A DNA stretch of 51,221 nucleotides from Chthoniobacteraceae bacterium (GTDB lineage Bacteria; Verrucomicrobiota; Verrucomicrobiia; Chthoniobacterales; Chthoniobacteraceae): contig CANIWM010000041.1 of NCBI GenBank assembly GCA_947471505.1, positions 1 to 51,221 on the forward strand, read 5' to 3'. Below are positions 1 through 51,221 of the stretch, piece after piece. Positions within the stretch are counted from its first letter, which is position 1. Every line of letters starts with the position of its first letter. A program made the translations under genes and the position numbers. The notes beneath the pieces are model-generated. The model was not told the origin of the DNA. It worked only from the letters and a program-made list of their open reading frames with translations, and did no database searches.

Positions 1-138
1 AACTCCAAATACGGTGCGCAAAACTCCCATTCTTCATCGCTCACATCGCTCGTGTATCCGGTTCTTTCTTTGTTCATCCCAAGCGTATGCCGGAGATGTA
101 TTTACATTGTACAGCTTAATTGTCCGGGAAGTGCATGA
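1..138. other. window-edge sequence without a recognisable gene
   Basis: I see no coding region or RNA gene here. The following coiled-coil reading frame is open back to a TGA at 136-138, and the residues just after that stop (QALAAEREKA) already read as coiled coil. The true start of that gene is therefore probably missing, and this stretch may be joined sequence (assembly edge, insertion or deletion). Confidence 0.35.
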
Positions 139-168
139 CAGGCTCTAGCCGCCGAGCGCGAGAAGGCC

Positions 169-936
169 GTGGCGAAAATGGGCGGCGCCGTGGATGCCGC
201 GAAACAAGAACTTGCCAAGTTACGCGAGGAAGCCACCAACAACGCAGCCGAACGTGAGCGCCTCAAATCCAGCGCCGACGAATTCAGCGAAGAATCCCGT
301 GAACTCCAACAGCGAGTGGACGGGCTGCTGGAAGACTTGCATGGCCGCGAACGCGAGCTTTCAGAAGCAGCACAAGCAACATCAGCCGCACGGCAGCGGC
401 TCGAAACTCGGGAGACCGAACTCCGCCAGACAACCGCCAATTTAGAAATCATCACCGCGCGTCTCGCCGCACGCGACGCGGAAGCGCGCGAAGCTCTCGC
501 CAGCCTCAACACCGTAAGGATCACCGAGCGCGAAGTTCAAAACCGCATTGACCAAGCCGAGCGCGCCGCCGCCGCCGCCGCCGAGCGAGCCAAAGCCGCA
601 GAAGGCGAACGCACCCGCGCTTCCGAGCAACTCGCCCGCGTCACATCCGAACTGGGCTCCTTGCAAGAACAGCTCAAACAAGCCCGCGTAGAGAAAGAGC
701 AGAACCGCTCAAAGATTGCCGACATCCAATCCCAGATGGAACGCCACTACGACACGCTCCATGCCGCCGAAGCCGAGCGCGACACCATGCGCAGCAAACT
801 CGACGCGGTGAAAACCGGCCTCGACCGCGCCAAGCAGCACGTCAGCGTTCTCCAAGCCCGCCGGGACGTGATGCGCGAGGAAATCAACCGCCTTCGCGCC
901 CGCCTCGGCCTCCCGCCGGATACACTCGGGGTCTAA
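169..936 (+). CDS. coiled-coil protein, probably 5'-truncated
   Basis: A protein of about 255 residues that is almost entirely a long alpha-helical coiled coil rich in Ala, Glu, Arg and Gln, with no membrane segment or enzymatic domain. The GTG at 169 is the best available start, but the frame is open from 139 and the extra residues continue the heptad pattern, so the real N-terminus is probably lost beyond the TGA at 136-138. The C-terminus (RLRARLGLPPDTLGV) is the only non-repetitive part. It ends 9 bases before the rhomboid gene, suggesting co-transcription. A structural or scaffold role is inferred from composition only; it could equally be the tail of a larger SMC-like or membrane-anchored coiled-coil protein. 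Confidence 0.6.
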   Translation: MAKMGGAVDAAKQELAKLREEATNNAAERERLKSSADEFSEESRELQQRVDGLLEDLHGRERELSEAAQATSAARQRLETRETELRQTTANLEIITARLAARDAEAREALASLNTVRITEREVQNRIDQAERAAAAAAERAKAAEGERTRASEQLARVTSELGSLQEQLKQARVEKEQNRSKIADIQSQMERHYDTLHAAEAERDTMRSKLDAVKTGLDRAKQHVSVLQARRDVMREEINRLRARLGLPPDTLGV

Positions 937-945
937 ACTTCCGCG

Positions 946-1887
946 ATGAGCGAGGCCATCTTCCACGACCAAGGGCCGGAGGGGATCGCCCTCTCCGAAC
1001 TGGCCCGCTACCCGCGCTTGCAAGATGCTCGCGAGCGCGGCCTCGTGGTGACCACGATGGACCTGCCGCACTGGATCATCCGCCACGGAAAGGAATACGC
1101 GCTGTGCGTGGAAGAGACGCAGCGCGAGCGCGTCCAGGCGGCGCTGAGCGAGTTTGAGGCCGACGAGAGCACCCGCACCGAAGAGCGCAAAGTCGAGCCA
1201 CTCACTATCCCCAAGACCGCCGTGCTTTTCACCATGCTCGCCATGGTCGCGCTCTATCTCGTGCAAACGGGAGCGGCTCCACGCCTCATCGAGCGCGGCG
1301 TAGCCGACGATCTCCTCATCCGCTCCGGCCAATGGTGGCGCTGCTTCACCGCCCTCACGCTGCACGGCGACAGCGAGCATCTCATCTCCAATCTCTCCCT
1401 CGCCATCTTCGCTTTCGCCTTTGTCTATGCGCGCCTCGGCGTCGGCTTCGGCCTCCTCGGCACCATCCTCGGCGGCGCACTCGGCAACGCATTCAACAGC
1501 ATCGCGCACTTCACCGACGCCCACCGCAGCCTCGGCAGCTCCACCGCCCTCTTCGCCGCGCTCGGCCTCCTTTCCGGCGCAGAACTCGCCGCCCGCATCG
1601 AACACACAAGCCGCGCACGCTGGCCCCTCATCGTCCCCATCGGCGCAGCCATCGCCTTCCTCGGGCTCTTCGGCGGAAGCGGCGGCAACAAGCCCGACGG
1701 CACAACCATCCCCATCGGACGCGTCGATCTCGGCGCGCACCTTTTTGGAATCGCGGCGGGCGTCCTCGTCGGCGCGGTCTTCTATTTCGCAGGAGCCCGC
1801 GCCCACATGTCCGGGCGCGCGCAGACTGTGGCTGGAGGAGTGGCCATCCTGCTGCTCGCGGCGGCATGGTGGATGGCGACGGCTTGA
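946..1887 (+). CDS. rhomboid-family intramembrane serine protease
   Basis: A 313-residue membrane protein. Residues 1-90 form a soluble N-terminal domain resembling the cytosolic domain of GlpG-type rhomboids, followed by about six hydrophobic segments. The rhomboid landmarks are visible: a WWR motif after the first helix, H-x(4)-HLISN in helix 2, the nucleophile region G197-S198-S199-T200 in the fourth helix, and the catalytic His265 in GAHLFG of the last helix. The usual motif is G-x-S-G; here the last Gly is Thr, so activity cannot be assumed although Ser199 and His265 are in place. Rhomboids cleave transmembrane substrates within the bilayer. It follows the coiled-coil gene closely and is followed by a tandem-heptamer hairpin. 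Confidence 0.85.
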   Translation: MSEAIFHDQGPEGIALSELARYPRLQDARERGLVVTTMDLPHWIIRHGKEYALCVEETQRERVQAALSEFEADESTRTEERKVEPLTIPKTAVLFTMLAMVALYLVQTGAAPRLIERGVADDLLIRSGQWWRCFTALTLHGDSEHLISNLSLAIFAFAFVYARLGVGFGLLGTILGGALGNAFNSIAHFTDAHRSLGSSTALFAALGLLSGAELAARIEHTSRARWPLIVPIGAAIAFLGLFGGSGGNKPDGTTIPIGRVDLGAHLFGIAAGVLVGAVFYFAGARAHMSGRAQTVAGGVAILLLAAAWWMATA

Positions 1888-1970
1888 AATGACGAATGAC
1901 GAATGACGAAACGCAATCGTCGGCGGGCGCGGTTCGTCATTCGTCATTCGTCATTCGTCATTCGTCATTT
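1888..1970. repeat. intergenic hairpin built from tandem heptamers
   Basis: Directly after the rhomboid stop codon the sequence carries three copies of the 7-mer ATGACGA. After a 22-base centre come five copies of its reverse complement TCGTCAT (1933-1969). The two arms can pair over 23 bases or more, and register slippage is possible because the arms have unequal copy numbers. An outer-inner pair GCAATCG / CGATTGC adds to the symmetry. It may act as a terminator or mRNA-stabilising hairpin or be a mobile intergenic repeat; there is no T-run. The element at 44493-44576 has the same design. Confidence 0.85.
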
Positions 1971-2053
1971 TCGATTGCCCGCAGACCACTAGCGGAATGC
2001 CCCACGCTTGACCCTTCCCGCATCGCGTCCCTATAAGCCTCGGCTTTTAGCCA

Positions 2054-3367
2054 ATGATGAACCCAAACCAACAGACTCTCGCAACCAGTGTATCCGTCGA
2101 AGGGTTCTCCCTGCATACCGGCGAAAAAGTCACCATCACCCTTCACCCCGCGCCTCCCGGACATGGCCGCAAATTCCAGCGCAACGACTTGCCGGACCAG
2201 CCCATCATCGAGGCGCGCATTGATTTCGTGAAGACCGTCGAGCGCTCCACCACCATCGCCGACGGCGCGGTGAAGCTCCACACCGTCGAGCACGTCCTCA
2301 GCGCGCTCACCGGCATGGGAGTGGATAATTGCCTCGTCGAAATGACCGCCAACGAGCCCCCCATCGGCGACGGCTCCGCGCAGCCTTACGTGGAGATGAT
2401 CAAAAAAGCGGGCATCGTCGAGCAGCCCGTCCCTCGCGTCATCTACGAAGTCACCGAGCCCATCCACATCGAGACAAAGAGCGGCTCCATCCTCACCATC
2501 GTCCCCGATGCCGGCTACCGCATCTCCTGCACCAACGTAGGCCCGGACGGGCGCTTCACGCAGTACTACTCCACCGAGATCACGCCCGCCATTTACGAAA
2601 AGGAAATCGCTCCCGCCCGCACGTTCGTCTATTTTGAGGACGTGAAGCCGCTCATGGACAAAGGGCTGATCAAAGGCGGTTCGCTCGAAAATGCCGTCGT
2701 CATCCGGGGCGAACAGATTCTCAGCAAAGAGCCGCTCCGCTTTAAGGACGAGTTCGCGCGCCACAAGATACTCGACATCATCGGCGACCTCGCGCTGTTC
2801 GGACGCGCCATCAAGGGCCACATCATCGCCGTCAAACCCGGCCACGGCCCCAACACCGACCTCGCCAAAGCCATCGCGAAACAACACGCCAAACAAATGG
2901 CCCTCGTCCCGCCAAACATGACACCAAAAGGCGGCGAAGTCCTCGACGTGAACGACGTGATGAAGCTCCTCCCGCACCGCTACCCGTTCCTCATGGTGGA
3001 CCGCGTCGTGAGCGTGAACGACGAGCGCTGCACGGGCGTAAAATCCGTGACCATCAACGAGCCGTATTTCCAAGGCCACTTCCCCGGCCACCCCGTCATG
3101 CCCGGCGTCCTGCAAGTCGAAGCAATGGCCCAAGTCGGCAGCATCCTCCTCCTCCGCACGCCCGGCAACGCGGGGAAAATCGGCTACTTTATGAGCGCCG
3201 ACGCCATCAAGTTCCGCAAGCCCGTCGTCCCCGGCGACACGCTCTTCATCGAAGTCGAAATGACCTCCCGCCGCCGCGGCATCGCCAAGGCGAAAGGCCG
3301 CTGCCTCGTCAACGGCGAAGTCGTGAGCGAAGCGGAAATGATGTTCGGCATCGTGGACGCGAAGTAA
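2054..3367 (+). CDS. lpxC-fabZ: bifunctional LpxC deacetylase / FabZ dehydratase
   Basis: A 437-residue fusion of two enzymes. Residues 1 to about 285 are LpxC, the zinc-dependent UDP-3-O-acyl-GlcNAc deacetylase that commits to lipid A synthesis. Visible motifs are HTVEH with His80, HKILDIIGDL near 237-246 supplying the other metal ligands, and GHGPNTD near 263. Residues from about 297 are FabZ, the (3R)-hydroxyacyl-ACP dehydratase, with LLPHRYPF (catalytic His near 306) and HFPGHPVMPGVLQVEAMAQ (catalytic Glu near 356). This fusion is known in Bacteroidetes, Chlamydiae and Verrucomicrobia, and it indicates an LPS-type outer membrane. It uses the ATG at 2054; a second in-frame ATG follows immediately. 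The protein acts in the cytoplasm. Confidence 0.97.
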   Translation: MMNPNQQTLATSVSVEGFSLHTGEKVTITLHPAPPGHGRKFQRNDLPDQPIIEARIDFVKTVERSTTIADGAVKLHTVEHVLSALTGMGVDNCLVEMTANEPPIGDGSAQPYVEMIKKAGIVEQPVPRVIYEVTEPIHIETKSGSILTIVPDAGYRISCTNVGPDGRFTQYYSTEITPAIYEKEIAPARTFVYFEDVKPLMDKGLIKGGSLENAVVIRGEQILSKEPLRFKDEFARHKILDIIGDLALFGRAIKGHIIAVKPGHGPNTDLAKAIAKQHAKQMALVPPNMTPKGGEVLDVNDVMKLLPHRYPFLMVDRVVSVNDERCTGVKSVTINEPYFQGHFPGHPVMPGVLQVEAMAQVGSILLLRTPGNAGKIGYFMSADAIKFRKPVVPGDTLFIEVEMTSRRRGIAKAKGRCLVNGEVVSEAEMMFGIVDAK

Positions 3368-3424
3368 CCAACGACGCGAGAGTCACCGCTTGCCCCGCGC
3401 CCCATCGCTGCGCAAAACTCCCGC

Positions 3425-4846
3425 ATGGCGCTGCCGAAATATCTTCAATCTTCACTCCTCGTCCTCGGGGGCGTCGCCGCCGGAGTGGCGGCGATGCTGT
3501 TCATGCGGCCCGCGCAGCAAGCGACCACGCCGCCTCGCGGGACGGCGGCTGGGGAAAATGCGGCGTCTATTTCCACGGACCCAGCGCCGACGGAGAGCGA
3601 TCCATTGAGCGTGCTGAGTCGCGCGATTTCTACCGCCGACCGCGATGCGCGCGCCGAGACGCTGCGGGCGCTGGCCGTGCGGCTCGTGGGCGAGGATGTG
3701 AAAAAGGCGTTGGCCCTCGCTGCGAAAATCCCGGACGTGGACGACAAGCTGGAGTTCCTCCGTGCGCTCTTCGGCGCTTGGGCGGCGCGCGACCCGAAGG
3801 CGGCGATGGAGTATGCGAAGGCGAATTTCACAGCGGGCCTCCAGCAGTCGGAATCGCTCGTCGCCGCTGTGGAGAAATGGGGCGCGGCAAACCCGCGCGA
3901 CGCTTGGCTGTGGGTGGATGCGAATCTCTCCGGCCCGCTCAAAGAGGAGGCCACGACTTCGCTCGTGCAAGGCTGGGCGCGCACCGACCCGGAGGCTGCG
4001 GCGGGGTGGTTCATCAGCACGGGCTCGACTTCGCAGAGCGTGCTCGATGCGCTGCTCACCACATGGACAGGCCTCCACCCGCAAGCCGCCGCAGCGTGGG
4101 TGGAATCGCTCACGAACCCCGCGAACAAAGAGACAGGCCGCGTGCTAGTCGCGAGCGAATGGGCGCGGCAAAACCCAGCCGAAGCCGCCGCCTATTTCAC
4201 CCCGATGATGGTGGGGAAAGCCGCCATCGACCTCGGCTCCGCGCTCGTCAACTCATGGGCCGCAAACGACCCCGCTTCCACCGCGACGTGGGTCGCCAAA
4301 CTTCCCGCAGGCGAAGCCCGCACCAACGCCGCCGGCACTCTGGCGACGGTGTGGGCCGCCAGCGACATCGCCGCCGCCGTGAAGTGGAGCGAGAGCATCG
4401 AAGACCCCGAGCTGCACAACGGAATCGTTGACCACCTCGGTACGACATGGGGCGCGATCGAGCCCGTGAAAGCCCTCGCGTGGATCGCCTCCCTCCCCAC
4501 CGGAGAAGCCCGCACGGAGGCGACCAAAGGCGCGCTCAATTCCTGGGCGGGGACGAACCCCGACACCATGAAAACGTGGCTCGCCACCCAGCCGCCCGGC
4601 CCCATCGCCGACGAAGCGCGCGTGAGCCTCGCCGCCGTTTATTCCGACTCCGATCGCGCGGAATCCATGCGCCAATCCCTCGCCATCACCGACGCCACCG
4701 CACGCGGCGACGCCGCCTCGAAGTTCTTCCGCAACTGGCGCAAAACCGACGACGCAGCCGCACAGAAATGGCTGCAAGCCGAGTGGCCGCGCCTTTCCCC
4801 CGACGTGCAGGCGCGGCTGGAGAAGGAGCAGAAGCGGAAATATTGA
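3425..4846 (+). CDS. membrane-anchored protein with about ten W-A-x-x-D/N-P-x-A repeats
   Basis: A 473-residue protein with one N-terminal membrane segment (residues 7-27), a Pro/Thr-rich linker, and then about ten degenerate repeats of 30-40 residues. Typical repeat cores are GAWAARDPKAAMEY, QGWARTDPEAAAGWF, TTWTGLHPQAAAAWV, NSWAANDPASTATWV and NSWAGTNPDTMKTWL. They look like TPR/HEAT-style helix pairs, with a Trp opening one helix and an Asp-Pro turn opening the next. The likely topology is a short cytoplasmic N-terminus with a periplasmic helical-repeat solenoid, which suggests a binding or scaffold role. No enzymatic motif is seen. Such repeat proteins are abundant in Verrucomicrobia (established knowledge); the function of this one is unknown. 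Confidence 0.8.
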   Translation: MALPKYLQSSLLVLGGVAAGVAAMLFMRPAQQATTPPRGTAAGENAASISTDPAPTESDPLSVLSRAISTADRDARAETLRALAVRLVGEDVKKALALAAKIPDVDDKLEFLRALFGAWAARDPKAAMEYAKANFTAGLQQSESLVAAVEKWGAANPRDAWLWVDANLSGPLKEEATTSLVQGWARTDPEAAAGWFISTGSTSQSVLDALLTTWTGLHPQAAAAWVESLTNPANKETGRVLVASEWARQNPAEAAAYFTPMMVGKAAIDLGSALVNSWAANDPASTATWVAKLPAGEARTNAAGTLATVWAASDIAAAVKWSESIEDPELHNGIVDHLGTTWGAIEPVKALAWIASLPTGEARTEATKGALNSWAGTNPDTMKTWLATQPPGPIADEARVSLAAVYSDSDRAESMRQSLAITDATARGDAASKFFRNWRKTDDAAAQKWLQAEWPRLSPDVQARLEKEQKRKY

Positions 4847-4939
4847 TCGGATGGGTCACTTTTTCTGCACACTGAGCTTGCCAGCACAAAATCCTCCCCG
4901 CTAGAAGAACGGCCCTTTCATTTCACACACTATTTTTAT

Positions 4940-5860
4940 ATGCCAGAACGTATCGGATTTGTCGGAGTAGGTCGCATGGGTGCCAACATGGCCCGCAGGC
5001 TCAAAGAAGTCGGCTACAAGGTGACTGCCGTCCATGACATCAACAAAGGAGCCGCCGTCGCCCTCGGAAAAGAGATCGGCGCAGAGGCTTGCAACAAGCT
5101 CACGCGCGTCACCGAACTCGCCGACGTCATCATCACCGTCGTCACGGACGACAAAGCGCAGCTCGCGCTCTTCGCCGCGAAGGGCGACAGCCTGCTCAAG
5201 GGCAAAAAAGGCGTGGCGAAAGGCCGCGTCTTCGTGAACTGCGCGACTGTCTCGCCCGACATCCATATTAAAGTGGAGAAGCTCGTGAAAAAGGCGGGCG
5301 CTCGCTCGCTCGAAGGCTGCATGGCGTCGTCCATCAACCAAGCCCGCACAGGCACGCTCTATCTCATGGTCGGCGGCGACCTAGAGACTTACGAGGACGT
5401 GAAGCCGATCCTTTCCAAGCTCTCCGACGACGGCAAACTCATGCGCCGCATCGGAAAGACAGGCCAAGCCGCGCAGCTCAAAGCGCTCGTCAACATGGTC
5501 ATGAACATCAACACCGCCGGACTCGCGGAAGGACTCGGGCTGGCAAATTCGCTAGGGCTCGACCTCAAGACGGTGATGGAAGTCTTCAGCCAAACCGGCG
5601 CAAACAGCCGCGTCCTCGCCACCGACGGCGACGACATGGTGAACCGCGACCACTCGTGCTTCTTCAGCGCCGCCCACGCCGCGAAGGACAGCGGGATCGC
5701 CCTTGGCATCGCCAAGAAACAGAAGCTGAAACTCCCGCTCGCGACGGCCACTTTTGCCCAATACACCAAGCTGACAAAGCTCGGCTACGGCGCGCTCGAT
5801 AAGAGCGGCATCGCCGAGCTGACGTTCAAAGGCCGGGGCGCTTCCACGAAAAAGAAGTAA
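4940..5860 (+). CDS. NAD(P)-dependent beta-hydroxyacid dehydrogenase (3-hydroxyisobutyrate dehydrogenase family)
   Basis: A 306-residue cytosolic oxidoreductase. It begins with the dinucleotide-binding fold GFVGVGRMGANMARRL (G-x-G-x-x-G at residues 8-13). The substrate-binding part includes CMASSINQARTGTLYLMVGG, and the catalytic-lysine region is AAQLKALVNMVMNIN. The all-alpha C-terminal domain is complete. Family members oxidise 3-hydroxyisobutyrate, tartronate semialdehyde, 6-phosphogluconate-like or glyoxylate-type substrates; the substrate cannot be fixed from sequence. Length is normal for the family (about 290-305), with a short basic tail. The next gene starts 63 bases downstream after an A-rich leader, so the two may be co-transcribed up to the terminator at 6386. 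Confidence 0.9.
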   Translation: MPERIGFVGVGRMGANMARRLKEVGYKVTAVHDINKGAAVALGKEIGAEACNKLTRVTELADVIITVVTDDKAQLALFAAKGDSLLKGKKGVAKGRVFVNCATVSPDIHIKVEKLVKKAGARSLEGCMASSINQARTGTLYLMVGGDLETYEDVKPILSKLSDDGKLMRRIGKTGQAAQLKALVNMVMNINTAGLAEGLGLANSLGLDLKTVMEVFSQTGANSRVLATDGDDMVNRDHSCFFSAAHAAKDSGIALGIAKKQKLKLPLATATFAQYTKLTKLGYGALDKSGIAELTFKGRGASTKKK

Positions 5861-5923
5861 CCAATTTGCCCGCACTCCGTGGGCGATAAACAAAACAAAC
5901 AAACAAATAGAACACACACTACC

Positions 5924-6361
5924 ATGAGCCACGTCCCAATGATCAGCTCCGGAGTTGCCGGCCCGCTCGGCGCTCTCCACCTTCCACGCCTCTGGCTGAA
6001 AGTCAGCCTCGAAGCCGCCGGCAAACTCGCCGCTGGCTATCCCGGCATCGGCGCTGGATACGACTCGATGACTTGCTCCGCGCTCGGCATCGATCCCGAA
6101 GCCGTCAAGAGCTTCATCGCCACCAACAAGCCCACCTACCCAGCCTTTGAGGCTTGGGTGCGCGCGAACGGCAAGAACCTCTCGAAGGCTGCCATCCACA
6201 AGCACAACCTCGCCATCCTCGGCTACATCCACGCAGACGACACCCGCAAGGGCATCCTCGGCGCAAACGGAATCACCGACGAAAACAGCGTCCTTCCCGA
6301 CGCCGTGAACCTGAACAACCTCGACGACTGGTTCGAGTTCCACCAGGCAGTCCTGAAGTAG
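5924..6361 (+). CDS. small DUF5069-like protein
   Basis: A 145-residue soluble protein with no signal peptide or membrane segment. The ATG at 5924 is preferred over the upstream start at 5879 because the upstream part is low-complexity A/C sequence. Features seen are GALHLPRLWLKVSLEAAGKL near the N-terminus, a GYPGIGAGYDSM turn, then a helical region with SALGIDPEAVKSFI. This arrangement resembles the DUF5069 family common in Verrucomicrobia and Planctomycetes, but that link is from memory and is tentative. It lies directly behind the beta-hydroxyacid dehydrogenase and before a strong terminator, so it is the last gene of that unit. Function unknown. Confidence 0.75.
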   Translation: MSHVPMISSGVAGPLGALHLPRLWLKVSLEAAGKLAAGYPGIGAGYDSMTCSALGIDPEAVKSFIATNKPTYPAFEAWVRANGKNLSKAAIHKHNLAILGYIHADDTRKGILGANGITDENSVLPDAVNLNNLDDWFEFHQAVLK

Positions 6362-6385
6362 TCCTCGCGACTCCATCAAATTCAG

Positions 6386-6419
6386 ACCGGCGTAGCAGCG
6401 ATGCTACGCCGGTTTTTTT
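6386..6419 (+). terminator. Rho-independent terminator
   Basis: A perfect 12-bp stem (ACCGGCGTAGCA pairing with TGCTACGCCGGT) with a 4-base GCGA loop (6398-6401), followed by a run of T to 6419. It closes the dehydrogenase/DUF5069-like unit. Confidence 0.93.
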
Positions 6420-6465
6420 GTTTTAACTCGTTGCCCCCGCTACCGCCGCCAGATACCCACTCGCC

Positions 6466-6786
6466 ATGCTCAATACATATCTACTCATCTTCGGCGCACT
6501 CATCCTCGCAGGCGGCATCCAAGGACTTCTCGCAGGCAGCAAAGCCTCCATCATCGCCGCCAGCATCCTCGGCGGACTGGTCATCGCAGGCGCACTGCTC
6601 CAAGCCTCCAGCCCCACAGCCGGAAACATCATGGTGCTCGTCGGCGCGCTCGGCATCGCCGGAAAATTCGTCCCCGGCTTTCTAAAGGCAGCCAACAAAG
6701 GTGCCGCGCTCTGGCCCGCTGGTGTGCTCGGCCTCCTCAGCATCGTCGCACTCGTGTGGGTGGTAAAGACGATGCTCGCGAGCTAA
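6466..6786 (+). CDS. TMEM14-like small membrane protein
   Basis: A 106-residue very hydrophobic protein with four predicted membrane segments (about 3-20, 26-45, 51-68 and 83-103). The GG-x-QGLLAGSKASIIAASILG pattern in the first half resembles the TMEM14 family, whose bacterial members are uncharacterised small membrane proteins. It starts after the terminator at 6386-6419, so it is transcribed separately, and it converges with cysD with only 6 bases between the stops. The family assignment is tentative; an integral inner-membrane location is well supported. No active-site residues are visible. Confidence 0.72.
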   Translation: MLNTYLLIFGALILAGGIQGLLAGSKASIIAASILGGLVIAGALLQASSPTAGNIMVLVGALGIAGKFVPGFLKAANKGAALWPAGVLGLLSIVALVWVVKTMLAS

Positions 6787-6792
6787 CGAGCC

Positions 6793-7740
6793 CTACATAA
6801 AGCCCTTCGCCCGCAGCTTCTGCATGGCGTTGCGCTCGTGGTGATCTTGCGCGCGGCCTGCGCGTTCGCTGGTCTTGGTGTTGGCGAGTTCTTCGATGAT
6901 TTTGTCGATGGTATCCGCTTCACTTTCCACCGGGCCGGAGATGGGCCAGCAGCCGAGCGAACGGAAACGGTAGCGTTTCCCATCCGAGCCATTGCGGGCA
7001 AAATACATCTGCGGGATCGGGATTCCCTCGCGCTGGATGTAGAGCCAAATGTCGCGCTCGCTCCAGTCTAGGAGCGCCTGCACGCGGACGTGTTCGCCGG
7101 GATTGCAGCTCGTGGTGAACTGGTTCCAAAACTCCGGCGGTTGGTCTTTATAGTCCCACTCGAAGTCCTTCGTGCGTGGGGAAAAGTAGCGTTCTTTCGC
7201 CCGCGTCGGGTCTTCGTCCCGGCGGATGCCGGTGATGAGCGCGTCCCATTTGTGCTCGGCCATGACTTGCTGGAGCGCGACCGTTTTCAGCTCATGCGTC
7301 ACCGTCACCGGGTCCGCCGTCTCGTAGCCGATGGGGCCGCGTTCCGCGTAAGCACCGGTGCCCGCGCGAGCGTCCTCGTTGATTTTCACATTGAGGTTCA
7401 GGTTGTGATATTCCACGGCCCAATCCCGATACGCGATCATCTCGGGGAACTCGTAGGTCGTATCGATGTGCAGCAGCGGATACGGGATGTGCCCGCCAAA
7501 CGCCTTGCGCGAGAGCCAGATGAGGACGTTCGAGTCCTTGCCCATGCTCCACGGCATACAGATATTTTTGAAATGATGATACGCCTCGCGGATGATGTAC
7601 ACGCTCTGTGCTTCGAGCGCGTCGAGATGATCGGAGTCATCGCGCGAGACTTTTTCAGGAAAGAAAACAGGCGGTACGCCGGGCTCGGGAGCTGGATAGA
7701 GCTTGCTGTAGGCAGGATGTGCGCGGAAATCGAGATTCAC
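6793..7740 (-). CDS. cysD: sulfate adenylyltransferase subunit 2 (CysD), stand-alone
   Basis: A 315-residue PP-loop ATP pyrophosphatase. With the GTPase CysN, CysD forms ATP sulfurylase, which makes APS from ATP and sulfate. Visible features are the PP-loop SMGKDS (residues 65-70), PLLHIDTTYEF, the ITGIRRDEDPTRAKER loop, the substrate-site RFRSLGCWPISGPVES, and the C-terminal TSERAGRAQDH segment. The start is taken at the GTG ending at 7740; it adds about 35 residues ahead of the usual CysD N-terminus, so a later start is possible. No cysN, cysC or cysH lies in the window, which is unusual because cysD and cysN are normally adjacent. A perfect inverted repeat sits 44 bases upstream (7784-7808) and may be its operator. 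Confidence 0.92.
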   Translation of the reverse strand: MNLDFRAHPAYSKLYPAPEPGVPPVFFPEKVSRDDSDHLDALEAQSVYIIREAYHHFKNICMPWSMGKDSNVLIWLSRKAFGGHIPYPLLHIDTTYEFPEMIAYRDWAVEYHNLNLNVKINEDARAGTGAYAERGPIGYETADPVTVTHELKTVALQQVMAEHKWDALITGIRRDEDPTRAKERYFSPRTKDFEWDYKDQPPEFWNQFTTSCNPGEHVRVQALLDWSERDIWLYIQREGIPIPQMYFARNGSDGKRYRFRSLGCWPISGPVESEADTIDKIIEELANTKTSERAGRAQDHHERNAMQKLRAKGFM

Positions 7741-7783
7741 GGTAAGTGGTAAGTGAGTGGCGGAGAAAAGCAGGATTTTATGT

Positions 7784-7808
7784 ATTGTCTATCGGAAAAA
7801 TAGACAAT
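7784..7808. promoter_or_regulatory. perfect 9-bp inverted repeat upstream of cysD
   Basis: ATTGTCTAT, 7 spacer bases, then ATAGACAAT. It lies between the PHP gene stop and the cysD start, both on the minus strand, about 44 bases before the cysD start codon. There is no T-run on either side, so an operator is more likely than a terminator. Size and symmetry fit a dimeric regulator such as an Rrf2- or LysR-type factor; an Rrf2 protein is encoded at 44050-44487, but any link is inference. Confidence 0.5.
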
Positions 7809-7810
7809 CT

Positions 7811-8515
7811 TCACAGGATGGGCGAAGAATACGTCCGACGACGACGCAGGCGGAACCAGTTGTTCATCGTTTTGCGTAGCTTGTCGCGAAAGGAGAGGAG
7901 CTGCTCGTGCCGCTCGCCGCCCGCCTTGAGCGCAGCGAGGATGCCCTTCACCGAGAAGTCCTCCGTCGCGAAGCTCATCCGGCTGGTCCCTATCGCCGTG
8001 TCATGGTGCGCGTCGCTCGCAGCGATCATCGGGAGGCCGCGCCGCTTTGCATACTCCAACGCGCGGGCGTTGTACTTCGGGAAGGAAATCGCCGCGTTCC
8101 AGACCTCCAGCGCATCGAGTTCCAGCGTATCCAGCACGTCCTCCCGGATGCCCGCGCGGAAGACATCATACGGATGCGCAGGCACCGCGAGGCCACCCGC
8201 CGCTCGGATCGCACGCGCTACGTCTGCGGCGGGCTCGCCTTTCATCTGCGGGAGGACTGCACCGATGCAGAGCAAGTGCCCCTCGGCAGTCGAGACTTCC
8301 ACGCCGGGCAAAATGAGGAACCCATCCACGGGTTGCCCATCGCGCCGCGCCAAGCCGTGATCCACGCAGTAGTGAAAGGCGTCGCACGTATTGTGATCGG
8401 TCATCGCGAAGCCGCTCAGACCGCGCGCTTTTGCCGCAGCGACGAGCGCCTCTGGGCTGCTCACGCCGTCGCCGGAAAACCACGAGTGGCAATGTAAGTC
8501 AAACTGGTATGGCAT
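7811..8515 (-). CDS. PHP-domain metal-dependent phosphoesterase
   Basis: A 234-residue protein of the polymerase and histidinol phosphatase (PHP) superfamily. The metal-binding motifs are clear: HCHS at residues 8-11, DHN near 40, GVEVS near 71, an HPYD motif in the middle, and ASDAHH near the C-terminus. Family members hydrolyse small phosphoesters such as nucleoside 3',5'-bisphosphates (YciV/RnaAM-like) or histidinol phosphate. The substrate here is not determinable. The ATG at 8515 gives a start with HCH in the normal position. It lies between rluD-like and cysD on the same strand, with a palindrome on each side, so it may be transcribed alone. Confidence 0.88.
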   Translation of the reverse strand: MPYQFDLHCHSWFSGDGVSSPEALVAAAKARGLSGFAMTDHNTCDAFHYCVDHGLARRDGQPVDGFLILPGVEVSTAEGHLLCIGAVLPQMKGEPAADVARAIRAAGGLAVPAHPYDVFRAGIREDVLDTLELDALEVWNAAISFPKYNARALEYAKRRGLPMIAASDAHHDTAIGTSRMSFATEDFSVKGILAALKAGGERHEQLLSFRDKLRKTMNNWFRLRRRRTYSSPIL

Positions 8516-8542
8516 GAGCGACGCCCGAAATACGCGAAGGAC

Positions 8543-8562
8543 CTATCGTAACGCAACGATAG
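8543..8562. repeat. short palindrome between PHP and RluA-family genes
   Basis: CTATCGT, six bases, ACGATAG. It lies in the 57-base gap between two minus-strand genes. It could be a weak terminator hairpin for the RluA-family gene or an operator for the PHP gene; there is no T-run. Confidence 0.45.
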
Positions 8563-8572
8563 TTTCCGAGGC

Positions 8573-9532
8573 TCACACCATCCGCCGTTGCCGGGGCGCA
8601 TCTACGAGCGGGACGCCATCGGGCGAGAGCAGCTTGCCCACGCCCGCCGCGCGAAAATCTTCCGGGATCGGGGCTACCAGCTCGATGCGCTCGCCTGTCC
8701 GTGGATGATTAAAACCAAGCTTCCACGCATGGAGCATCTGCCGGGTGAAATTGCCGCGCTTACCGTAAACCTCATCGCCCACGAGCGGGTTGCCGAGGTG
8801 CTTCATGTGAACGCGAATCTGATGCGTCCGGCCCGTGAACAGCGTGCATTCCACCAGCGTCCCCTCCGCGAGCTGCCCCAGCACGCGCCAGCCCGTCTTC
8901 GCCTCTTTCCCCTCGCCTGCACGGGCGACCGACATCTTTTGCCGATGCACCCGATGCCGCCCGATGGGCACATCCACGACGCCATTTCGCCGCGACATCC
9001 CACCCGACACAATCGCTAGATAAATCTTCGTCACCCCGCGCTCCGCGAACTGCTCCTGCAACGAATGATGCGCCAAGTCATTCTTCGCCGCGACGAGACA
9101 GCCGCTCGTCTCCTTATCCAGCCGATGAACGATCCCCGGTCTCTCCACGCCGCCGATTCCGCTCAGCTCCTCGCAGTGAAAAAGCAGCGCATTCACCAAA
9201 GTCCCATTGTGATGCCCCGCCGCCGGATGCACCACGAGGCCCGGCGGCTTATTGATCACGATCACATCGTCGTCTTCAAAGAGCACCTCTAGCGCGATGT
9301 CCTGCGCCTCCGTCGTGCTCGCAGTCGGCGCGGGCTCACTCAGCACGATCTTCTCACTCCCGCGCAACTTGTGGTTCGGCTTCACCACCGCGCCATCCAC
9401 CGTCAGGTGCCCATCGCGCACAAACATTTGCAGCCGCGACCGCGAAAACTCCGTCCCCTGCTCCCCGAGAAAATGGTCGAGGCGGACTCCGATGTGCGTC
9501 GGAGTCACCTGAAAAATAATTGGTTCAGACAT
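8573..9532 (-). CDS. RluA-family pseudouridine synthase (RluD/RluC-like)
   Basis: A 319-residue RNA-modifying enzyme. Residues 12-75 form an S4 RNA-binding domain (GVRLDHFL... SRSRLQMFVRDGHLTVDG). The catalytic domain follows, with INKPPGLVVHP (94-103), the catalytic motif HRLDKETSG (Asp139), and the conserved FTGRTHQIRVH and PLVGDEVYG motifs. Members with an N-terminal S4 domain are usually RluC or RluD, which modify uridines of 23S rRNA. RluD-like is the better guess from the arrangement, but the target cannot be decided by eye. The gene lies 11 bases downstream of the NIL-domain gene and is probably co-transcribed with it. Confidence 0.93.
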   Translation of the reverse strand: MSEPIIFQVTPTHIGVRLDHFLGEQGTEFSRSRLQMFVRDGHLTVDGAVVKPNHKLRGSEKIVLSEPAPTASTTEAQDIALEVLFEDDDVIVINKPPGLVVHPAAGHHNGTLVNALLFHCEELSGIGGVERPGIVHRLDKETSGCLVAAKNDLAHHSLQEQFAERGVTKIYLAIVSGGMSRRNGVVDVPIGRHRVHRQKMSVARAGEGKEAKTGWRVLGQLAEGTLVECTLFTGRTHQIRVHMKHLGNPLVGDEVYGKRGNFTRQMLHAWKLGFNHPRTGERIELVAPIPEDFRAAGVGKLLSPDGVPLVDAPRQRRMV

Positions 9533-9543
9533 GAAAAAGTCCT

Positions 9544-9786
9544 CTACCCCTCAATCGTCTGAATCTCCAGCGGCTCCACCTTGATGCCCTGCTCCTCCAG
9601 CCAAGCGATAGACGCCTTCAGCACCTCGCGCTCCCCTTGCAGCTCCAGCGAGACGAGCCCGATTTCATCATTCACGCTCGCCTGCCGGATGTTAAAAACC
9701 ACGTCGAATTTCTTCGCGAGTTCGCAGATGACGGGGCGAGTGACGTTGCGGCTCGGATACATGAGCCAGAGGCGTTGAGTGTCCAT
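9544..9786 (-). CDS. NIL-domain protein
   Basis: An 80-residue protein made of a single ferredoxin-like NIL domain, the fold found at the C-terminus of the methionine ABC transporter ATPase MetN. Recognisable features are RLWLMYPSRNVTRPVICELA, VVFNIRQASVNDE, GLVSLELQGE and WLEEQGIKVEPL. In MetN the domain binds methionine and inhibits transport. Stand-alone NIL proteins are also found next to sulfur-metabolism genes, so sensing a sulfur compound is plausible here, but that is inference. It starts 2 bases after the upstream small ORF and ends 11 bases before the RluA-family gene, which indicates an operon. Confidence 0.85.
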   Translation of the reverse strand: MDTQRLWLMYPSRNVTRPVICELAKKFDVVFNIRQASVNDEIGLVSLELQGEREVLKASIAWLEEQGIKVEPLEIQTIEG

Positions 9787-9788
9787 AT

Positions 9789-10157
9789 TTAGTAGGTAAA
9801 TTTTGGCGTCCCCACGTTCAGCCCGCCCTCACCCGTAGCCGCCACCGTCGCACCGGGGACCGCGATCCCCTCATGCCCGCTCGCCAGCTCCGTGGTAGAA
9901 AAAGAAAGCTCATCCGTGGCCTTCACTGGCACACCCGCAGCGCCCGCCAGCTCGCCCGTCGGCACATCCAGATTCAAAAGCTGCGACACCGCCGCCACAG
10001 CGCCCCCGTTCCCCGCGCCCGTCACCCCGCGAATCGCCACACCCTCCGCCGCCACCGAATGCGCGCCATCCGCACCACTCAACGCAAAATCACCCGTCGG
10101 CTGCGCCACAAGTTTGATCGGCACATTCAGCCGCGAATTTGGTTCAGGATTTGTCAT
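9789..10157 (-). CDS. hypothetical small protein, Gly/Ala/Val-rich
   Basis: A 122-residue protein beginning MTNPEPNSRLNVPIKLVAQ. It is rich in Gly, Ala, Val and Thr and lacks Cys, a signal peptide and a membrane segment. The pattern of short alternating hydrophobic stretches separated by Gly and Asn suggests beta structure. The ATG at 10157 is chosen over the upstream start at 10256, because the longer version adds unrelated sequence. The stop lies 2 bases before the NIL-domain start codon, so the two are likely translated from one message; that spacing is the main support for it being a gene. I do not recognise the family. Confidence 0.55.
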   Translation of the reverse strand: MTNPEPNSRLNVPIKLVAQPTGDFALSGADGAHSVAAEGVAIRGVTGAGNGGAVAAVSQLLNLDVPTGELAGAAGVPVKATDELSFSTTELASGHEGIAVPGATVAATGEGGLNVGTPKFTY

Positions 10158-10258
10158 GGCCGACTTTCTACACCCGCTTTGCTGGAGTGACAATGAAAGA
10201 GCTTCGCCGTGGACATCGGCTCGACCGAGTGCCTGCCCCGCAGTCACGGCTCCCACAG

Positions 10259-10411
10259 CTAAAAGCGCCTCTTCATCCCCGCGAAGATCGCATCCGCAAT
10301 CGCGCGCATCCCCTTATCCCCCGGATGCCCCGCCACGCCCGGATGCTCGATCTTCCGCTCCGCGCTCGCCGCGTTCCCAATCTTGAAAGACCAACTCACC
10401 CTTCCTGAAAA
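10259..10411 (-). pseudogene. C-terminal remnant of an SGNH/GDSL hydrolase
   Basis: Read on the minus strand, an open stretch of about 50 codons ends at a TAG at 10259-10261. It encodes WSFKIGNAASAERK, then HPGVAGHPGDKGMRAIADAI, then a basic tail. The GHPGDKGM pattern followed by a short amphipathic helix is what the last conserved block (catalytic Asp-x-x-His) of SGNH/GDSL lipases and esterases looks like. An in-frame TAA lies directly upstream (10412-10414), and no nucleophile block or plausible start precedes it. The rest of the gene has therefore been lost, perhaps when the esterase gene at 10484 came to lie next to it. Confidence 0.5.
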
Positions 10412-10483
10412 TTACGGCCTTCATGTTATTTGGGAGGTGTTATTTCAACCACCACCCGCGATTCTCCCGCGCACACTCGAACC

Positions 10484-12439
10484 ATGAAACACACCATCTC
10501 ACGCCGCCATTTTCTCACCACCACTGCGGCGCTGCCGTTTCTGGGCGCCATGTCCTTCGCTGCAAATGTGCCGCAGACGCTGGACGAATTGTGGGCGGGC
10601 TTTGCGGAGCTGGATAAGGACACGCCGCTGGATATCGATGTGCTGAAGGAATGGGAAAACGATGGCGTGGTTTGTCGGGTCGTGCGGTATCAGGTCGGCG
10701 TTTTCAAAGGCGCGCCGTCGCGGGTCGCTGCGTTTTATGCTTTTCCAAAAGGAGGGACGAAATTGCCCGCGCTGGTGGAACTTCACGGCGGCGGGCAGTC
10801 GGCTTCGCTGGGGAATGTGGTGACGTATGCGAAGCGCGGGTACGCGTGCCTCTCGCTGAACTGGGGCGGCAACAAGATGAGCATCGGTTCGGAGAGCTGG
10901 AGCGGGCCGCAGACGGACTGGGGCAGGCTCGATGCGACGCATCCGCCGCAGCGCAACAAGACGAACCATTTCGTGGGCTCGCTCGCGCCGGATGAATTCA
11001 CGCTCGACGCGATGGAGTCGCCGAGAAACAGCAATTGGTTCCTCGTGCTCATCGCGGCGCGGCGGGCGATCACGTTTCTCGAAAAGCAGCCGGAGGTGGA
11101 CGCGACGCGCATCGGTGCGTTCGGACATTCCATGGGCGGGAAGCTGACGACGAATCTCGCGGGAATCGACATGCGCATCAGAGCCGCAGTGCCGTCGTGC
11201 GGCGGGTCGGGCGACCTCGCGGAGGACCCGAAGACAAAGCGCACGCCGATGGAGCTGGCGTGCATTTCCGACAACGCATACATCCCGCGCATCACCTGCC
11301 CGACGCTGTGGCTGTCGCCGACGAACGACTTCCACGCGAACATCGACAACATGGCGTGGAACTGGCGCAACGTGCCGGACGCGAGCCTGCGCTTCAGCAT
11401 TTCGCCGCACTTCAATCATCGGCATTCGGACGAGCACGCCATCACGGAGTATCTGTGGTTTGAGCAGCATCTCAAAGGCGCGGCGTTCAAAATGCCCGCG
11501 TCGCCGAAGATCGCGATGGAGCTGAAAACGGACGACGGCGTGCCGCGCATCACCATCACTCCCGACGGCTCGATGCCGGTGCAGCGTGTGGACATTTACT
11601 ACGCAATCGACCCGCACTACCTCACGCGCTTTTGGCGCGACGCGAAAGCGACGAAAACCAGCGACCTCCAGTGGTCGGCGCAGTGCCCCATCCTCACCAC
11701 CGAACAGCCCATCTTTGTGTTCGCCAACGTCGTTTACGAAATGCCCGAGCCCTACCGCTCCGAGACAAAGACCGACACATTCGCAATCAGCTCGCGCGTC
11801 CTCTCCGCCACGTCGGCGCAGCTCCAGGCAGCGGGCACAAAAGCCACGGACAAACCCGACCGCGCAATCGACGAGGGCACACGCGGATGGCACGACTGGT
11901 ATCTGCTGAACTGGGGCCATCCCCCGCTGTGGACCGCCACGACCCGCAAGCTGAAGGACCCCAAATGGCGCGGCCCCAAAGGCGCGACGCTGCACTTCGA
12001 AGTCAAAAGCGAGACCGACAACCAGCTCGTGCTCACGTTTAACTGCAACGGCTGGGGTGCGATGATTCCCGGCAAGCCCGCCGTGGACTACACGGTCATC
12101 AAAACACTGACCGCCTCCAAAGACTGGCAGAGCGTTGCCGTGAGCCTCAGCGAGCTCATCGCCACCGATCCGAAAATCACCACACCGCCCGCCGACTGGC
12201 AGACGGTCACCGAATTCAGCATCAGCCCCAGCGGCGCGACGGTCAAAGATGGGCAGCGCGTGAAAGCCGACGGCAAGCGCTGGCAGGGCCCGCGCGAGAT
12301 CCGCAACCTCCGCTGGGAGGGCGGCGAATACGCAAGTCAAACCACCACCGACTCCGTGGTAAGCCCCGAGGACTTCAAAAAGAACTTCGACAGCGCGATC
12401 AAGAAATCGCTGGAGCAGGAGAAGCTGGACGGGAAGTAG
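10484..12439 (+). CDS. Tat-exported alpha/beta hydrolase (acetylxylan esterase / dienelactone hydrolase type)
   Basis: A 651-residue exported enzyme. The ATG at 10484 gives a twin-arginine signal (SRRHFLTTTAALPFLGAMSFA, RR at 7-8). The alpha/beta-hydrolase domain spans about 30-335, with an oxyanion region VELHGGG (98-104), the nucleophile elbow GHSMGG (Ser216), a probable acid at Asp282 in SPTNDFH, and a His in HFNHRHSDEH (312-314). The C-terminal 300 residues look like beta-sandwich modules, possibly for carbohydrate binding. Likely role: periplasmic or secreted deacetylation of plant polysaccharides. The tatC gene at 24309 encodes part of the machinery it would need. It converges with the EF-hand gene 4 bases away. 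Confidence 0.87.
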   Translation: MKHTISRRHFLTTTAALPFLGAMSFAANVPQTLDELWAGFAELDKDTPLDIDVLKEWENDGVVCRVVRYQVGVFKGAPSRVAAFYAFPKGGTKLPALVELHGGGQSASLGNVVTYAKRGYACLSLNWGGNKMSIGSESWSGPQTDWGRLDATHPPQRNKTNHFVGSLAPDEFTLDAMESPRNSNWFLVLIAARRAITFLEKQPEVDATRIGAFGHSMGGKLTTNLAGIDMRIRAAVPSCGGSGDLAEDPKTKRTPMELACISDNAYIPRITCPTLWLSPTNDFHANIDNMAWNWRNVPDASLRFSISPHFNHRHSDEHAITEYLWFEQHLKGAAFKMPASPKIAMELKTDDGVPRITITPDGSMPVQRVDIYYAIDPHYLTRFWRDAKATKTSDLQWSAQCPILTTEQPIFVFANVVYEMPEPYRSETKTDTFAISSRVLSATSAQLQAAGTKATDKPDRAIDEGTRGWHDWYLLNWGHPPLWTATTRKLKDPKWRGPKGATLHFEVKSETDNQLVLTFNCNGWGAMIPGKPAVDYTVIKTLTASKDWQSVAVSLSELIATDPKITTPPADWQTVTEFSISPSGATVKDGQRVKADGKRWQGPREIRNLRWEGGEYASQTTTDSVVSPEDFKKNFDSAIKKSLEQEKLDGK

Positions 12440-12443
12440 CGTG

Positions 12444-13790
12444 CTAATTCGCGGGACTGGCAGGCTCTGCCATCCAATCCCAAGTCGGCAGCACTCTTCC
12501 ATCAGTGAACGTGATTCCGCGCGAATGCTTGAGATGTTGCCCGTCGTTGTCGTGGGGATGCACGGCGAGAGCGGTTACGCCGAGCGAACTGAGCGTGACT
12601 ACTTCGCCGGGACCGGAGACGCCGTCGCTATCCCGATCGAACCACGCAGATATTCCGTTCAATTCAGCGCCGCGAAGCGAGCCGTCGCCGTCGGCATCGA
12701 GCACAGCAAGAGGCTCGTATCCGTTCTTCCAAAAAAGCTCCCAAGTGTAACCGCCGAAGAGTTGCGCTCCGCTGGCGACCGTGCCGCTGCCGTCTGGATT
12801 CCAAACCAGCAAGCCAGTCTCGGGCTTGATCCACTGCCAACGCCCGGCAGGCCCCCATCCACGAAGAGGGAAGCCGACAGTCTTTTCTGGTGCGAGAAGC
12901 TCGTGAATCCCTGCCACGGCACGGGTCGAGAAAATGAGCGGTGTCACAGCCATCGAGCGACCCTCTTCGAGTTTCTTTAGACTCGCCTTCACCTCGCCCA
13001 AAGTCTTCGTCTCCGCATCACCGAGCTTATCCTTTTCTGCGAGCCGAATGTATGCCGTCGCCGCCTCGTAGCTCACCATGTCCAGCTTGTCGAAAGCTCC
13101 GCGCTCCTTGTCCTTCAAATCCGCATCAAGCTCCATTTTCCAAGCCTTGAGATACTCGCCTCGAACGGTTGCCGGAGTTGACTCACGCACCTCCTGCGGC
13201 ACCTCAGCCGAAGGATGCCGCTTTCGCCATTCCGTCGCCTGTTCGAGCAATGAAGCGTATCCGAGTTGATACAGAGCTTTCTTCCCGTCGAGGCTTTGTG
13301 CGGCCTGAAAGTGGTCGATTGCCTTGCTGATGTGCTCTACCGCCTTGGCGTCGGGCAAATCAGTTTGGTGCCATCCGGACGCCGTTAGCTTTTCCGCGAT
13401 GGCTAATTGCCGGGCAAAGAACGAATCGCGGCCTTTCGCGCCCCAATCCGGCGCTTTCGCGAGTTTCAGAGCCTTTAGCGCACGCCTCTCCGCCTCTTCG
13501 TAAACAGCGCCGAAATTCGGGTCAGTGAATCGTAGAAACGGACCGACACTCGGGGGCTCCTTATGGTCGCCGGACAAGAAAGCCTCCAACTCCGTGCTGG
13601 CACATGCAAATGCGAGGAAGTGAATTCGCGCGATTGTATAGTGGGCTTCCCCGCTCTTCGGGTTTGCTTTTACCGCCGCATTTCCGATTGAGAGAAGGCG
13701 GTCAACCGGCACGTACTGGGGCATCTTGAACATGCCAAATGCCGCGGTACCCATCGCGATAACAAGAAGGAGGCGAAGAAGTGTTTTCAT
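12444..13790 (-). CDS. exported protein with helical N-terminal part and EF-hand-like calcium loops
   Basis: A 448-residue protein. The ATG at 13790 gives MKTLLRLLLVIAMGTAAFGMF, a signal peptide or membrane anchor; the longer start at 13862 would bury it. Residues 30-290 are helical and TPR-like. Near the C-terminus two acidic loops, DADGDGSLRGAE and DRDSDGVSGPGE, fit the D-x-D-x-D-G EF-hand/dockerin pattern and probably bind calcium. The arrangement of DADGDG... WFDRDSDG... GEV is common in exported Verrucomicrobia and Planctomycetes proteins (established knowledge). No catalytic motif is seen; function unknown. It lies on the same strand as the peptidase gene upstream, with an 81-base gap. 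Confidence 0.75.
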   Translation of the reverse strand: MKTLLRLLLVIAMGTAAFGMFKMPQYVPVDRLLSIGNAAVKANPKSGEAHYTIARIHFLAFACASTELEAFLSGDHKEPPSVGPFLRFTDPNFGAVYEEAERRALKALKLAKAPDWGAKGRDSFFARQLAIAEKLTASGWHQTDLPDAKAVEHISKAIDHFQAAQSLDGKKALYQLGYASLLEQATEWRKRHPSAEVPQEVRESTPATVRGEYLKAWKMELDADLKDKERGAFDKLDMVSYEAATAYIRLAEKDKLGDAETKTLGEVKASLKKLEEGRSMAVTPLIFSTRAVAGIHELLAPEKTVGFPLRGWGPAGRWQWIKPETGLLVWNPDGSGTVASGAQLFGGYTWELFWKNGYEPLAVLDADGDGSLRGAELNGISAWFDRDSDGVSGPGEVVTLSSLGVTALAVHPHDNDGQHLKHSRGITFTDGRVLPTWDWMAEPASPAN

Positions 13791-13871
13791 CGGCCATAGG
13801 ATGAACCATTCCGGAACCTCCTGCGCAACCGTCAAGATTCCGCCCGGAAAACGGAAGCGCAATCCTATAGC

Positions 13872-15986
13872 CTATTTCCCCGACATCCCGAGTTGGTCGA
13901 ACAGAAACGCGAAGACGTCGGCTTGCTGTGCGATTTTCTCGCCGAGCGCGGTGCCCATTCCGTGGCCGGAGTCGGCACTGAGGCGGACGAGGATCGGGTT
14001 CTCCGATGCGGTGGCGGCTTGCAGGCGGGCGGTCATTCGGCGGGAGTGCGCGGGGTTCACGCGGCCGTCGGTCTCGCCGGCGAGGAAGAAAACGGCGGGA
14101 TATTTCGTGCCGTCCTTCACGTTATGGTACGGCGAGTAGGCGTGGAGCGCGCGGAATTGCGCTGGGTCTTTGACAGTGCCGAATTCGGTGACGTTGAACG
14201 CGCCGTTGGCGTCGAGCTCGACGCGGAGCATGTCGTAGAGCCCGACGTGCGCGACGACGGCGCGTGCGAGTCCGGGGTTTTGCGTGAGGAATGCGCCCAT
14301 GAGCAGGCCGCCGTTGCTGCCGCCTTCGACGGCGAGTTTCTCGGACCGCGTGTAGCCGCGCTCGATGAGGTGTTTCGCGCACGCTGCGAAATCGTCGAAC
14401 ACGTTTTGCTTCTTCGTGAGGTTGCCCGCGAGGTGCCACTCTTCGCCGTATTCGCCGCCGCCGCGGATGTTTGCGACGACGTAGATGCCGCCGCGATCGA
14501 ACCACAGGCGGTTCTCGAAATCAAAGAACGGCGTCATGCTGATGCTGTAGCCGCCGTAGGCGTAGAGCAGCGTGGGATTGGAGCCGTCGAGCTTTGTGCC
14601 TTTGCGGCGCAGGATGTTCACGGGGACCTTTGTGCCGTCCTTGCTCACGGCGAATTCCCGCACTGCCTCGATGTCGCTGAAGTCCACGGGCGACGTATTA
14701 AAAAGCGCGGTCTTTTTCATCGCGCCGCTCGCCGGGTCGTAGCTCATCCAGGCGGACGGCGCGACGAAGCTCGTCTGGCGAAACACGATGCGCTCGCCCA
14801 CTTCGATGAGCCCACCGACGCCCGATGCCTCGGGCAGCGGAAGGATGCGCGCGTCCTTGCCATCGAGCGTGAACTGCCGCACCCGCGAAGGCCCACCGAG
14901 GAGGTCGTTGATGAAAAGGTGCTTCGCCGTGGGCGTGATTCCCTCAATCACCGCGTCACTCTCGGGCACGACCACCGCCGCGTCGGCCAGCGTTCCGGTT
15001 GCAGGGATGCGCAGGACTTTTCCACGCGGCGAGTCTTTCACCGAGCGCAGATAAAGCGCGGCTCCGTCGTGGCTGAAAACGATTTCCTTGATGCCGTCTT
15101 CGTGACGCGTGATTTGCCGCCAAGCCGAGCCTTCCTTCGTCTCGCGGATGTAGTGCGCAAACTCCCCGCCGTCGCCATTCGCCACCGCCGCGAGCAAAAG
15201 CCGCCCGTCTTCGGAAGTCTCCAGTTCGATCTCCGCGATGCGCGGAAAATCGCGGCCCGCCGAGTACACATCGTCGGTCACCGCCGCGCCGAGTTTGTGA
15301 AAATAGATCTGCTGAAAGAAGTTCAGGTCCTCCTCGGGCTTCTCGCCCTTGTGCGGATAGCGCGTGTAAAAAACGCCCGAGCTATCCGGCAACCACGCCG
15401 TGCTGCCGCCGCCCGTGGGATATTGAACGCGGGCGATTCGGTCCGGCAGATGCTCGCCGGTTTCCGTGCGGTAAAAATGCAGCGTCCCCTCTTCGCTCCC
15501 ATTTTCCGAGAGGCAGACGGCGATGAGCTTTCCATCCGGCGACGGCACAAACCAATCCATCGCCACTTGTCCCTTCGGCTCGATTTCATTCGGGTCGAGC
15601 ACGACCTTTTCCGACGCCAGATCATCCACCGACGCCAGCGTGACGAGCAGCCGCTGCTGCTTCGGCGGCTGGAACTTCAGCGCAAAAAGCATCCCCGGAC
15701 GCGCCACCAGCCCGCTATGCGACGGCGTGTCTTTCGCGTACAGCGCAGTGAGCTTCGCCTCAATGCCCGCACGGTCCGCCCGCCCATCGAGCCATGCCCG
15801 CGAGTGCTTGTTCTGCGCCTCCGTCCAAGCCTTCACCGTCGGCGAACCGGACTCCTCCAGCCAGCGATAATCATCCACGACTTTCACGCCGTGGTATTCG
15901 TCGGTGACAGGCTTTTTTTCGGTAGATGGAGCGGCGGAGACGATGGATGTTGCGAATATCATGGATGTGAGAAGTGAGACCTTCAT
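13872..15986 (-). CDS. exported prolyl oligopeptidase (peptidase family S9A)
   Basis: A 704-residue serine peptidase with a Sec signal peptide (MKVSLLTSMIFATSIVSA). After the mature start comes the family signature DDYRWLEE, then a seven-bladed propeller region to about residue 420, then the alpha/beta-hydrolase catalytic domain. The nucleophile motif is GGSNGGLL (Ser near 555), the acid lies in GETDGRVNPAHSRRM (Asp near 638), and the His in DSGHGMG (near 673). The length equals that of typical prolyl oligopeptidases (700-730), and the gene is intact. These enzymes cleave after proline in short peptides; the signal sequence puts this one in the periplasm, suggesting peptide scavenging. A long antisense reading frame covers it but is a codon-bias shadow. 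Confidence 0.95.
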   Translation of the reverse strand: MKVSLLTSMIFATSIVSAAPSTEKKPVTDEYHGVKVVDDYRWLEESGSPTVKAWTEAQNKHSRAWLDGRADRAGIEAKLTALYAKDTPSHSGLVARPGMLFALKFQPPKQQRLLVTLASVDDLASEKVVLDPNEIEPKGQVAMDWFVPSPDGKLIAVCLSENGSEEGTLHFYRTETGEHLPDRIARVQYPTGGGSTAWLPDSSGVFYTRYPHKGEKPEEDLNFFQQIYFHKLGAAVTDDVYSAGRDFPRIAEIELETSEDGRLLLAAVANGDGGEFAHYIRETKEGSAWRQITRHEDGIKEIVFSHDGAALYLRSVKDSPRGKVLRIPATGTLADAAVVVPESDAVIEGITPTAKHLFINDLLGGPSRVRQFTLDGKDARILPLPEASGVGGLIEVGERIVFRQTSFVAPSAWMSYDPASGAMKKTALFNTSPVDFSDIEAVREFAVSKDGTKVPVNILRRKGTKLDGSNPTLLYAYGGYSISMTPFFDFENRLWFDRGGIYVVANIRGGGEYGEEWHLAGNLTKKQNVFDDFAACAKHLIERGYTRSEKLAVEGGSNGGLLMGAFLTQNPGLARAVVAHVGLYDMLRVELDANGAFNVTEFGTVKDPAQFRALHAYSPYHNVKDGTKYPAVFFLAGETDGRVNPAHSRRMTARLQAATASENPILVRLSADSGHGMGTALGEKIAQQADVFAFLFDQLGMSGK

Positions 15987-16314
15987 GGACGAAGCTGGAT
16001 GTGGAGACTTGAGCGCGCGAGGTCAAGGAAACCGCTAGATTAGATTTCCAAGGTTCCCACATCAGCGCATGGCGACGCCGCGCTCCTCGGCTGCGCGAAC
16101 GATGAACCCGAACACCGCGATTGCGAGTCGTGGCCCACGCAGCCCTCTGCGCGATTCTCCTCACGCGAAGCGCACTTTTTCTGATCGCACGCTCATTTGG
16201 TGCCACCGTGAACATGGCACCCCGACGCGGTGAACCAGCGGGCTGAACCGAGAAAACGGGGCATCCAACGAGGGCTCGCTTTCTCGCTCCGCCGATGACA
16301 TCACCGTGCTCGCT
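15987..16314. other. divergent intergenic region with a small inverted repeat
   Basis: This 328-base region separates the divergent peptidase and PQQ-propeller genes and should hold both promoters. I see no gene. The inverted repeat GGTGCCA, nine bases, TGGCACC lies at 16199-16221, about 95 bases before the propeller gene, and could be an operator. Confidence 0.4.
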
Positions 16315-17556
16315 ATGAAGTTCATCGTTTTCTCCGTCCTACTCACCACCCTCACCGCTCACGCTGCAAATTGGCCCGCCTGGCGAGGGCCGCATGACGA
16401 TGGGACTTGCGATGAAACCGGGCTCCCGACGACGTGGAGCGTGCCGGAGAAAAAGAACATCGCATGGGCTGTGGAGCTTCCCGACCGGGGCAATTCGACG
16501 CCCGTTGTGTGGGGCGGCAAGGTCTTCATCACTCAGTTTATCGCGAAGGAAAACCGGCGGGAACTCCGGTGCTTCGATGCGAAGACGGGGACGCTCCTGT
16601 GGGCAAGCGGCGTGACTTTTACCGACGCGGAGCCGACGCACGAGACGAACCCGCACTGCTCGGGCTCCCCAGCGACGGACGGCGAGCGGGTGATCGTGAG
16701 TTTCGCTTCGGCTGGAGTGTATTGCTACGATTTGGCGGGGAAGGAATTATGGCACCGCGACCTCGGGCCGCAGCACCATATCTGGGGCGGCGGGCCATCG
16801 CCGGTCATCGTGGGCGATACGTGCTTTCTCAATCACGGACCCAGCAAAAATGCGCGGCTCGTGGCGATGGATAAGAAGACGGGCAACGTGCTATGGGAGC
16901 ACGCGGAGCCGATCCGCACGGACTCGCTGCCGAGCAACCCAGACTTCTACGGCTCGTGGAGCGACCCGGTGCCGATAGCGGGCGGCAGATTGCTGATGTC
17001 GTGGCCATTTCGCGTGTGCGAGATCGAGGCGAGCACGGGCAAAGAAGTGTGGACGTGCGAGGGGCTGAACCCGCTCGTGTACACGTCGCCGGTGCTGAGC
17101 GAAGGCATCGTCGTGAGCATGGGCGGCTTTAGCGGGAAGGCGCTCGCAGTAAAGGTCGGTGGCTCGGGCGACGTGACTGCCACGCACCGCCTGTGGCAGC
17201 AGCCGAAGAGCCCGCAGCGCATCGCCTCCGGCGCGATCTTCGCCGGACACCTCTACATTTTGAACGACCCCGGCATCGCCCAATGCATCGACATCAAGAC
17301 GGGCGAAGAGAAATGGAGCCAGCGGCTCAAAGGCGGCGCGGCGAGCGGGCAAAACTGGTCGTCGGTCGTGATCAGCGAGGGGAAATGCTACGCGGTGAAC
17401 CAAGGCGGAGATGCGTTCGTTTTCAAAGCCAGCCCGACATTCGAGTTACTGGCGACAAACCCGATGGGCGAGAAGGTCATCGGGAGCGTCGCAGCGTCGG
17501 ACGGGCGGCTGTTCATCCGGGGGCACCAGCATTTATTTTGCGTGGAGGCGAAGTAG
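16315..17556 (+). CDS. exported PQQ-like beta-propeller protein (BamB/WD-type repeats)
   Basis: A 413-residue protein with a Sec signal peptide (MKFIVFSVLLTTLTAHA; ATG at 16315) followed directly by NWPAWRGPHDDG, the start common to Verrucomicrobia and Planctomycetes PQQ-like repeat proteins. The rest is a beta-propeller with repeated D-x-K-T-G-x-x-x-W units, for example FDAKTGTLLW, MDKKTGNVLW, IEASTGKEVW and IDIKTGEEKW. True PQQ dehydrogenase metal and cofactor residues are not apparent, so it is more likely a binding or scaffold propeller than a dehydrogenase. It is followed 57 bases later by a hydrolase gene on the same strand. Location: periplasm or cell surface. Confidence 0.88.
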   Translation: MKFIVFSVLLTTLTAHAANWPAWRGPHDDGTCDETGLPTTWSVPEKKNIAWAVELPDRGNSTPVVWGGKVFITQFIAKENRRELRCFDAKTGTLLWASGVTFTDAEPTHETNPHCSGSPATDGERVIVSFASAGVYCYDLAGKELWHRDLGPQHHIWGGGPSPVIVGDTCFLNHGPSKNARLVAMDKKTGNVLWEHAEPIRTDSLPSNPDFYGSWSDPVPIAGGRLLMSWPFRVCEIEASTGKEVWTCEGLNPLVYTSPVLSEGIVVSMGGFSGKALAVKVGGSGDVTATHRLWQQPKSPQRIASGAIFAGHLYILNDPGIAQCIDIKTGEEKWSQRLKGGAASGQNWSSVVISEGKCYAVNQGGDAFVFKASPTFELLATNPMGEKVIGSVAASDGRLFIRGHQHLFCVEAK

Positions 17557-17613
17557 CTCAGTGTGTGACGAAAAGCTACGGTTCGCTGGTGACGAGGGTT
17601 GTTCGTTCCGCCA

Positions 17614-19683
17614 ATGAAACGCTCTTTCCTGCCACTACTTCCTGTCCTCGCGCTCGCCGCGACCGCCTTCGTCCAAACACCCGCCGACCCCGACGCCAAC
17701 GCGCCCGCCGCCTCGCCCGCGCAGAATCGCCCGGCGAAGCAACTGCCGCCGCCGGGCGTCGCCATCCCGGATGCGGATCGCGCGGAACTGACCGCAGCGG
17801 TGGCGGAGCTGGGGAAAGAGATCGCCTCTTTGAAACTCTCGAAGCTCGGCGGCGGAATGAGCGCGCTGCTCCCCGATGTGGAGGTTTTCCACAAGGCCGT
17901 GGATTGGGCGCTGCGCTACGATGAGTTTTACAACGTGAAGGAAGTGGCGACTGCGCGCACGCTGCTCGGCGAAGGCAAGGCCCGCGCCGCCGCGTTGCGC
18001 GAGGGCAAGGCTCCGTGGACGACACAGACGGGGCCGGTCGTGCGCGGGTATCGCTCGAAGATTGATGGCAGCGTGCAGCCCTTCGGCGTCGTCGTGCCAT
18101 CCCCATGGAAGGAGCCCGCTGTTCACGGTTACTTACCGACGTGGATTTGGAATCACGGACGCGGCGAGACGTTGAGCGAGCTTTCCTTCATCGCCGGACG
18201 GATGAAAAGCGCGGGCGACTTCACCCCAGCCGACACGTTCGTCGTCCATCCCTACGGGCGCTACTGCAACGCCACGAAATTCGCTGGCGAAGTGGATGTC
18301 TTCGAGGCGCTCGACTCCGCACGCCGTGCGTATCCCGTGGATAACGACCGACTCGTGAACGCCGGCTTCTCGATGGGCGGTGCCAGCGCGTGGCACCTCG
18401 GCGTGCATTACTCCGGGCTGTGGGCCGCGAGCCACGCAGGCGCAGGCTTCGCCGAGACTGCGGAATACGCGGGCGTCTTCGCCGCAGGCAAAACGCCGCC
18501 GCCGTGGTGGGAGGTCATCCTCTACCGCTGGTACGACGCGACCGTCTGCGCCGCAAACTTCGCCAACTCCCCGATGTTCGCCTACCACGGCAGCGAGGAT
18601 AAACAGGGGCAGAGCACCGCAATCATGAAGCGCTTCGCGGAGAAAGAGGGCGTGAAAATCGAGGAGTTCATCGGGCCGGGCGTGGGGCACAAATACGAGG
18701 CGAAGACGAAGCAGCAGATCGCCGACAAAATCGCCGCACTGTTTGATCCGGCACGTCAGATCGAAGTGGCACTTGCTGCTGCCAGTCCATCCAAGCCGGA
18801 CGCAGTGCATCTCGTCACATACACGCTGCGCTACCCTGCGGTGAAATGGGTGCGTATCGACGGCATGGAGCATCAGTGGGAGCGGGCAGAGATTCACGCA
18901 ACGAGCAGCGGTGAGAAGATCACCGCGACGACGAAAAATGTGATGGCACTCGTATTCTCGACGCCGTTCCGGATCGGTCAGCCAGCCAGCGAACGCATCA
19001 AGCAGATCGTGATCGACGGCCAACCGCTCGTTCCTGCGTGGAATAAGGCTGGCGCGCAATTTGTGAAGACAGGCGGGCGCTGGGCGGTCGGCATCCAGCA
19101 AGGCGGACCGAACAAGCAGCCCAGACTCACAGGCCCGATTGACGACGCGTTCATGTCTGAGTTTGTCTTCGTGAAACCCACCGGCACCCCGCTCAACACC
19201 GCAATCGGTGCGTGGACCCAGCGCGAACTCGCCCACGCGACGAAGCAATGGCGCGGCCTCTTCCGAGGCGATGCGCCGACGGTGGACGACACGCAACTCA
19301 CCGACGCTCAGATTGCATCGAGCAATCTCATCCTGTGGGGCGACCCGGCTTCAAACGCTGTGCTCAAGCGCATCACCGACAAGCTGCCGGTGAAGTGGAC
19401 GGCGGAGGGCGTGGAGTTTGGCGGCAAGAAATACAGCGCGGATCACGTGCCCGTCCTCATTTTCCCCAACCCGCTGAACCCCACCAAATACGTGGTGCTC
19501 AACAGCGGCTTCACCTTCAGCCGCGCCGCGTGCAACGGCACGAACAGCCAGCAGACGCCGAAGCTCCCCGACTGGGCCATCGTGGACATCACCGTGCCGC
19601 CAGACGACAAATACCCCGGCAAAATCGTGGACGCCGGGTTCTTCGACGAGCAGTGGAAGTTCACCACCGAGCGCCCCAAGTAG
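17614..19683 (+). CDS. exported alpha/beta hydrolase, prolyl-oligopeptidase-like
   Basis: A 689-residue exported protein. The ATG at 17614 gives a Sec signal (MKRSFLPLLPVLALAATAFV); the in-frame start at 17599 is less likely. A Pro/Ala-rich linker follows, then a helical segment, then an alpha/beta-hydrolase domain from about 160 with nucleophile elbow GFSMGGASAW, a probable acid in HGSEDKQGQS, and a His in GVGHKYEAKT. The C-terminal 300 residues are beta-rich, with a Rossmann-like segment SSNLILWGDPASNAVL. The domain order (catalytic domain in the middle, beta-rich tail) is seen in large secreted hydrolases of Verrucomicrobia and Planctomycetes. The substrate (peptide or carbohydrate ester) is unknown. 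It may be co-transcribed with the propeller gene upstream. Confidence 0.82.
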   Translation: MKRSFLPLLPVLALAATAFVQTPADPDANAPAASPAQNRPAKQLPPPGVAIPDADRAELTAAVAELGKEIASLKLSKLGGGMSALLPDVEVFHKAVDWALRYDEFYNVKEVATARTLLGEGKARAAALREGKAPWTTQTGPVVRGYRSKIDGSVQPFGVVVPSPWKEPAVHGYLPTWIWNHGRGETLSELSFIAGRMKSAGDFTPADTFVVHPYGRYCNATKFAGEVDVFEALDSARRAYPVDNDRLVNAGFSMGGASAWHLGVHYSGLWAASHAGAGFAETAEYAGVFAAGKTPPPWWEVILYRWYDATVCAANFANSPMFAYHGSEDKQGQSTAIMKRFAEKEGVKIEEFIGPGVGHKYEAKTKQQIADKIAALFDPARQIEVALAAASPSKPDAVHLVTYTLRYPAVKWVRIDGMEHQWERAEIHATSSGEKITATTKNVMALVFSTPFRIGQPASERIKQIVIDGQPLVPAWNKAGAQFVKTGGRWAVGIQQGGPNKQPRLTGPIDDAFMSEFVFVKPTGTPLNTAIGAWTQRELAHATKQWRGLFRGDAPTVDDTQLTDAQIASSNLILWGDPASNAVLKRITDKLPVKWTAEGVEFGGKKYSADHVPVLIFPNPLNPTKYVVLNSGFTFSRAACNGTNSQQTPKLPDWAIVDITVPPDDKYPGKIVDAGFFDEQWKFTTERPK

Positions 19684-19694
19684 GCGTGAGAGAT

Positions 19695-20225
19695 TCAGAC
19701 AGGCCGCAACACTTCGACGATGCTCGCCAACAACACGCCGTCCGCAGACAGCAGGCGATTGGATCGCCCAAAGAGCGGCACCGGCTGGGTCAGCCCAAAC
19801 AACTCCGCGAGGTGCGCGCACGGGGCAACGCGGAGGAAGCCATTTGGCTCGCTACGGTAGCGGACGGCGTGCGCATTCAGCAGTCCGCCGAGCGGCAGGA
19901 CGCCCGCGACGACTTCCGCGCACAGCGGCTCTGGGAAAGCATCCAGCGCGATCTCGATGGCTCCGTATTCCACGGGCAGTCCGGACTTTTCGCAAAAGAG
20001 CACGACCTCGCGGCGATACCGCTCCGGTGTGTGCTCGCACTGGATGACGCGCAGCCGCATGGCGTCTTCAAAGTGCTCTTCCAGCTTGGAAGTCATGTCG
20101 CCCGAATGCACCAGCAGCCGACGCGCAACCGCGCACAATTCGTCCGGCGAAACCTTCTCAAACTGCGGCATCTCACGCCCGGCTGCCGCGTAGAGCGCCG
20201 GGAGCGGGTGGAGGAAGTCGCTCAT
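19695..20225 (-). CDS. UbiC-like (chorismate lyase fold) protein
   Basis: A 176-residue soluble protein. Its layout matches the chorismate pyruvate-lyase / UTRA fold: MTSKLEEHFEDAMRLRV (44-60), YRREVVLF with Arg72, PLGGLL (111-116), and a C-terminal LLASIVEVLRP with Glu171. In E. coli UbiC the active-site residues are an Arg in a REV motif, a Leu after PLG, and a late Glu, all of which have counterparts here. UbiC converts chorismate to 4-hydroxybenzoate and pyruvate. The ATG overlaps the TGA of the radical SAM gene by 4 bases (ATGA), so the two are translationally coupled. Sequence similarity is low, and a non-catalytic ligand-binding role is possible. Confidence 0.6.
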   Translation of the reverse strand: MSDFLHPLPALYAAAGREMPQFEKVSPDELCAVARRLLVHSGDMTSKLEEHFEDAMRLRVIQCEHTPERYRREVVLFCEKSGLPVEYGAIEIALDAFPEPLCAEVVAGVLPLGGLLNAHAVRYRSEPNGFLRVAPCAHLAELFGLTQPVPLFGRSNRLLSADGVLLASIVEVLRPV

Positions 20226-21565
20226 GTGTAGCGGGCGTTTTGGTGCTGCGGCAAAAAGAACGCGTGGAGGATGACATCAATCTTCAGCAGCGCCTCGCGA
20301 GTGAGCACGAGCCAGCCGCCGTGCTCGCTCATCAGTCCGCGCCGCGATAGCTCGCTGAACTGCGCGGAGAACCGCTCCAGCACGTTCACGCCGAACTTCC
20401 CGGTGAAATAATCCACCGACACGCGCCCGAGCTTGAGCTGCAAAATCAGCTCGCGGATGAACCGCTCGTCCGCCGTCGTCTCCAGCGCGCGACCGATGGG
20501 CAGCTCGCCTTTTTCCACCGCCGCCGTGTAGCTCTCGAAGTCGGGAAGGTTTTGAAAATGCACGCCGCCGAGGTGGCTGAAACTCGCGACGCCGAGGCCG
20601 AGAAGGTCCGCGCCTTTCCACAGCTCATCGCGATAGACGAACTTCGTTTTTGCCGGATCGCGTACTGCCGTCGTCGCGCTCGTGACTGTGTATCCAGCGG
20701 CCTCCAGAGCGGTGAAGGCTTCGTTCACCCAGCGCCGTTTCGTGTGCCAGTCGGCCACGGGAGCGACGAGTTTCCCCTCCGCTTCCATTTGCTTAAAGAT
20801 GCCCGTGTTGTAGGGCACTTCCATTTGGTAAATCGTCACGCACTCGGGCTGAAGCTCCAGCAGTTTGGTGATGTTGCGCTGCCAGTTTTCGTCCGTCTCT
20901 TCGACCATCCCGGCGATGAGGTCTATGTTGATTTGCGGGAAGCCGATTTTCCGCGCGTGGTTGTAGGCGCGGTAAATTTCGTCCTCTTTGTGAGCGCGTC
21001 CGTTCACTTCGAGGATGTGCTTGTCGAAGTTCTCCACGCCGAGCGAAAGCCGCGTCACGCCCATCGCGCGAATGGCTTCCAACTTTGACTCCGTGAGCGT
21101 TCCCGGCTCCGCCTCAAACGCGATTTCCTCCGCCTCATCCCACGGCAGCGCGGCCTTCATCCGCTCCGTGAGCATCGTGAGCTGCGACACGCTCAGGTAG
21201 CTCGGCGTGCCTCCGCCGAAATAGATAAACTTCGGCTTCCGCCCCGCGATGCGCGGCGTGCGAGCATACATCTCCAGCTCCTGCATCCCGTGCTCGATGT
21301 AGCCTTTTATGTCCTCCGCGTTTTTATCCGTATAGACGCGGAAATAGCAGAAGTGGCACCGCTTCCGGCAAAACGGGATGTGGAAATAGACGCCCAGCGC
21401 AGTATCCGGCGGCGCAGGCGATTCGATGACCTCGCGCACTCGCGGAATGAGCGTCGGCTTCCAAAAAGAAAACGGCGGATAGTTGGCGACGAAGTAATTC
21501 CCAGCAGTCGTCTCGTCGCCATCGGCAAGTAAACGGTCGAAAATCTCGGCAGGTGTAGCAGGCAT
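20222..21565 (-). CDS. HemN/HemW-like radical SAM protein (coproporphyrinogen III oxidase family)
   Basis: A 447-residue radical SAM enzyme. The cluster motif is HIPFCRKRCHFCYF with Cys66, Cys70 and Cys73 (C-x3-C-x2-C), followed by FIYFGGGTPSYLS (the SAM-binding GGTPS), FEAEPGTLTESKL and RLSLGVENFD, all typical of the HemN/HemW group. A C-terminal HemN-like domain is present. The start is placed at the ATG at 21565; the upstream candidate at 21604 is TTG and adds no conserved sequence. Members include true coproporphyrinogen oxidase, the heme chaperone HemW and heme-degrading HutW/ChuW enzymes, and this one cannot be assigned among them. Its 3' end is coupled by a 4-base overlap to the UbiC-like gene, so the two probably work in one pathway. 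Confidence 0.85.
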   Translation of the reverse strand: MPATPAEIFDRLLADGDETTAGNYFVANYPPFSFWKPTLIPRVREVIESPAPPDTALGVYFHIPFCRKRCHFCYFRVYTDKNAEDIKGYIEHGMQELEMYARTPRIAGRKPKFIYFGGGTPSYLSVSQLTMLTERMKAALPWDEAEEIAFEAEPGTLTESKLEAIRAMGVTRLSLGVENFDKHILEVNGRAHKEDEIYRAYNHARKIGFPQINIDLIAGMVEETDENWQRNITKLLELQPECVTIYQMEVPYNTGIFKQMEAEGKLVAPVADWHTKRRWVNEAFTALEAAGYTVTSATTAVRDPAKTKFVYRDELWKGADLLGLGVASFSHLGGVHFQNLPDFESYTAAVEKGELPIGRALETTADERFIRELILQLKLGRVSVDYFTGKFGVNVLERFSAQFSELSRRGLMSEHGGWLVLTREALLKIDVILHAFFLPQHQNARYT

Positions 21566-21636
21566 AGCGGCGCAGAGACTCGCGGAGGAAAAGGCGCGCG
21601 GCAACTAGATAGTATGTGTGCGTAGTATAATTCTGC

Positions 21637-22581
21637 TCACGCCCGCACGAACTGGCAGCGCGCTACGGCCTTGCTCCCTAGCCTCGCGATGCGCTCCATC
21701 ACCCGACTTCGGCGCTTCTCGTGCTCTTGCGACGGAATCTTCGCGGCCTTCTCAAATGAGCGCCGCACTTTCACCAGCGCCAACTCCGACATGCGGCGCA
21801 CCCATTCGTGGCTGAGCCCGAAGCGGCGACCGAGTTCGCGAAAAGAGACGGAGCCCTCGGATTGAAGCCCGTATTTTGCGCTGATGACTTCCAGCTCCCG
21901 GTCGTCGAGGTCGTGCAGGGCGCTGATGAGTTCTTCTTTCAGCTCACGGTCACTGACTTGGCTGAAAGCGTCGGGCGTCGTCTCGTCAACCATGCGAGAG
22001 ATGGTGCTTTCGGATGTCTCGTCGCCCGCAACAATCGGCGCGTCGAGCGATGAGACTTGCAGGCGGTCGCCCTGAAGCTCCGCGAATTCCTCCGGTGTGA
22101 GGCCGAGGCGAACGGCGAGTTCTTCCTCCGTGGCCGGGCGTCCGAGTTGCGCGCTCAGCTCTTCATTCATCCGCGCAACCTTGCGCAGACGCTGCGAGCG
22201 CCAGACGGGAATCTTCACCACGCGGGCCATTTTCGTTAGTGCGCGGTGGATGCGTTGCTTGATCCACACCGAGGCATACGTGCCGAACTTGGTGCCGAAC
22301 TTCGGGTCGTAAAGCTCCGCTGCGCGAATGAGCCCGATGTTTCCCTCCGAGATGACATCCGCCAGCGGCAGCCCGTAGGCGCCGTATTGGTGTGCAATCG
22401 AGGCGACCAGCCGCAGGTGGCTGCGGACGAGCAGTTCCTGCGCGGCCACGTCGCCTTTTGCGGCGCGTCCGGCGGTTTCAACGAGCGATTCCTCGGTCAG
22501 CGTAGGCTGGATGTGGATGTCCCGGAGATAGGCGTCCAGTGCGCTCCAATCTCCCTTACGTGCCTCTGTGATGTGTTTCAT
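21637..22581 (-). CDS. sigma-70 family RNA polymerase sigma factor
   Basis: A 314-residue sigma factor. Region 2 is clear (residues about 50-125: AQELLVRSHLRLVASIAHQY, ADVISEGNIGLIRA, FGTYASVWIKQRIHRAL). Region 3 (about 130-190, RPATEEELAVRLGLTPEEF) and region 4 (about 215-275, DDRELEVISAKYGL, SFRELGRRFGLSHEWVRRM) are both intact. Having regions 2, 3 and 4 but lacking the long region 1.1 of RpoD points to a group 2 or group 3 factor, such as RpoS- or FliA-like alternatives. The basic C-terminal tail after region 4 is unusual. It lies divergent from the LysR regulator. The regulon is unknown. Confidence 0.92.
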   Translation of the reverse strand: MKHITEARKGDWSALDAYLRDIHIQPTLTEESLVETAGRAAKGDVAAQELLVRSHLRLVASIAHQYGAYGLPLADVISEGNIGLIRAAELYDPKFGTKFGTYASVWIKQRIHRALTKMARVVKIPVWRSQRLRKVARMNEELSAQLGRPATEEELAVRLGLTPEEFAELQGDRLQVSSLDAPIVAGDETSESTISRMVDETTPDAFSQVSDRELKEELISALHDLDDRELEVISAKYGLQSEGSVSFRELGRRFGLSHEWVRRMSELALVKVRRSFEKAAKIPSQEHEKRRSRVMERIARLGSKAVARCQFVRA

Positions 22582-22640
22582 ACGGGGCCGTTTGTAGGGC
22601 TTTGGAAAACTTTAGAATATGACTTCTTTTGGATGGTTCT

Positions 22641-22657
22641 CTTCGTTTTATCCGAAG
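22641..22657. promoter_or_regulatory. candidate LysR-type operator
   Basis: CTTCG, seven bases, CGAAG, 13 bases before the LysR-family start codon in the divergent region with the sigma-factor gene. It has the dyad size (T-N11-A type) expected for a LysR box. A near copy (14 of 15 bases) lies inside the same gene at 23439-23453. Confidence 0.4.
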
Positions 22658-22670
22658 TATCGTCTGCGGC

Positions 22671-23570
22671 ATGGAAACGCTGAACTTTCACCATCTCCGA
22701 TACTTCTGGGCCGTCGCACGCGAGGGCACGCTCCGCGCTGCCGCTGAGAAACTGCACGTTTCTCAGCCCTCGGTGAGCGCGCAGATCAATCAAATAGAAG
22801 ACTCGCTCGGCGTGGCGCTCTTCCAGCAAGTCGGGCGCGGACTCGTCCTCACCGACGCCGGGCGGCTGGCAATGGAGTATGCCGACGACATTTTCTCCAC
22901 TGCCCGCGAAATGGTGCGCGCACTCCAAGACCCATCCGGCGCGAAAGTGCCGGTATTCGATGTAGGCGTGATGGATTCCTTGCCCAAGCTCCTCGCCCTC
23001 TCGCTGCTCAAACCCGCACTGGCGCTGAATCCCGCCGCGCGCTTGGTCTGCCACGAGGGACAACTCCACGAACTCCTCCCAGAACTCGCCGCTCACCGAC
23101 TCGACATGATCCTCGCCGACGAAGCGGCGAGCAGTGAGAACGAATTCCACCTATTCAACACCGTGCTCGGCTCTTGCGGCACCACCTTCTGCGCGACCTC
23201 GAGACTCGCGAACAAACTGCGCAAGGGCTTCCCCGCTTCGCTCAACGGACAGCCCGTGCTTTTACCCACCGAGTCGAACTCCTACCGCCGCCATCTGGAG
23301 GCGTGGTTCGACCGCAATAAGGTGAAACCCAAAGTCGTCGCCGAATTCGACGACCTCGCGCTGATGGCGATGTTTGCAGGCGATGGGCACGGTTTCATCC
23401 CCGTGTATTCCGTGGCGCTCGCCAACGCGAAGAAGACGTTCGCTTTATCCGAAATCGGCGAAGCCCCCGACTGCCGCTGCCAGATTCACGCCATCACCGC
23501 CGAGCGAAAGCTCAAGCACGCCGGCATCCGCGCCGTCACCGAGTCAGCGAGGCGGGACATCTTCGGATAA
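22671..23570 (+). CDS. LysR-family transcriptional regulator (NhaR-like)
   Basis: A 299-residue regulator. The ATG at 22671 gives METLNFHHLRYFWAVAREG, the typical NhaR-type N-terminus; the upstream start at 22629 adds unrelated residues. The winged helix-turn-helix spans residues 5-65 (LRAAAEKLHVSQPSVSAQINQIEDSLGVALFQ, then LTDAGRLAMEYA), and the LysR substrate-binding domain spans about 90-295. NhaR senses sodium and controls antiporter genes in E. coli, but related proteins in other phyla have other ligands, and no antiporter gene is present here. It is divergent from the sigma-factor gene across an 89-base region with a candidate operator. Confidence 0.9.
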   Translation: METLNFHHLRYFWAVAREGTLRAAAEKLHVSQPSVSAQINQIEDSLGVALFQQVGRGLVLTDAGRLAMEYADDIFSTAREMVRALQDPSGAKVPVFDVGVMDSLPKLLALSLLKPALALNPAARLVCHEGQLHELLPELAAHRLDMILADEAASSENEFHLFNTVLGSCGTTFCATSRLANKLRKGFPASLNGQPVLLPTESNSYRRHLEAWFDRNKVKPKVVAEFDDLALMAMFAGDGHGFIPVYSVALANAKKTFALSEIGEAPDCRCQIHAITAERKLKHAGIRAVTESARRDIFG

Positions 23571-23623
23571 GCCACACACCTTCGCGGTTGCATCGCGGCC
23601 GGCACTTCCGGCACGGTGCGGCG

Positions 23624-24220
23624 ATGCGTTTTCATGACTTTATCCACGACTCGGAGGGCTGGCGGTTGGTTGGCGACGAGGTGCTTTTTGCCAATCCTTA
23701 CCTTGAAGTCCACCGTGTTCAGATTGCCACCCCAACAAGACCGGTGCCTCTCACGTGGACGGTTGCGCATCGGAAAGGGGCAGTCGTAGTCGTACCGGTG
23801 ACGGTGGACGGGAAATACCTGCTTGTTCGCCAAGAGCGTATCCCGATTCGGGCAACAATCTGGGAATTTCCGGCCGGGCAGATCGACGATGCAAACGACC
23901 CAGATGCGGTGCGCGCGACGGGATTACGCGAGCTGCACGAAGAAGCCGGGCACGAACTTTCGACGAACGGCGAACTCACCTCGCTCGGCATCTTCTTTCC
24001 CAGCTCCGGGTTCACCGATGAGCACAGCCATCTCCTGCTCGCTCGCGGCGTGATCCCAGCCGAGGGCGGAGCGCAGCCGGATGCAGCCGAGGCGATCACG
24101 GAATGCCGCGCGTTTTCCCTCGCGGAGCTGACGGCGATGGTCGCCAGTGGGGAAATTCGCGACGCCAATTCGCTCGCCGCGTATGCCCGAATGTCCGCAC
24201 TGGGCCTAATGAATCCGTGA
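23624..24220 (+). CDS. NUDIX hydrolase (ADP-ribose pyrophosphatase type)
   Basis: A 198-residue NUDIX enzyme. The ATG at 23624 is preferred; the frame is open upstream to 23588. The core contains WEFPAGQIDD followed by the NUDIX box ending in RELHEEAGHE, which supplies the metal-binding glutamates, then FFPSSGFTDEHSHLLLA. This loop arrangement is typical of ADP-ribose pyrophosphatases (NudF-like), which split ADP-ribose to AMP and ribose 5-phosphate. The activity on ADP-ribose is inferred. It is a soluble cytosolic protein. The gene is 53 bases downstream of the LysR gene and 88 bases upstream of tatC, so it may be co-transcribed with either. Confidence 0.9.
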   Translation: MRFHDFIHDSEGWRLVGDEVLFANPYLEVHRVQIATPTRPVPLTWTVAHRKGAVVVVPVTVDGKYLLVRQERIPIRATIWEFPAGQIDDANDPDAVRATGLRELHEEAGHELSTNGELTSLGIFFPSSGFTDEHSHLLLARGVIPAEGGAQPDAAEAITECRAFSLAELTAMVASGEIRDANSLAAYARMSALGLMNP

Positions 24221-24308
24221 GTCTGCGGATGGACTGCGCGAGACTATTTTCGCCCATTCGCAATTTCATCCTTCATCCTTTGACGATCATCCATACTGTC
24301 CGCCGCCC

Positions 24309-25328
24309 ATGATTCGGTTCCTGCTGACTAAACTATTTTCACAACGCGAGAAGATGAAGGGAGACGACGTAAAGCCGTTTCTCGATCACCTTGAGGATTT
24401 GCGTGGGACGATCTTCAAGATGGCGGCCACGCTCGTCGTCGCGGTGTCCGTTTCGTTTATCTGGAACTCGCAGATTTCCGACTTTCTCCAGTATCCCTTG
24501 CGAGCGAATGGGCTCAACCCGAGTGAGGTTTTGGTTTCCATTGAGGTCATCGGGTCCTTCATGTCGTCGCTCACGGTTTCCTTCTATGTGGGCTTTGCCG
24601 CGGCGTTCCCGCTGATCGCGTATTTCCTCGGGCAATTCGTCATTCCTGCAATGACAGACCGGGAGAAGAAATACGCACTCCCAGCAATCATTATCGGCTT
24701 TGCGCTCTTCCTCGCTGGGGCGGCGTTCTGTTTCTACGAGATCGTTCCGGGCGTCATAAAGTTCATGGCCGATTGGTCGGTGAAGTCGCACATCAAGGTC
24801 CAATACGCGGTAGGCAACTACTACAAGATCGTGTCACTCATGTGCATTATCTTCGGGCTGCTGTGCCAGATTCCCGTCGTGATGATTTCGCTGCACGGCG
24901 TGGGGATCGTTACCTACAAATGGATCAGCGGCACACGCACTTACGGATACACGGCGATTTTGGTCCTGTGCGGAGTCGTCTCGCCAGCGCCGGACGTGCT
25001 TTCGATTATCCTGATCACGATGCCCATCATCGTGCTCTACGAGATTTGCATCTGGGTCATCTACTTCCTCGAAAAGCGCAAGAAACCCGCCGAGCCAGCC
25101 GCCATCATCGCAGTCGCGCCGATCGCCACGACGCCGTATGTCGAGCAGCCCATCGAGCCGCATTACGACGATCCGAGCCACTACAGTGACGACCATCATT
25201 ACCACGATGACCACTATCATCGCGAGCACCCGGAACTCACCGAAGAGCCCAAGCCCGAGCCCGAGGTAAAACCCGAAGTCCCGCCACCTGCGGCTGAAGG
25301 CGAGCCGCCAAAGACGCCCGAGATTTGA
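24309..25328 (+). CDS. tatC: twin-arginine translocase subunit TatC with His/Asp-rich tail
   Basis: A 339-residue integral membrane protein with six membrane segments. The N-terminal substrate-binding motif FLDHLEDLRG lies at residues 24-33, and the conserved loops around NPSEVLVSIEVIGSFMSSL and the PGVIKFMADW region are present. TatC binds the twin-arginine signal and, with TatA/TatB, exports folded proteins. It is about 80 residues longer than E. coli TatC because of a C-terminal extension rich in His, Asp and Tyr (about 275-310), then Pro/Glu, which could bind metal; that is inference. No tatA or tatB lies nearby. The stop overlaps the TTG start of the AlkD-like gene (TTGA). Tat substrates in this window include the proteins at 10484 and 30176. 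Confidence 0.95.
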   Translation: MIRFLLTKLFSQREKMKGDDVKPFLDHLEDLRGTIFKMAATLVVAVSVSFIWNSQISDFLQYPLRANGLNPSEVLVSIEVIGSFMSSLTVSFYVGFAAAFPLIAYFLGQFVIPAMTDREKKYALPAIIIGFALFLAGAAFCFYEIVPGVIKFMADWSVKSHIKVQYAVGNYYKIVSLMCIIFGLLCQIPVVMISLHGVGIVTYKWISGTRTYGYTAILVLCGVVSPAPDVLSIILITMPIIVLYEICIWVIYFLEKRKKPAEPAAIIAVAPIATTPYVEQPIEPHYDDPSHYSDDHHYHDDHYHREHPELTEEPKPEPEVKPEVPPPAAEGEPPKTPEI

Positions 25329-26083
25329 GCGCGTGGACTGCTAAAAAAGCACAGGTGCGACTAGCGGCTCTCGCCGACACCGAGAAAGCAACGCACGCCC
25401 TGCGCTTCTTCAAAACGGGGCCCGGAGAGTATGGCGAAGGCGACCAGTTTCTCGGCATCCGCATCCCTCAGTTGCGCAGCGTCGCCAAAGAGGCTCGCGG
25501 GATGGCCTTGCCGGACATTGCGGTGCTCCTCCGCTCGCCTTGGCATGAGGAGCGGATGCTCGCCCTCTTTCTCCTCACGCACGCTTTCGCGATCGGCGAA
25601 GAAGCACAGCGCGAGGCTGTCTTCGAGTTTTACGTCGCCCATTTCCAGTGGGTGAATAATTGGGACTTAGTGGATGCCTCCGCGCACCTCATCGTCGGAC
25701 CTTTTCTGGAGGGCCGTAGCCGCGCCATGCTCGCTAATTGGGCGCGCTCTGCCGTCCTCTGGGAGCGCCGAATCGCAGTCGTCGCCACGTTCCATTTCAT
25801 CCGCAAAAGCGACTTCGCAGACATCCTCGCCCTCGCAGAACTCCTCCAAAACGACCCCCACGACCTCATGCACAAAGTCGTCGGCTGGATGCTCCGCGAA
25901 GTCGGCAAGCGCGACCTCGCCACCATGGAAACCTTCCTGAAAAAACACGCCGCCACCATGCCGCGCACCATGCTCCGCTACGCTATTGAGAAACTCCCCG
26001 AAGCCACCCGCCAGCACTACCTCGCTGCTCGCCGCTTGATTCGTAGCGCAGAAAGCCTTACTCCCCGCCCCGCCGATGTCTGA
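25325..26083 (+). CDS. AlkD-like DNA alkylation repair protein
   Basis: A 252-residue all-helical HEAT-repeat protein. The start is a TTG at 25325 overlapping the tatC stop by 4 bases; no later ATG or GTG keeps the conserved N-terminus. Family landmarks are FFKTGPGEYGEGDQFLGIRIPQLR, WVNNWDLVDASAH (the aromatic and Asp that line the lesion site in AlkD), LWERRIAVVATFHFIR with the DNA-contacting Arg, and MHKVVGWMLREVGKRD. AlkD enzymes excise N3- and N7-alkylated purines without flipping the base. Its 3' end overlaps the next gene by 8 bases. The chain tatC-alkD-glycosyltransferase is a compact transcription unit whose members have no obvious shared job. Confidence 0.92.
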   Translation: MSAWTAKKAQVRLAALADTEKATHALRFFKTGPGEYGEGDQFLGIRIPQLRSVAKEARGMALPDIAVLLRSPWHEERMLALFLLTHAFAIGEEAQREAVFEFYVAHFQWVNNWDLVDASAHLIVGPFLEGRSRAMLANWARSAVLWERRIAVVATFHFIRKSDFADILALAELLQNDPHDLMHKVVGWMLREVGKRDLATMETFLKKHAATMPRTMLRYAIEKLPEATRQHYLAARRLIRSAESLTPRPADV

Positions 26084-28652
26084 CTCTGCCAACGCCACTA
26101 TTGAAATGCCGCCGATCCGTGTGCGGTCGAAGTTCTTCTTTGAGGGGGACAAGAAATGGTTTCTCAAGGGCGTGACATACGGGCCTTTTCGGCTGAATGC
26201 GGATGGCGATTTCATCAGCACGCCGGACATGGCGGCGCGGGATTTTGCGATGATGCGGGAGCTGGGGATCAATTTGATCCGCGTGTATCACGTCCCGCCG
26301 CGCTGGCTGCTGGACTCGGCGGCGGCGCATGGGCTGCGGGTGCTGGTGAGCATCCCGTGGACGCAGCATGTGGAGTTTCTGAACTCACGGGCGCTGATGA
26401 AACAGATCATCCAAGTGGTGCGCGCGACGGTGGCGAAAAACGTCGGGCACCCTGCGATCTTTGCTTACCTCGTGGGCAACGAAGTGCCGACGACGATGAT
26501 TCGCTGGCTCGGCGTGGACCGCGTGCAGCGGTTTTTGGAAAAGCTCATTGATGTGGCGCGGGCAACGGACCCGCGTCCGCTTTATAGCTACGCCAGCTTC
26601 CCGCCGACGGAGTATCTGCGCCCGGCGAACGTGGATTTTCTTTCGCTGAATGTTTATTTGGAGCGGCGGCTGGACTTTGAGCGCTACCTCGCGCGGCTGC
26701 AAAATATCGCGGATGAAAAGCCACTGATTCTCGGCGAGTTCGGGCTGGATACGCTGCGCAATGGCGAGGACCGGCAGGCGGAAATCCTCGACTGGCACTT
26801 GGATGTCGTGGTGCGCGGCGGGGCGACGGGGACGATCTTTTTTGCGTGGACGGATGAGTGGTTTACCGGCGGGCACGAGATTACGGACTGGAAGTTCGGC
26901 CTCGTGACGGAAGACCGGCAGCGGAAAAAGGCGTTCGAGGTTTTGCAAAAGAAACTCGGCGGCGATGGGGCGATTACGGAGCGCATCCCGCTCAACCGTT
27001 ACCCGCGCGTGAGCGTGATCGTGTGCAGCCACAACGGCGGCAAGACGCTCGGCGAGTGTCTGCGGGCGCTGGATGCAGTGCGCTACCCGGACTTTGAAAT
27101 CGTGCTCGTGGATGATGGCTCGAAGGACAACACGCCGGAGATCGTGGCGGCGTGGCTAGCGGCGCGGAAGGGCGAAAAACTGCCGCACTTTATCCACCAT
27201 GTGCAGCGCAATATGGGGCTCTCGTTTGCTCGCAATGAAGGCGCTCGCATTTCCACGGGCGAGCTGATCGCTTACACGGATAGCGACTGTATGCCGGATC
27301 CGGATTGGCTGTATTTTCTCGTCTCAACGATCACGAGCGGCGACTACGCGGGCGTCGGCGGGCCGAACATTTCGCCCCCTGCGGTGAACTGGATTCAAGC
27401 GGCAGTGGCGGCGAGTCCCGGCGGGCCGAGTCATGTGCTGCTCACGGATGTCGTCGCGGAACATGTGCCCGGCTGCAACATGGCTTTTTGGCGCTGGGCG
27501 TTTGACACGGTGGGCGGCTTCGACAGCGAGTATCGCAAGGCGGGGGACGATGTGGATTTTTGCTGGCGGCTGCAAACGCTGGGCGGCGTGGTGGCGTTTT
27601 CGCCGAGCGCAATCGTGTGGCACTATCGGCGGTTCACGCTTGATGCGTTTCGCAAGCAGCAGGAGGGCTACGGCGAGGCGGAGGCGCTGCTGCGGTTCAA
27701 GCATCTCATCTTTTTCGGGCCGACGGGGACGGCAAAATGGAAGGGGCAAATCTACGGCGCACCGCGTCTGACGTGGTGGTTTAGCAAGCCGGTGATTTAC
27801 CACGGAGTGTTCGGGCAAGGGTTCTTTCAGTCGCTGTATCACGCGCCGGTTTCGCAGCTCGCGGCGTATTTGAGCAGCATCGAATGGATCGGGCTCACGC
27901 TCTTTATCGGCGTGCTCGGCATCCCGCTGGAATGGCTGCGCGCGGTGCCGGTGGTGATGCTCCTCGGCACGGTGAGCGTGGCGCTTTCGTGGATGGTAAA
28001 TATCCGCATCGAGCCCGGCTACGACAGCATCCGAGCGCGGTTGCTCGTGGCGTTCCTCGCGTTCATGCAGCCGCTCGGTCGTGGATGGGCGAGGTACTTT
28101 ACGTGGCTGAAGTTCAAGCGCACGCCCAGCGCAGTCATCCGCGCGCCGGAGCCGGGCATCACGCCGGAGGCGCATAAGGGGAGCATCGATCAGATTGATT
28201 TCTGGAACGAGACGGGCCAAGGCCGCGAGGCGCTCCTCGAGGAAGTCTTCAAACTCATCGAAACCGAAGGCTGGCGCTACTCCACCGACACCGGCTGGAA
28301 GCGCTGGGACGTGCTCGTGTACGGCACGCTCTGGTGGAGCGTGAGCGTGGGCACGGTCACTGAATATCACGGCGGCCCGAAGTGCCTCACCCGCGCACGA
28401 CTGCGAGCGCAGATGGTTCCGACGACGTTCTTGCTCCACGCCGTCTCGCTCAGCGCGCTGCTCTACCGGCAGCTCGTGATTGGCGGGCACGACTACTTCC
28501 TCTGGGCTCTATACGGCTTGCTCGTCCTCTGGATGTACATGCGCGCCCGGCGGCTAAAACGCCGCGTCGCCGACCTCGTCATTCACGCCGCGCAGACCGT
28601 CGGTCTCGGGCGAGTCAGTGGAGAAAAGGCGCGGCCCAAAGCGGCGAAATAA
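26076..28652 (+). CDS. glycoside hydrolase / family 2 glycosyltransferase fusion with membrane segments
   Basis: An 858-residue fusion. Residues 15-300 are a (beta/alpha)8-barrel glycoside hydrolase-like domain (GH2/GH5/GH17-type clan), with the acid/base in GNEVP (Asn135-Glu136) and the nucleophile in ILGEFGLD (Glu221). Residues about 308-560 are a GT2 domain: SVIVCSHNGGKTL, VDDGSKDNT (346-347), TDSDCMPD (Asp402, Asp404), PGCNMAFWR and DDVDFCW. Hydrophobic segments follow near 610-650 and 785-830. A GH domain joined to GT2 and membrane segments recalls NdvB-type beta-1,3-glucan synthases, where GH17 precedes GT2. Likely role: synthesis or remodelling of a cell-surface glucan. It overlaps the AlkD-like gene by 8 bases. 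Confidence 0.85.
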   Translation: MSDSANATIEMPPIRVRSKFFFEGDKKWFLKGVTYGPFRLNADGDFISTPDMAARDFAMMRELGINLIRVYHVPPRWLLDSAAAHGLRVLVSIPWTQHVEFLNSRALMKQIIQVVRATVAKNVGHPAIFAYLVGNEVPTTMIRWLGVDRVQRFLEKLIDVARATDPRPLYSYASFPPTEYLRPANVDFLSLNVYLERRLDFERYLARLQNIADEKPLILGEFGLDTLRNGEDRQAEILDWHLDVVVRGGATGTIFFAWTDEWFTGGHEITDWKFGLVTEDRQRKKAFEVLQKKLGGDGAITERIPLNRYPRVSVIVCSHNGGKTLGECLRALDAVRYPDFEIVLVDDGSKDNTPEIVAAWLAARKGEKLPHFIHHVQRNMGLSFARNEGARISTGELIAYTDSDCMPDPDWLYFLVSTITSGDYAGVGGPNISPPAVNWIQAAVAASPGGPSHVLLTDVVAEHVPGCNMAFWRWAFDTVGGFDSEYRKAGDDVDFCWRLQTLGGVVAFSPSAIVWHYRRFTLDAFRKQQEGYGEAEALLRFKHLIFFGPTGTAKWKGQIYGAPRLTWWFSKPVIYHGVFGQGFFQSLYHAPVSQLAAYLSSIEWIGLTLFIGVLGIPLEWLRAVPVVMLLGTVSVALSWMVNIRIEPGYDSIRARLLVAFLAFMQPLGRGWARYFTWLKFKRTPSAVIRAPEPGITPEAHKGSIDQIDFWNETGQGREALLEEVFKLIETEGWRYSTDTGWKRWDVLVYGTLWWSVSVGTVTEYHGGPKCLTRARLRAQMVPTTFLLHAVSLSALLYRQLVIGGHDYFLWALYGLLVLWMYMRARRLKRRVADLVIHAAQTVGLGRVSGEKARPKAAK

Positions 28653-28660
28653 GTCGTTCC

Positions 28661-30013
28661 CTATCCGTATCGTAGCGCCTCGATAGGCGGGATGCGGCTG
28701 GCTTTCAAAGCGGGGTAAATGCCACTGACGATCCCGATGACCACGGCGCTGACGAAGCTGAGGAGTGCGCTGTTCGGATCGATGATCGGCGCGTTGGCTT
28801 CTGGGGAAATCGCGATAAGGATTTGAATGATTCCTTTCGATGCTGCGAGGCCGAGCGCGCCGCCGATGACCCCGATGACGGCGCTCTCGACGATAATCTG
28901 CACAAAGATGTGCCGCCCTTTCGCGCCGACCGCTCGCCGGACTCCGATCTCGCGAACGCGCTCGGTGATGCTGGCGAGCATGATGTTCATGATGCCGATA
29001 CCACCGACGATGAGGCTGATGCTGGAGATGAGCCCGCCGCTCATGCGGATATTGCGAATGTTCGTCTCGATGTTTTGCAGCCAATCTTCGCGCGTATCGA
29101 ACGAGTAGTCTTCGATCCCACGATGGGTCACTTTGAGCACTTCGCCGACATCCTCGATGGTCTCGTGGAATTTGCTCACGTCGGAGATTTGAAAAGAGAG
29201 ACCGTCGAGCTTGAAAATGGGACCATTATCCACGGCATTCGAGCCACTGCCGGTAACGGAGTAGCTCTTGAAGTCGTAGTAGGCCGTATTGAACGGGATG
29301 AGCACCGCGCGATTCTTGCGGTAGTAAGGATCCCAGCCTCGCTTCCCTTTCGAGGAAAAGCCCATCGGCGACGCCCCGCCTTTGATGCCGAGTTGCTTGC
29401 GCTTTTTATCCTGATCGCTTTGGTAAAGCTCGAAGACGCCGACGACCGTGAAGGGGCGCGAGTTGATGAATATCGTCTCGTTCAGCGGGTTAAATTGCGG
29501 GCGCTCGGGCCACAGCTCGTCCACAACTTTGCGTCCGATGACGCAGGTGTGCATCGCACGATCGAGGTCGAGCTGCGTGATGTTGCGCCCAAGTTCCACG
29601 ACGTGGCTGTTGATAGGAACGTAGTCCGGCCACACTCCCGCAACTTCGGCGACCATCGTATTACTGCCGCGCGTGAGTTTACCCGGCTGGAGCTCGTAAA
29701 TCGGCGTGACGAACTCCACCCCCGGCACCTGCGCCGCGATCGCCTCCGCATCGGCGACTGTGCGTCCCCGCGAAATCTCCGCCTTGCCCTGCTGCGCCTC
29801 GGGCGGCTCCTGGGTGACGACGCCCACGCGCTCGACTCCGCCAAACTGCTGCATCATCTCCCGCGACCCCTCAGCCATCCCCGACACGAGCGCAAACGTC
29901 GCCAGCAGCGCCGCCACGCCGAGGATGATGCCGAGCATCGTGAGAAAGCTCCGAAACTTGTGCGACCAAATCTCGCGAACGCCAATCATCAGACTATTCC
30001 AAATGGTCAGCAT
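28661..30013 (-). CDS. MacB/FtsX-type ABC transporter permease
   Basis: A 450-residue permease of the MacB family. It has an N-terminal membrane helix (about 20-43: FLTMLGIILGVAALLATFALV), a large periplasmic MacB_PCD domain (about 45-325), and three C-terminal FtsX helices (about 330-440), including GGIGIMNIMLASITERVREIG and the conserved RRAVGA coupling motif. Such permeases pair with a MacB-type ATPase to move lipoproteins, peptides or signals by mechanotransmission. No ATPase or membrane-fusion gene lies next to it in the window, so its partner is elsewhere. It converges with the GH-GT gene, with 8 bases between them. Confidence 0.93.
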   Translation of the reverse strand: MLTIWNSLMIGVREIWSHKFRSFLTMLGIILGVAALLATFALVSGMAEGSREMMQQFGGVERVGVVTQEPPEAQQGKAEISRGRTVADAEAIAAQVPGVEFVTPIYELQPGKLTRGSNTMVAEVAGVWPDYVPINSHVVELGRNITQLDLDRAMHTCVIGRKVVDELWPERPQFNPLNETIFINSRPFTVVGVFELYQSDQDKKRKQLGIKGGASPMGFSSKGKRGWDPYYRKNRAVLIPFNTAYYDFKSYSVTGSGSNAVDNGPIFKLDGLSFQISDVSKFHETIEDVGEVLKVTHRGIEDYSFDTREDWLQNIETNIRNIRMSGGLISSISLIVGGIGIMNIMLASITERVREIGVRRAVGAKGRHIFVQIIVESAVIGVIGGALGLAASKGIIQILIAISPEANAPIIDPNSALLSFVSAVVIGIVSGIYPALKASRIPPIEALRYG

Positions 30014-30175
30014 GAAGCCTCCCGTGCGGAATAGGGGCGTTCTATCAATGTCGGATCAAAATGGAGCATCGGTCTCAGAGCCTTATCAATCCTCGCAGAG
30101 CGGACACGTTAGCCCGTTTCCCCATCGAATCCATGCTGGATATTTCCGCCAGCAGCGGGCACACGCTTGGTGTAT

Positions 30176-30802
30176 ATGGATCGTCGATCATTTCTTCGTC
30201 TCGGGGCTTCGGGAATCGCGGGCTGTGTTTGTGGTTGCGCGACCTCACGCCAGTCCATCTCCAGCCGTCTTGCCATTCGCGAAGACTTCATCCCGGATGG
30301 GAAATTCGGGCGTCAAATCCACGTCCCACTTCGCCCTTCCTTCATTACCGTCCACAGCACCGGGAGCCCCGGTGGGACTGCGGCGGCGCACGCGCGCCTG
30401 CTCCGGGAGGGAAAGATTCGCGCGAAAACCCAGTGGAACAAACGCGGGTTCAATATCTGGCACTTCACGGTGGACGACCGCGAAGTCATCCAACACATGC
30501 CGCTCAACGAAGCGGGCGAGCACGCCGACCACGACGGCCCCGGCAACGCGAAGAGCATCGGCATCGAGATTTGCGAGTTTCGCGATGCCCGCCAGCAGCG
30601 GCGGGCGCTCGACCGTGCGGCGGAGCTTGTGTCCGATGTGCGCCGGAGTTTTGGCATCGGCACGAGCCACATCGTCCCGCACTATTACTGGACGATGCAC
30701 CGCTTTAACAACTGGCACAAACCCTGTCCCGCCATCCTGATGGACGGTGGCAAGCCGGGAGCAAAGTGGGACGGCTTTTTGCGAACCGTGATGCGGAGTT
30801 GA
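30176..30802 (+). CDS. exported N-acetylmuramoyl-L-alanine amidase (Amidase_2)
   Basis: A 208-residue exported zinc amidase. The ATG at 30176 gives MDRRSFLRLGASGIAGCVCGC, a twin-arginine signal (RRSF) joined to a lipobox-like Cys cluster (Cys17 or Cys21), so a Tat-exported lipoprotein is likely. The amidase fold shows FITVHSTGS (zinc ligand His60), NIWHFTVDDR, SIGIEICEF, the second zinc His near 175, and HKPCP with Cys184 as the third ligand. These enzymes cleave the bond between MurNAc and the stem peptide. Likely role: peptidoglycan turnover or recycling at the envelope. It is transcribed divergently from the MacB-like permease. Confidence 0.9.
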   Translation: MDRRSFLRLGASGIAGCVCGCATSRQSISSRLAIREDFIPDGKFGRQIHVPLRPSFITVHSTGSPGGTAAAHARLLREGKIRAKTQWNKRGFNIWHFTVDDREVIQHMPLNEAGEHADHDGPGNAKSIGIEICEFRDARQQRRALDRAAELVSDVRRSFGIGTSHIVPHYYWTMHRFNNWHKPCPAILMDGGKPGAKWDGFLRTVMRS

Positions 30803-30860
30803 AAAGCGGGCTCGACTTTCGCGCTTCGACGCGCAATTTCATGAAACCAATTCGGAACCT

Positions 30861-33800
30861 ATGACTCTCCGCTCAAAAGCCCTCGCATTACGCCCAATCA
30901 CTGCAATCTCACTGGGGCTCGCCCTTGCGCTGGCACAGCCTATTTGCGCGCAGGCGCAAGTCATCCCGCCGGGAGGGACTGTGCCGGAGACTCGGGTGAT
31001 GCGGCTGGCGAAGATTCGGAATCTGGGGATGCAGTATTTCGAGGGCGGGAAGTTCGCGGAGGCGATTAAGCAGCTCGAAAGTTATTGGGGGGAGCTTCAG
31101 GAGGAGGAGAAGCAGCAGGCGCCGAGTGCGTTCGTGGTGCTGGCGCTGGGGGAGTGTTATTACCGGCTGGGGAAAGAGGAGAATCTGAACAAGGCAATCA
31201 CATGGTGGACGAATGAGTTCCTCCGCCGGTGGCCGTCGCACGAGAAGGTGATCGAGGTGAAGCTGGCGATTGCGCAGGCTTACATGCAGATGAAGCAGTG
31301 GGAGAAGGCGATCGAGTGGTGGGCGCAGATCGAGGCGTGGGCGAATCCGCTGCCGACGACGAATCCGAGCCGGGTGATCTTCCGGGAACTGGCGCTGACG
31401 GGCCAGGCGCACTGCTACATGCAGCTCAAGAAGCCGGAGGACGAAATCGGCGTCTTGGAGAAGCTGGTTTATCCTGAGTTCAACACGTCCCCTTCCGCAG
31501 AAGGCGCGGTGCGGCTGATGTCGCTTTACGCGCTCAAGCACGACCCGCTGGTGCCGGATACGGTGGAGTTTGCCGACAAGGCCATCGCGCTCCTGAAGAC
31601 GCTCCAGACGAAGACGCATCTCGTGGAGAACTTCGTGGTGCTGAACTCGCTGGCGATCAAATTGGGCGACGAACTGCTCGACGTTCACGCTTACAAAAAG
31701 GCGCTGGAGGGATACTGGTCCGTGCGTCCCCGCGAGGAGGTGTCGAAGATGCAGCGCGAGCGCATCGCGGCGATGAATCTGCGGGTGGAGCAATACATGA
31801 AGGCCGCCGGGACCGACCCGCAAAAGCTGGCGCAGGCGATCCGTATGAACGAGGAGATCGTGAAGCCGCGCATCGCAGAGGCGGAGCGCATCCTCGCGCA
31901 GTTCGAGAAAGCGGGCGACTACATGCCCGCGCTCTATTTCCGCATGGCGCGCTGCCACTCGGACATGAACAAGAAGTGGGAGGCCATCGTGGTCTTCAAC
32001 CAAATCCTCGAAGAATACCCGAAGGCTCCGGTGCGAGAGCTGGTCATTTTCAGCCGTCTCCAGCACTACGGAGAACTGGGACTGGCAGAACGCACTTACC
32101 AACTCGCGGAGGAATATCTAGCGGAGTATCCAAAGGGCAAACACGCCGCCGATGTCGCTTACATCCGCGCAGCCGCGTCCATGCGGAAGAAGGATTGGTT
32201 CATGGCGGAGAAGCACTTCACCGCCGCGCAAGAGCTGCTGAAGGTGCTCGATGAAAAAGCGCGCGATGCTTACTGGGCCGAGGTGCGCTACCAGATCGGG
32301 AATACGAAGTTTCTGCAAAACAAGTTCCCCGAAGCGCAGAAGGATTTGCAGACCTTCATCACGGAGTTCGGCTCGGCGGCGAATGGCAAGGGAGCATTCA
32401 TGGAGGATGCCGAATACGAGCTGGCGCTCACGCATTTGTTCTCCGGCCATTACCAAAAAGACCCCGATAAAGCGAGCGACACAGACGGCACTATCGAGCG
32501 ACTCAAAGCGCACCTCGCGAAGTGGGGCGAGCGTTCGTCCTACGGCTCCGACGCTCGCTACCGGCTCGGCGTCTGCAATTTCGCCGCCTACGAAAACGAG
32601 CAGTGCGTGAAAGAGTGCGAGACATGGCTGGCGACCTTTGCCTCCGACCCGAAAGAGCTGCTCCAGCCGGAAGTCTATGCGCTCATGGGCGACGCGAAGG
32701 CTGCGATGAAAATGCACGCCGAAGCCGCCGTCGCATACATCGAGAGCTACAAGCGCGCGACCACCGACGAAGTGCTCAGCTACTCGCTCTTCGAGGCGGG
32801 CAAGCAGCTCCAAAAAGCCGCCGATTGGGAAGGCGTGGAAAAGCTCTACACCGAGTTCGTGCAAGCCCGCCCCGAGCACCCCGCAGCCGTCACGGCGGTC
32901 TATTGGATGGGCAAGGCCAAGTCGAAACTCGGGCGCATGGAAGAAGCGAAGAAAATCACCATCGAGACGCTGACAAAATACATCGGCGACCCGAAGCGCG
33001 AAGGCATTGAGATGATCCTCACCCAAGTCGCCGACTGGTCCCGCCGCCGCCCAGCCGTCACGGCAAAAGAAACCATCGGCACCGAAGTCAGTAACTCCGA
33101 CACAGAAAAGCCCAAAGCCGAGCCCACGAAATGGGACGCCGAAGCCGAGCTAGAGCGCATGATTAAGCCCCTCCGCGAAAACGCGAACCTCACCACCGAG
33201 CTACGCATCCTCTTCACCTTCAGCGAGCTGGCGAAGCTCAGCCGCAACCCCGAAAAGCGAGAGACACTCCTCGCCGAGATCGCCGAGAAGTCCAAGCCCG
33301 ACGACCTCAGCCCGCACCTCCTCATGGAAGTCGGCGACTACCAGTTCAGCAAAGGGAAGATCGAAGTCGCCGAGACGCTCTACCAGACCTTGCGCGAAAA
33401 CTACCCCAAGGCCGACCGCGTGGACGCCGGCTGGGTCGGCCTCGCCGAAGTGAACTTCGCCCGCAAAAACTACGACGAAGCGATGAAGCTCTACACCCAC
33501 GCCATTGACCGCCTCGGAGCGCCCTACAAACTCAAAGAAGCCCTCCTCGGCCAAGCCAAAGTGCATCTCGAACGCGGCAACTTCGCCGAAGCCACGAAGC
33601 TCTTCCAAGAAGTCGCCGGAGTCCGTGAATGGCGCGGCGAATCCACGGCCTACGCCCTGTTCCAAATGGCCGAAGCCCTCCTTCGCCAAAAGAAATACCC
33701 CGAAGCCGTCTCGCAGTTCGAGCGCGTCGCCCTCACGCAGCTCAAGTATCCCACTTGGGCCGCCCGCGCCTACCTGAAAGCCGCCGAGGGCTACCGGATG

Positions 33801-33917
33801 CAGGGCAAAGACGATAAAATGAAAGAGCGCCTGCAAGAGCTGCTCACCAAGGAGAAACTCCAAGCACTCCCCGAAGCCGAAGAGGCCAAACAGAAGCTCG
33901 CGAGCGGAGGGAAATAG
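30861..33917 (+). CDS. large exported tetratricopeptide-repeat protein
   Basis: A 1018-residue protein with a Sec signal (MTLRSKALALRP... LGLALALAQPICAQA, cleaved near 33). The whole mature part is a helical solenoid of TPR-like repeats, for example AKIRNLGMQYFEGGKFAEAIKQL, RYQIGNTKFLQNKFPEAQKDL, ALFQMAEALLRQKKYPEAVSQF and KAAEGYRMQGKDDKMKERL. Such long periplasmic TPR proteins serve as scaffolds, often for outer-membrane assembly or peptidoglycan enzymes; the partner here is unknown. It lies 58 bases behind the amidase gene on the same strand, so a role in cell-wall turnover complexes is possible but inferred. The repeats run to the C-terminus, and no catalytic domain is visible. Confidence 0.85.
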   Translation: MTLRSKALALRPITAISLGLALALAQPICAQAQVIPPGGTVPETRVMRLAKIRNLGMQYFEGGKFAEAIKQLESYWGELQEEEKQQAPSAFVVLALGECYYRLGKEENLNKAITWWTNEFLRRWPSHEKVIEVKLAIAQAYMQMKQWEKAIEWWAQIEAWANPLPTTNPSRVIFRELALTGQAHCYMQLKKPEDEIGVLEKLVYPEFNTSPSAEGAVRLMSLYALKHDPLVPDTVEFADKAIALLKTLQTKTHLVENFVVLNSLAIKLGDELLDVHAYKKALEGYWSVRPREEVSKMQRERIAAMNLRVEQYMKAAGTDPQKLAQAIRMNEEIVKPRIAEAERILAQFEKAGDYMPALYFRMARCHSDMNKKWEAIVVFNQILEEYPKAPVRELVIFSRLQHYGELGLAERTYQLAEEYLAEYPKGKHAADVAYIRAAASMRKKDWFMAEKHFTAAQELLKVLDEKARDAYWAEVRYQIGNTKFLQNKFPEAQKDLQTFITEFGSAANGKGAFMEDAEYELALTHLFSGHYQKDPDKASDTDGTIERLKAHLAKWGERSSYGSDARYRLGVCNFAAYENEQCVKECETWLATFASDPKELLQPEVYALMGDAKAAMKMHAEAAVAYIESYKRATTDEVLSYSLFEAGKQLQKAADWEGVEKLYTEFVQARPEHPAAVTAVYWMGKAKSKLGRMEEAKKITIETLTKYIGDPKREGIEMILTQVADWSRRRPAVTAKETIGTEVSNSDTEKPKAEPTKWDAEAELERMIKPLRENANLTTELRILFTFSELAKLSRNPEKRETLLAEIAEKSKPDDLSPHLLMEVGDYQFSKGKIEVAETLYQTLRENYPKADRVDAGWVGLAEVNFARKNYDEAMKLYTHAIDRLGAPYKLKEALLGQAKVHLERGNFAEATKLFQEVAGVREWRGESTAYALFQMAEALLRQKKYPEAVSQFERVALTQLKYPTWAARAYLKAAEGYRMQGKDDKMKERLQELLTKEKLQALPEAEEAKQKLASGGK

Positions 33918-34114
33918 AAAAAGTCTTTTCGGCAGAACACCCCGATTCCCCCTGGTAGGATGCCTGTCCGACCGAGGAAGATACTGCTTCGGCTAATGTT
34001 TACGTCTGCAATCAATGCAACTTTCCTTTCTCTGCAATGACCCTTGAAAAACGAACAGCACTTCGATGTACCTGCCTTGCACTTCCCCGCCGCCCAATCC
34101 ATCCCCCCAAAAAC
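33918..34114. other. intergenic region after the TPR gene
   Basis: I see no gene, terminator or RNA here. Base composition becomes more AT-rich than in the flanking genes, marking the left side of an island that runs to the rpoA leader near 35600. Confidence 0.4.
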
Positions 34115-34429
34115 ATGCCCTCAGAAAACCATTCCCTGACCTCATGAATGCAAAATATGTCATCAGGAAATGAGAACATGAGCAGAAACCCACGAGAAAT
34201 GATCTCAGGAACTGAAATCCTCACATCAAGTTCTGAAAAGCTGACATCATAAACCGAAAACCTGAGATCAAGAACGCCAAACCTGATCTCAGAAACGCCA
34301 GAGATGATCTCAGGAACTAAAAAGATGATCTCAGGAAACGCATTCCTGTCCTCAGGATCTCAAAAAATGTCCTCAGGAAACGCAAATATCTCCTCATCTT
34401 TTGAAAAACTGAGTCGTTTTTCCCGGTTT
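34115..34429 (+). repeat. array of about 15 degenerate 21-bp (seven-codon) repeats
   Basis: Units of exactly 21 bases start at 34115, 34136, 34157 and so on to 34409. The core of each is TCAGGAAC or a variant: ATGATCTCAGGAACTAAAAAG at 34304 can be compared with ATGATCTCAGGAACTGAAATC at 34199. One strand reads as a heptapeptide repeat M/L-x-S-G-x-x-x (MISGTKK, MISGNAF, LSSGSQK, MSSGNAN), with Met or Leu always in the first position. In-frame stops (TGA at 34145, TAA at 34250) break it, so it is either a decayed heptad-repeat protein gene or a DNA minisatellite that spans open frames. A hairpin (TCTCTGT, TGA, ACAGAGA) follows at 34445-34461. Confidence 0.85.
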
Positions 34430-34566
34430 TCGAGGGCAATTTCTTCTCTGTTGAACAGAGAGAAAGGCTTCTTGGCTTCATTCTCTAATTGTATGTCCCC
34501 TATCGCCTTCCGTTTGCACTTACGTCCTGTGTCCGCGCGTTCTGGTATTCTTTGGCGACGGGCATA

Positions 34567-34755
34567 ATGAACCGCTCTCAAAGTAGCTTCGCCAGCTTCC
34601 GTATCTGCTCTGTTTTTCGTTTTCTGACTCGCTTTCCCCAATTGCAGAGAAGACTAAAGCGTGCAGAGCGTCATGGGCGAGACATATGTAACGAGTTGCA
34701 ATCAATTGCGGATGACTTAGTGAATCATCGTCTGCGATTCCAAAATCCACAATGA
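34567..34755 (+). CDS. small unknown protein coupled to the next gene
   Basis: A 62-residue basic, helical protein (MNRSQSSFASFRIC... LQRRLKRAERHGRDICNELQ... NPQ). The ATG at 34567 is one of two in-frame starts; the other, at 34489, adds residues of doubtful quality. Its TGA overlaps the ATG of the next gene (ATGA), the pattern of translational coupling, and that is the main reason to believe it is real. Codon use and GC content are lower than in the flanking chromosomal genes, as expected of acquired DNA. I do not recognise the family; a toxin-antitoxin or toxin-immunity partner is possible but not shown. Confidence 0.45.
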   Translation: MNRSQSSFASFRICSVFRFLTRFPQLQRRLKRAERHGRDICNELQSIADDLVNHRLRFQNPQ

Positions 34756-35315
34756 AGCAGGTCTTTGAAATCTCAAAAGCTGAGAAAGCACCGAATATCG
34801 GTCCACTTCGCGCCGGGACGTCTCAAGGAATTGCTGAGCGATACCTTAGTTTTGAAGGGAATCCCAAAATTGGCATATGGAAAACTGTTGAATGCGTCTT
34901 TACTACCGGTCGAAAACTGAAGACGGAATTCGGCGGTTTCATGTTCGCGCCTGTCGTTTTCAAACCTGTGCTCGACAACGACCCCGTGCTACTAAGGCTG
35001 CTTTTGGCAAGTTGCGAACTCCTTCCAATTATAGTTGAGGGGAGAGAAGCGGTTGTCTCGCACTCGATAAAGATAGTCGATTGCGTGGATGAGAACAGTA
35101 GCAGGATTAAATATCTACCCGACGATGTTTGGATTTTTGTTCCCGATAAACTCTCCCCAGCAGGGCAAATATGCCGAATTGGCCAGTATAGAACGGCGGT
35201 GAGCATCATTGCGACCGATACGAACCTCCCGCCCGAAGAAGACTTCTACCAATGGTATCACAAACAAAATTACACGGGCCTCCGCTTTAAACTCCTTTGG
35301 CAGAGCGATACGTAG
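34752..35315 (+). CDS. unknown protein, possibly of immunity-protein type
   Basis: A 187-residue soluble protein without a signal or membrane segment. It has alternating beta-strand-like stretches (KTVECVFTTGRKLKTEF, VWIFVPDKLSP, TAVSIIAT) and ends EDFYQWYHKQNYTGLRFKLLW. An ending with a short helix and G-L-x-F-x-x-L-W resembles immunity proteins of the DUF1629/Imm43 type that accompany polymorphic toxins, but this is a weak impression. It is coupled by a 4-base overlap to a 62-residue ORF and lies in an AT-richer island next to the 21-bp repeat array and upstream of rpoA. Function unknown; horizontal acquisition is likely from composition. Confidence 0.7.
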   Translation: MKQVFEISKAEKAPNIGPLRAGTSQGIAERYLSFEGNPKIGIWKTVECVFTTGRKLKTEFGGFMFAPVVFKPVLDNDPVLLRLLLASCELLPIIVEGREAVVSHSIKIVDCVDENSSRIKYLPDDVWIFVPDKLSPAGQICRIGQYRTAVSIIATDTNLPPEEDFYQWYHKQNYTGLRFKLLWQSDT

Positions 35316-35624
35316 GGCATGATGATTGCACGTTTTAGGCTGCGGTATTCGTTGACGCTTCTCCTGCTTTGCACGTTTTGATTTCATACCTTTTGAATTT
35401 CGATTCCCGAAAGCGCATCAAGTCAGCAGGTGAGCGCTTGGAAGAAAATTGGCCCGATTCGGAAAAAGTATTTGCCAAGCCGGGCAATCGCCGCTTTCCT
35501 CCGCGTCCTTGAGTGAAGCGCACCACATATCGCGCTGTAGGTCCTCGGGCTCGGGTCGTCAGACCACGGGCTGCTATGCGCCGAGGGAAACCCAGCGAAA
35601 TTAAATAAGAAAGAAACACATATC
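35316..35624. other. rpoA leader region with an inverted repeat
   Basis: I see no convincing gene in these 309 bases. A structured segment lies at 35543-35586 (CCTCGG ... CCGAGG, with an inner GGTC gtca GACC), close enough to rpoA to act as an mRNA leader. The rpoA promoter must lie here because no ribosomal-protein gene precedes it. A minus-strand frame of 94 codons is open but has no family match I can name. Confidence 0.35.
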
Positions 35625-36644
35625 ATGTCAGTACGTCTCGGACGTTTTGAACTACCGAAAGTGCCCGTCGCCGACGAGAGCACGAAGTCAACAACCTACG
35701 CCAGATTCATTGCCGAACCATTCGAGCAAGGATACGGCGTGACCATTGGAAATGCGCTCCGCCGCGTGCTGCTCAGCAGCATCGAAGGTGGCGCGATTAC
35801 CAACGTCAAAATCACCGGTGCCAACCACGAATTCCAGACGCTTCCGGGCGTGTTGGAAGATGTGACGGACATCGTCCTGAACCTCAAGAAGGTCAAATTT
35901 AAGTGCGCGGACCACGAGCCACGCACGCTCTCCATCAACGTGAATCGCGAAGGCGCGGTCACGGCTGGCGACATCCAGGAAGTCACGGGCGTCGAAGTGG
36001 TGAACAAGGACCAGATCATCTGCACGCTCGATAAAAAGCAGCGTTTTGAAGCCGAACTCACCGTCCGCGTGGGCCGTGGTTTCGCGACTGGCGAAGAAAA
36101 CAAATTTGTGGATATGCCCATCGGCGTCATCCCGCTCGACGCGATCTTTTCGCCCGTCACCCGCGTCAAATACGCAGTGGAAGCGACGCGCGTCGGCCAA
36201 CGCACCGATTACGACAAGCTCGTTCTCGAAGTCTGGACGGATGGCCGCATTGAGCCCGAAGAGGCGCTCAAGCAAGCCAGCTCGATCCTTCGCAAGCACT
36301 TGGAGCCCTTCTATAACTACGACGAAGCGCAAGTCACCTTCGACGAGACGCCACAGGCCGCGAACCAAGAGAACCAGAAGCTCAAAAAGCTCCTGAATAT
36401 GTCCGTGAACGAGATCGAACTCTCCGTCCGCGCGGCAAACTGCCTCAACAACGCCAACATCACCACCGTCGGCCAGCTCGCCATGAAGTCGGAGCAAGAG
36501 ATGCTGAAGTATCGCAACTTCGGCAAAAAATCGCTCAACGAAATCAAGGAAAAGCTCCATCACCTCCAGCTCTCGCTGGGAATGAAGTTCGACAGCGGCC
36601 TCGTCGATGCGAACCTCCTCGAAACCAAACTCACCGGAGCCTAA
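35625..36644 (+). CDS. rpoA: RNA polymerase subunit alpha
   Basis: A 339-residue alpha subunit. The N-terminal dimerisation and assembly domain (to about 235) contains AEPFEQGYGVTIGNALRRVLLSSIEGGAI, PGVLEDVTDIVLNLK and PIGVIPLDAIFSPV. A flexible linker leads to the C-terminal domain (about 260-320) with VNEIELSVRAANCLNNANI, the helix-hairpin-helix that contacts UP elements and activators. It assembles with beta and beta' to form the core enzyme. In most bacteria rpoA follows rpsM-rpsK-rpsD; here the upstream neighbour is an unrelated AT-rich island, so rpoA and rplQ have been separated from the ribosomal-protein cluster and need their own promoter. Confidence 0.98.
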   Translation: MSVRLGRFELPKVPVADESTKSTTYARFIAEPFEQGYGVTIGNALRRVLLSSIEGGAITNVKITGANHEFQTLPGVLEDVTDIVLNLKKVKFKCADHEPRTLSINVNREGAVTAGDIQEVTGVEVVNKDQIICTLDKKQRFEAELTVRVGRGFATGEENKFVDMPIGVIPLDAIFSPVTRVKYAVEATRVGQRTDYDKLVLEVWTDGRIEPEEALKQASSILRKHLEPFYNYDEAQVTFDETPQAANQENQKLKKLLNMSVNEIELSVRAANCLNNANITTVGQLAMKSEQEMLKYRNFGKKSLNEIKEKLHHLQLSLGMKFDSGLVDANLLETKLTGA

Positions 36645-36679
36645 AAACGGCCCGACACACTTAAAGAAATAACGACACA

Positions 36680-37141
36680 ATGCGTCATCAACGTAAAACA
36701 GCAAAACTAGGCCGCACACAGGGCCACCGCGATGCCCTCCTCTCCAACCTCGCAGTGAGCCTCATTGAGCATGGCCGCATCAAATCCACGGTCGCAAAGG
36801 TGAAAGCCTTGCGTCCATTCGTGGAGAAACTCGTCACCAAAGCCAAAGTCGGCACGCTTCACTCGCGCCGTATGGTCCTCGCGGACCTTCGCCACAACGA
36901 AAACGCGACGACGAAGCTCTTCACCGAAATCGGCCCCATCAACGCCGAGCGTAAAGGCGGCTACACCCGCATCGTCAAGATCGGTCAACGCCGCAGCGAT
37001 GCGAGCGAAATGGCCTTTATCGAGTGGGTGGACCTTCCTGCATCGGCCACTCCCGCAGTGGAAGTGAAGGAAGAGAAGCCCGCTAAGAAAGCTCCCGCGA
37101 AGCGCGCACCAAAAGCAAAGAAGGACGAAGGCGAAGGCTAA
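36680..37141 (+). CDS. rplQ: 50S ribosomal protein L17
   Basis: A 153-residue ribosomal protein. The first 115 residues match L17 (MRHQRKTAKLGRTQGHRDALLSNL, RIKSTVAKVKALRPFVEKLV, GGYTRIVKIGQRRSDASEMAFIEWV). The last 30 form a Lys/Ala/Pro-rich tail, longer than in E. coli L17 (127 residues) and typical of several phyla. It sits 35 bases behind rpoA in the usual order and ends the unit before the terminator at 37165. Confidence 0.98.
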   Translation: MRHQRKTAKLGRTQGHRDALLSNLAVSLIEHGRIKSTVAKVKALRPFVEKLVTKAKVGTLHSRRMVLADLRHNENATTKLFTEIGPINAERKGGYTRIVKIGQRRSDASEMAFIEWVDLPASATPAVEVKEEKPAKKAPAKRAPKAKKDEGEG

Positions 37142-37164
37142 GTCGTTCGACTGAACCAATTCAC

Positions 37165-37200
37165 AAAAGGCGAGCCTGCGAAAGTGGGCTCGCCTTTTTT
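37165..37200 (+). terminator. Rho-independent terminator of rpoA-rplQ
   Basis: The stem AAAAGGCGAGCC pairs with GGCTCGCCTTTT around a 10-base loop centred on GCGAAAGT. The 3' arm runs into a T tract that continues past 37200. Confidence 0.93.
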
Positions 37201-37308
37201 TCGTACCGCGAATGCGTGCGATTATTGTTGTGCGCAGAGGGGGCAGATCGGTATCCACGCCGGGCCGTTGCTAAGAAATCTGCGGCACATCAATTTACAA
37301 CTCCGCTT

Positions 37309-39648
37309 ATGAATATCCGCATCGTCCTCGCAGTCACCGCAGCTCTCGCTGCACCCGCATTTTCGCAAATCGCTACGGTCCGACCGGCCGCCGACGCCAA
37401 GAACAGAATCAAATGGGACGATATGGATCTCGGGCCATTTTTCTCGGGCTGTTATCAGGTCAAAAATGCGACCTCTTTTAAAGGCATCGCCGTAGCGGTG
37501 GGAACGAAGGAATCGCCGGCAACGATCCTTTTCGATCCAGAGCTCATGCGCTTCCACGCTGCGTGGGAGGGCGGACTCGCCGCGTTTGCGCGTGGGCGTG
37601 GCGGGCTGGAGGGGACGATCAAAAACGATGGAGAAGTGAACGTCTCGACGGGCTGGACCGTGGGCATCGGCGCGGAGATTAAGGCCGACCCGAGGGAGCG
37701 GCATCAGGGCAACATGGCCGGCGTGAAGTGGAAGGGCATCCATGTGAACGGACCGCACACAGTTCTGAGCTACTCGGTGGGCAAACAGTCGGTGTTGGAA
37801 CTGCCGGGGAGCTCGGTAACGGATGGAGTGCGGACCTACACGCGGACGTTCACCATCAGCGCGGGCAGCGACATTAAACAGATTCTCGTGGCCGATGGCG
37901 CGGGCACGATGGGCAATGGAATGGTTACGATTGCGGAGGGCGATAAGACCTCCGGCTTTGCCCTGCGTGGCGCTCCTTCGGGCGCAAAACTCGCGGTGAA
38001 AGACGGGCACATTATCGCAGAACTTCCCGCGCTGACTCAGCCGACGACTTTCCAGATTGCCTTCGCCACGGTGCCGACTGCGGACATTGCGAAGCTATCG
38101 TTTGCTGGGCAAGTGACACTGCCCGCTGTGGCCGCGCTGACGAAGCCCGGCCCGGCCCGCTGGGGTGCTCCCCTCGTCTCGCAGGGCACGGTCGGCGAGG
38201 ACCAGAGCGGCTACGCGAGCGACGAGATTCCTTTCCCCGAGAACAACCCCTACAAGAGCTGGATGCGCCCCGGTGGACACGACTTTTTCGCAGACGGGAC
38301 GTGCGCGCTGGCGAATATGAGCGGTGACGTTTGGATCGTCTCGGGGCTCGACGAAAAGCTGCAAGCGGTGACGTGGAAACGCTTTGCCAGCGGGTTCTTC
38401 CAAGCGCTCGGCTGCAAGGTCGTGGACGGAAAAATCTACGTCGTCGGGCGCGACCAGATCACCCGGTTGCACGACCTGAACGGCGACGGCGAGGCGGACT
38501 TCTACGAGAACTTTAACAACGACTGCGTGGTGACGGACAACTACCACGAATTCGCGCTCGATTTGCAGACGGATAAAGCGGGCAATTTTTACTACGCGAA
38601 AGGCTCGCCGTGGACGCCCACGAACCAATCGCCTCACCAAGGCACGATGCTCCGCGTGAGCAAGGACGGCGCAAAACTCGACATCATCGCCACCGGCCTC
38701 CGTGCGCCCAACGGCCTCGGCATGAGTCCCGACGACGTGCTCAGCGTCAGCGACAACCAAGGCCACTGGATGCCCGCCAACCGCCTCAATATCATCAAGC
38801 CCGGCGGCTTCTACGGGATGGTCCCCGCCGCGCACAAGGTCATGACTTTTAAAAAGGCCGACGGCACCGATTACAAAGCGAACCCTTCGCTCCAGACGGC
38901 GCGCGATGAATACAAGACAGAGTTTTGGGGCAAGGCCGACTCCCCTACCCCGCTCGAAGGCTACGACAACCCACTCGTCTGGCTGCCCATGAACATTGAT
39001 AATTCGCCCGGTGGCGAAGTGTGGGCGCCAAAAACTTGGGGGCCGTGGGGTGGCCACATGCTCCACATGAGCTACGGCAAATGCATCCTCTACGGCGTCA
39101 CGATGGAGACCGTCGCAGGCGAGCAGCAGGGCAGCGTCACCGCATTCCCCGTGAAGTTCCGCAGCGGCATCCAGCGCGGGCGCTTCAGCCCGACGGACGG
39201 GCAGCTCTACCTCAGCGGATTGAGCGTCTGGCAGAGCAGTGCGGCGAAAGACGGCTGCTTCCAGCGCGTCCGCTACACGGGCAAAGCGGGCGTGTATCCG
39301 ACGGGTTTCACCACGAAGGCGAATGGCGTAGAACTCACCTTCAGCGCCCCGCTCGACGCCGCCAGCGCAGGCGACTTGCAGAGCTGGAATGTGGAGCAGT
39401 GGAACTACATCTGGAGCGGCAACTATGGCTCGCCCGATGTCTCCGTTTTGGACCCGAAAAAGAAAGGCAAAGACATCGTCTCCATCACCAAAGCGACCGT
39501 CAGCGCGGACAAAAAGAGCGTCTTCCTAGAGCTCGCAGACCGCGTCCCCGTCATGCAGATGAAAGTGCAGTGCAACATGAAAGCAGCCGATGGCAGCACC
39601 GTGAAACACGACACCTACGCGACCATCAACAAACTCCCTTCCAAGTAA
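37309..39648 (+). CDS. exported propeller protein, DUF6797-like N-terminal domain
   Basis: A 779-residue exported protein. The ATG at 37309 gives a Sec signal (MNIRIVLAVTAALAAPAFS); upstream in-frame starts are ignored. The mature N-terminus IKWDDMDLGPFFSGCYQV followed by KGIAVAVG resembles the DUF6797 domain of Verrucomicrobia and Planctomycetes (tentative). Residues about 290-640 form a beta-propeller of the sorbosone-dehydrogenase/gluconolactonase type: GDVWIVSGLDEKLQ, LHDLNGDGEADFYENF with a calcium-like D-x-N-G-D loop, GLRAPNGLGMSPDD, NRLNIIKPGGFYG. No heme c motif (C-x-x-C-H) is present, which some relatives carry. It is followed 24 bases later by a DUF1080 gene, suggesting joint action on an exported carbohydrate. 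Confidence 0.82.
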   Translation: MNIRIVLAVTAALAAPAFSQIATVRPAADAKNRIKWDDMDLGPFFSGCYQVKNATSFKGIAVAVGTKESPATILFDPELMRFHAAWEGGLAAFARGRGGLEGTIKNDGEVNVSTGWTVGIGAEIKADPRERHQGNMAGVKWKGIHVNGPHTVLSYSVGKQSVLELPGSSVTDGVRTYTRTFTISAGSDIKQILVADGAGTMGNGMVTIAEGDKTSGFALRGAPSGAKLAVKDGHIIAELPALTQPTTFQIAFATVPTADIAKLSFAGQVTLPAVAALTKPGPARWGAPLVSQGTVGEDQSGYASDEIPFPENNPYKSWMRPGGHDFFADGTCALANMSGDVWIVSGLDEKLQAVTWKRFASGFFQALGCKVVDGKIYVVGRDQITRLHDLNGDGEADFYENFNNDCVVTDNYHEFALDLQTDKAGNFYYAKGSPWTPTNQSPHQGTMLRVSKDGAKLDIIATGLRAPNGLGMSPDDVLSVSDNQGHWMPANRLNIIKPGGFYGMVPAAHKVMTFKKADGTDYKANPSLQTARDEYKTEFWGKADSPTPLEGYDNPLVWLPMNIDNSPGGEVWAPKTWGPWGGHMLHMSYGKCILYGVTMETVAGEQQGSVTAFPVKFRSGIQRGRFSPTDGQLYLSGLSVWQSSAAKDGCFQRVRYTGKAGVYPTGFTTKANGVELTFSAPLDAASAGDLQSWNVEQWNYIWSGNYGSPDVSVLDPKKKGKDIVSITKATVSADKKSVFLELADRVPVMQMKVQCNMKAADGSTVKHDTYATINKLPSK

Positions 39649-39672
39649 ACAAAACCAACAAACATAAAACAC

Positions 39673-40365
39673 ATGAAACTCATCATACTCGCAACACTCG
39701 TCGCAGGCTTCGCCTTCGCCGGGGAACAAAACCTCTTCAACGGCAAAGACCTCACCGGCTGGGAAGGCAACGAAAAGCTCTGGTCCGTGCAAGACGGCGC
39801 AATCACCGGCAAGACCGGCACCGAGGGCGAAACCAAACTGAAACACAACACCTTCCTCGTTTGGAAAGGCGGCACCGTCTCGGACTTTGAGTTGAACTTC
39901 AAATACCGCATCGAGAAGGGCAACAGCGGCGTCCAATATCGCTCCAAGACCATCACTCCCGGCGAAAACGGACCCATCGTCGCTGGCTATCAGGCCGACT
40001 TTGAAGCAGGCACAACCTACAGCGGCATCCTCTACGAAGAGCGCGGACGCGGTATCCTCGCCCAGCGCGGACAGCAGACAAAAATCACCACCGACGCCGA
40101 CGGCAAGAAGCCAAAAGTCGAAGTCACCGGCAGCGTCGGCGACTCGAAAGAGATCCAAGCCGCCATCAAAAGCGAAGACTGGAACGAATACCGCATCGTC
40201 GCGAAGGGCAACCACCTCCAGCACTTCATCAACGGCAAGGCGACTGCCGACGTGACGGACGAGCACAGCGGTGCAGCAGCGGAAGGCATCCTCGCCCTCC
40301 AAATCCACGCTGGCCCAGCAATGGTTGTACAATTCAAGGACTTGATCCTGAAGACGGATAAATAA
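39673..40365 (+). CDS. exported DUF1080 protein (3-keto-disaccharide hydrolase type)
   Basis: A 230-residue exported protein with a Sec signal (MKLIILATLVAGFAFA) and a concanavalin-like fold of the DUF1080 type. The family start LFNGKDLTGWEG, the middle block FELNFKYRIEKGNSGVQYRS, the YQADFEAG segment and the late NEYRIVAKGNHLQHFINGK with LALQIHAGP are all present. DUF1080 domains are abundant in Verrucomicrobia and Planctomycetes; some act as 3-keto-glycoside hydrolases (established for a few). It sits 24 bases after the propeller gene with a matching A/C-rich leader, and a strong terminator follows, so the two form one unit. The periplasm or cell surface is the expected location. Confidence 0.93.
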   Translation: MKLIILATLVAGFAFAGEQNLFNGKDLTGWEGNEKLWSVQDGAITGKTGTEGETKLKHNTFLVWKGGTVSDFELNFKYRIEKGNSGVQYRSKTITPGENGPIVAGYQADFEAGTTYSGILYEERGRGILAQRGQQTKITTDADGKKPKVEVTGSVGDSKEIQAAIKSEDWNEYRIVAKGNHLQHFINGKATADVTDEHSGAAAEGILALQIHAGPAMVVQFKDLILKTDK

Positions 40366-40387
40366 CCACCTACTCGGTTTTCAACAG

Positions 40388-40419
40388 CGGCCACGGAACT
40401 CCGGTTCCGTGGCCGTTTT
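40388..40419 (+). terminator. Rho-independent terminator
   Basis: The 12-bp perfect stem CGGCCACGGAAC pairs with GTTCCGTGGCCG across a 4-base TCCG loop, followed by TTTT. It ends the propeller/DUF1080 unit. Confidence 0.92.
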
Positions 40420-40438
40420 GCATTTGCCGCCTTTTTTT

Positions 40439-40509
40439 GAACCGCGAATAAACGCAAATCTGCGCAGAAAACCGGGGAAAGACTGTCGCGTAGTCTGTTT
40501 TTGCGGTTC
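40439..40509. repeat. short interspersed element with terminal inverted repeat
   Basis: GAACCGC at 40439-40445 is matched by GCGGTTC at 40503-40509. The left arm continues GAATAAACGCAAATCTGCGC, a loose tandem of CGCxAAT-like units. A related start (ACCGCGAATGCG) lies after the rplQ terminator near 37206. It looks like a decayed intergenic repeat; function unknown. Confidence 0.4.
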
Positions 40510-40596
40510 GAGGGTTTCCTGTATCCAAGTTTTTTAATCACGGACGAGCGCACGCGCTTGCACATCGGGAGCGGAGGCAGATATAAGCGCGGGGCC

Positions 40597-43017
40597 ATGT
40601 CGAACCGGCCCACCAACATTCTCGCTCGATCCATTATTCCTGTCCTCGCGGTCACGGCTTCTTTGCCGTCTGCGTTGGCGTTCATTCCTTCTCATGATAA
40701 GGGAGAGCCTGCTGGCTCACACACGCCGGAGCAGATGAGCCCGCCCAAAGCGCCGCTCCAATTTAACCCGGACCCCGGTGGAGTGGCTACGCCTGCCGCG
40801 AAGCCGAAGCCGAAGCTACGGCCGCTTCCCACGATGCCCGCCGCACCGCCGCCGGAGCCGAAGAATCTGGGCGGTTCGCCGTTCGACATCGGGCTGCCGA
40901 AAGCGGCTTCGCCATTCGCGGCGCTACCAGAACTCACGGACCGTCCGTCGCTTTTTGGCGACGACTTCCTTTATATCCCGCGCATCGATTTGGAAGGTGC
41001 GAGCGATGTGAAGTTGCCACGCCGGGGGGTGCGCTCGCCGACTCTCCAGTCGGGCATTTTCCACTATCGGGAATATCCGATGGGGCAAGAAGGTCTAGGG
41101 CTTTTGCCGCACTCGATCCCGCTGAATAATCGCTGGGCGATCCCTTTCCCCAAATGGCAACGCTACCTCGACCCGAGCCACGAGACTCCTTACGGCGATG
41201 GCCGCGAGACGATCAAACTGTGGCACCCATACGAGCAGTCGAAGCTCAAGGGCGATGCGCCGATTATCGGGCAAGAGATTTTCGCGAACATCACGCTAAA
41301 GTCGTTCTCGCTCTTTGAGTATCGGCGGCTGCCCGTACCGTCGGGCGTGAGCGCGGCGACGCCAAATAGCTCAGAGTTTTTCGGGCGCGGCGAGCAGTTC
41401 ATCATTTCCACGGATCGTTCGTTGACATTGGAAATGTTTAAGGGCGAGACGACGTTCAAGCCTGTGGAATGGCTCTTCCGCCTGCAATTGGTGAAGAACG
41501 ATAACTGGGTTTGGGTGCAAGAGCAGAACCTCCTAGATCCCGACCCGCGCGGCGTGAACCAAGCGAGCGGGAAGGAGCCCAAGCCCTCGAAAATCGGCGC
41601 GCTCTCGCCGAAGGATACGCGCAAGGGCTTGCAACCGCTCTCCGTCGTCACGCGGCCCGGCGATCTCTTTAACTACATCGCCCCGCAGCTCGAACCGCTC
41701 GGCGCTTCGAGCAAGCTTACAAAGGTGGACCCGGAGACGAACGAGGTGAAGCCAGGCACGAAGATCAAAAACAACCCCGAGCACGAGAAGGACAAAGCAG
41801 GCACGCGCAACACGTACCGGCACAAAGACTTTATCGGCATCCAAGAATTGTTCTTCGAGTACCACCTCGGCGACCTTTCCGAGAACTACGACTTCTGGAC
41901 CTCGCGCGTCGGCATCCAGCCATTCGTTTCGGATTTCCGCGGGTTCATTTTCAACGACACAAACCTCGGCGCACGGCTCTTTGGAAACTGGGACAACAAC
42001 CAGTGGCAATACAACCTCGCCTATTTCAACCTCCGCGAAAAGGACACTTACAGCGGATTGAACATGTTCGATGCCCGCGACCAGCAGGTCATCATTGCCA
42101 GCCTCTACAAACAGGATTTCCTGATGAAAGGCTACACCGGGCAGGCGTCCGTTCATTTCAACTTCGACGACGGACAGCGGCACTACGACAAGAACGATTC
42201 GCTCGTGCGCCCTGCGCCGCTGGGAAGCTTCGGCAACGCGCCGGAGCACGATGTCCGCACGGCATATCTTGGATGGGCAGGCGACGGGCACCTCGGTCGC
42301 TGGAACGTCTCGCACGCGCTCTACTGGGCGCTCGGCGAAGATGAGTTCAACGGCCTCGCTGGTCGCCGCGTCAACGTCAACGCGCAGATGGGCGCGCTGG
42401 AACTGAGCTACGACCGCGACTGGCTGCGGTTCAAACTGAGCGGCTTTTACGCAAGCGGCGACAGCGACCCGACAGACGATCGCGGCGAGGCGTTCGACAG
42501 CATCGTGGATGCACCGTTCTTCGTCGGCGGGCCATTCAGCTACTACGTCCACGAGGGGCTGAACCTCGCGGGCACAGCGGTCAATTTGAAGAACCCAGAC
42601 AGCCTCCTACCGAGCCTCCGCAGCAGCAAAACGGAAGGGCAATCGAACTTCGTGAACCCCGGTGTAAAGATCGTCGGCTTCGGACTCGACGCCGACGTGA
42701 CGCCAAAGCTCCGCGCGTTCTTTAACGCGAACTACATTTGGTTCGACGAGACCGCGCCTCTCGAACGCGCGCTGCACTCGAACAAAGTAAGCGACAAACT
42801 CGGCTGGGACATCAGCGCCGGGCTGAAGTATCGCCCGCTGCTCACCGAGAACATCATCATCGGCGCAGGGCTCGGCATTTTAATCCCCGACGAAGGCTAC
42901 AAAGACATCTACCGACGCAACACCGACCTCATCAAAGCATTCGGCCCGCAGAACCGCGAAGGCCGCGTGGATGACTTCCTGTGGAACGCGCTCCTCACGG
43001 TGTCGTTCACATTCTGA
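40597..43017 (+). CDS. outer-membrane beta-barrel protein of unknown function
   Basis: An 806-residue exported protein. The ATG at 40597 gives a signal peptide (SIIPVLAVTASLPSALA); the frame is open upstream to 40501. A Pro/Lys-rich periplasmic linker (about 35-100) precedes a long region of alternating amphipathic strands with many Tyr, Trp and Asn-Asp turns, such as LFGNWDNNQWQYNLAYFNL, AYLGWAGDGHLGRWNVSHALYWAL and LRFKLSGFYASGD. The last residues are LLTVSFTF, a C-terminal Phe strand as recognised by the Bam machinery. This supports a porin- or transporter-like barrel of about 20 or more strands. The substrate is unknown; no TonB plug or box is visible. It converges with the YdcF-like gene. 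Confidence 0.82.
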   Translation: MSNRPTNILARSIIPVLAVTASLPSALAFIPSHDKGEPAGSHTPEQMSPPKAPLQFNPDPGGVATPAAKPKPKLRPLPTMPAAPPPEPKNLGGSPFDIGLPKAASPFAALPELTDRPSLFGDDFLYIPRIDLEGASDVKLPRRGVRSPTLQSGIFHYREYPMGQEGLGLLPHSIPLNNRWAIPFPKWQRYLDPSHETPYGDGRETIKLWHPYEQSKLKGDAPIIGQEIFANITLKSFSLFEYRRLPVPSGVSAATPNSSEFFGRGEQFIISTDRSLTLEMFKGETTFKPVEWLFRLQLVKNDNWVWVQEQNLLDPDPRGVNQASGKEPKPSKIGALSPKDTRKGLQPLSVVTRPGDLFNYIAPQLEPLGASSKLTKVDPETNEVKPGTKIKNNPEHEKDKAGTRNTYRHKDFIGIQELFFEYHLGDLSENYDFWTSRVGIQPFVSDFRGFIFNDTNLGARLFGNWDNNQWQYNLAYFNLREKDTYSGLNMFDARDQQVIIASLYKQDFLMKGYTGQASVHFNFDDGQRHYDKNDSLVRPAPLGSFGNAPEHDVRTAYLGWAGDGHLGRWNVSHALYWALGEDEFNGLAGRRVNVNAQMGALELSYDRDWLRFKLSGFYASGDSDPTDDRGEAFDSIVDAPFFVGGPFSYYVHEGLNLAGTAVNLKNPDSLLPSLRSSKTEGQSNFVNPGVKIVGFGLDADVTPKLRAFFNANYIWFDETAPLERALHSNKVSDKLGWDISAGLKYRPLLTENIIIGAGLGILIPDEGYKDIYRRNTDLIKAFGPQNREGRVDDFLWNALLTVSFTF

Positions 43018-43032
43018 GGCCTTTCGCCCCTA

Positions 43033-43821
43033 TCACTCCTTAATCCACCCACGGCTGCGATACACACGCCAGCCGATGATCTCGTGCATCCAAATGCTGA
43101 TCTTCTCGCACCCCTGCCAGCTCGGCACTTTCAGCTCCAACGGCGAATCCGCCGTGCTCACGGTCGTGAGGAAATTGCACGGCACCGGCACGACTTCCAC
43201 GCCCGCCGTTCGGAAGGTCGCCGCCGCGCGCTTCATGTGAAATGCGGAGGTCACAAGCAGCACGCGTTTCCAGCCCCGCTGGCCCATCAGCACTGCCGTC
43301 TTTTCCGCCTCGTCTCGCGTGTGGCGATTGGTTCCGAAACTGATGACCTCGGCTGCGACGGGTAAGTTCCACGAAGCAAGCCACGCTTTCACCACATCCG
43401 CCTCCGCCAGCACCGCGCCGTCAAACACCGCCCCTCCGCCGCCGAGGCAGAGCGTGCGTGCCTTGCCGAGCCGCATCAGCTCTAGCCCCATGAGCACGCG
43501 GTCGCCGGCTTTCGTGAGGTGCATCCCAGCAGCCTCGTAGCGCGAAGGCTCGGTCCCTCCGCCGAGAATCACCACGGCATCGCACGTCGGCAGCGCGTCA
43601 ATTTTCACACCCGCCCACGGCTTCTCCAGCCCTCGCAGAAGCCAGCCGGGAAAGTCCGTGCTGCCACACAAAGTCACCACGCCCACGAGCAGCGCCACGC
43701 ACACGCCCAAGCGCCGATGCCTGCGGCGAAAAAGCACGGCAGTCAGGATGATGAGCGTCAGCCAAAGCAACCCCACGGGCTCCAGCAGCGCCAGCATTTG
43801 GCGCAGGATGAAATCGAACAT
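43033..43821 (-). CDS. YdcF/ElyC/SanA-family membrane protein (DUF218)
   Basis: A 262-residue protein with two N-terminal membrane helices (about 10-30 and 35-55) and a C-terminal Rossmann-like DUF218 domain. Domain motifs are CDAVVILGGGTEPSRYEAA, LCLGGGGAVFDGAVLAEADV, FGTNRHTRDEAEKTAVLM and LLVTSAFHMKRAAATFR. ElyC and SanA of this family affect peptidoglycan precursor and envelope integrity, so an envelope role is likely, but the reaction is unknown. The ATG at 43821 is chosen; a GTG 6 bases upstream is also possible. It is divergent from the small lipoprotein gene across 73 bases. Confidence 0.88.
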   Translation of the reverse strand: MFDFILRQMLALLEPVGLLWLTLIILTAVLFRRRHRRLGVCVALLVGVVTLCGSTDFPGWLLRGLEKPWAGVKIDALPTCDAVVILGGGTEPSRYEAAGMHLTKAGDRVLMGLELMRLGKARTLCLGGGGAVFDGAVLAEADVVKAWLASWNLPVAAEVISFGTNRHTRDEAEKTAVLMGQRGWKRVLLVTSAFHMKRAAATFRTAGVEVVPVPCNFLTTVSTADSPLELKVPSWQGCEKISIWMHEIIGWRVYRSRGWIKE

Positions 43822-43894
43822 GCCCACTCAATACCCGCGCACCCGTGCATTTGCACACTGGCATTTTCCACAGCCGCTCCATAGCTTCGCGCCC

Positions 43895-44050
43895 ATGAAA
43901 GCCCTACGCCTTCTTTTGCTGGCCCTCGTTTTTTCCATGCTCGGTGCCTGCGCGAGCAAGGCCCGCAGCAGCGCTCGCGTGTATGACGGCGACTCCAGCC
44001 CGAATCTGCGGATGTATGAGGAAAACCCCGGTGGACCGCTCGGACGCTAA
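43895..44050 (+). CDS. small lipoprotein coupled to the Rrf2 regulator
   Basis: A 51-residue lipoprotein: signal segment MKALRLLLLALVFSMLGAC with lipobox LGAC (Cys19), then a short polar tail ending ENPGGPLGR. It has no folded domain. Its TAA overlaps the ATG of the Rrf2 gene by one base (TAATG), so the two genes are translationally coupled. Low-complexity tails like this occur in many tiny envelope lipoproteins; a sensor, small regulator of the neighbouring gene, or simple membrane-tethered peptide are all possible. The gene is short but well supported by lipobox and overlap. Confidence 0.75.
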   Translation: MKALRLLLLALVFSMLGACASKARSSARVYDGDSSPNLRMYEENPGGPLGR

Positions 44051-44487
44051 TGCGGATTTCCAAGAAAGCCGAATACGCCCTCCGCGCGCTCGTGGCCATC
44101 GCCCGCCAGCCGGGGAAATCGTGGCCCATTCAGGAGCTGGCGACTTCCGAGCGCATCCCGATCAAGTTTCTCGAACAGATTCTCCTCTCGCTACGGCGCG
44201 CGGGGATGCTCACAAGTAAGCGCGGCGTCGGCGGCGGCTACACGCTTTTGCGCGCAGCGGCGGAAATCAGCCTCGGCGAAGTGATCCCTATTTTCGACGG
44301 CCCATCCGCGCTCGTCGCATGTGCGGCGGAGAAGCCAAACGAGCCTTGCACTTGCCCGGACCAGCGGACGTGCCCGCTCCGCCTCGTCATGCGCGGCGTG
44401 CGCAAGCAAATGTCCGCGCTGCTCGAAAGCGTGACCATCGAGACGATGCTGAAAAGCGGCGCTGGCGCGGAGTCGTTTGACATCTAA
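44050..44487 (+). CDS. Rrf2-family transcriptional regulator with a Cys cluster
   Basis: A 145-residue regulator with the Rrf2 winged helix-turn-helix (1-70: MRISKKAEYALRALVAIAR, PIKFLEQILLSLRRAGMLTSKRGVGGGY). A cysteine-rich segment follows: Cys91, Cys100, Cys102 and Cys108, the last three in PCTCPDQRTCPL. IscR, NsrR and RirA of this family bind Fe-S clusters through such cysteines, while CymR senses cysteine synthase; the spacing here favours an Fe-S or thiol-sensing role, but its signal is unknown. It starts inside the stop of the small lipoprotein gene. A perfect inverted repeat upstream of the stand-alone cysD at 7784-7808 is a possible target, though that link is inference only. Confidence 0.92.
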   Translation: MRISKKAEYALRALVAIARQPGKSWPIQELATSERIPIKFLEQILLSLRRAGMLTSKRGVGGGYTLLRAAAEISLGEVIPIFDGPSALVACAAEKPNEPCTCPDQRTCPLRLVMRGVRKQMSALLESVTIETMLKSGAGAESFDI

Positions 44488-44492
44488 ATGAA

Positions 44493-44576
44493 GGGTCGAC
44501 GAAAGACACGAAAGACACGAAAAAGAGCGGATACGATGCGTCCATCTTTCGTGTCGTTCGTGTCTTTCGTGGACCC
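44493..44576. repeat. intergenic hairpin built from tandem 9-mers
   Basis: The left arm carries GGGTC, ACGAAAGACACGAA and GACACGAAA units. The right arm, after an 18-base centre, is their reverse complement (TCTTTCGTGTCG ... GTGGACCC). The arms pair over about 32 bases with a few mismatches. It lies between the Rrf2 and RarA genes and shares its design with the element at 1888-1970: short tandem units arranged as inverted arms. Confidence 0.85.
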
Positions 44577-44593
44577 AAAATCATAAGCGCACA

Positions 44594-45910
44594 ATGGCGG
44601 ACGATTTCTTCAGCGCGCCCCCGGTAGAAAGGCCGAGCGTCGCCCCGCTCGCCGAGCGGATGCGCCCTCGCACGCTCGATGAATACAGCGGCCAAGAACA
44701 CATCCTCGGCCCCGGCAAACTCCTCCGCCGCGCCATCGAGGCCGACCGCATTTCCAGCATCCTCCTCCACGGCCCGCCGGGCACGGGCAAGACCACGCTG
44801 GCGCAGATCATCGCCCACGCGACCAAGTGCAAATTTGAAGCCCTCAGCGGCGTGGAGAGCAGCGTGGCAGACCTCCGCCGCGTCGTTTCCGCCGCCCACA
44901 ATCGGCTCGCGAACGCCGGGCAAAAGACCATCCTTTTCGTGGACGAAATCCATCGCTGGAACAAAGCGCAGCAAGACGTGCTGCTGCCCGACGTAGAGCG
45001 CGGCACCGTGCGACTCATCGGCGCGACGACGGAAAATCCGTTCTTCTACGTGAACAGCGCGCTCGTCTCGCGCTCGCAAGTTTTCCAGCTCGAACCACTC
45101 ACGCCCGCCAGCATCGAGCGCGTCCTCCGGCGCGCGCTGGCAGATAAAGAGCGCGGCCTCGGCGAGCACCCAGCCGTCGCAACCGATAGCGCACTCACGC
45201 ACCTCGCCACCATCGCCGACGGCGATGCCCGCAAGGCTCTCAACGCGCTCGAAATCGGCATCCTCACCACCGCGCCCGATGCCGCTGGAGTTGTGCAATT
45301 TACCCGCGCAGCGGCGGAGGAAAGCATTCAGAAGAAGGCCGTCGTCTATGACGCCACGGGCGACGGGCACTACGACACCATCAGCGCATTTATAAAGAGC
45401 GTGCGCGGCTCCGACCCCGACGCCGCGCTCTACTGGCTCGCGAAGATGCTCTACGCCGGAGAGGACATCCGCTTTATCGCCCGCCGCCTCGTCATCCTCG
45501 CCAGCGAAGACATCGGCATGGCGGACCAAATGGGCCTGCCCATCGCCGTCGCCGCGCAGCAAGCCGTGCAATTCATCGGGATGCCCGAAGCACGAATCAC
45601 CCTCGCCCACGCCACCGTTTATTTGGCCACCGCCCCAAAATCCAACCGCGCCTACGCGGGCATCGACGCCGCAATGGCCGAAGTAAAAGAGGGCGTCACC
45701 CTCGCCGTCCCGCCGCATCTGCGCAGCACCGGCAAGAGCCGCGCTGACTACCAATACAGCCACGCCGCCGAAGGTGCCTACATCCCCCAAGCCTACCTCC
45801 CCGAAGGCCGCCGCTACTACGACCCCACAGAAAACGGATACGAAAAGCGCGTGAAAGAACGGCTGGATTACTGGCGGGCCAAGTTCGAGGAGGCGAAAGG
45901 CGCGAGTTGA
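44594..45910 (+). CDS. rarA: replication-associated recombination protein A (RarA/MgsA)
   Basis: A 438-residue AAA+ ATPase. Walker A is LLHGPPGTGKTTLA (60-68), Walker B is ILFVDEIHRWNK (Asp117-Glu118), sensor 1 is RLIGATTENPFF, and the C-terminal tetramerisation and DNA-binding region includes YWLAKMLYAGEDIRFIARRLVILASEDIG and LPEGRRYYDPTENGYE. RarA (WRNIP1 in eukaryotes) acts at stalled replication forks and helps the replisome bypass or restart. The length and motifs are complete. It is 31 bases upstream of the RHH antitoxin gene. Confidence 0.97.
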   Translation: MADDFFSAPPVERPSVAPLAERMRPRTLDEYSGQEHILGPGKLLRRAIEADRISSILLHGPPGTGKTTLAQIIAHATKCKFEALSGVESSVADLRRVVSAAHNRLANAGQKTILFVDEIHRWNKAQQDVLLPDVERGTVRLIGATTENPFFYVNSALVSRSQVFQLEPLTPASIERVLRRALADKERGLGEHPAVATDSALTHLATIADGDARKALNALEIGILTTAPDAAGVVQFTRAAAEESIQKKAVVYDATGDGHYDTISAFIKSVRGSDPDAALYWLAKMLYAGEDIRFIARRLVILASEDIGMADQMGLPIAVAAQQAVQFIGMPEARITLAHATVYLATAPKSNRAYAGIDAAMAEVKEGVTLAVPPHLRSTGKSRADYQYSHAAEGAYIPQAYLPEGRRYYDPTENGYEKRVKERLDYWRAKFEEAKGAS

Positions 45911-45941
45911 CCGAGACTCCGAGTATCGGGCCTTTTCGCGC

Positions 45942-46133
45942 ATGAGCACGCTGACTTTAGAAACACCGGGTGAACTTGCGAATGGCTTGGAGCGAGTCGT
46001 GAAGTCGGGCTGGTTTGTGGATGAAAATGACGCCGTGAGAGCAGCGCTCCGCGAACTGTTAGCGGACCAACGCTTCGCAACCGCAGAGCGCCAACAGCTT
46101 GATGACATCGAGTGGGCACTTGGGCTTCGATAG
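45942..46133 (+). CDS. orphan RHH-type antitoxin (ParD/CopG-like)
   Basis: A 63-residue protein with the ribbon-helix-helix antitoxin pattern: a strand-like N-terminus (MSTLTLETPGEL), then helices SGWFVDENDAVRAALRELLADQRF. Such proteins normally repress their own operon and neutralise a ParE- or RelE-type toxin encoded just downstream. Here the next possible start (ATGGCTGTATAG at 46139) stops after three codons, so the toxin is missing. The gene follows rarA closely and marks the edge of the island that begins near 46.2 kb. Confidence 0.75.
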   Translation: MSTLTLETPGELANGLERVVKSGWFVDENDAVRAALRELLADQRFATAERQQLDDIEWALGLR

Positions 46134-46266
46134 TGGTCATGGCTGTATAGTTCGCAGTGTTTTGAGCCCCCCCCGACGTCACCGCTGCGATTCCCTGCGA
46201 AATTTCGGATATGTGGGCATCCGATACTAGTCGGTCGTGCTCTTCGCTATTGGTCGCACTGTTGGT
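46134..46266. other. junction between the antitoxin gene and the FtsK/WXG operon
   Basis: A three-codon relic of a downstream toxin start (ATGGCTGTATAG), then a run of eight C near 46168, then unrecognised sequence. I see no gene or terminator. The change in base composition and the homopolymer run suggest a recombination junction or assembly-sensitive spot. Confidence 0.4.
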
Positions 46267-46704
46267 TCAGCTTCCGGCAGCATTCGCCTGTGAGATAAGC
46301 TCTAGGGCTCTGGCTGCGCGGCTTGTCGCTCGTGATGCTTCTTCGACAGCCTCTCCGAATACCGTGTCAAGTCCCCTGAAAACTCCATCAGCCTCCGAAA
46401 TAGACTGCCCTATTTTGACGCTCACTTCATCAGCACTAACGAGTGCCGTTGTGGTGTGGTCGAGAGAAACGACGCACTTTTCGAGGTGGTCAGCCTGCCG
46501 ACTGAGTTCGGAGACCGACACGGCGGCGTCCTCGACCATCGGATTGAAATAGCGGCGCGACATTTCGGTTGAGAAACTGTCGTTCCAAACCCCGGCTACT
46601 TCGCTCCGCGACTCTTGCAGCGATTCAAGATCGAAACGCGCCCGCTGAGCAGATGAACGAGAGTCGGCGACGCAATTTGAAAGCCAGTTCAATTCAGGAT
46701 TCAT
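46267..46704 (-). CDS. WXG100-like helical protein (third of three)
   Basis: A 145-residue all-helical protein. The ATG at 46704 lies 2 bases after the stop of the HNH gene. Trp40 sits in AGVWNDSFSTEM, near where the W-x-G turn of WXG100 (ESAT-6-like) proteins falls (about residue 43), but the Gly is replaced by Asp. The segment resembles that of the 92-residue protein in the same operon (LWDDSMRREY), so the two may be paralogous. A second helical half extends to 145 and is rich in Ala, Ser and Glu. Without Gly in the turn it is not a canonical WXG100 protein. It is the last gene of the operon; possible roles are substrate, chaperone or secretion partner. Confidence 0.65.
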   Translation of the reverse strand: MNPELNWLSNCVADSRSSAQRARFDLESLQESRSEVAGVWNDSFSTEMSRRYFNPMVEDAAVSVSELSRQADHLEKCVVSLDHTTTALVSADEVSVKIGQSISEADGVFRGLDTVFGEAVEEASRATSRAARALELISQANAAGS

Positions 46705-46706
46705 AG

Positions 46707-48338
46707 TCAAAAGCCGTGCATCGGCGCATCGAATTCACGTAGTTTCCCGAGCCGCCATTCCATTTCTGACCGACCACGAGTCGAACGCTGGCGAGCATCG
46801 GCAAGCTTGTCGCCTGCGTGTTTTACTGCGATTTGAGCCCCGCTCTCATCGTTTTGAGCGTCTGTAAACGTCGCCTGTGCTTGAGAAAATTGATTGTCCT
46901 GTTCTGCAAGCTTCTCGACCGCTGACTCGTGGCAAGTTGCGGCACGCTTTTGCTCTTCGAGTGCTCGTTCTGCTGCGGAACGGGCCCGGATTGCAGCGTC
47001 CAATGCCATCTCAGATTGCGAGACAGCTTCTTCACTCAACTCGACCGCGCGCTCGCAGGCATCGACACGCTGTTCAGCGGCCTGCCGATCTGAAATAGCA
47101 TCGCGTAACTCGGCCTCGGCTTCCGCGAGGTCGTGCTCACGCTGGCGCACCTCGTATGCTGCGGATTGAACCGCTTCACGATATGGTGTCGTATCAATTG
47201 GGCGATAGGTCGCCCGCCCTTCGCGATCATTGCCGGCAAATTCCGTGCGGTGGCGGGCGCTTTCCAACTCCGCTTCGGCGCGACGTAGATCGTAAACCGC
47301 GCTCTGGAGTTCTGATGCAGCTCGATCCCGCTGCCGTTCCGCTTCCGCTTCTCTATCTATCGCGGCGGAAAGCCAGCGTCTTGCCGACGCGAGTTCCCGT
47401 TGCCAATGAGACAGGGCACGATTCGCTACTCCGGCTGCATTCGTAGCCTCGTTCTCTGCGGCAATGGCTCGGCGCTCACTATCCGCACATCGTTCTTTGC
47501 AGCGTTCCACTTCACGCCGGAGGTTATCCACCGAAGCGCGATCTTCGATGAGGCGATTGTGGGCGGCGGATAGCCTCGGAACCATTCGGCTTACTTGCTC
47601 GGCTGTATGCCGCTGGGCGTATTCTGCTTGGTCTAGCGACGCTCCGGCGCGTCGCTCCCAGTCTTCTATCTGGTCCGAAAGCATTTGAACCTTTGGAATC
47701 AGAACTCGGGGGTCTGTTCCGCCGCCGCCGGAGGAAGATACCGCCCGACTGCGATTTGGTGAAAAGCCAGCGGATGGAGAACTGGATGCCAATTTTGCCA
47801 GTTCAGAGAATCTTTCCAGCGACACCAATCCCGCTGCGCGGAATCGCTCGGCGTGCTTCAGATCGGTAGCCGAAACCTTGTCGCTCTTCGATCTGTTTTC
47901 AGACTCCCGACTAAATCCAAGATTTGCAAAGTTCCTTCCGAGTTCGGGGGCCACTGCTTTCGGAACGACATGCTCAACCCATAACTGCTCGCCTTTGAAT
48001 GGCCCTTTCTGAATGTAGGGTGATTTTCCGTGCCGCAATTGATCTACGACGGACTCATCGAAGCAGCCGGACTCCACGAGATCGCTGTAGTTCTGAAGTA
48101 TTCTCTCTTTCACAAGCTCCCCGTGCATCGGAGCATCAGCGTAGGAGACGAGCGCACGATCTAGCGTCTGAGCAGGAGTCGAACCTTCGTCCGCAGCTTC
48201 TCGCAGCCAATACATCACTTGGCATACTCGGGGATTCTCCACTCTGTCGCCTTTCAGCGTGGCTAGGTTCTTGCGGTCAGTGAGCGAAGCGATTGCAAAC
48301 ACCGCCCGGTCAATGTTGTTGGTAAACCTCTTAGCCAT
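46707..48338 (-). CDS. HNH-nuclease protein with a long C-terminal coiled coil
   Basis: A 543-residue protein. The N-terminal 185 residues contain an HNH-type nuclease motif: GPFKGEQLWVEHVVPKA with Glu122-His123, NFANLGF with Asn139, and SENRSKSDKVS with Asn148 and Lys151-Asp153-Lys154. A Ser/Gly linker (about 185-208) leads to a coiled coil from about 215 to 530 with hundreds of Ala, Glu and Arg. HNH domains make metal-dependent cuts in DNA or RNA. Having the nuclease first and the coiled coil last is the reverse of most secreted toxins. It sits 12 bases after a WXG-like gene and 2 bases before another. No signal or membrane segment is present. Cognate immunity is not apparent. Confidence 0.75.
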   Translation of the reverse strand: MAKRFTNNIDRAVFAIASLTDRKNLATLKGDRVENPRVCQVMYWLREAADEGSTPAQTLDRALVSYADAPMHGELVKERILQNYSDLVESGCFDESVVDQLRHGKSPYIQKGPFKGEQLWVEHVVPKAVAPELGRNFANLGFSRESENRSKSDKVSATDLKHAERFRAAGLVSLERFSELAKLASSSPSAGFSPNRSRAVSSSGGGGTDPRVLIPKVQMLSDQIEDWERRAGASLDQAEYAQRHTAEQVSRMVPRLSAAHNRLIEDRASVDNLRREVERCKERCADSERRAIAAENEATNAAGVANRALSHWQRELASARRWLSAAIDREAEAERQRDRAASELQSAVYDLRRAEAELESARHRTEFAGNDREGRATYRPIDTTPYREAVQSAAYEVRQREHDLAEAEAELRDAISDRQAAEQRVDACERAVELSEEAVSQSEMALDAAIRARSAAERALEEQKRAATCHESAVEKLAEQDNQFSQAQATFTDAQNDESGAQIAVKHAGDKLADARQRSTRGRSEMEWRLGKLREFDAPMHGF

Positions 48339-48350
48339 CGGACAGATTTC

Positions 48351-48614
48351 CTACAAATGGCGCAAATGATCATTCCTCTCGGAGAGGAAACGATCTAGCC
48401 GATTCACCGTATCGAGATAATGCTCGAACCACTCAGCCGTGCGCCCCCATTTATCCCGAAATTCTTCGGCCATATTGCCCGAGTATTCCTGCCAGAGCCC
48501 GTCGAACGCCCCTTGCAGGTCGGCGAAATCCCCTGCGAGCCGATCCCTCTGTGCATGGAGTGATTTGCGGTATTCTTCGAGCCCCTGACGGAGGCGATCA
48601 ACATCAAGAGCCAT
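48351..48614 (-). CDS. WXG100-like helical protein (second of three)
   Basis: An 87-residue helical protein of typical ESAT-6 size. Trp41 in FDGLWQEYSGNMAEEFRDKW sits at the position of the WXG turn (W-x-E here), and further aromatic residues follow (Trp57, Trp62, Phe63). Two amphipathic helices flank the turn, as in the WXG100 hairpin. The ATG at 48614 overlaps the previous gene by 11 bases, and the next gene starts 12 bases after its stop, so it is tightly embedded in the operon. A role as a small secreted or partner subunit of the FtsK-like ATPase is inferred from that context. Confidence 0.7.
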   Translation of the reverse strand: MALDVDRLRQGLEEYRKSLHAQRDRLAGDFADLQGAFDGLWQEYSGNMAEEFRDKWGRTAEWFEHYLDTVNRLDRFLSERNDHLRHL

Positions 48615-48882
48615 GACCGTGGAGATAAGAGTTCAGGTGGCGTAGCCGTTCGATAAGAAACTCGACGTATCGTGGACCGACGCGGCGCATATAATCGTGC
48701 ATCGTCTCCTCCAGCGGTTTCCACGTCACATCGTATTCGCGCCTCATAGAATCATCCCATAACGGGGCCACATGCGAGTGAGACTGCTCCACTTCGGTAA
48801 ACGATGCACGCAGACTGTCGTTGAAGCGGCTGAGTTCCTGTTCGAGGCGTCGTGCTCGCTCGTAAACGTCATCCATGCTCAT
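48604..48882 (-). CDS. WXG100-like helical protein (first of three)
   Basis: A 92-residue protein with two predicted helices around Trp42 in APLWDDSMRREYDVTW, matching WXG100 size and turn position with W-x-D in place of W-x-G. The paralogous third protein has VWNDSFSTEM at the same place. The ATG at 48882 overlaps the stop of the ATPase gene (ATGA), so it is translationally coupled to it; its own stop lies inside the next small gene. The C-terminus ends HLHGHGS-like, with no secretion signal of the Y-x-x-x-D/E type clearly visible. Presumed partner or substrate of the ATPase; function inferred from context. Confidence 0.7.
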   Translation of the reverse strand: MSMDDVYERARRLEQELSRFNDSLRASFTEVEQSHSHVAPLWDDSMRREYDVTWKPLEETMHDYMRRVGPRYVEFLIERLRHLNSYLHGHGS

Positions 48883-51077
48883 TTTTTAGTCTCCTTCCAA
48901 CGGTTGATTTGTGCCGCAAGCTTCGCCAACTGCTCGGGCCACGCGATTTGTGCCTCCACGGTGTAGGGCTTAAACTTCGTGTTCAATCCCCCAATCGTAT
49001 CCTGATAAATTGCGAATATCGGACGTGATGCCATCGCCTGAAGCTTTGCAGCGGTGTCCTTGCCGATGAGATGGAAAGAATCGCTTTCCGCCATCTGAGT
49101 CACAGCTCGATGCTTAAATTGGTCGATTTGCGGCTTATCGAGCACCTGTTTCACCGAACCTGCTGATTGGAATGCCAAGACCAGATGCAATCCCAACGAC
49201 GGGCCTTCGCGATAGATACGCTTCAGTTTTTCGCCCTCAGCACTTTCAGTCATCGCGCCGAACTTGTTTTGTGAACGGGCGAATTGCGGCACCCGATCCG
49301 TTCCCGCCACTATGAACATCCATGTTGGCTCAGCACCTTGTTCGGCTTCTGTCAATTGTGCGCGGCGCTCAATCTCCGCACACCAAGCATCGAGCCAAGT
49401 GATTGCCTCCCGTGGCTCGCGAGTGCGATTCACTATGTGACCTGCAGGCTGCACAAACTGCTCGCAGACATCACCGAGCATTCGCTCCCACGGCGTATCC
49501 GAAATCGCACGGTCCAGAATCCAAATAGCAACATCTCCACCTCTCACATTCACCGGAACAGAGCAAAGGAGGCCCGCGAGCATTCCGTACACCGCCGCTT
49601 GGTTGTCACCGACGAGCAAAATGTTTTCCATTGCACGACGCCGCAGAATCACATGCGTCTGACCATGCATATTCAATTCCTGACCGAGCCAAAGTGACAA
49701 AGGTCGCTCCCCATCAAACCAATCATCTACACCGAAGCCTTGCTCGTGGATCGGGGCCTTTGCCCGTTTTCTCCATTCTTCTATCGTTGGGCGACGCGGC
49801 ATGTGCATTGTATCTGCCACTTGAGGATTCTCGACAAAATTGGGTTGTTCCTCCCCATCGAATACAACCGTTGCGAACCTCGCCTCCGATGGCCAATCTG
49901 TCTGCGCCTTCGCTTCCAGCGCATCCAACACCGCCGAACGCTCCGAGGAATCAAGCAGTGCCACTTTGCCAAACTCATTCGACTTATCCTCGCCACTTTG
50001 ATCGTTTATCACGATCTTTCCGGGTAAGTCGCATTGCTCAACGAGTCGCTTTCCATCCCGCCCAAACTCGGTGAGTGACTGAATGTCGCTTTGGCTCATT
50101 TTCATCGCCATTCGGAGATGAATGCTCCCGAAAATTGCGGTTTGGTGGAGCATTCCTACGGCCCCGAATCGTTGCGCTCCCAGCAGTAGGTGAATTCCCG
50201 CGCTCCGACCTTGCTGCGCAAGTTGAAGCAGTGCCGCCGAAGCGTGTCCGAGGCGATCCCCTATAAACAACTCCTGATACTCGTCAATCATCAACACAAC
50301 TCGCGGAACCTTTCCTCCGGGCGAGCCCTTTTCTGCGTAGGAAGCGAGGTCCGCGACATCATGCTTTTTAAAGAGTTCGTTCCGCCGTTTCATCTCCGCG
50401 AGTAGTTCATCAAGGATGCTTCGCGAAAGCTCCGGTTCCGAATGCAGCGCAACAACTTTTGCGTGAGGCAGCCGACGATATGGTTGGAGCTCTGCGCCAA
50501 ATTTTCCGTCTACGAGGTATAAATTGAGCTCCTCCGGACTGTAGCGTGTCGCAAGACCGCAAATGAACACATGGTAAAGGTTCGATTTTCCTGAACCCGT
50601 CATTGCACCCAGCATTCCATGAGCACAGGGGCGTCCATCCCGATTTACACCGAACCATATCTCCAGCTTTCTCTCCCGACCACTGGCACCAACCATCGCA
50701 CTTACATTCCTCGACCCGCTATTCTGCCACCATTTTGCCACGTCGCTTTCCACCAACTCTTTGCAGGCGACTTTTGTTTCCGGCGGTTTTGCAGCGGCTA
50801 GCAAAGTCAACGGTGACGATTGCCCACTTTGTGGTGCCCTCAGCCACTCGCCCACACACCCTTCGAGGCTATCTACCTTCGCTGGCCGACCAAGATCGAA
50901 GACCCATCGGTCGCCAAAATCCTCCCACTTCAGATCCTTCGGTAGTTCTTTCTCCGCCGAATGTTGAACGAACAAATACTTTCCTGCTGCTGGGCCATTC
51001 TTTGCAATCTTTTGGAGCGATTCGATGGTTCTCCTATCGTAACCGTCAGGGAAATTTGCGGCAAAGATAAACTCAAC
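48879..51077 (-). CDS. FtsK/SpoIIIE-type (EccC/EssC-like) ATPase, 5' end missing
   Basis: An open frame of 732 codons whose start is missing: it runs back to a TAG at 51078-51080, and its first residues (VEFIFAANFPDGYDRRTIESLQKIAKNGPAAGKY, given here in two parts: VEFIFAANFPDG and SLQKIAKNGPAAGKY) are clearly internal to such proteins. The first ATPase module has Walker A GAMTGSGKSN (about 157-166) and Walker B VVLMIDEYQELF (Asp near 265), with LVDGKFGAELQPYRRLPH and LAQQGRSAGIHLLLGAQRFG, typical of FtsK/EccC. A second module (about 465-690) has a degenerate P-loop (LLVGDNQAAV). EccC/EssC drive type VII secretion; FtsK relatives move DNA. No membrane segment is seen in the part present. It is coupled to the first WXG-like gene by an ATGA overlap. 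Confidence 0.85.
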   Translation of the reverse strand, partial: VEFIFAANFPDGYDRRTIESLQKIAKNGPAAGKYLFVQHSAEKELPKDLKWEDFGDRWVFDLGRPAKVDSLEGCVGEWLRAPQSGQSSPLTLLAAAKPPETKVACKELVESDVAKWWQNSGSRNVSAMVGASGRERKLEIWFGVNRDGRPCAHGMLGAMTGSGKSNLYHVFICGLATRYSPEELNLYLVDGKFGAELQPYRRLPHAKVVALHSEPELSRSILDELLAEMKRRNELFKKHDVADLASYAEKGSPGGKVPRVVLMIDEYQELFIGDRLGHASAALLQLAQQGRSAGIHLLLGAQRFGAVGMLHQTAIFGSIHLRMAMKMSQSDIQSLTEFGRDGKRLVEQCDLPGKIVINDQSGEDKSNEFGKVALLDSSERSAVLDALEAKAQTDWPSEARFATVVFDGEEQPNFVENPQVADTMHMPRRPTIEEWRKRAKAPIHEQGFGVDDWFDGERPLSLWLGQELNMHGQTHVILRRRAMENILLVGDNQAAVYGMLAGLLCSVPVNVRGGDVAIWILDRAISDTPWERMLGDVCEQFVQPAGHIVNRTREPREAITWLDAWCAEIERRAQLTEAEQGAEPTWMFIVAGTDRVPQFARSQNKFGAMTESAEGEKLKRIYREGPSLGLHLVLAFQSAGSVKQVLDKPQIDQFKHRAVTQMAESDSFHLIGKDTAAKLQAMASRPIFAIYQDTIGGLNTKFKPYTVEAQIAWPEQLAKLAAQINRWKETKK

Positions 51078-51221
51078 CTAAAAACGGCAGTTGAGGGTTG
51101 AGGGCGAGGGGGAGCGGCGCGGGTTGGATTTCACGGTGGCGGCAGGTCGATGATGCTGCGCGCGGTGGTTGCGCGGTCGCTGTTTTAGAAAATCAGCGCG
51201 TTTTGTTTGGGTGGGGAGGGG
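51078..51221. other. window-edge sequence interrupting the ATPase gene
   Basis: From the TAG at 51078-51080 the sequence no longer reads as ATPase on any frame and includes short tandem GTTGAGG/GCGAGGG units. I see no gene. It may be a recombination junction or low-quality contig end. Confidence 0.4.

Follow-up and report, generated by a model that had tools for sequence, protein, structure and literature searches.

The window, as we call the whole stretch of 51,221 nucleotides that was analysed, belongs to a MAG (96.7% complete) of a Chthoniobacteraceae bacterium, labelled G000 below. Between a gene for a TPR-repeat protein and an ORF of 187 aa, with a gene that we take from its sequence to be rpoA-like lying farther on, the window holds a degenerate tandem array and an adjoining tail (Table 1), whose terminus is a perfect 7-bp hairpin (34445-34461). 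The other genomes named most often are G006, from a sister species, G009, a related genome, G003, from the genus of G000, and G018, from its family.

Table 1. Positions of the array, its parts and the neighbouring genes, in the numbering of the window.
Feature	Position	Strand	Remarks
TPR-repeat protein gene	30861..33917	+	Upstream of the array; context, outside the element
Degenerate tandem array	34112..34426	.	Non-coding; roughly 15 units, each of exactly 21 bp; consensus from the unit profile AACATGACCTCAGGAACtGAA
First unit core, TGA-NN-TCA	34116..34123	.	Unit columns 5-7 and 10-12; first copy TGCCCTCA
Array end, 7-bp dyad GAAAAAC ... GTTTTTC	34403..34422	.	Identical in G006, one difference in G009
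Tail	34427..34461	.	Common to the window and G006, also at G009:C259
187-aa ORF	34752..35315	+	No Pfam match; context, outside the element
rpoA-like gene (presumed)	35625..36644	+	Beyond the 187-aa ORF, within the stretch 35457-40432 collinear with G006

The autocorrelation of the array reached 0.58, 0.61 and 0.55 at lags of 21, 42 and 63; among all other lags to 69 the highest value was 0.43, at lag 29. TRF called periods of 21 and 42. Accordingly, the exact 21-bp periodicity over about 15 units in the original prediction was borne out, and the observation of the array is itself correct. The extent given there, 34115-34461, held for the units but took the tail for part of them, and the strong conservation claimed for a TCAGGAA core was overstated, as the exact string occurs in 5 of the 15 units and the columns best kept between species are TGA and TCA.

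Among nine genomes of the genus that were searched, the 187-aa ORF was present in its own genome only, with no match to the protein at E <= 0.001 in the eight others. The protein has two further relatives in G000, neighbours of each other (G000:C26:46954-48114), at 56% and 44%.

Elsewhere in the window, two short arrays of 7-bp units lie at 1888-1969, directly after the end of a plus-strand ORF (1887). The first repeats AATGACG and the second, 22 bp on, repeats TTCGTCA, the opposite-strand version, and the pair could fold as a hairpin. At 44499-44571 there are two short arrays of 9-bp units close by each other, ACGAAAGAC and TTCGTGTCG, with units that are near-identical on opposite strands, in a layout resembling the pair near 1900.

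Unit length of non-coding arrays

Periodic loci were sought by an ungapped scan of 1.16 Mb from three genomes of the family (433 kb of G000 including the window, 334 kb of G003 and 388 kb of G018), a partly biased sample in that some contigs had been chosen for Y1 genes or for arrays already seen there, and a simple codon-score gene caller script separated coding from non-coding loci. The period was 21 (12 loci) or 42 (6 loci) at 18 of the 21 non-coding loci, counting as non-coding the locus L133, over 56% of which a gene was called, and at 15 of 18 when the three arrays known before sampling (window, L103 and L126) were excluded. The remaining three had periods of 9, 105 (five times 21) and 121. 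By comparison, 1 of 12 coding loci had either period (Fisher p = 2e-5 against 18 of 21), that one being at 21, and two were at 126 (six times 21). A block-shuffled control gave no periodic locus in 2.09 Mb. With gap-tolerant TRF on the same three genomes, the period was a multiple of 21 for 19 of 26 non-coding and for 5 of 30 coding arrays; the seven non-coding arrays off these multiples were mostly low-scoring and had periods of 15 (labelled coding by the codon-score scan), 18, 23, 24, 27, 106 and 121. The window array is a member of a class: these tandem repeats are non-coding and, in the sampled parts, nearly always have a unit of exactly 21 or 42 bp.

Motifs are mostly unlike from locus to locus, with the exception of L126 and L133, and the arrays are found between convergent, divergent and codirectional neighbours alike. 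L126 (7661-7891) and L133 (2589-2966), both in G003, have, by eye, a common 21-bp motif in opposite orientation and a common tail. Also by eye, L107 (6674-7657) and L116 (1894-2880) of G000 hold proteins with similar starts (MSNEPWKFEANTF... and MSIDTAWKFASNTF...), each adjoining a 42-bp array.

No phase shift was seen in 19 arrays, with limits that were set by eye, a coarse threshold that passed over a one-base step in L108, and a count that omitted the indel-bearing part of L136. Ungapped detection favours indel-free arrays, and arrays with indels do exist (L136 between 923 and 1111; L108, with steps of 41 and 42 bp). Four arrays (window, L103, L121 and L127) have a mean unit identity of 0.52-0.57, yet show no phase shift over 12-18 units.

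When the window array was aligned with that of G006, differences affected 8 of 90 positions in the TGA and TCA columns and 58 of 225 positions in the remaining columns (p = 0.0007), and over the last eight units, where the alignment is clean, 0 of 48 versus 16 of 120 (p = 0.0065). These differences indicate that the TGA-NN-TCA core evolves more slowly than the rest of the unit; the core columns were picked after the tested array had been seen, so the slower change is support, short of proof. Across arrays, there was no general signal of conserved columns clustering within units.

Dyad symmetry exceeded that of permuted columns at p < 0.02 in 11 of 19 arrays, and at p < 0.05 in 12 of 19, the window profile giving z = 3.3. 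Compared with random intergenic units, the unit consensus was palindromic at p < 0.01 in 5 of 22 arrays, with p = 0.34 for the window. Dyad symmetry is therefore kept as a feature of some arrays only. Intrinsic curvature, calculated from a wedge table, looked positive at first against permuted columns (19 arrays, mean percentile 0.68, KS p = 0.0002); the excess vanished against dinucleotide-shuffled and random intergenic units (22 arrays, mean percentiles 0.50 and 0.52).

The lengths 21 and 42 are 2 or 4 times 10.5 bp, and 21 is also seven codons. The original prediction had suggested that the array might grow in coding units. A codon rule would also permit 18, 24, 27 and 30, yet among the non-coding arrays of the three genomes such lengths are missing or weakly represented. 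Non-coding arrays prefer 21 and its multiples, not multiples of 3 in general, so that growth in coding units is not supported and a reading based on helical phase is favoured. At 10.5 bp per turn, rotational phase is kept only by multiples of 21. Our preferred reading, to which we give a probability of just under one half (about 0.48), is that the array is an intergenic, non-coding minisatellite, one member of a class in which the unit is held at 21 or 42 bp, whole turns of B-DNA. The spacing would be kept because every unit must face one side of the helix, most likely with a putative dimeric or cooperative DNA-binding protein lined up along one face, and the motif would be free to vary between loci. 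The array itself probably grew by expansion of one ancestral unit, and array and tail together probably landed at new places on occasion.

The preference for these periods could stem instead from the way in which the repeats originate. A duplication process in these bacteria, by slippage or recombination where the DNA is protein-bound and helically phased, might copy two turns at a time, leaving functionless arrays to decay, with helical phase acting as a mutational ruler and not as an object of selection. Motifs that mostly differ between loci, indifference to the orientation of neighbouring genes and units no more curved than random intergenic ones are what such an origin would leave behind, and we regard it as a serious, if tentative, candidate. 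The four strongly diverged arrays that keep their phase, however, and the slower change in the core of the window array argue for selection. As the cause of the unit-length rule, a mutational ruler stands close behind selection for phase.

For other families of the order, 259 kb of sequence (G024, G026-G029 and G031-G037) gave no locus with a fundamental period of 21. There was no non-coding one in 154 kb of G030 (a run of N, L167, being left out), and 200 kb of G025 gave one non-coding locus with a period of 21. TRF rows from these last two genomes, which stand outside the three-genome counts, comprise arrays at 51 and 54 at contig ends of G030, both labelled coding by the codon-score scan, and one at 36 in G025. 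In 146 kb of a Bacteroidales MAG (G038), taken from two stretches picked for pattern hits there, the period was 21 in 5 of 6 loci, and 179 kb from seven other genomes gave two periodic loci, one of them at 21 (Fluviicola, G040), all of these being counted without gene calling. Codon phase was absent from the four G038 and Fluviicola arrays tested. This kind of array therefore occurs beyond the family, with an uneven spread. By eye, three loci in G038 have a common motif and flanks. At both L232 (9476-10717) and L233 (12861-14098), in the Bacteroidales MAG, two different 21-bp arrays are adjacent, as if copied together.

A broader version of the preferred reading, which we consider doubtful at this stage, would extend it to Verrucomicrobiota and Bacteroidota at large, with each genome carrying dozens (by extrapolation) of motif-diverse intergenic arrays selected at whole turns. 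Such a class would be defined by rotational phase instead of sequence, and its members would be scaffolds that offer a single face to nucleoid or regulatory proteins.

Relatives, neighbours and mobility

A search of the window's own genome and 37 relatives found a collinear array in two of the relatives; the match spans 323 bases at 79% in G006 and 163 bases at 67% in G009. The G009 array has a 21-bp gap relative to that of the window, corresponding to gain or loss of a whole unit. The segment common to the window and G006 covers 364 bp (34098-34461) at 81% identity, and therefore includes the tail, which stops exactly at the 7-bp hairpin. Similarity to G006 in the left flank amounts to about 15 bp, and no homology beyond the 364-bp segment was found within 8.2 kb and 10.7 kb around the two arrays. 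On the other side, the stretch 35457-40432 is collinear (92%) with a G006 contig other than the one that carries the array. The two sides of the window, array and rpoA, are therefore unjoined in G006, and the array is not a conserved neighbour of the rpoA-like gene. Synteny of rpoA is otherwise uninformative, because the G006 sequence upstream of it matches the window for only 49 bp. In G009, array and tail are on separate contigs; the tail was seen (82%) at G009:C259:2917-2973, on a contig where the array search gave no match. From these alignments, either the array moved to new neighbours or the neighbours changed around the array, and misjoined contigs of fragmented MAGs may also account for the pattern.

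One alternative is a MITE-like mobile element, in which array and tail would be moved by a transposase acting in trans, a mode of transfer that has been put forward for BrickBuilt of Porphyromonas. An array and tail held in common with G006 where the compared flanks are not, the separation of the two parts in G009, and the loci that have motif and tail in common in G003 (two), or motif and flanks in common in G038 (three), are consistent with such movement. So is a Y1 (IS200-like) transposase beside the array in G009, where the match lies 374 bp off and the listed ORF starts about 160 bp off. The link to this transposase was followed up and dropped. A scan of 2.4 kb at its closest homologue (G006:C196, 95%) showed no 21-bp array, and there is no Y1 match at E <= 1e-20 on the window's contig; the best homologue in G000 is at 43%, which is not close, and 21-bp arrays were near 3 of the 30 Y1 loci examined. 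RAYT-associated REP/BIME elements are palindromes beside a Y1 transposase gene, and with no Y1 match on the window's contig at that threshold, the array does not qualify as one. A BrickBuilt-type MITE would combine an intergenic array with a leader or tail, and a tail is what we find, with many copies per genome, whereas G000 has one, and no second array of the window motif was found in G000, G006 or G009 by a pattern search allowing up to two mismatches. Inspection by eye revealed neither terminal inverted repeats nor target duplications. Given these points, and since misjoined contigs could also swap neighbours, we consider it unlikely that the array is a mobile element of this kind.

Transcription and coding potential

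If the array were transcribed, its units might fold as hairpins or serve as guide RNAs. For the window array, folding was better than in shuffled sequences on both strands (z = -2.95 and -3.07). In 22 of 23 arrays (window p = 0.95), however, pairing of the arms inside a unit was no better than pairing across units, the sole exception being L133, with an excess of hairpin covariation inside its units. The tail of L126, in G003, contains a hairpin like that of an intrinsic terminator; outward hairpins of this type were detected with a simple script at 3 of 23 arrays (L126, L152 and L232), four hits against about two expected from background. There was no Rfam match up to E = 1, and no Nop-domain (PF01798) protein in any of 11 genomes, compared with 4 positive among 14 control genomes. 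Tests thus lent no support to curvature, to hairpins in RNA, to guides of the TIGR type or to terminator tails, and a role for the array as RNA is very improbable.

The original prediction took the array for the remnant of a protein built of L/M-x-S-G-x-x-x heptads, since 21 bp are seven codons and one frame yields L/M-x-S-G repeats. Within that frame, the two stops that it reported were found again over the 14 units counted, as was the part that remains open (34304-34567, 87 aa), and in G009 an ORF of 186 aa leaves the heptad frame open across most of the array. In the window copy, however, all six frames are interrupted, with between 1 and 14 stops per frame in 14 units, and the long open frame over the G006 array (148 aa) is on the opposite strand, with none in G000. 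Differences between G000 and G006 are spread evenly over the codon positions (25, 19 and 22, each of 105). Unit-to-unit variation gave no codon phase (p >= 0.05) in any of 23 intergenic 21/42-bp arrays, whereas the same test was positive (p < 0.03) for three of the four controls, coding heptad arrays from Firmicutes. When one open frame per array was searched (window, G006 and G009), the three had no NCBIfam match up to E = 1 and a single Pfam hit, that of the window frame at 14.4 bits against a cut-off of 30. The array thus has neither the open frame with codon-position bias nor the family match expected of a heptad-repeat protein of the X-X-X-L-X-X-G type.

The controls came from a pattern scan of the genome contig collection, which gave 36 stretches, of which 25 were scanned for period only and 11 inspected. 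Nine of the 11, all from Firmicutes, looked on visual reading like open coding heptads; four of these nine served in the codon-phase test. One cyanobacterial locus (L034) has five identical units. Viral contigs gave no matches.

As far as sequence can decide, a codon basis for the period of 21 is excluded, and descent from a heptad protein is hardly credible. The earlier interpretation is accordingly supported in part, in that a minisatellite, named there as an alternative, is what the array appears to be.

Comparison with described elements

Bacterial minisatellites are usually regarded as slippage products with arbitrary unit lengths. If nearly all sampled non-coding arrays of a lineage share a length commensurate with the helix while their sequences are unlike, it becomes testable whether helical phase selects or generates tandem repeats. 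Literature searches on intergenic 21-bp repeats, on repeats of Verrucomicrobiota or Prosthecobacter and on helical-turn repeats gave no description of such a class among the matches listed, as judged from titles and abstract openings of mainly open-access papers. Planctomycetota is a phylum related to that of the host. Its intergenic tandem repeats, which have been linked to noncoding deletions, resemble the arrays described here in location and arrangement, but the accessible part of that report (PMC9426551) mentions no 21-bp period. Intergenic DNA of E. coli, according to the part available, has a sequence bias at the helical period, with an AA/TT dinucleotide signal near 11 bp (PMC516772); this is likewise intergenic and tied to the helix, but is a dinucleotide signal and not a set of tandem arrays.

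CRISPR arrays consist of near-identical repeats of at least 25 nt with unique spacers of similar size; here the units are 21 bp and have no spacers, in agreement with the original prediction, which had set CRISPR aside. TIGR arrays, as described in the available portion of the source, have two alternating repeats of 8-12 nt with spacers close to 9 nt in length, and are accompanied by a Nop-domain protein (PMC12045711). They resemble the present arrays in their short period, their conserved and variable parts and their locus-specific sequence, but here the signals at lags 21 and 42 are equally strong and the profile has no alternating edge and loop repeats. Neither the Nop-domain Tas protein, sought in the 11 genomes, nor the alternating repeats with 9-nt spacers of a TIGR-Tas system were found.

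From what the accessible text of its description covers, the nearest described element is BrickBuilt of Porphyromonas gingivalis, a 23-nt minisatellite within a MITE; strain ATCC 33277 carries 19 such elements, all with one motif, and the element has terminal inverted repeats (PMC4596501). Both are spacer-free intergenic tandem arrays with an adjoining tail and gain or loss of whole units. They differ in that BrickBuilt has a 23-nt unit, many copies and terminal repeats (PMC4596501), whereas here the unit is 21 bp, each genome has one array of the window motif and many motifs, and no terminal repeats were seen by eye. The window array is one of many, and the interesting part is the rule that governs the length of their units.
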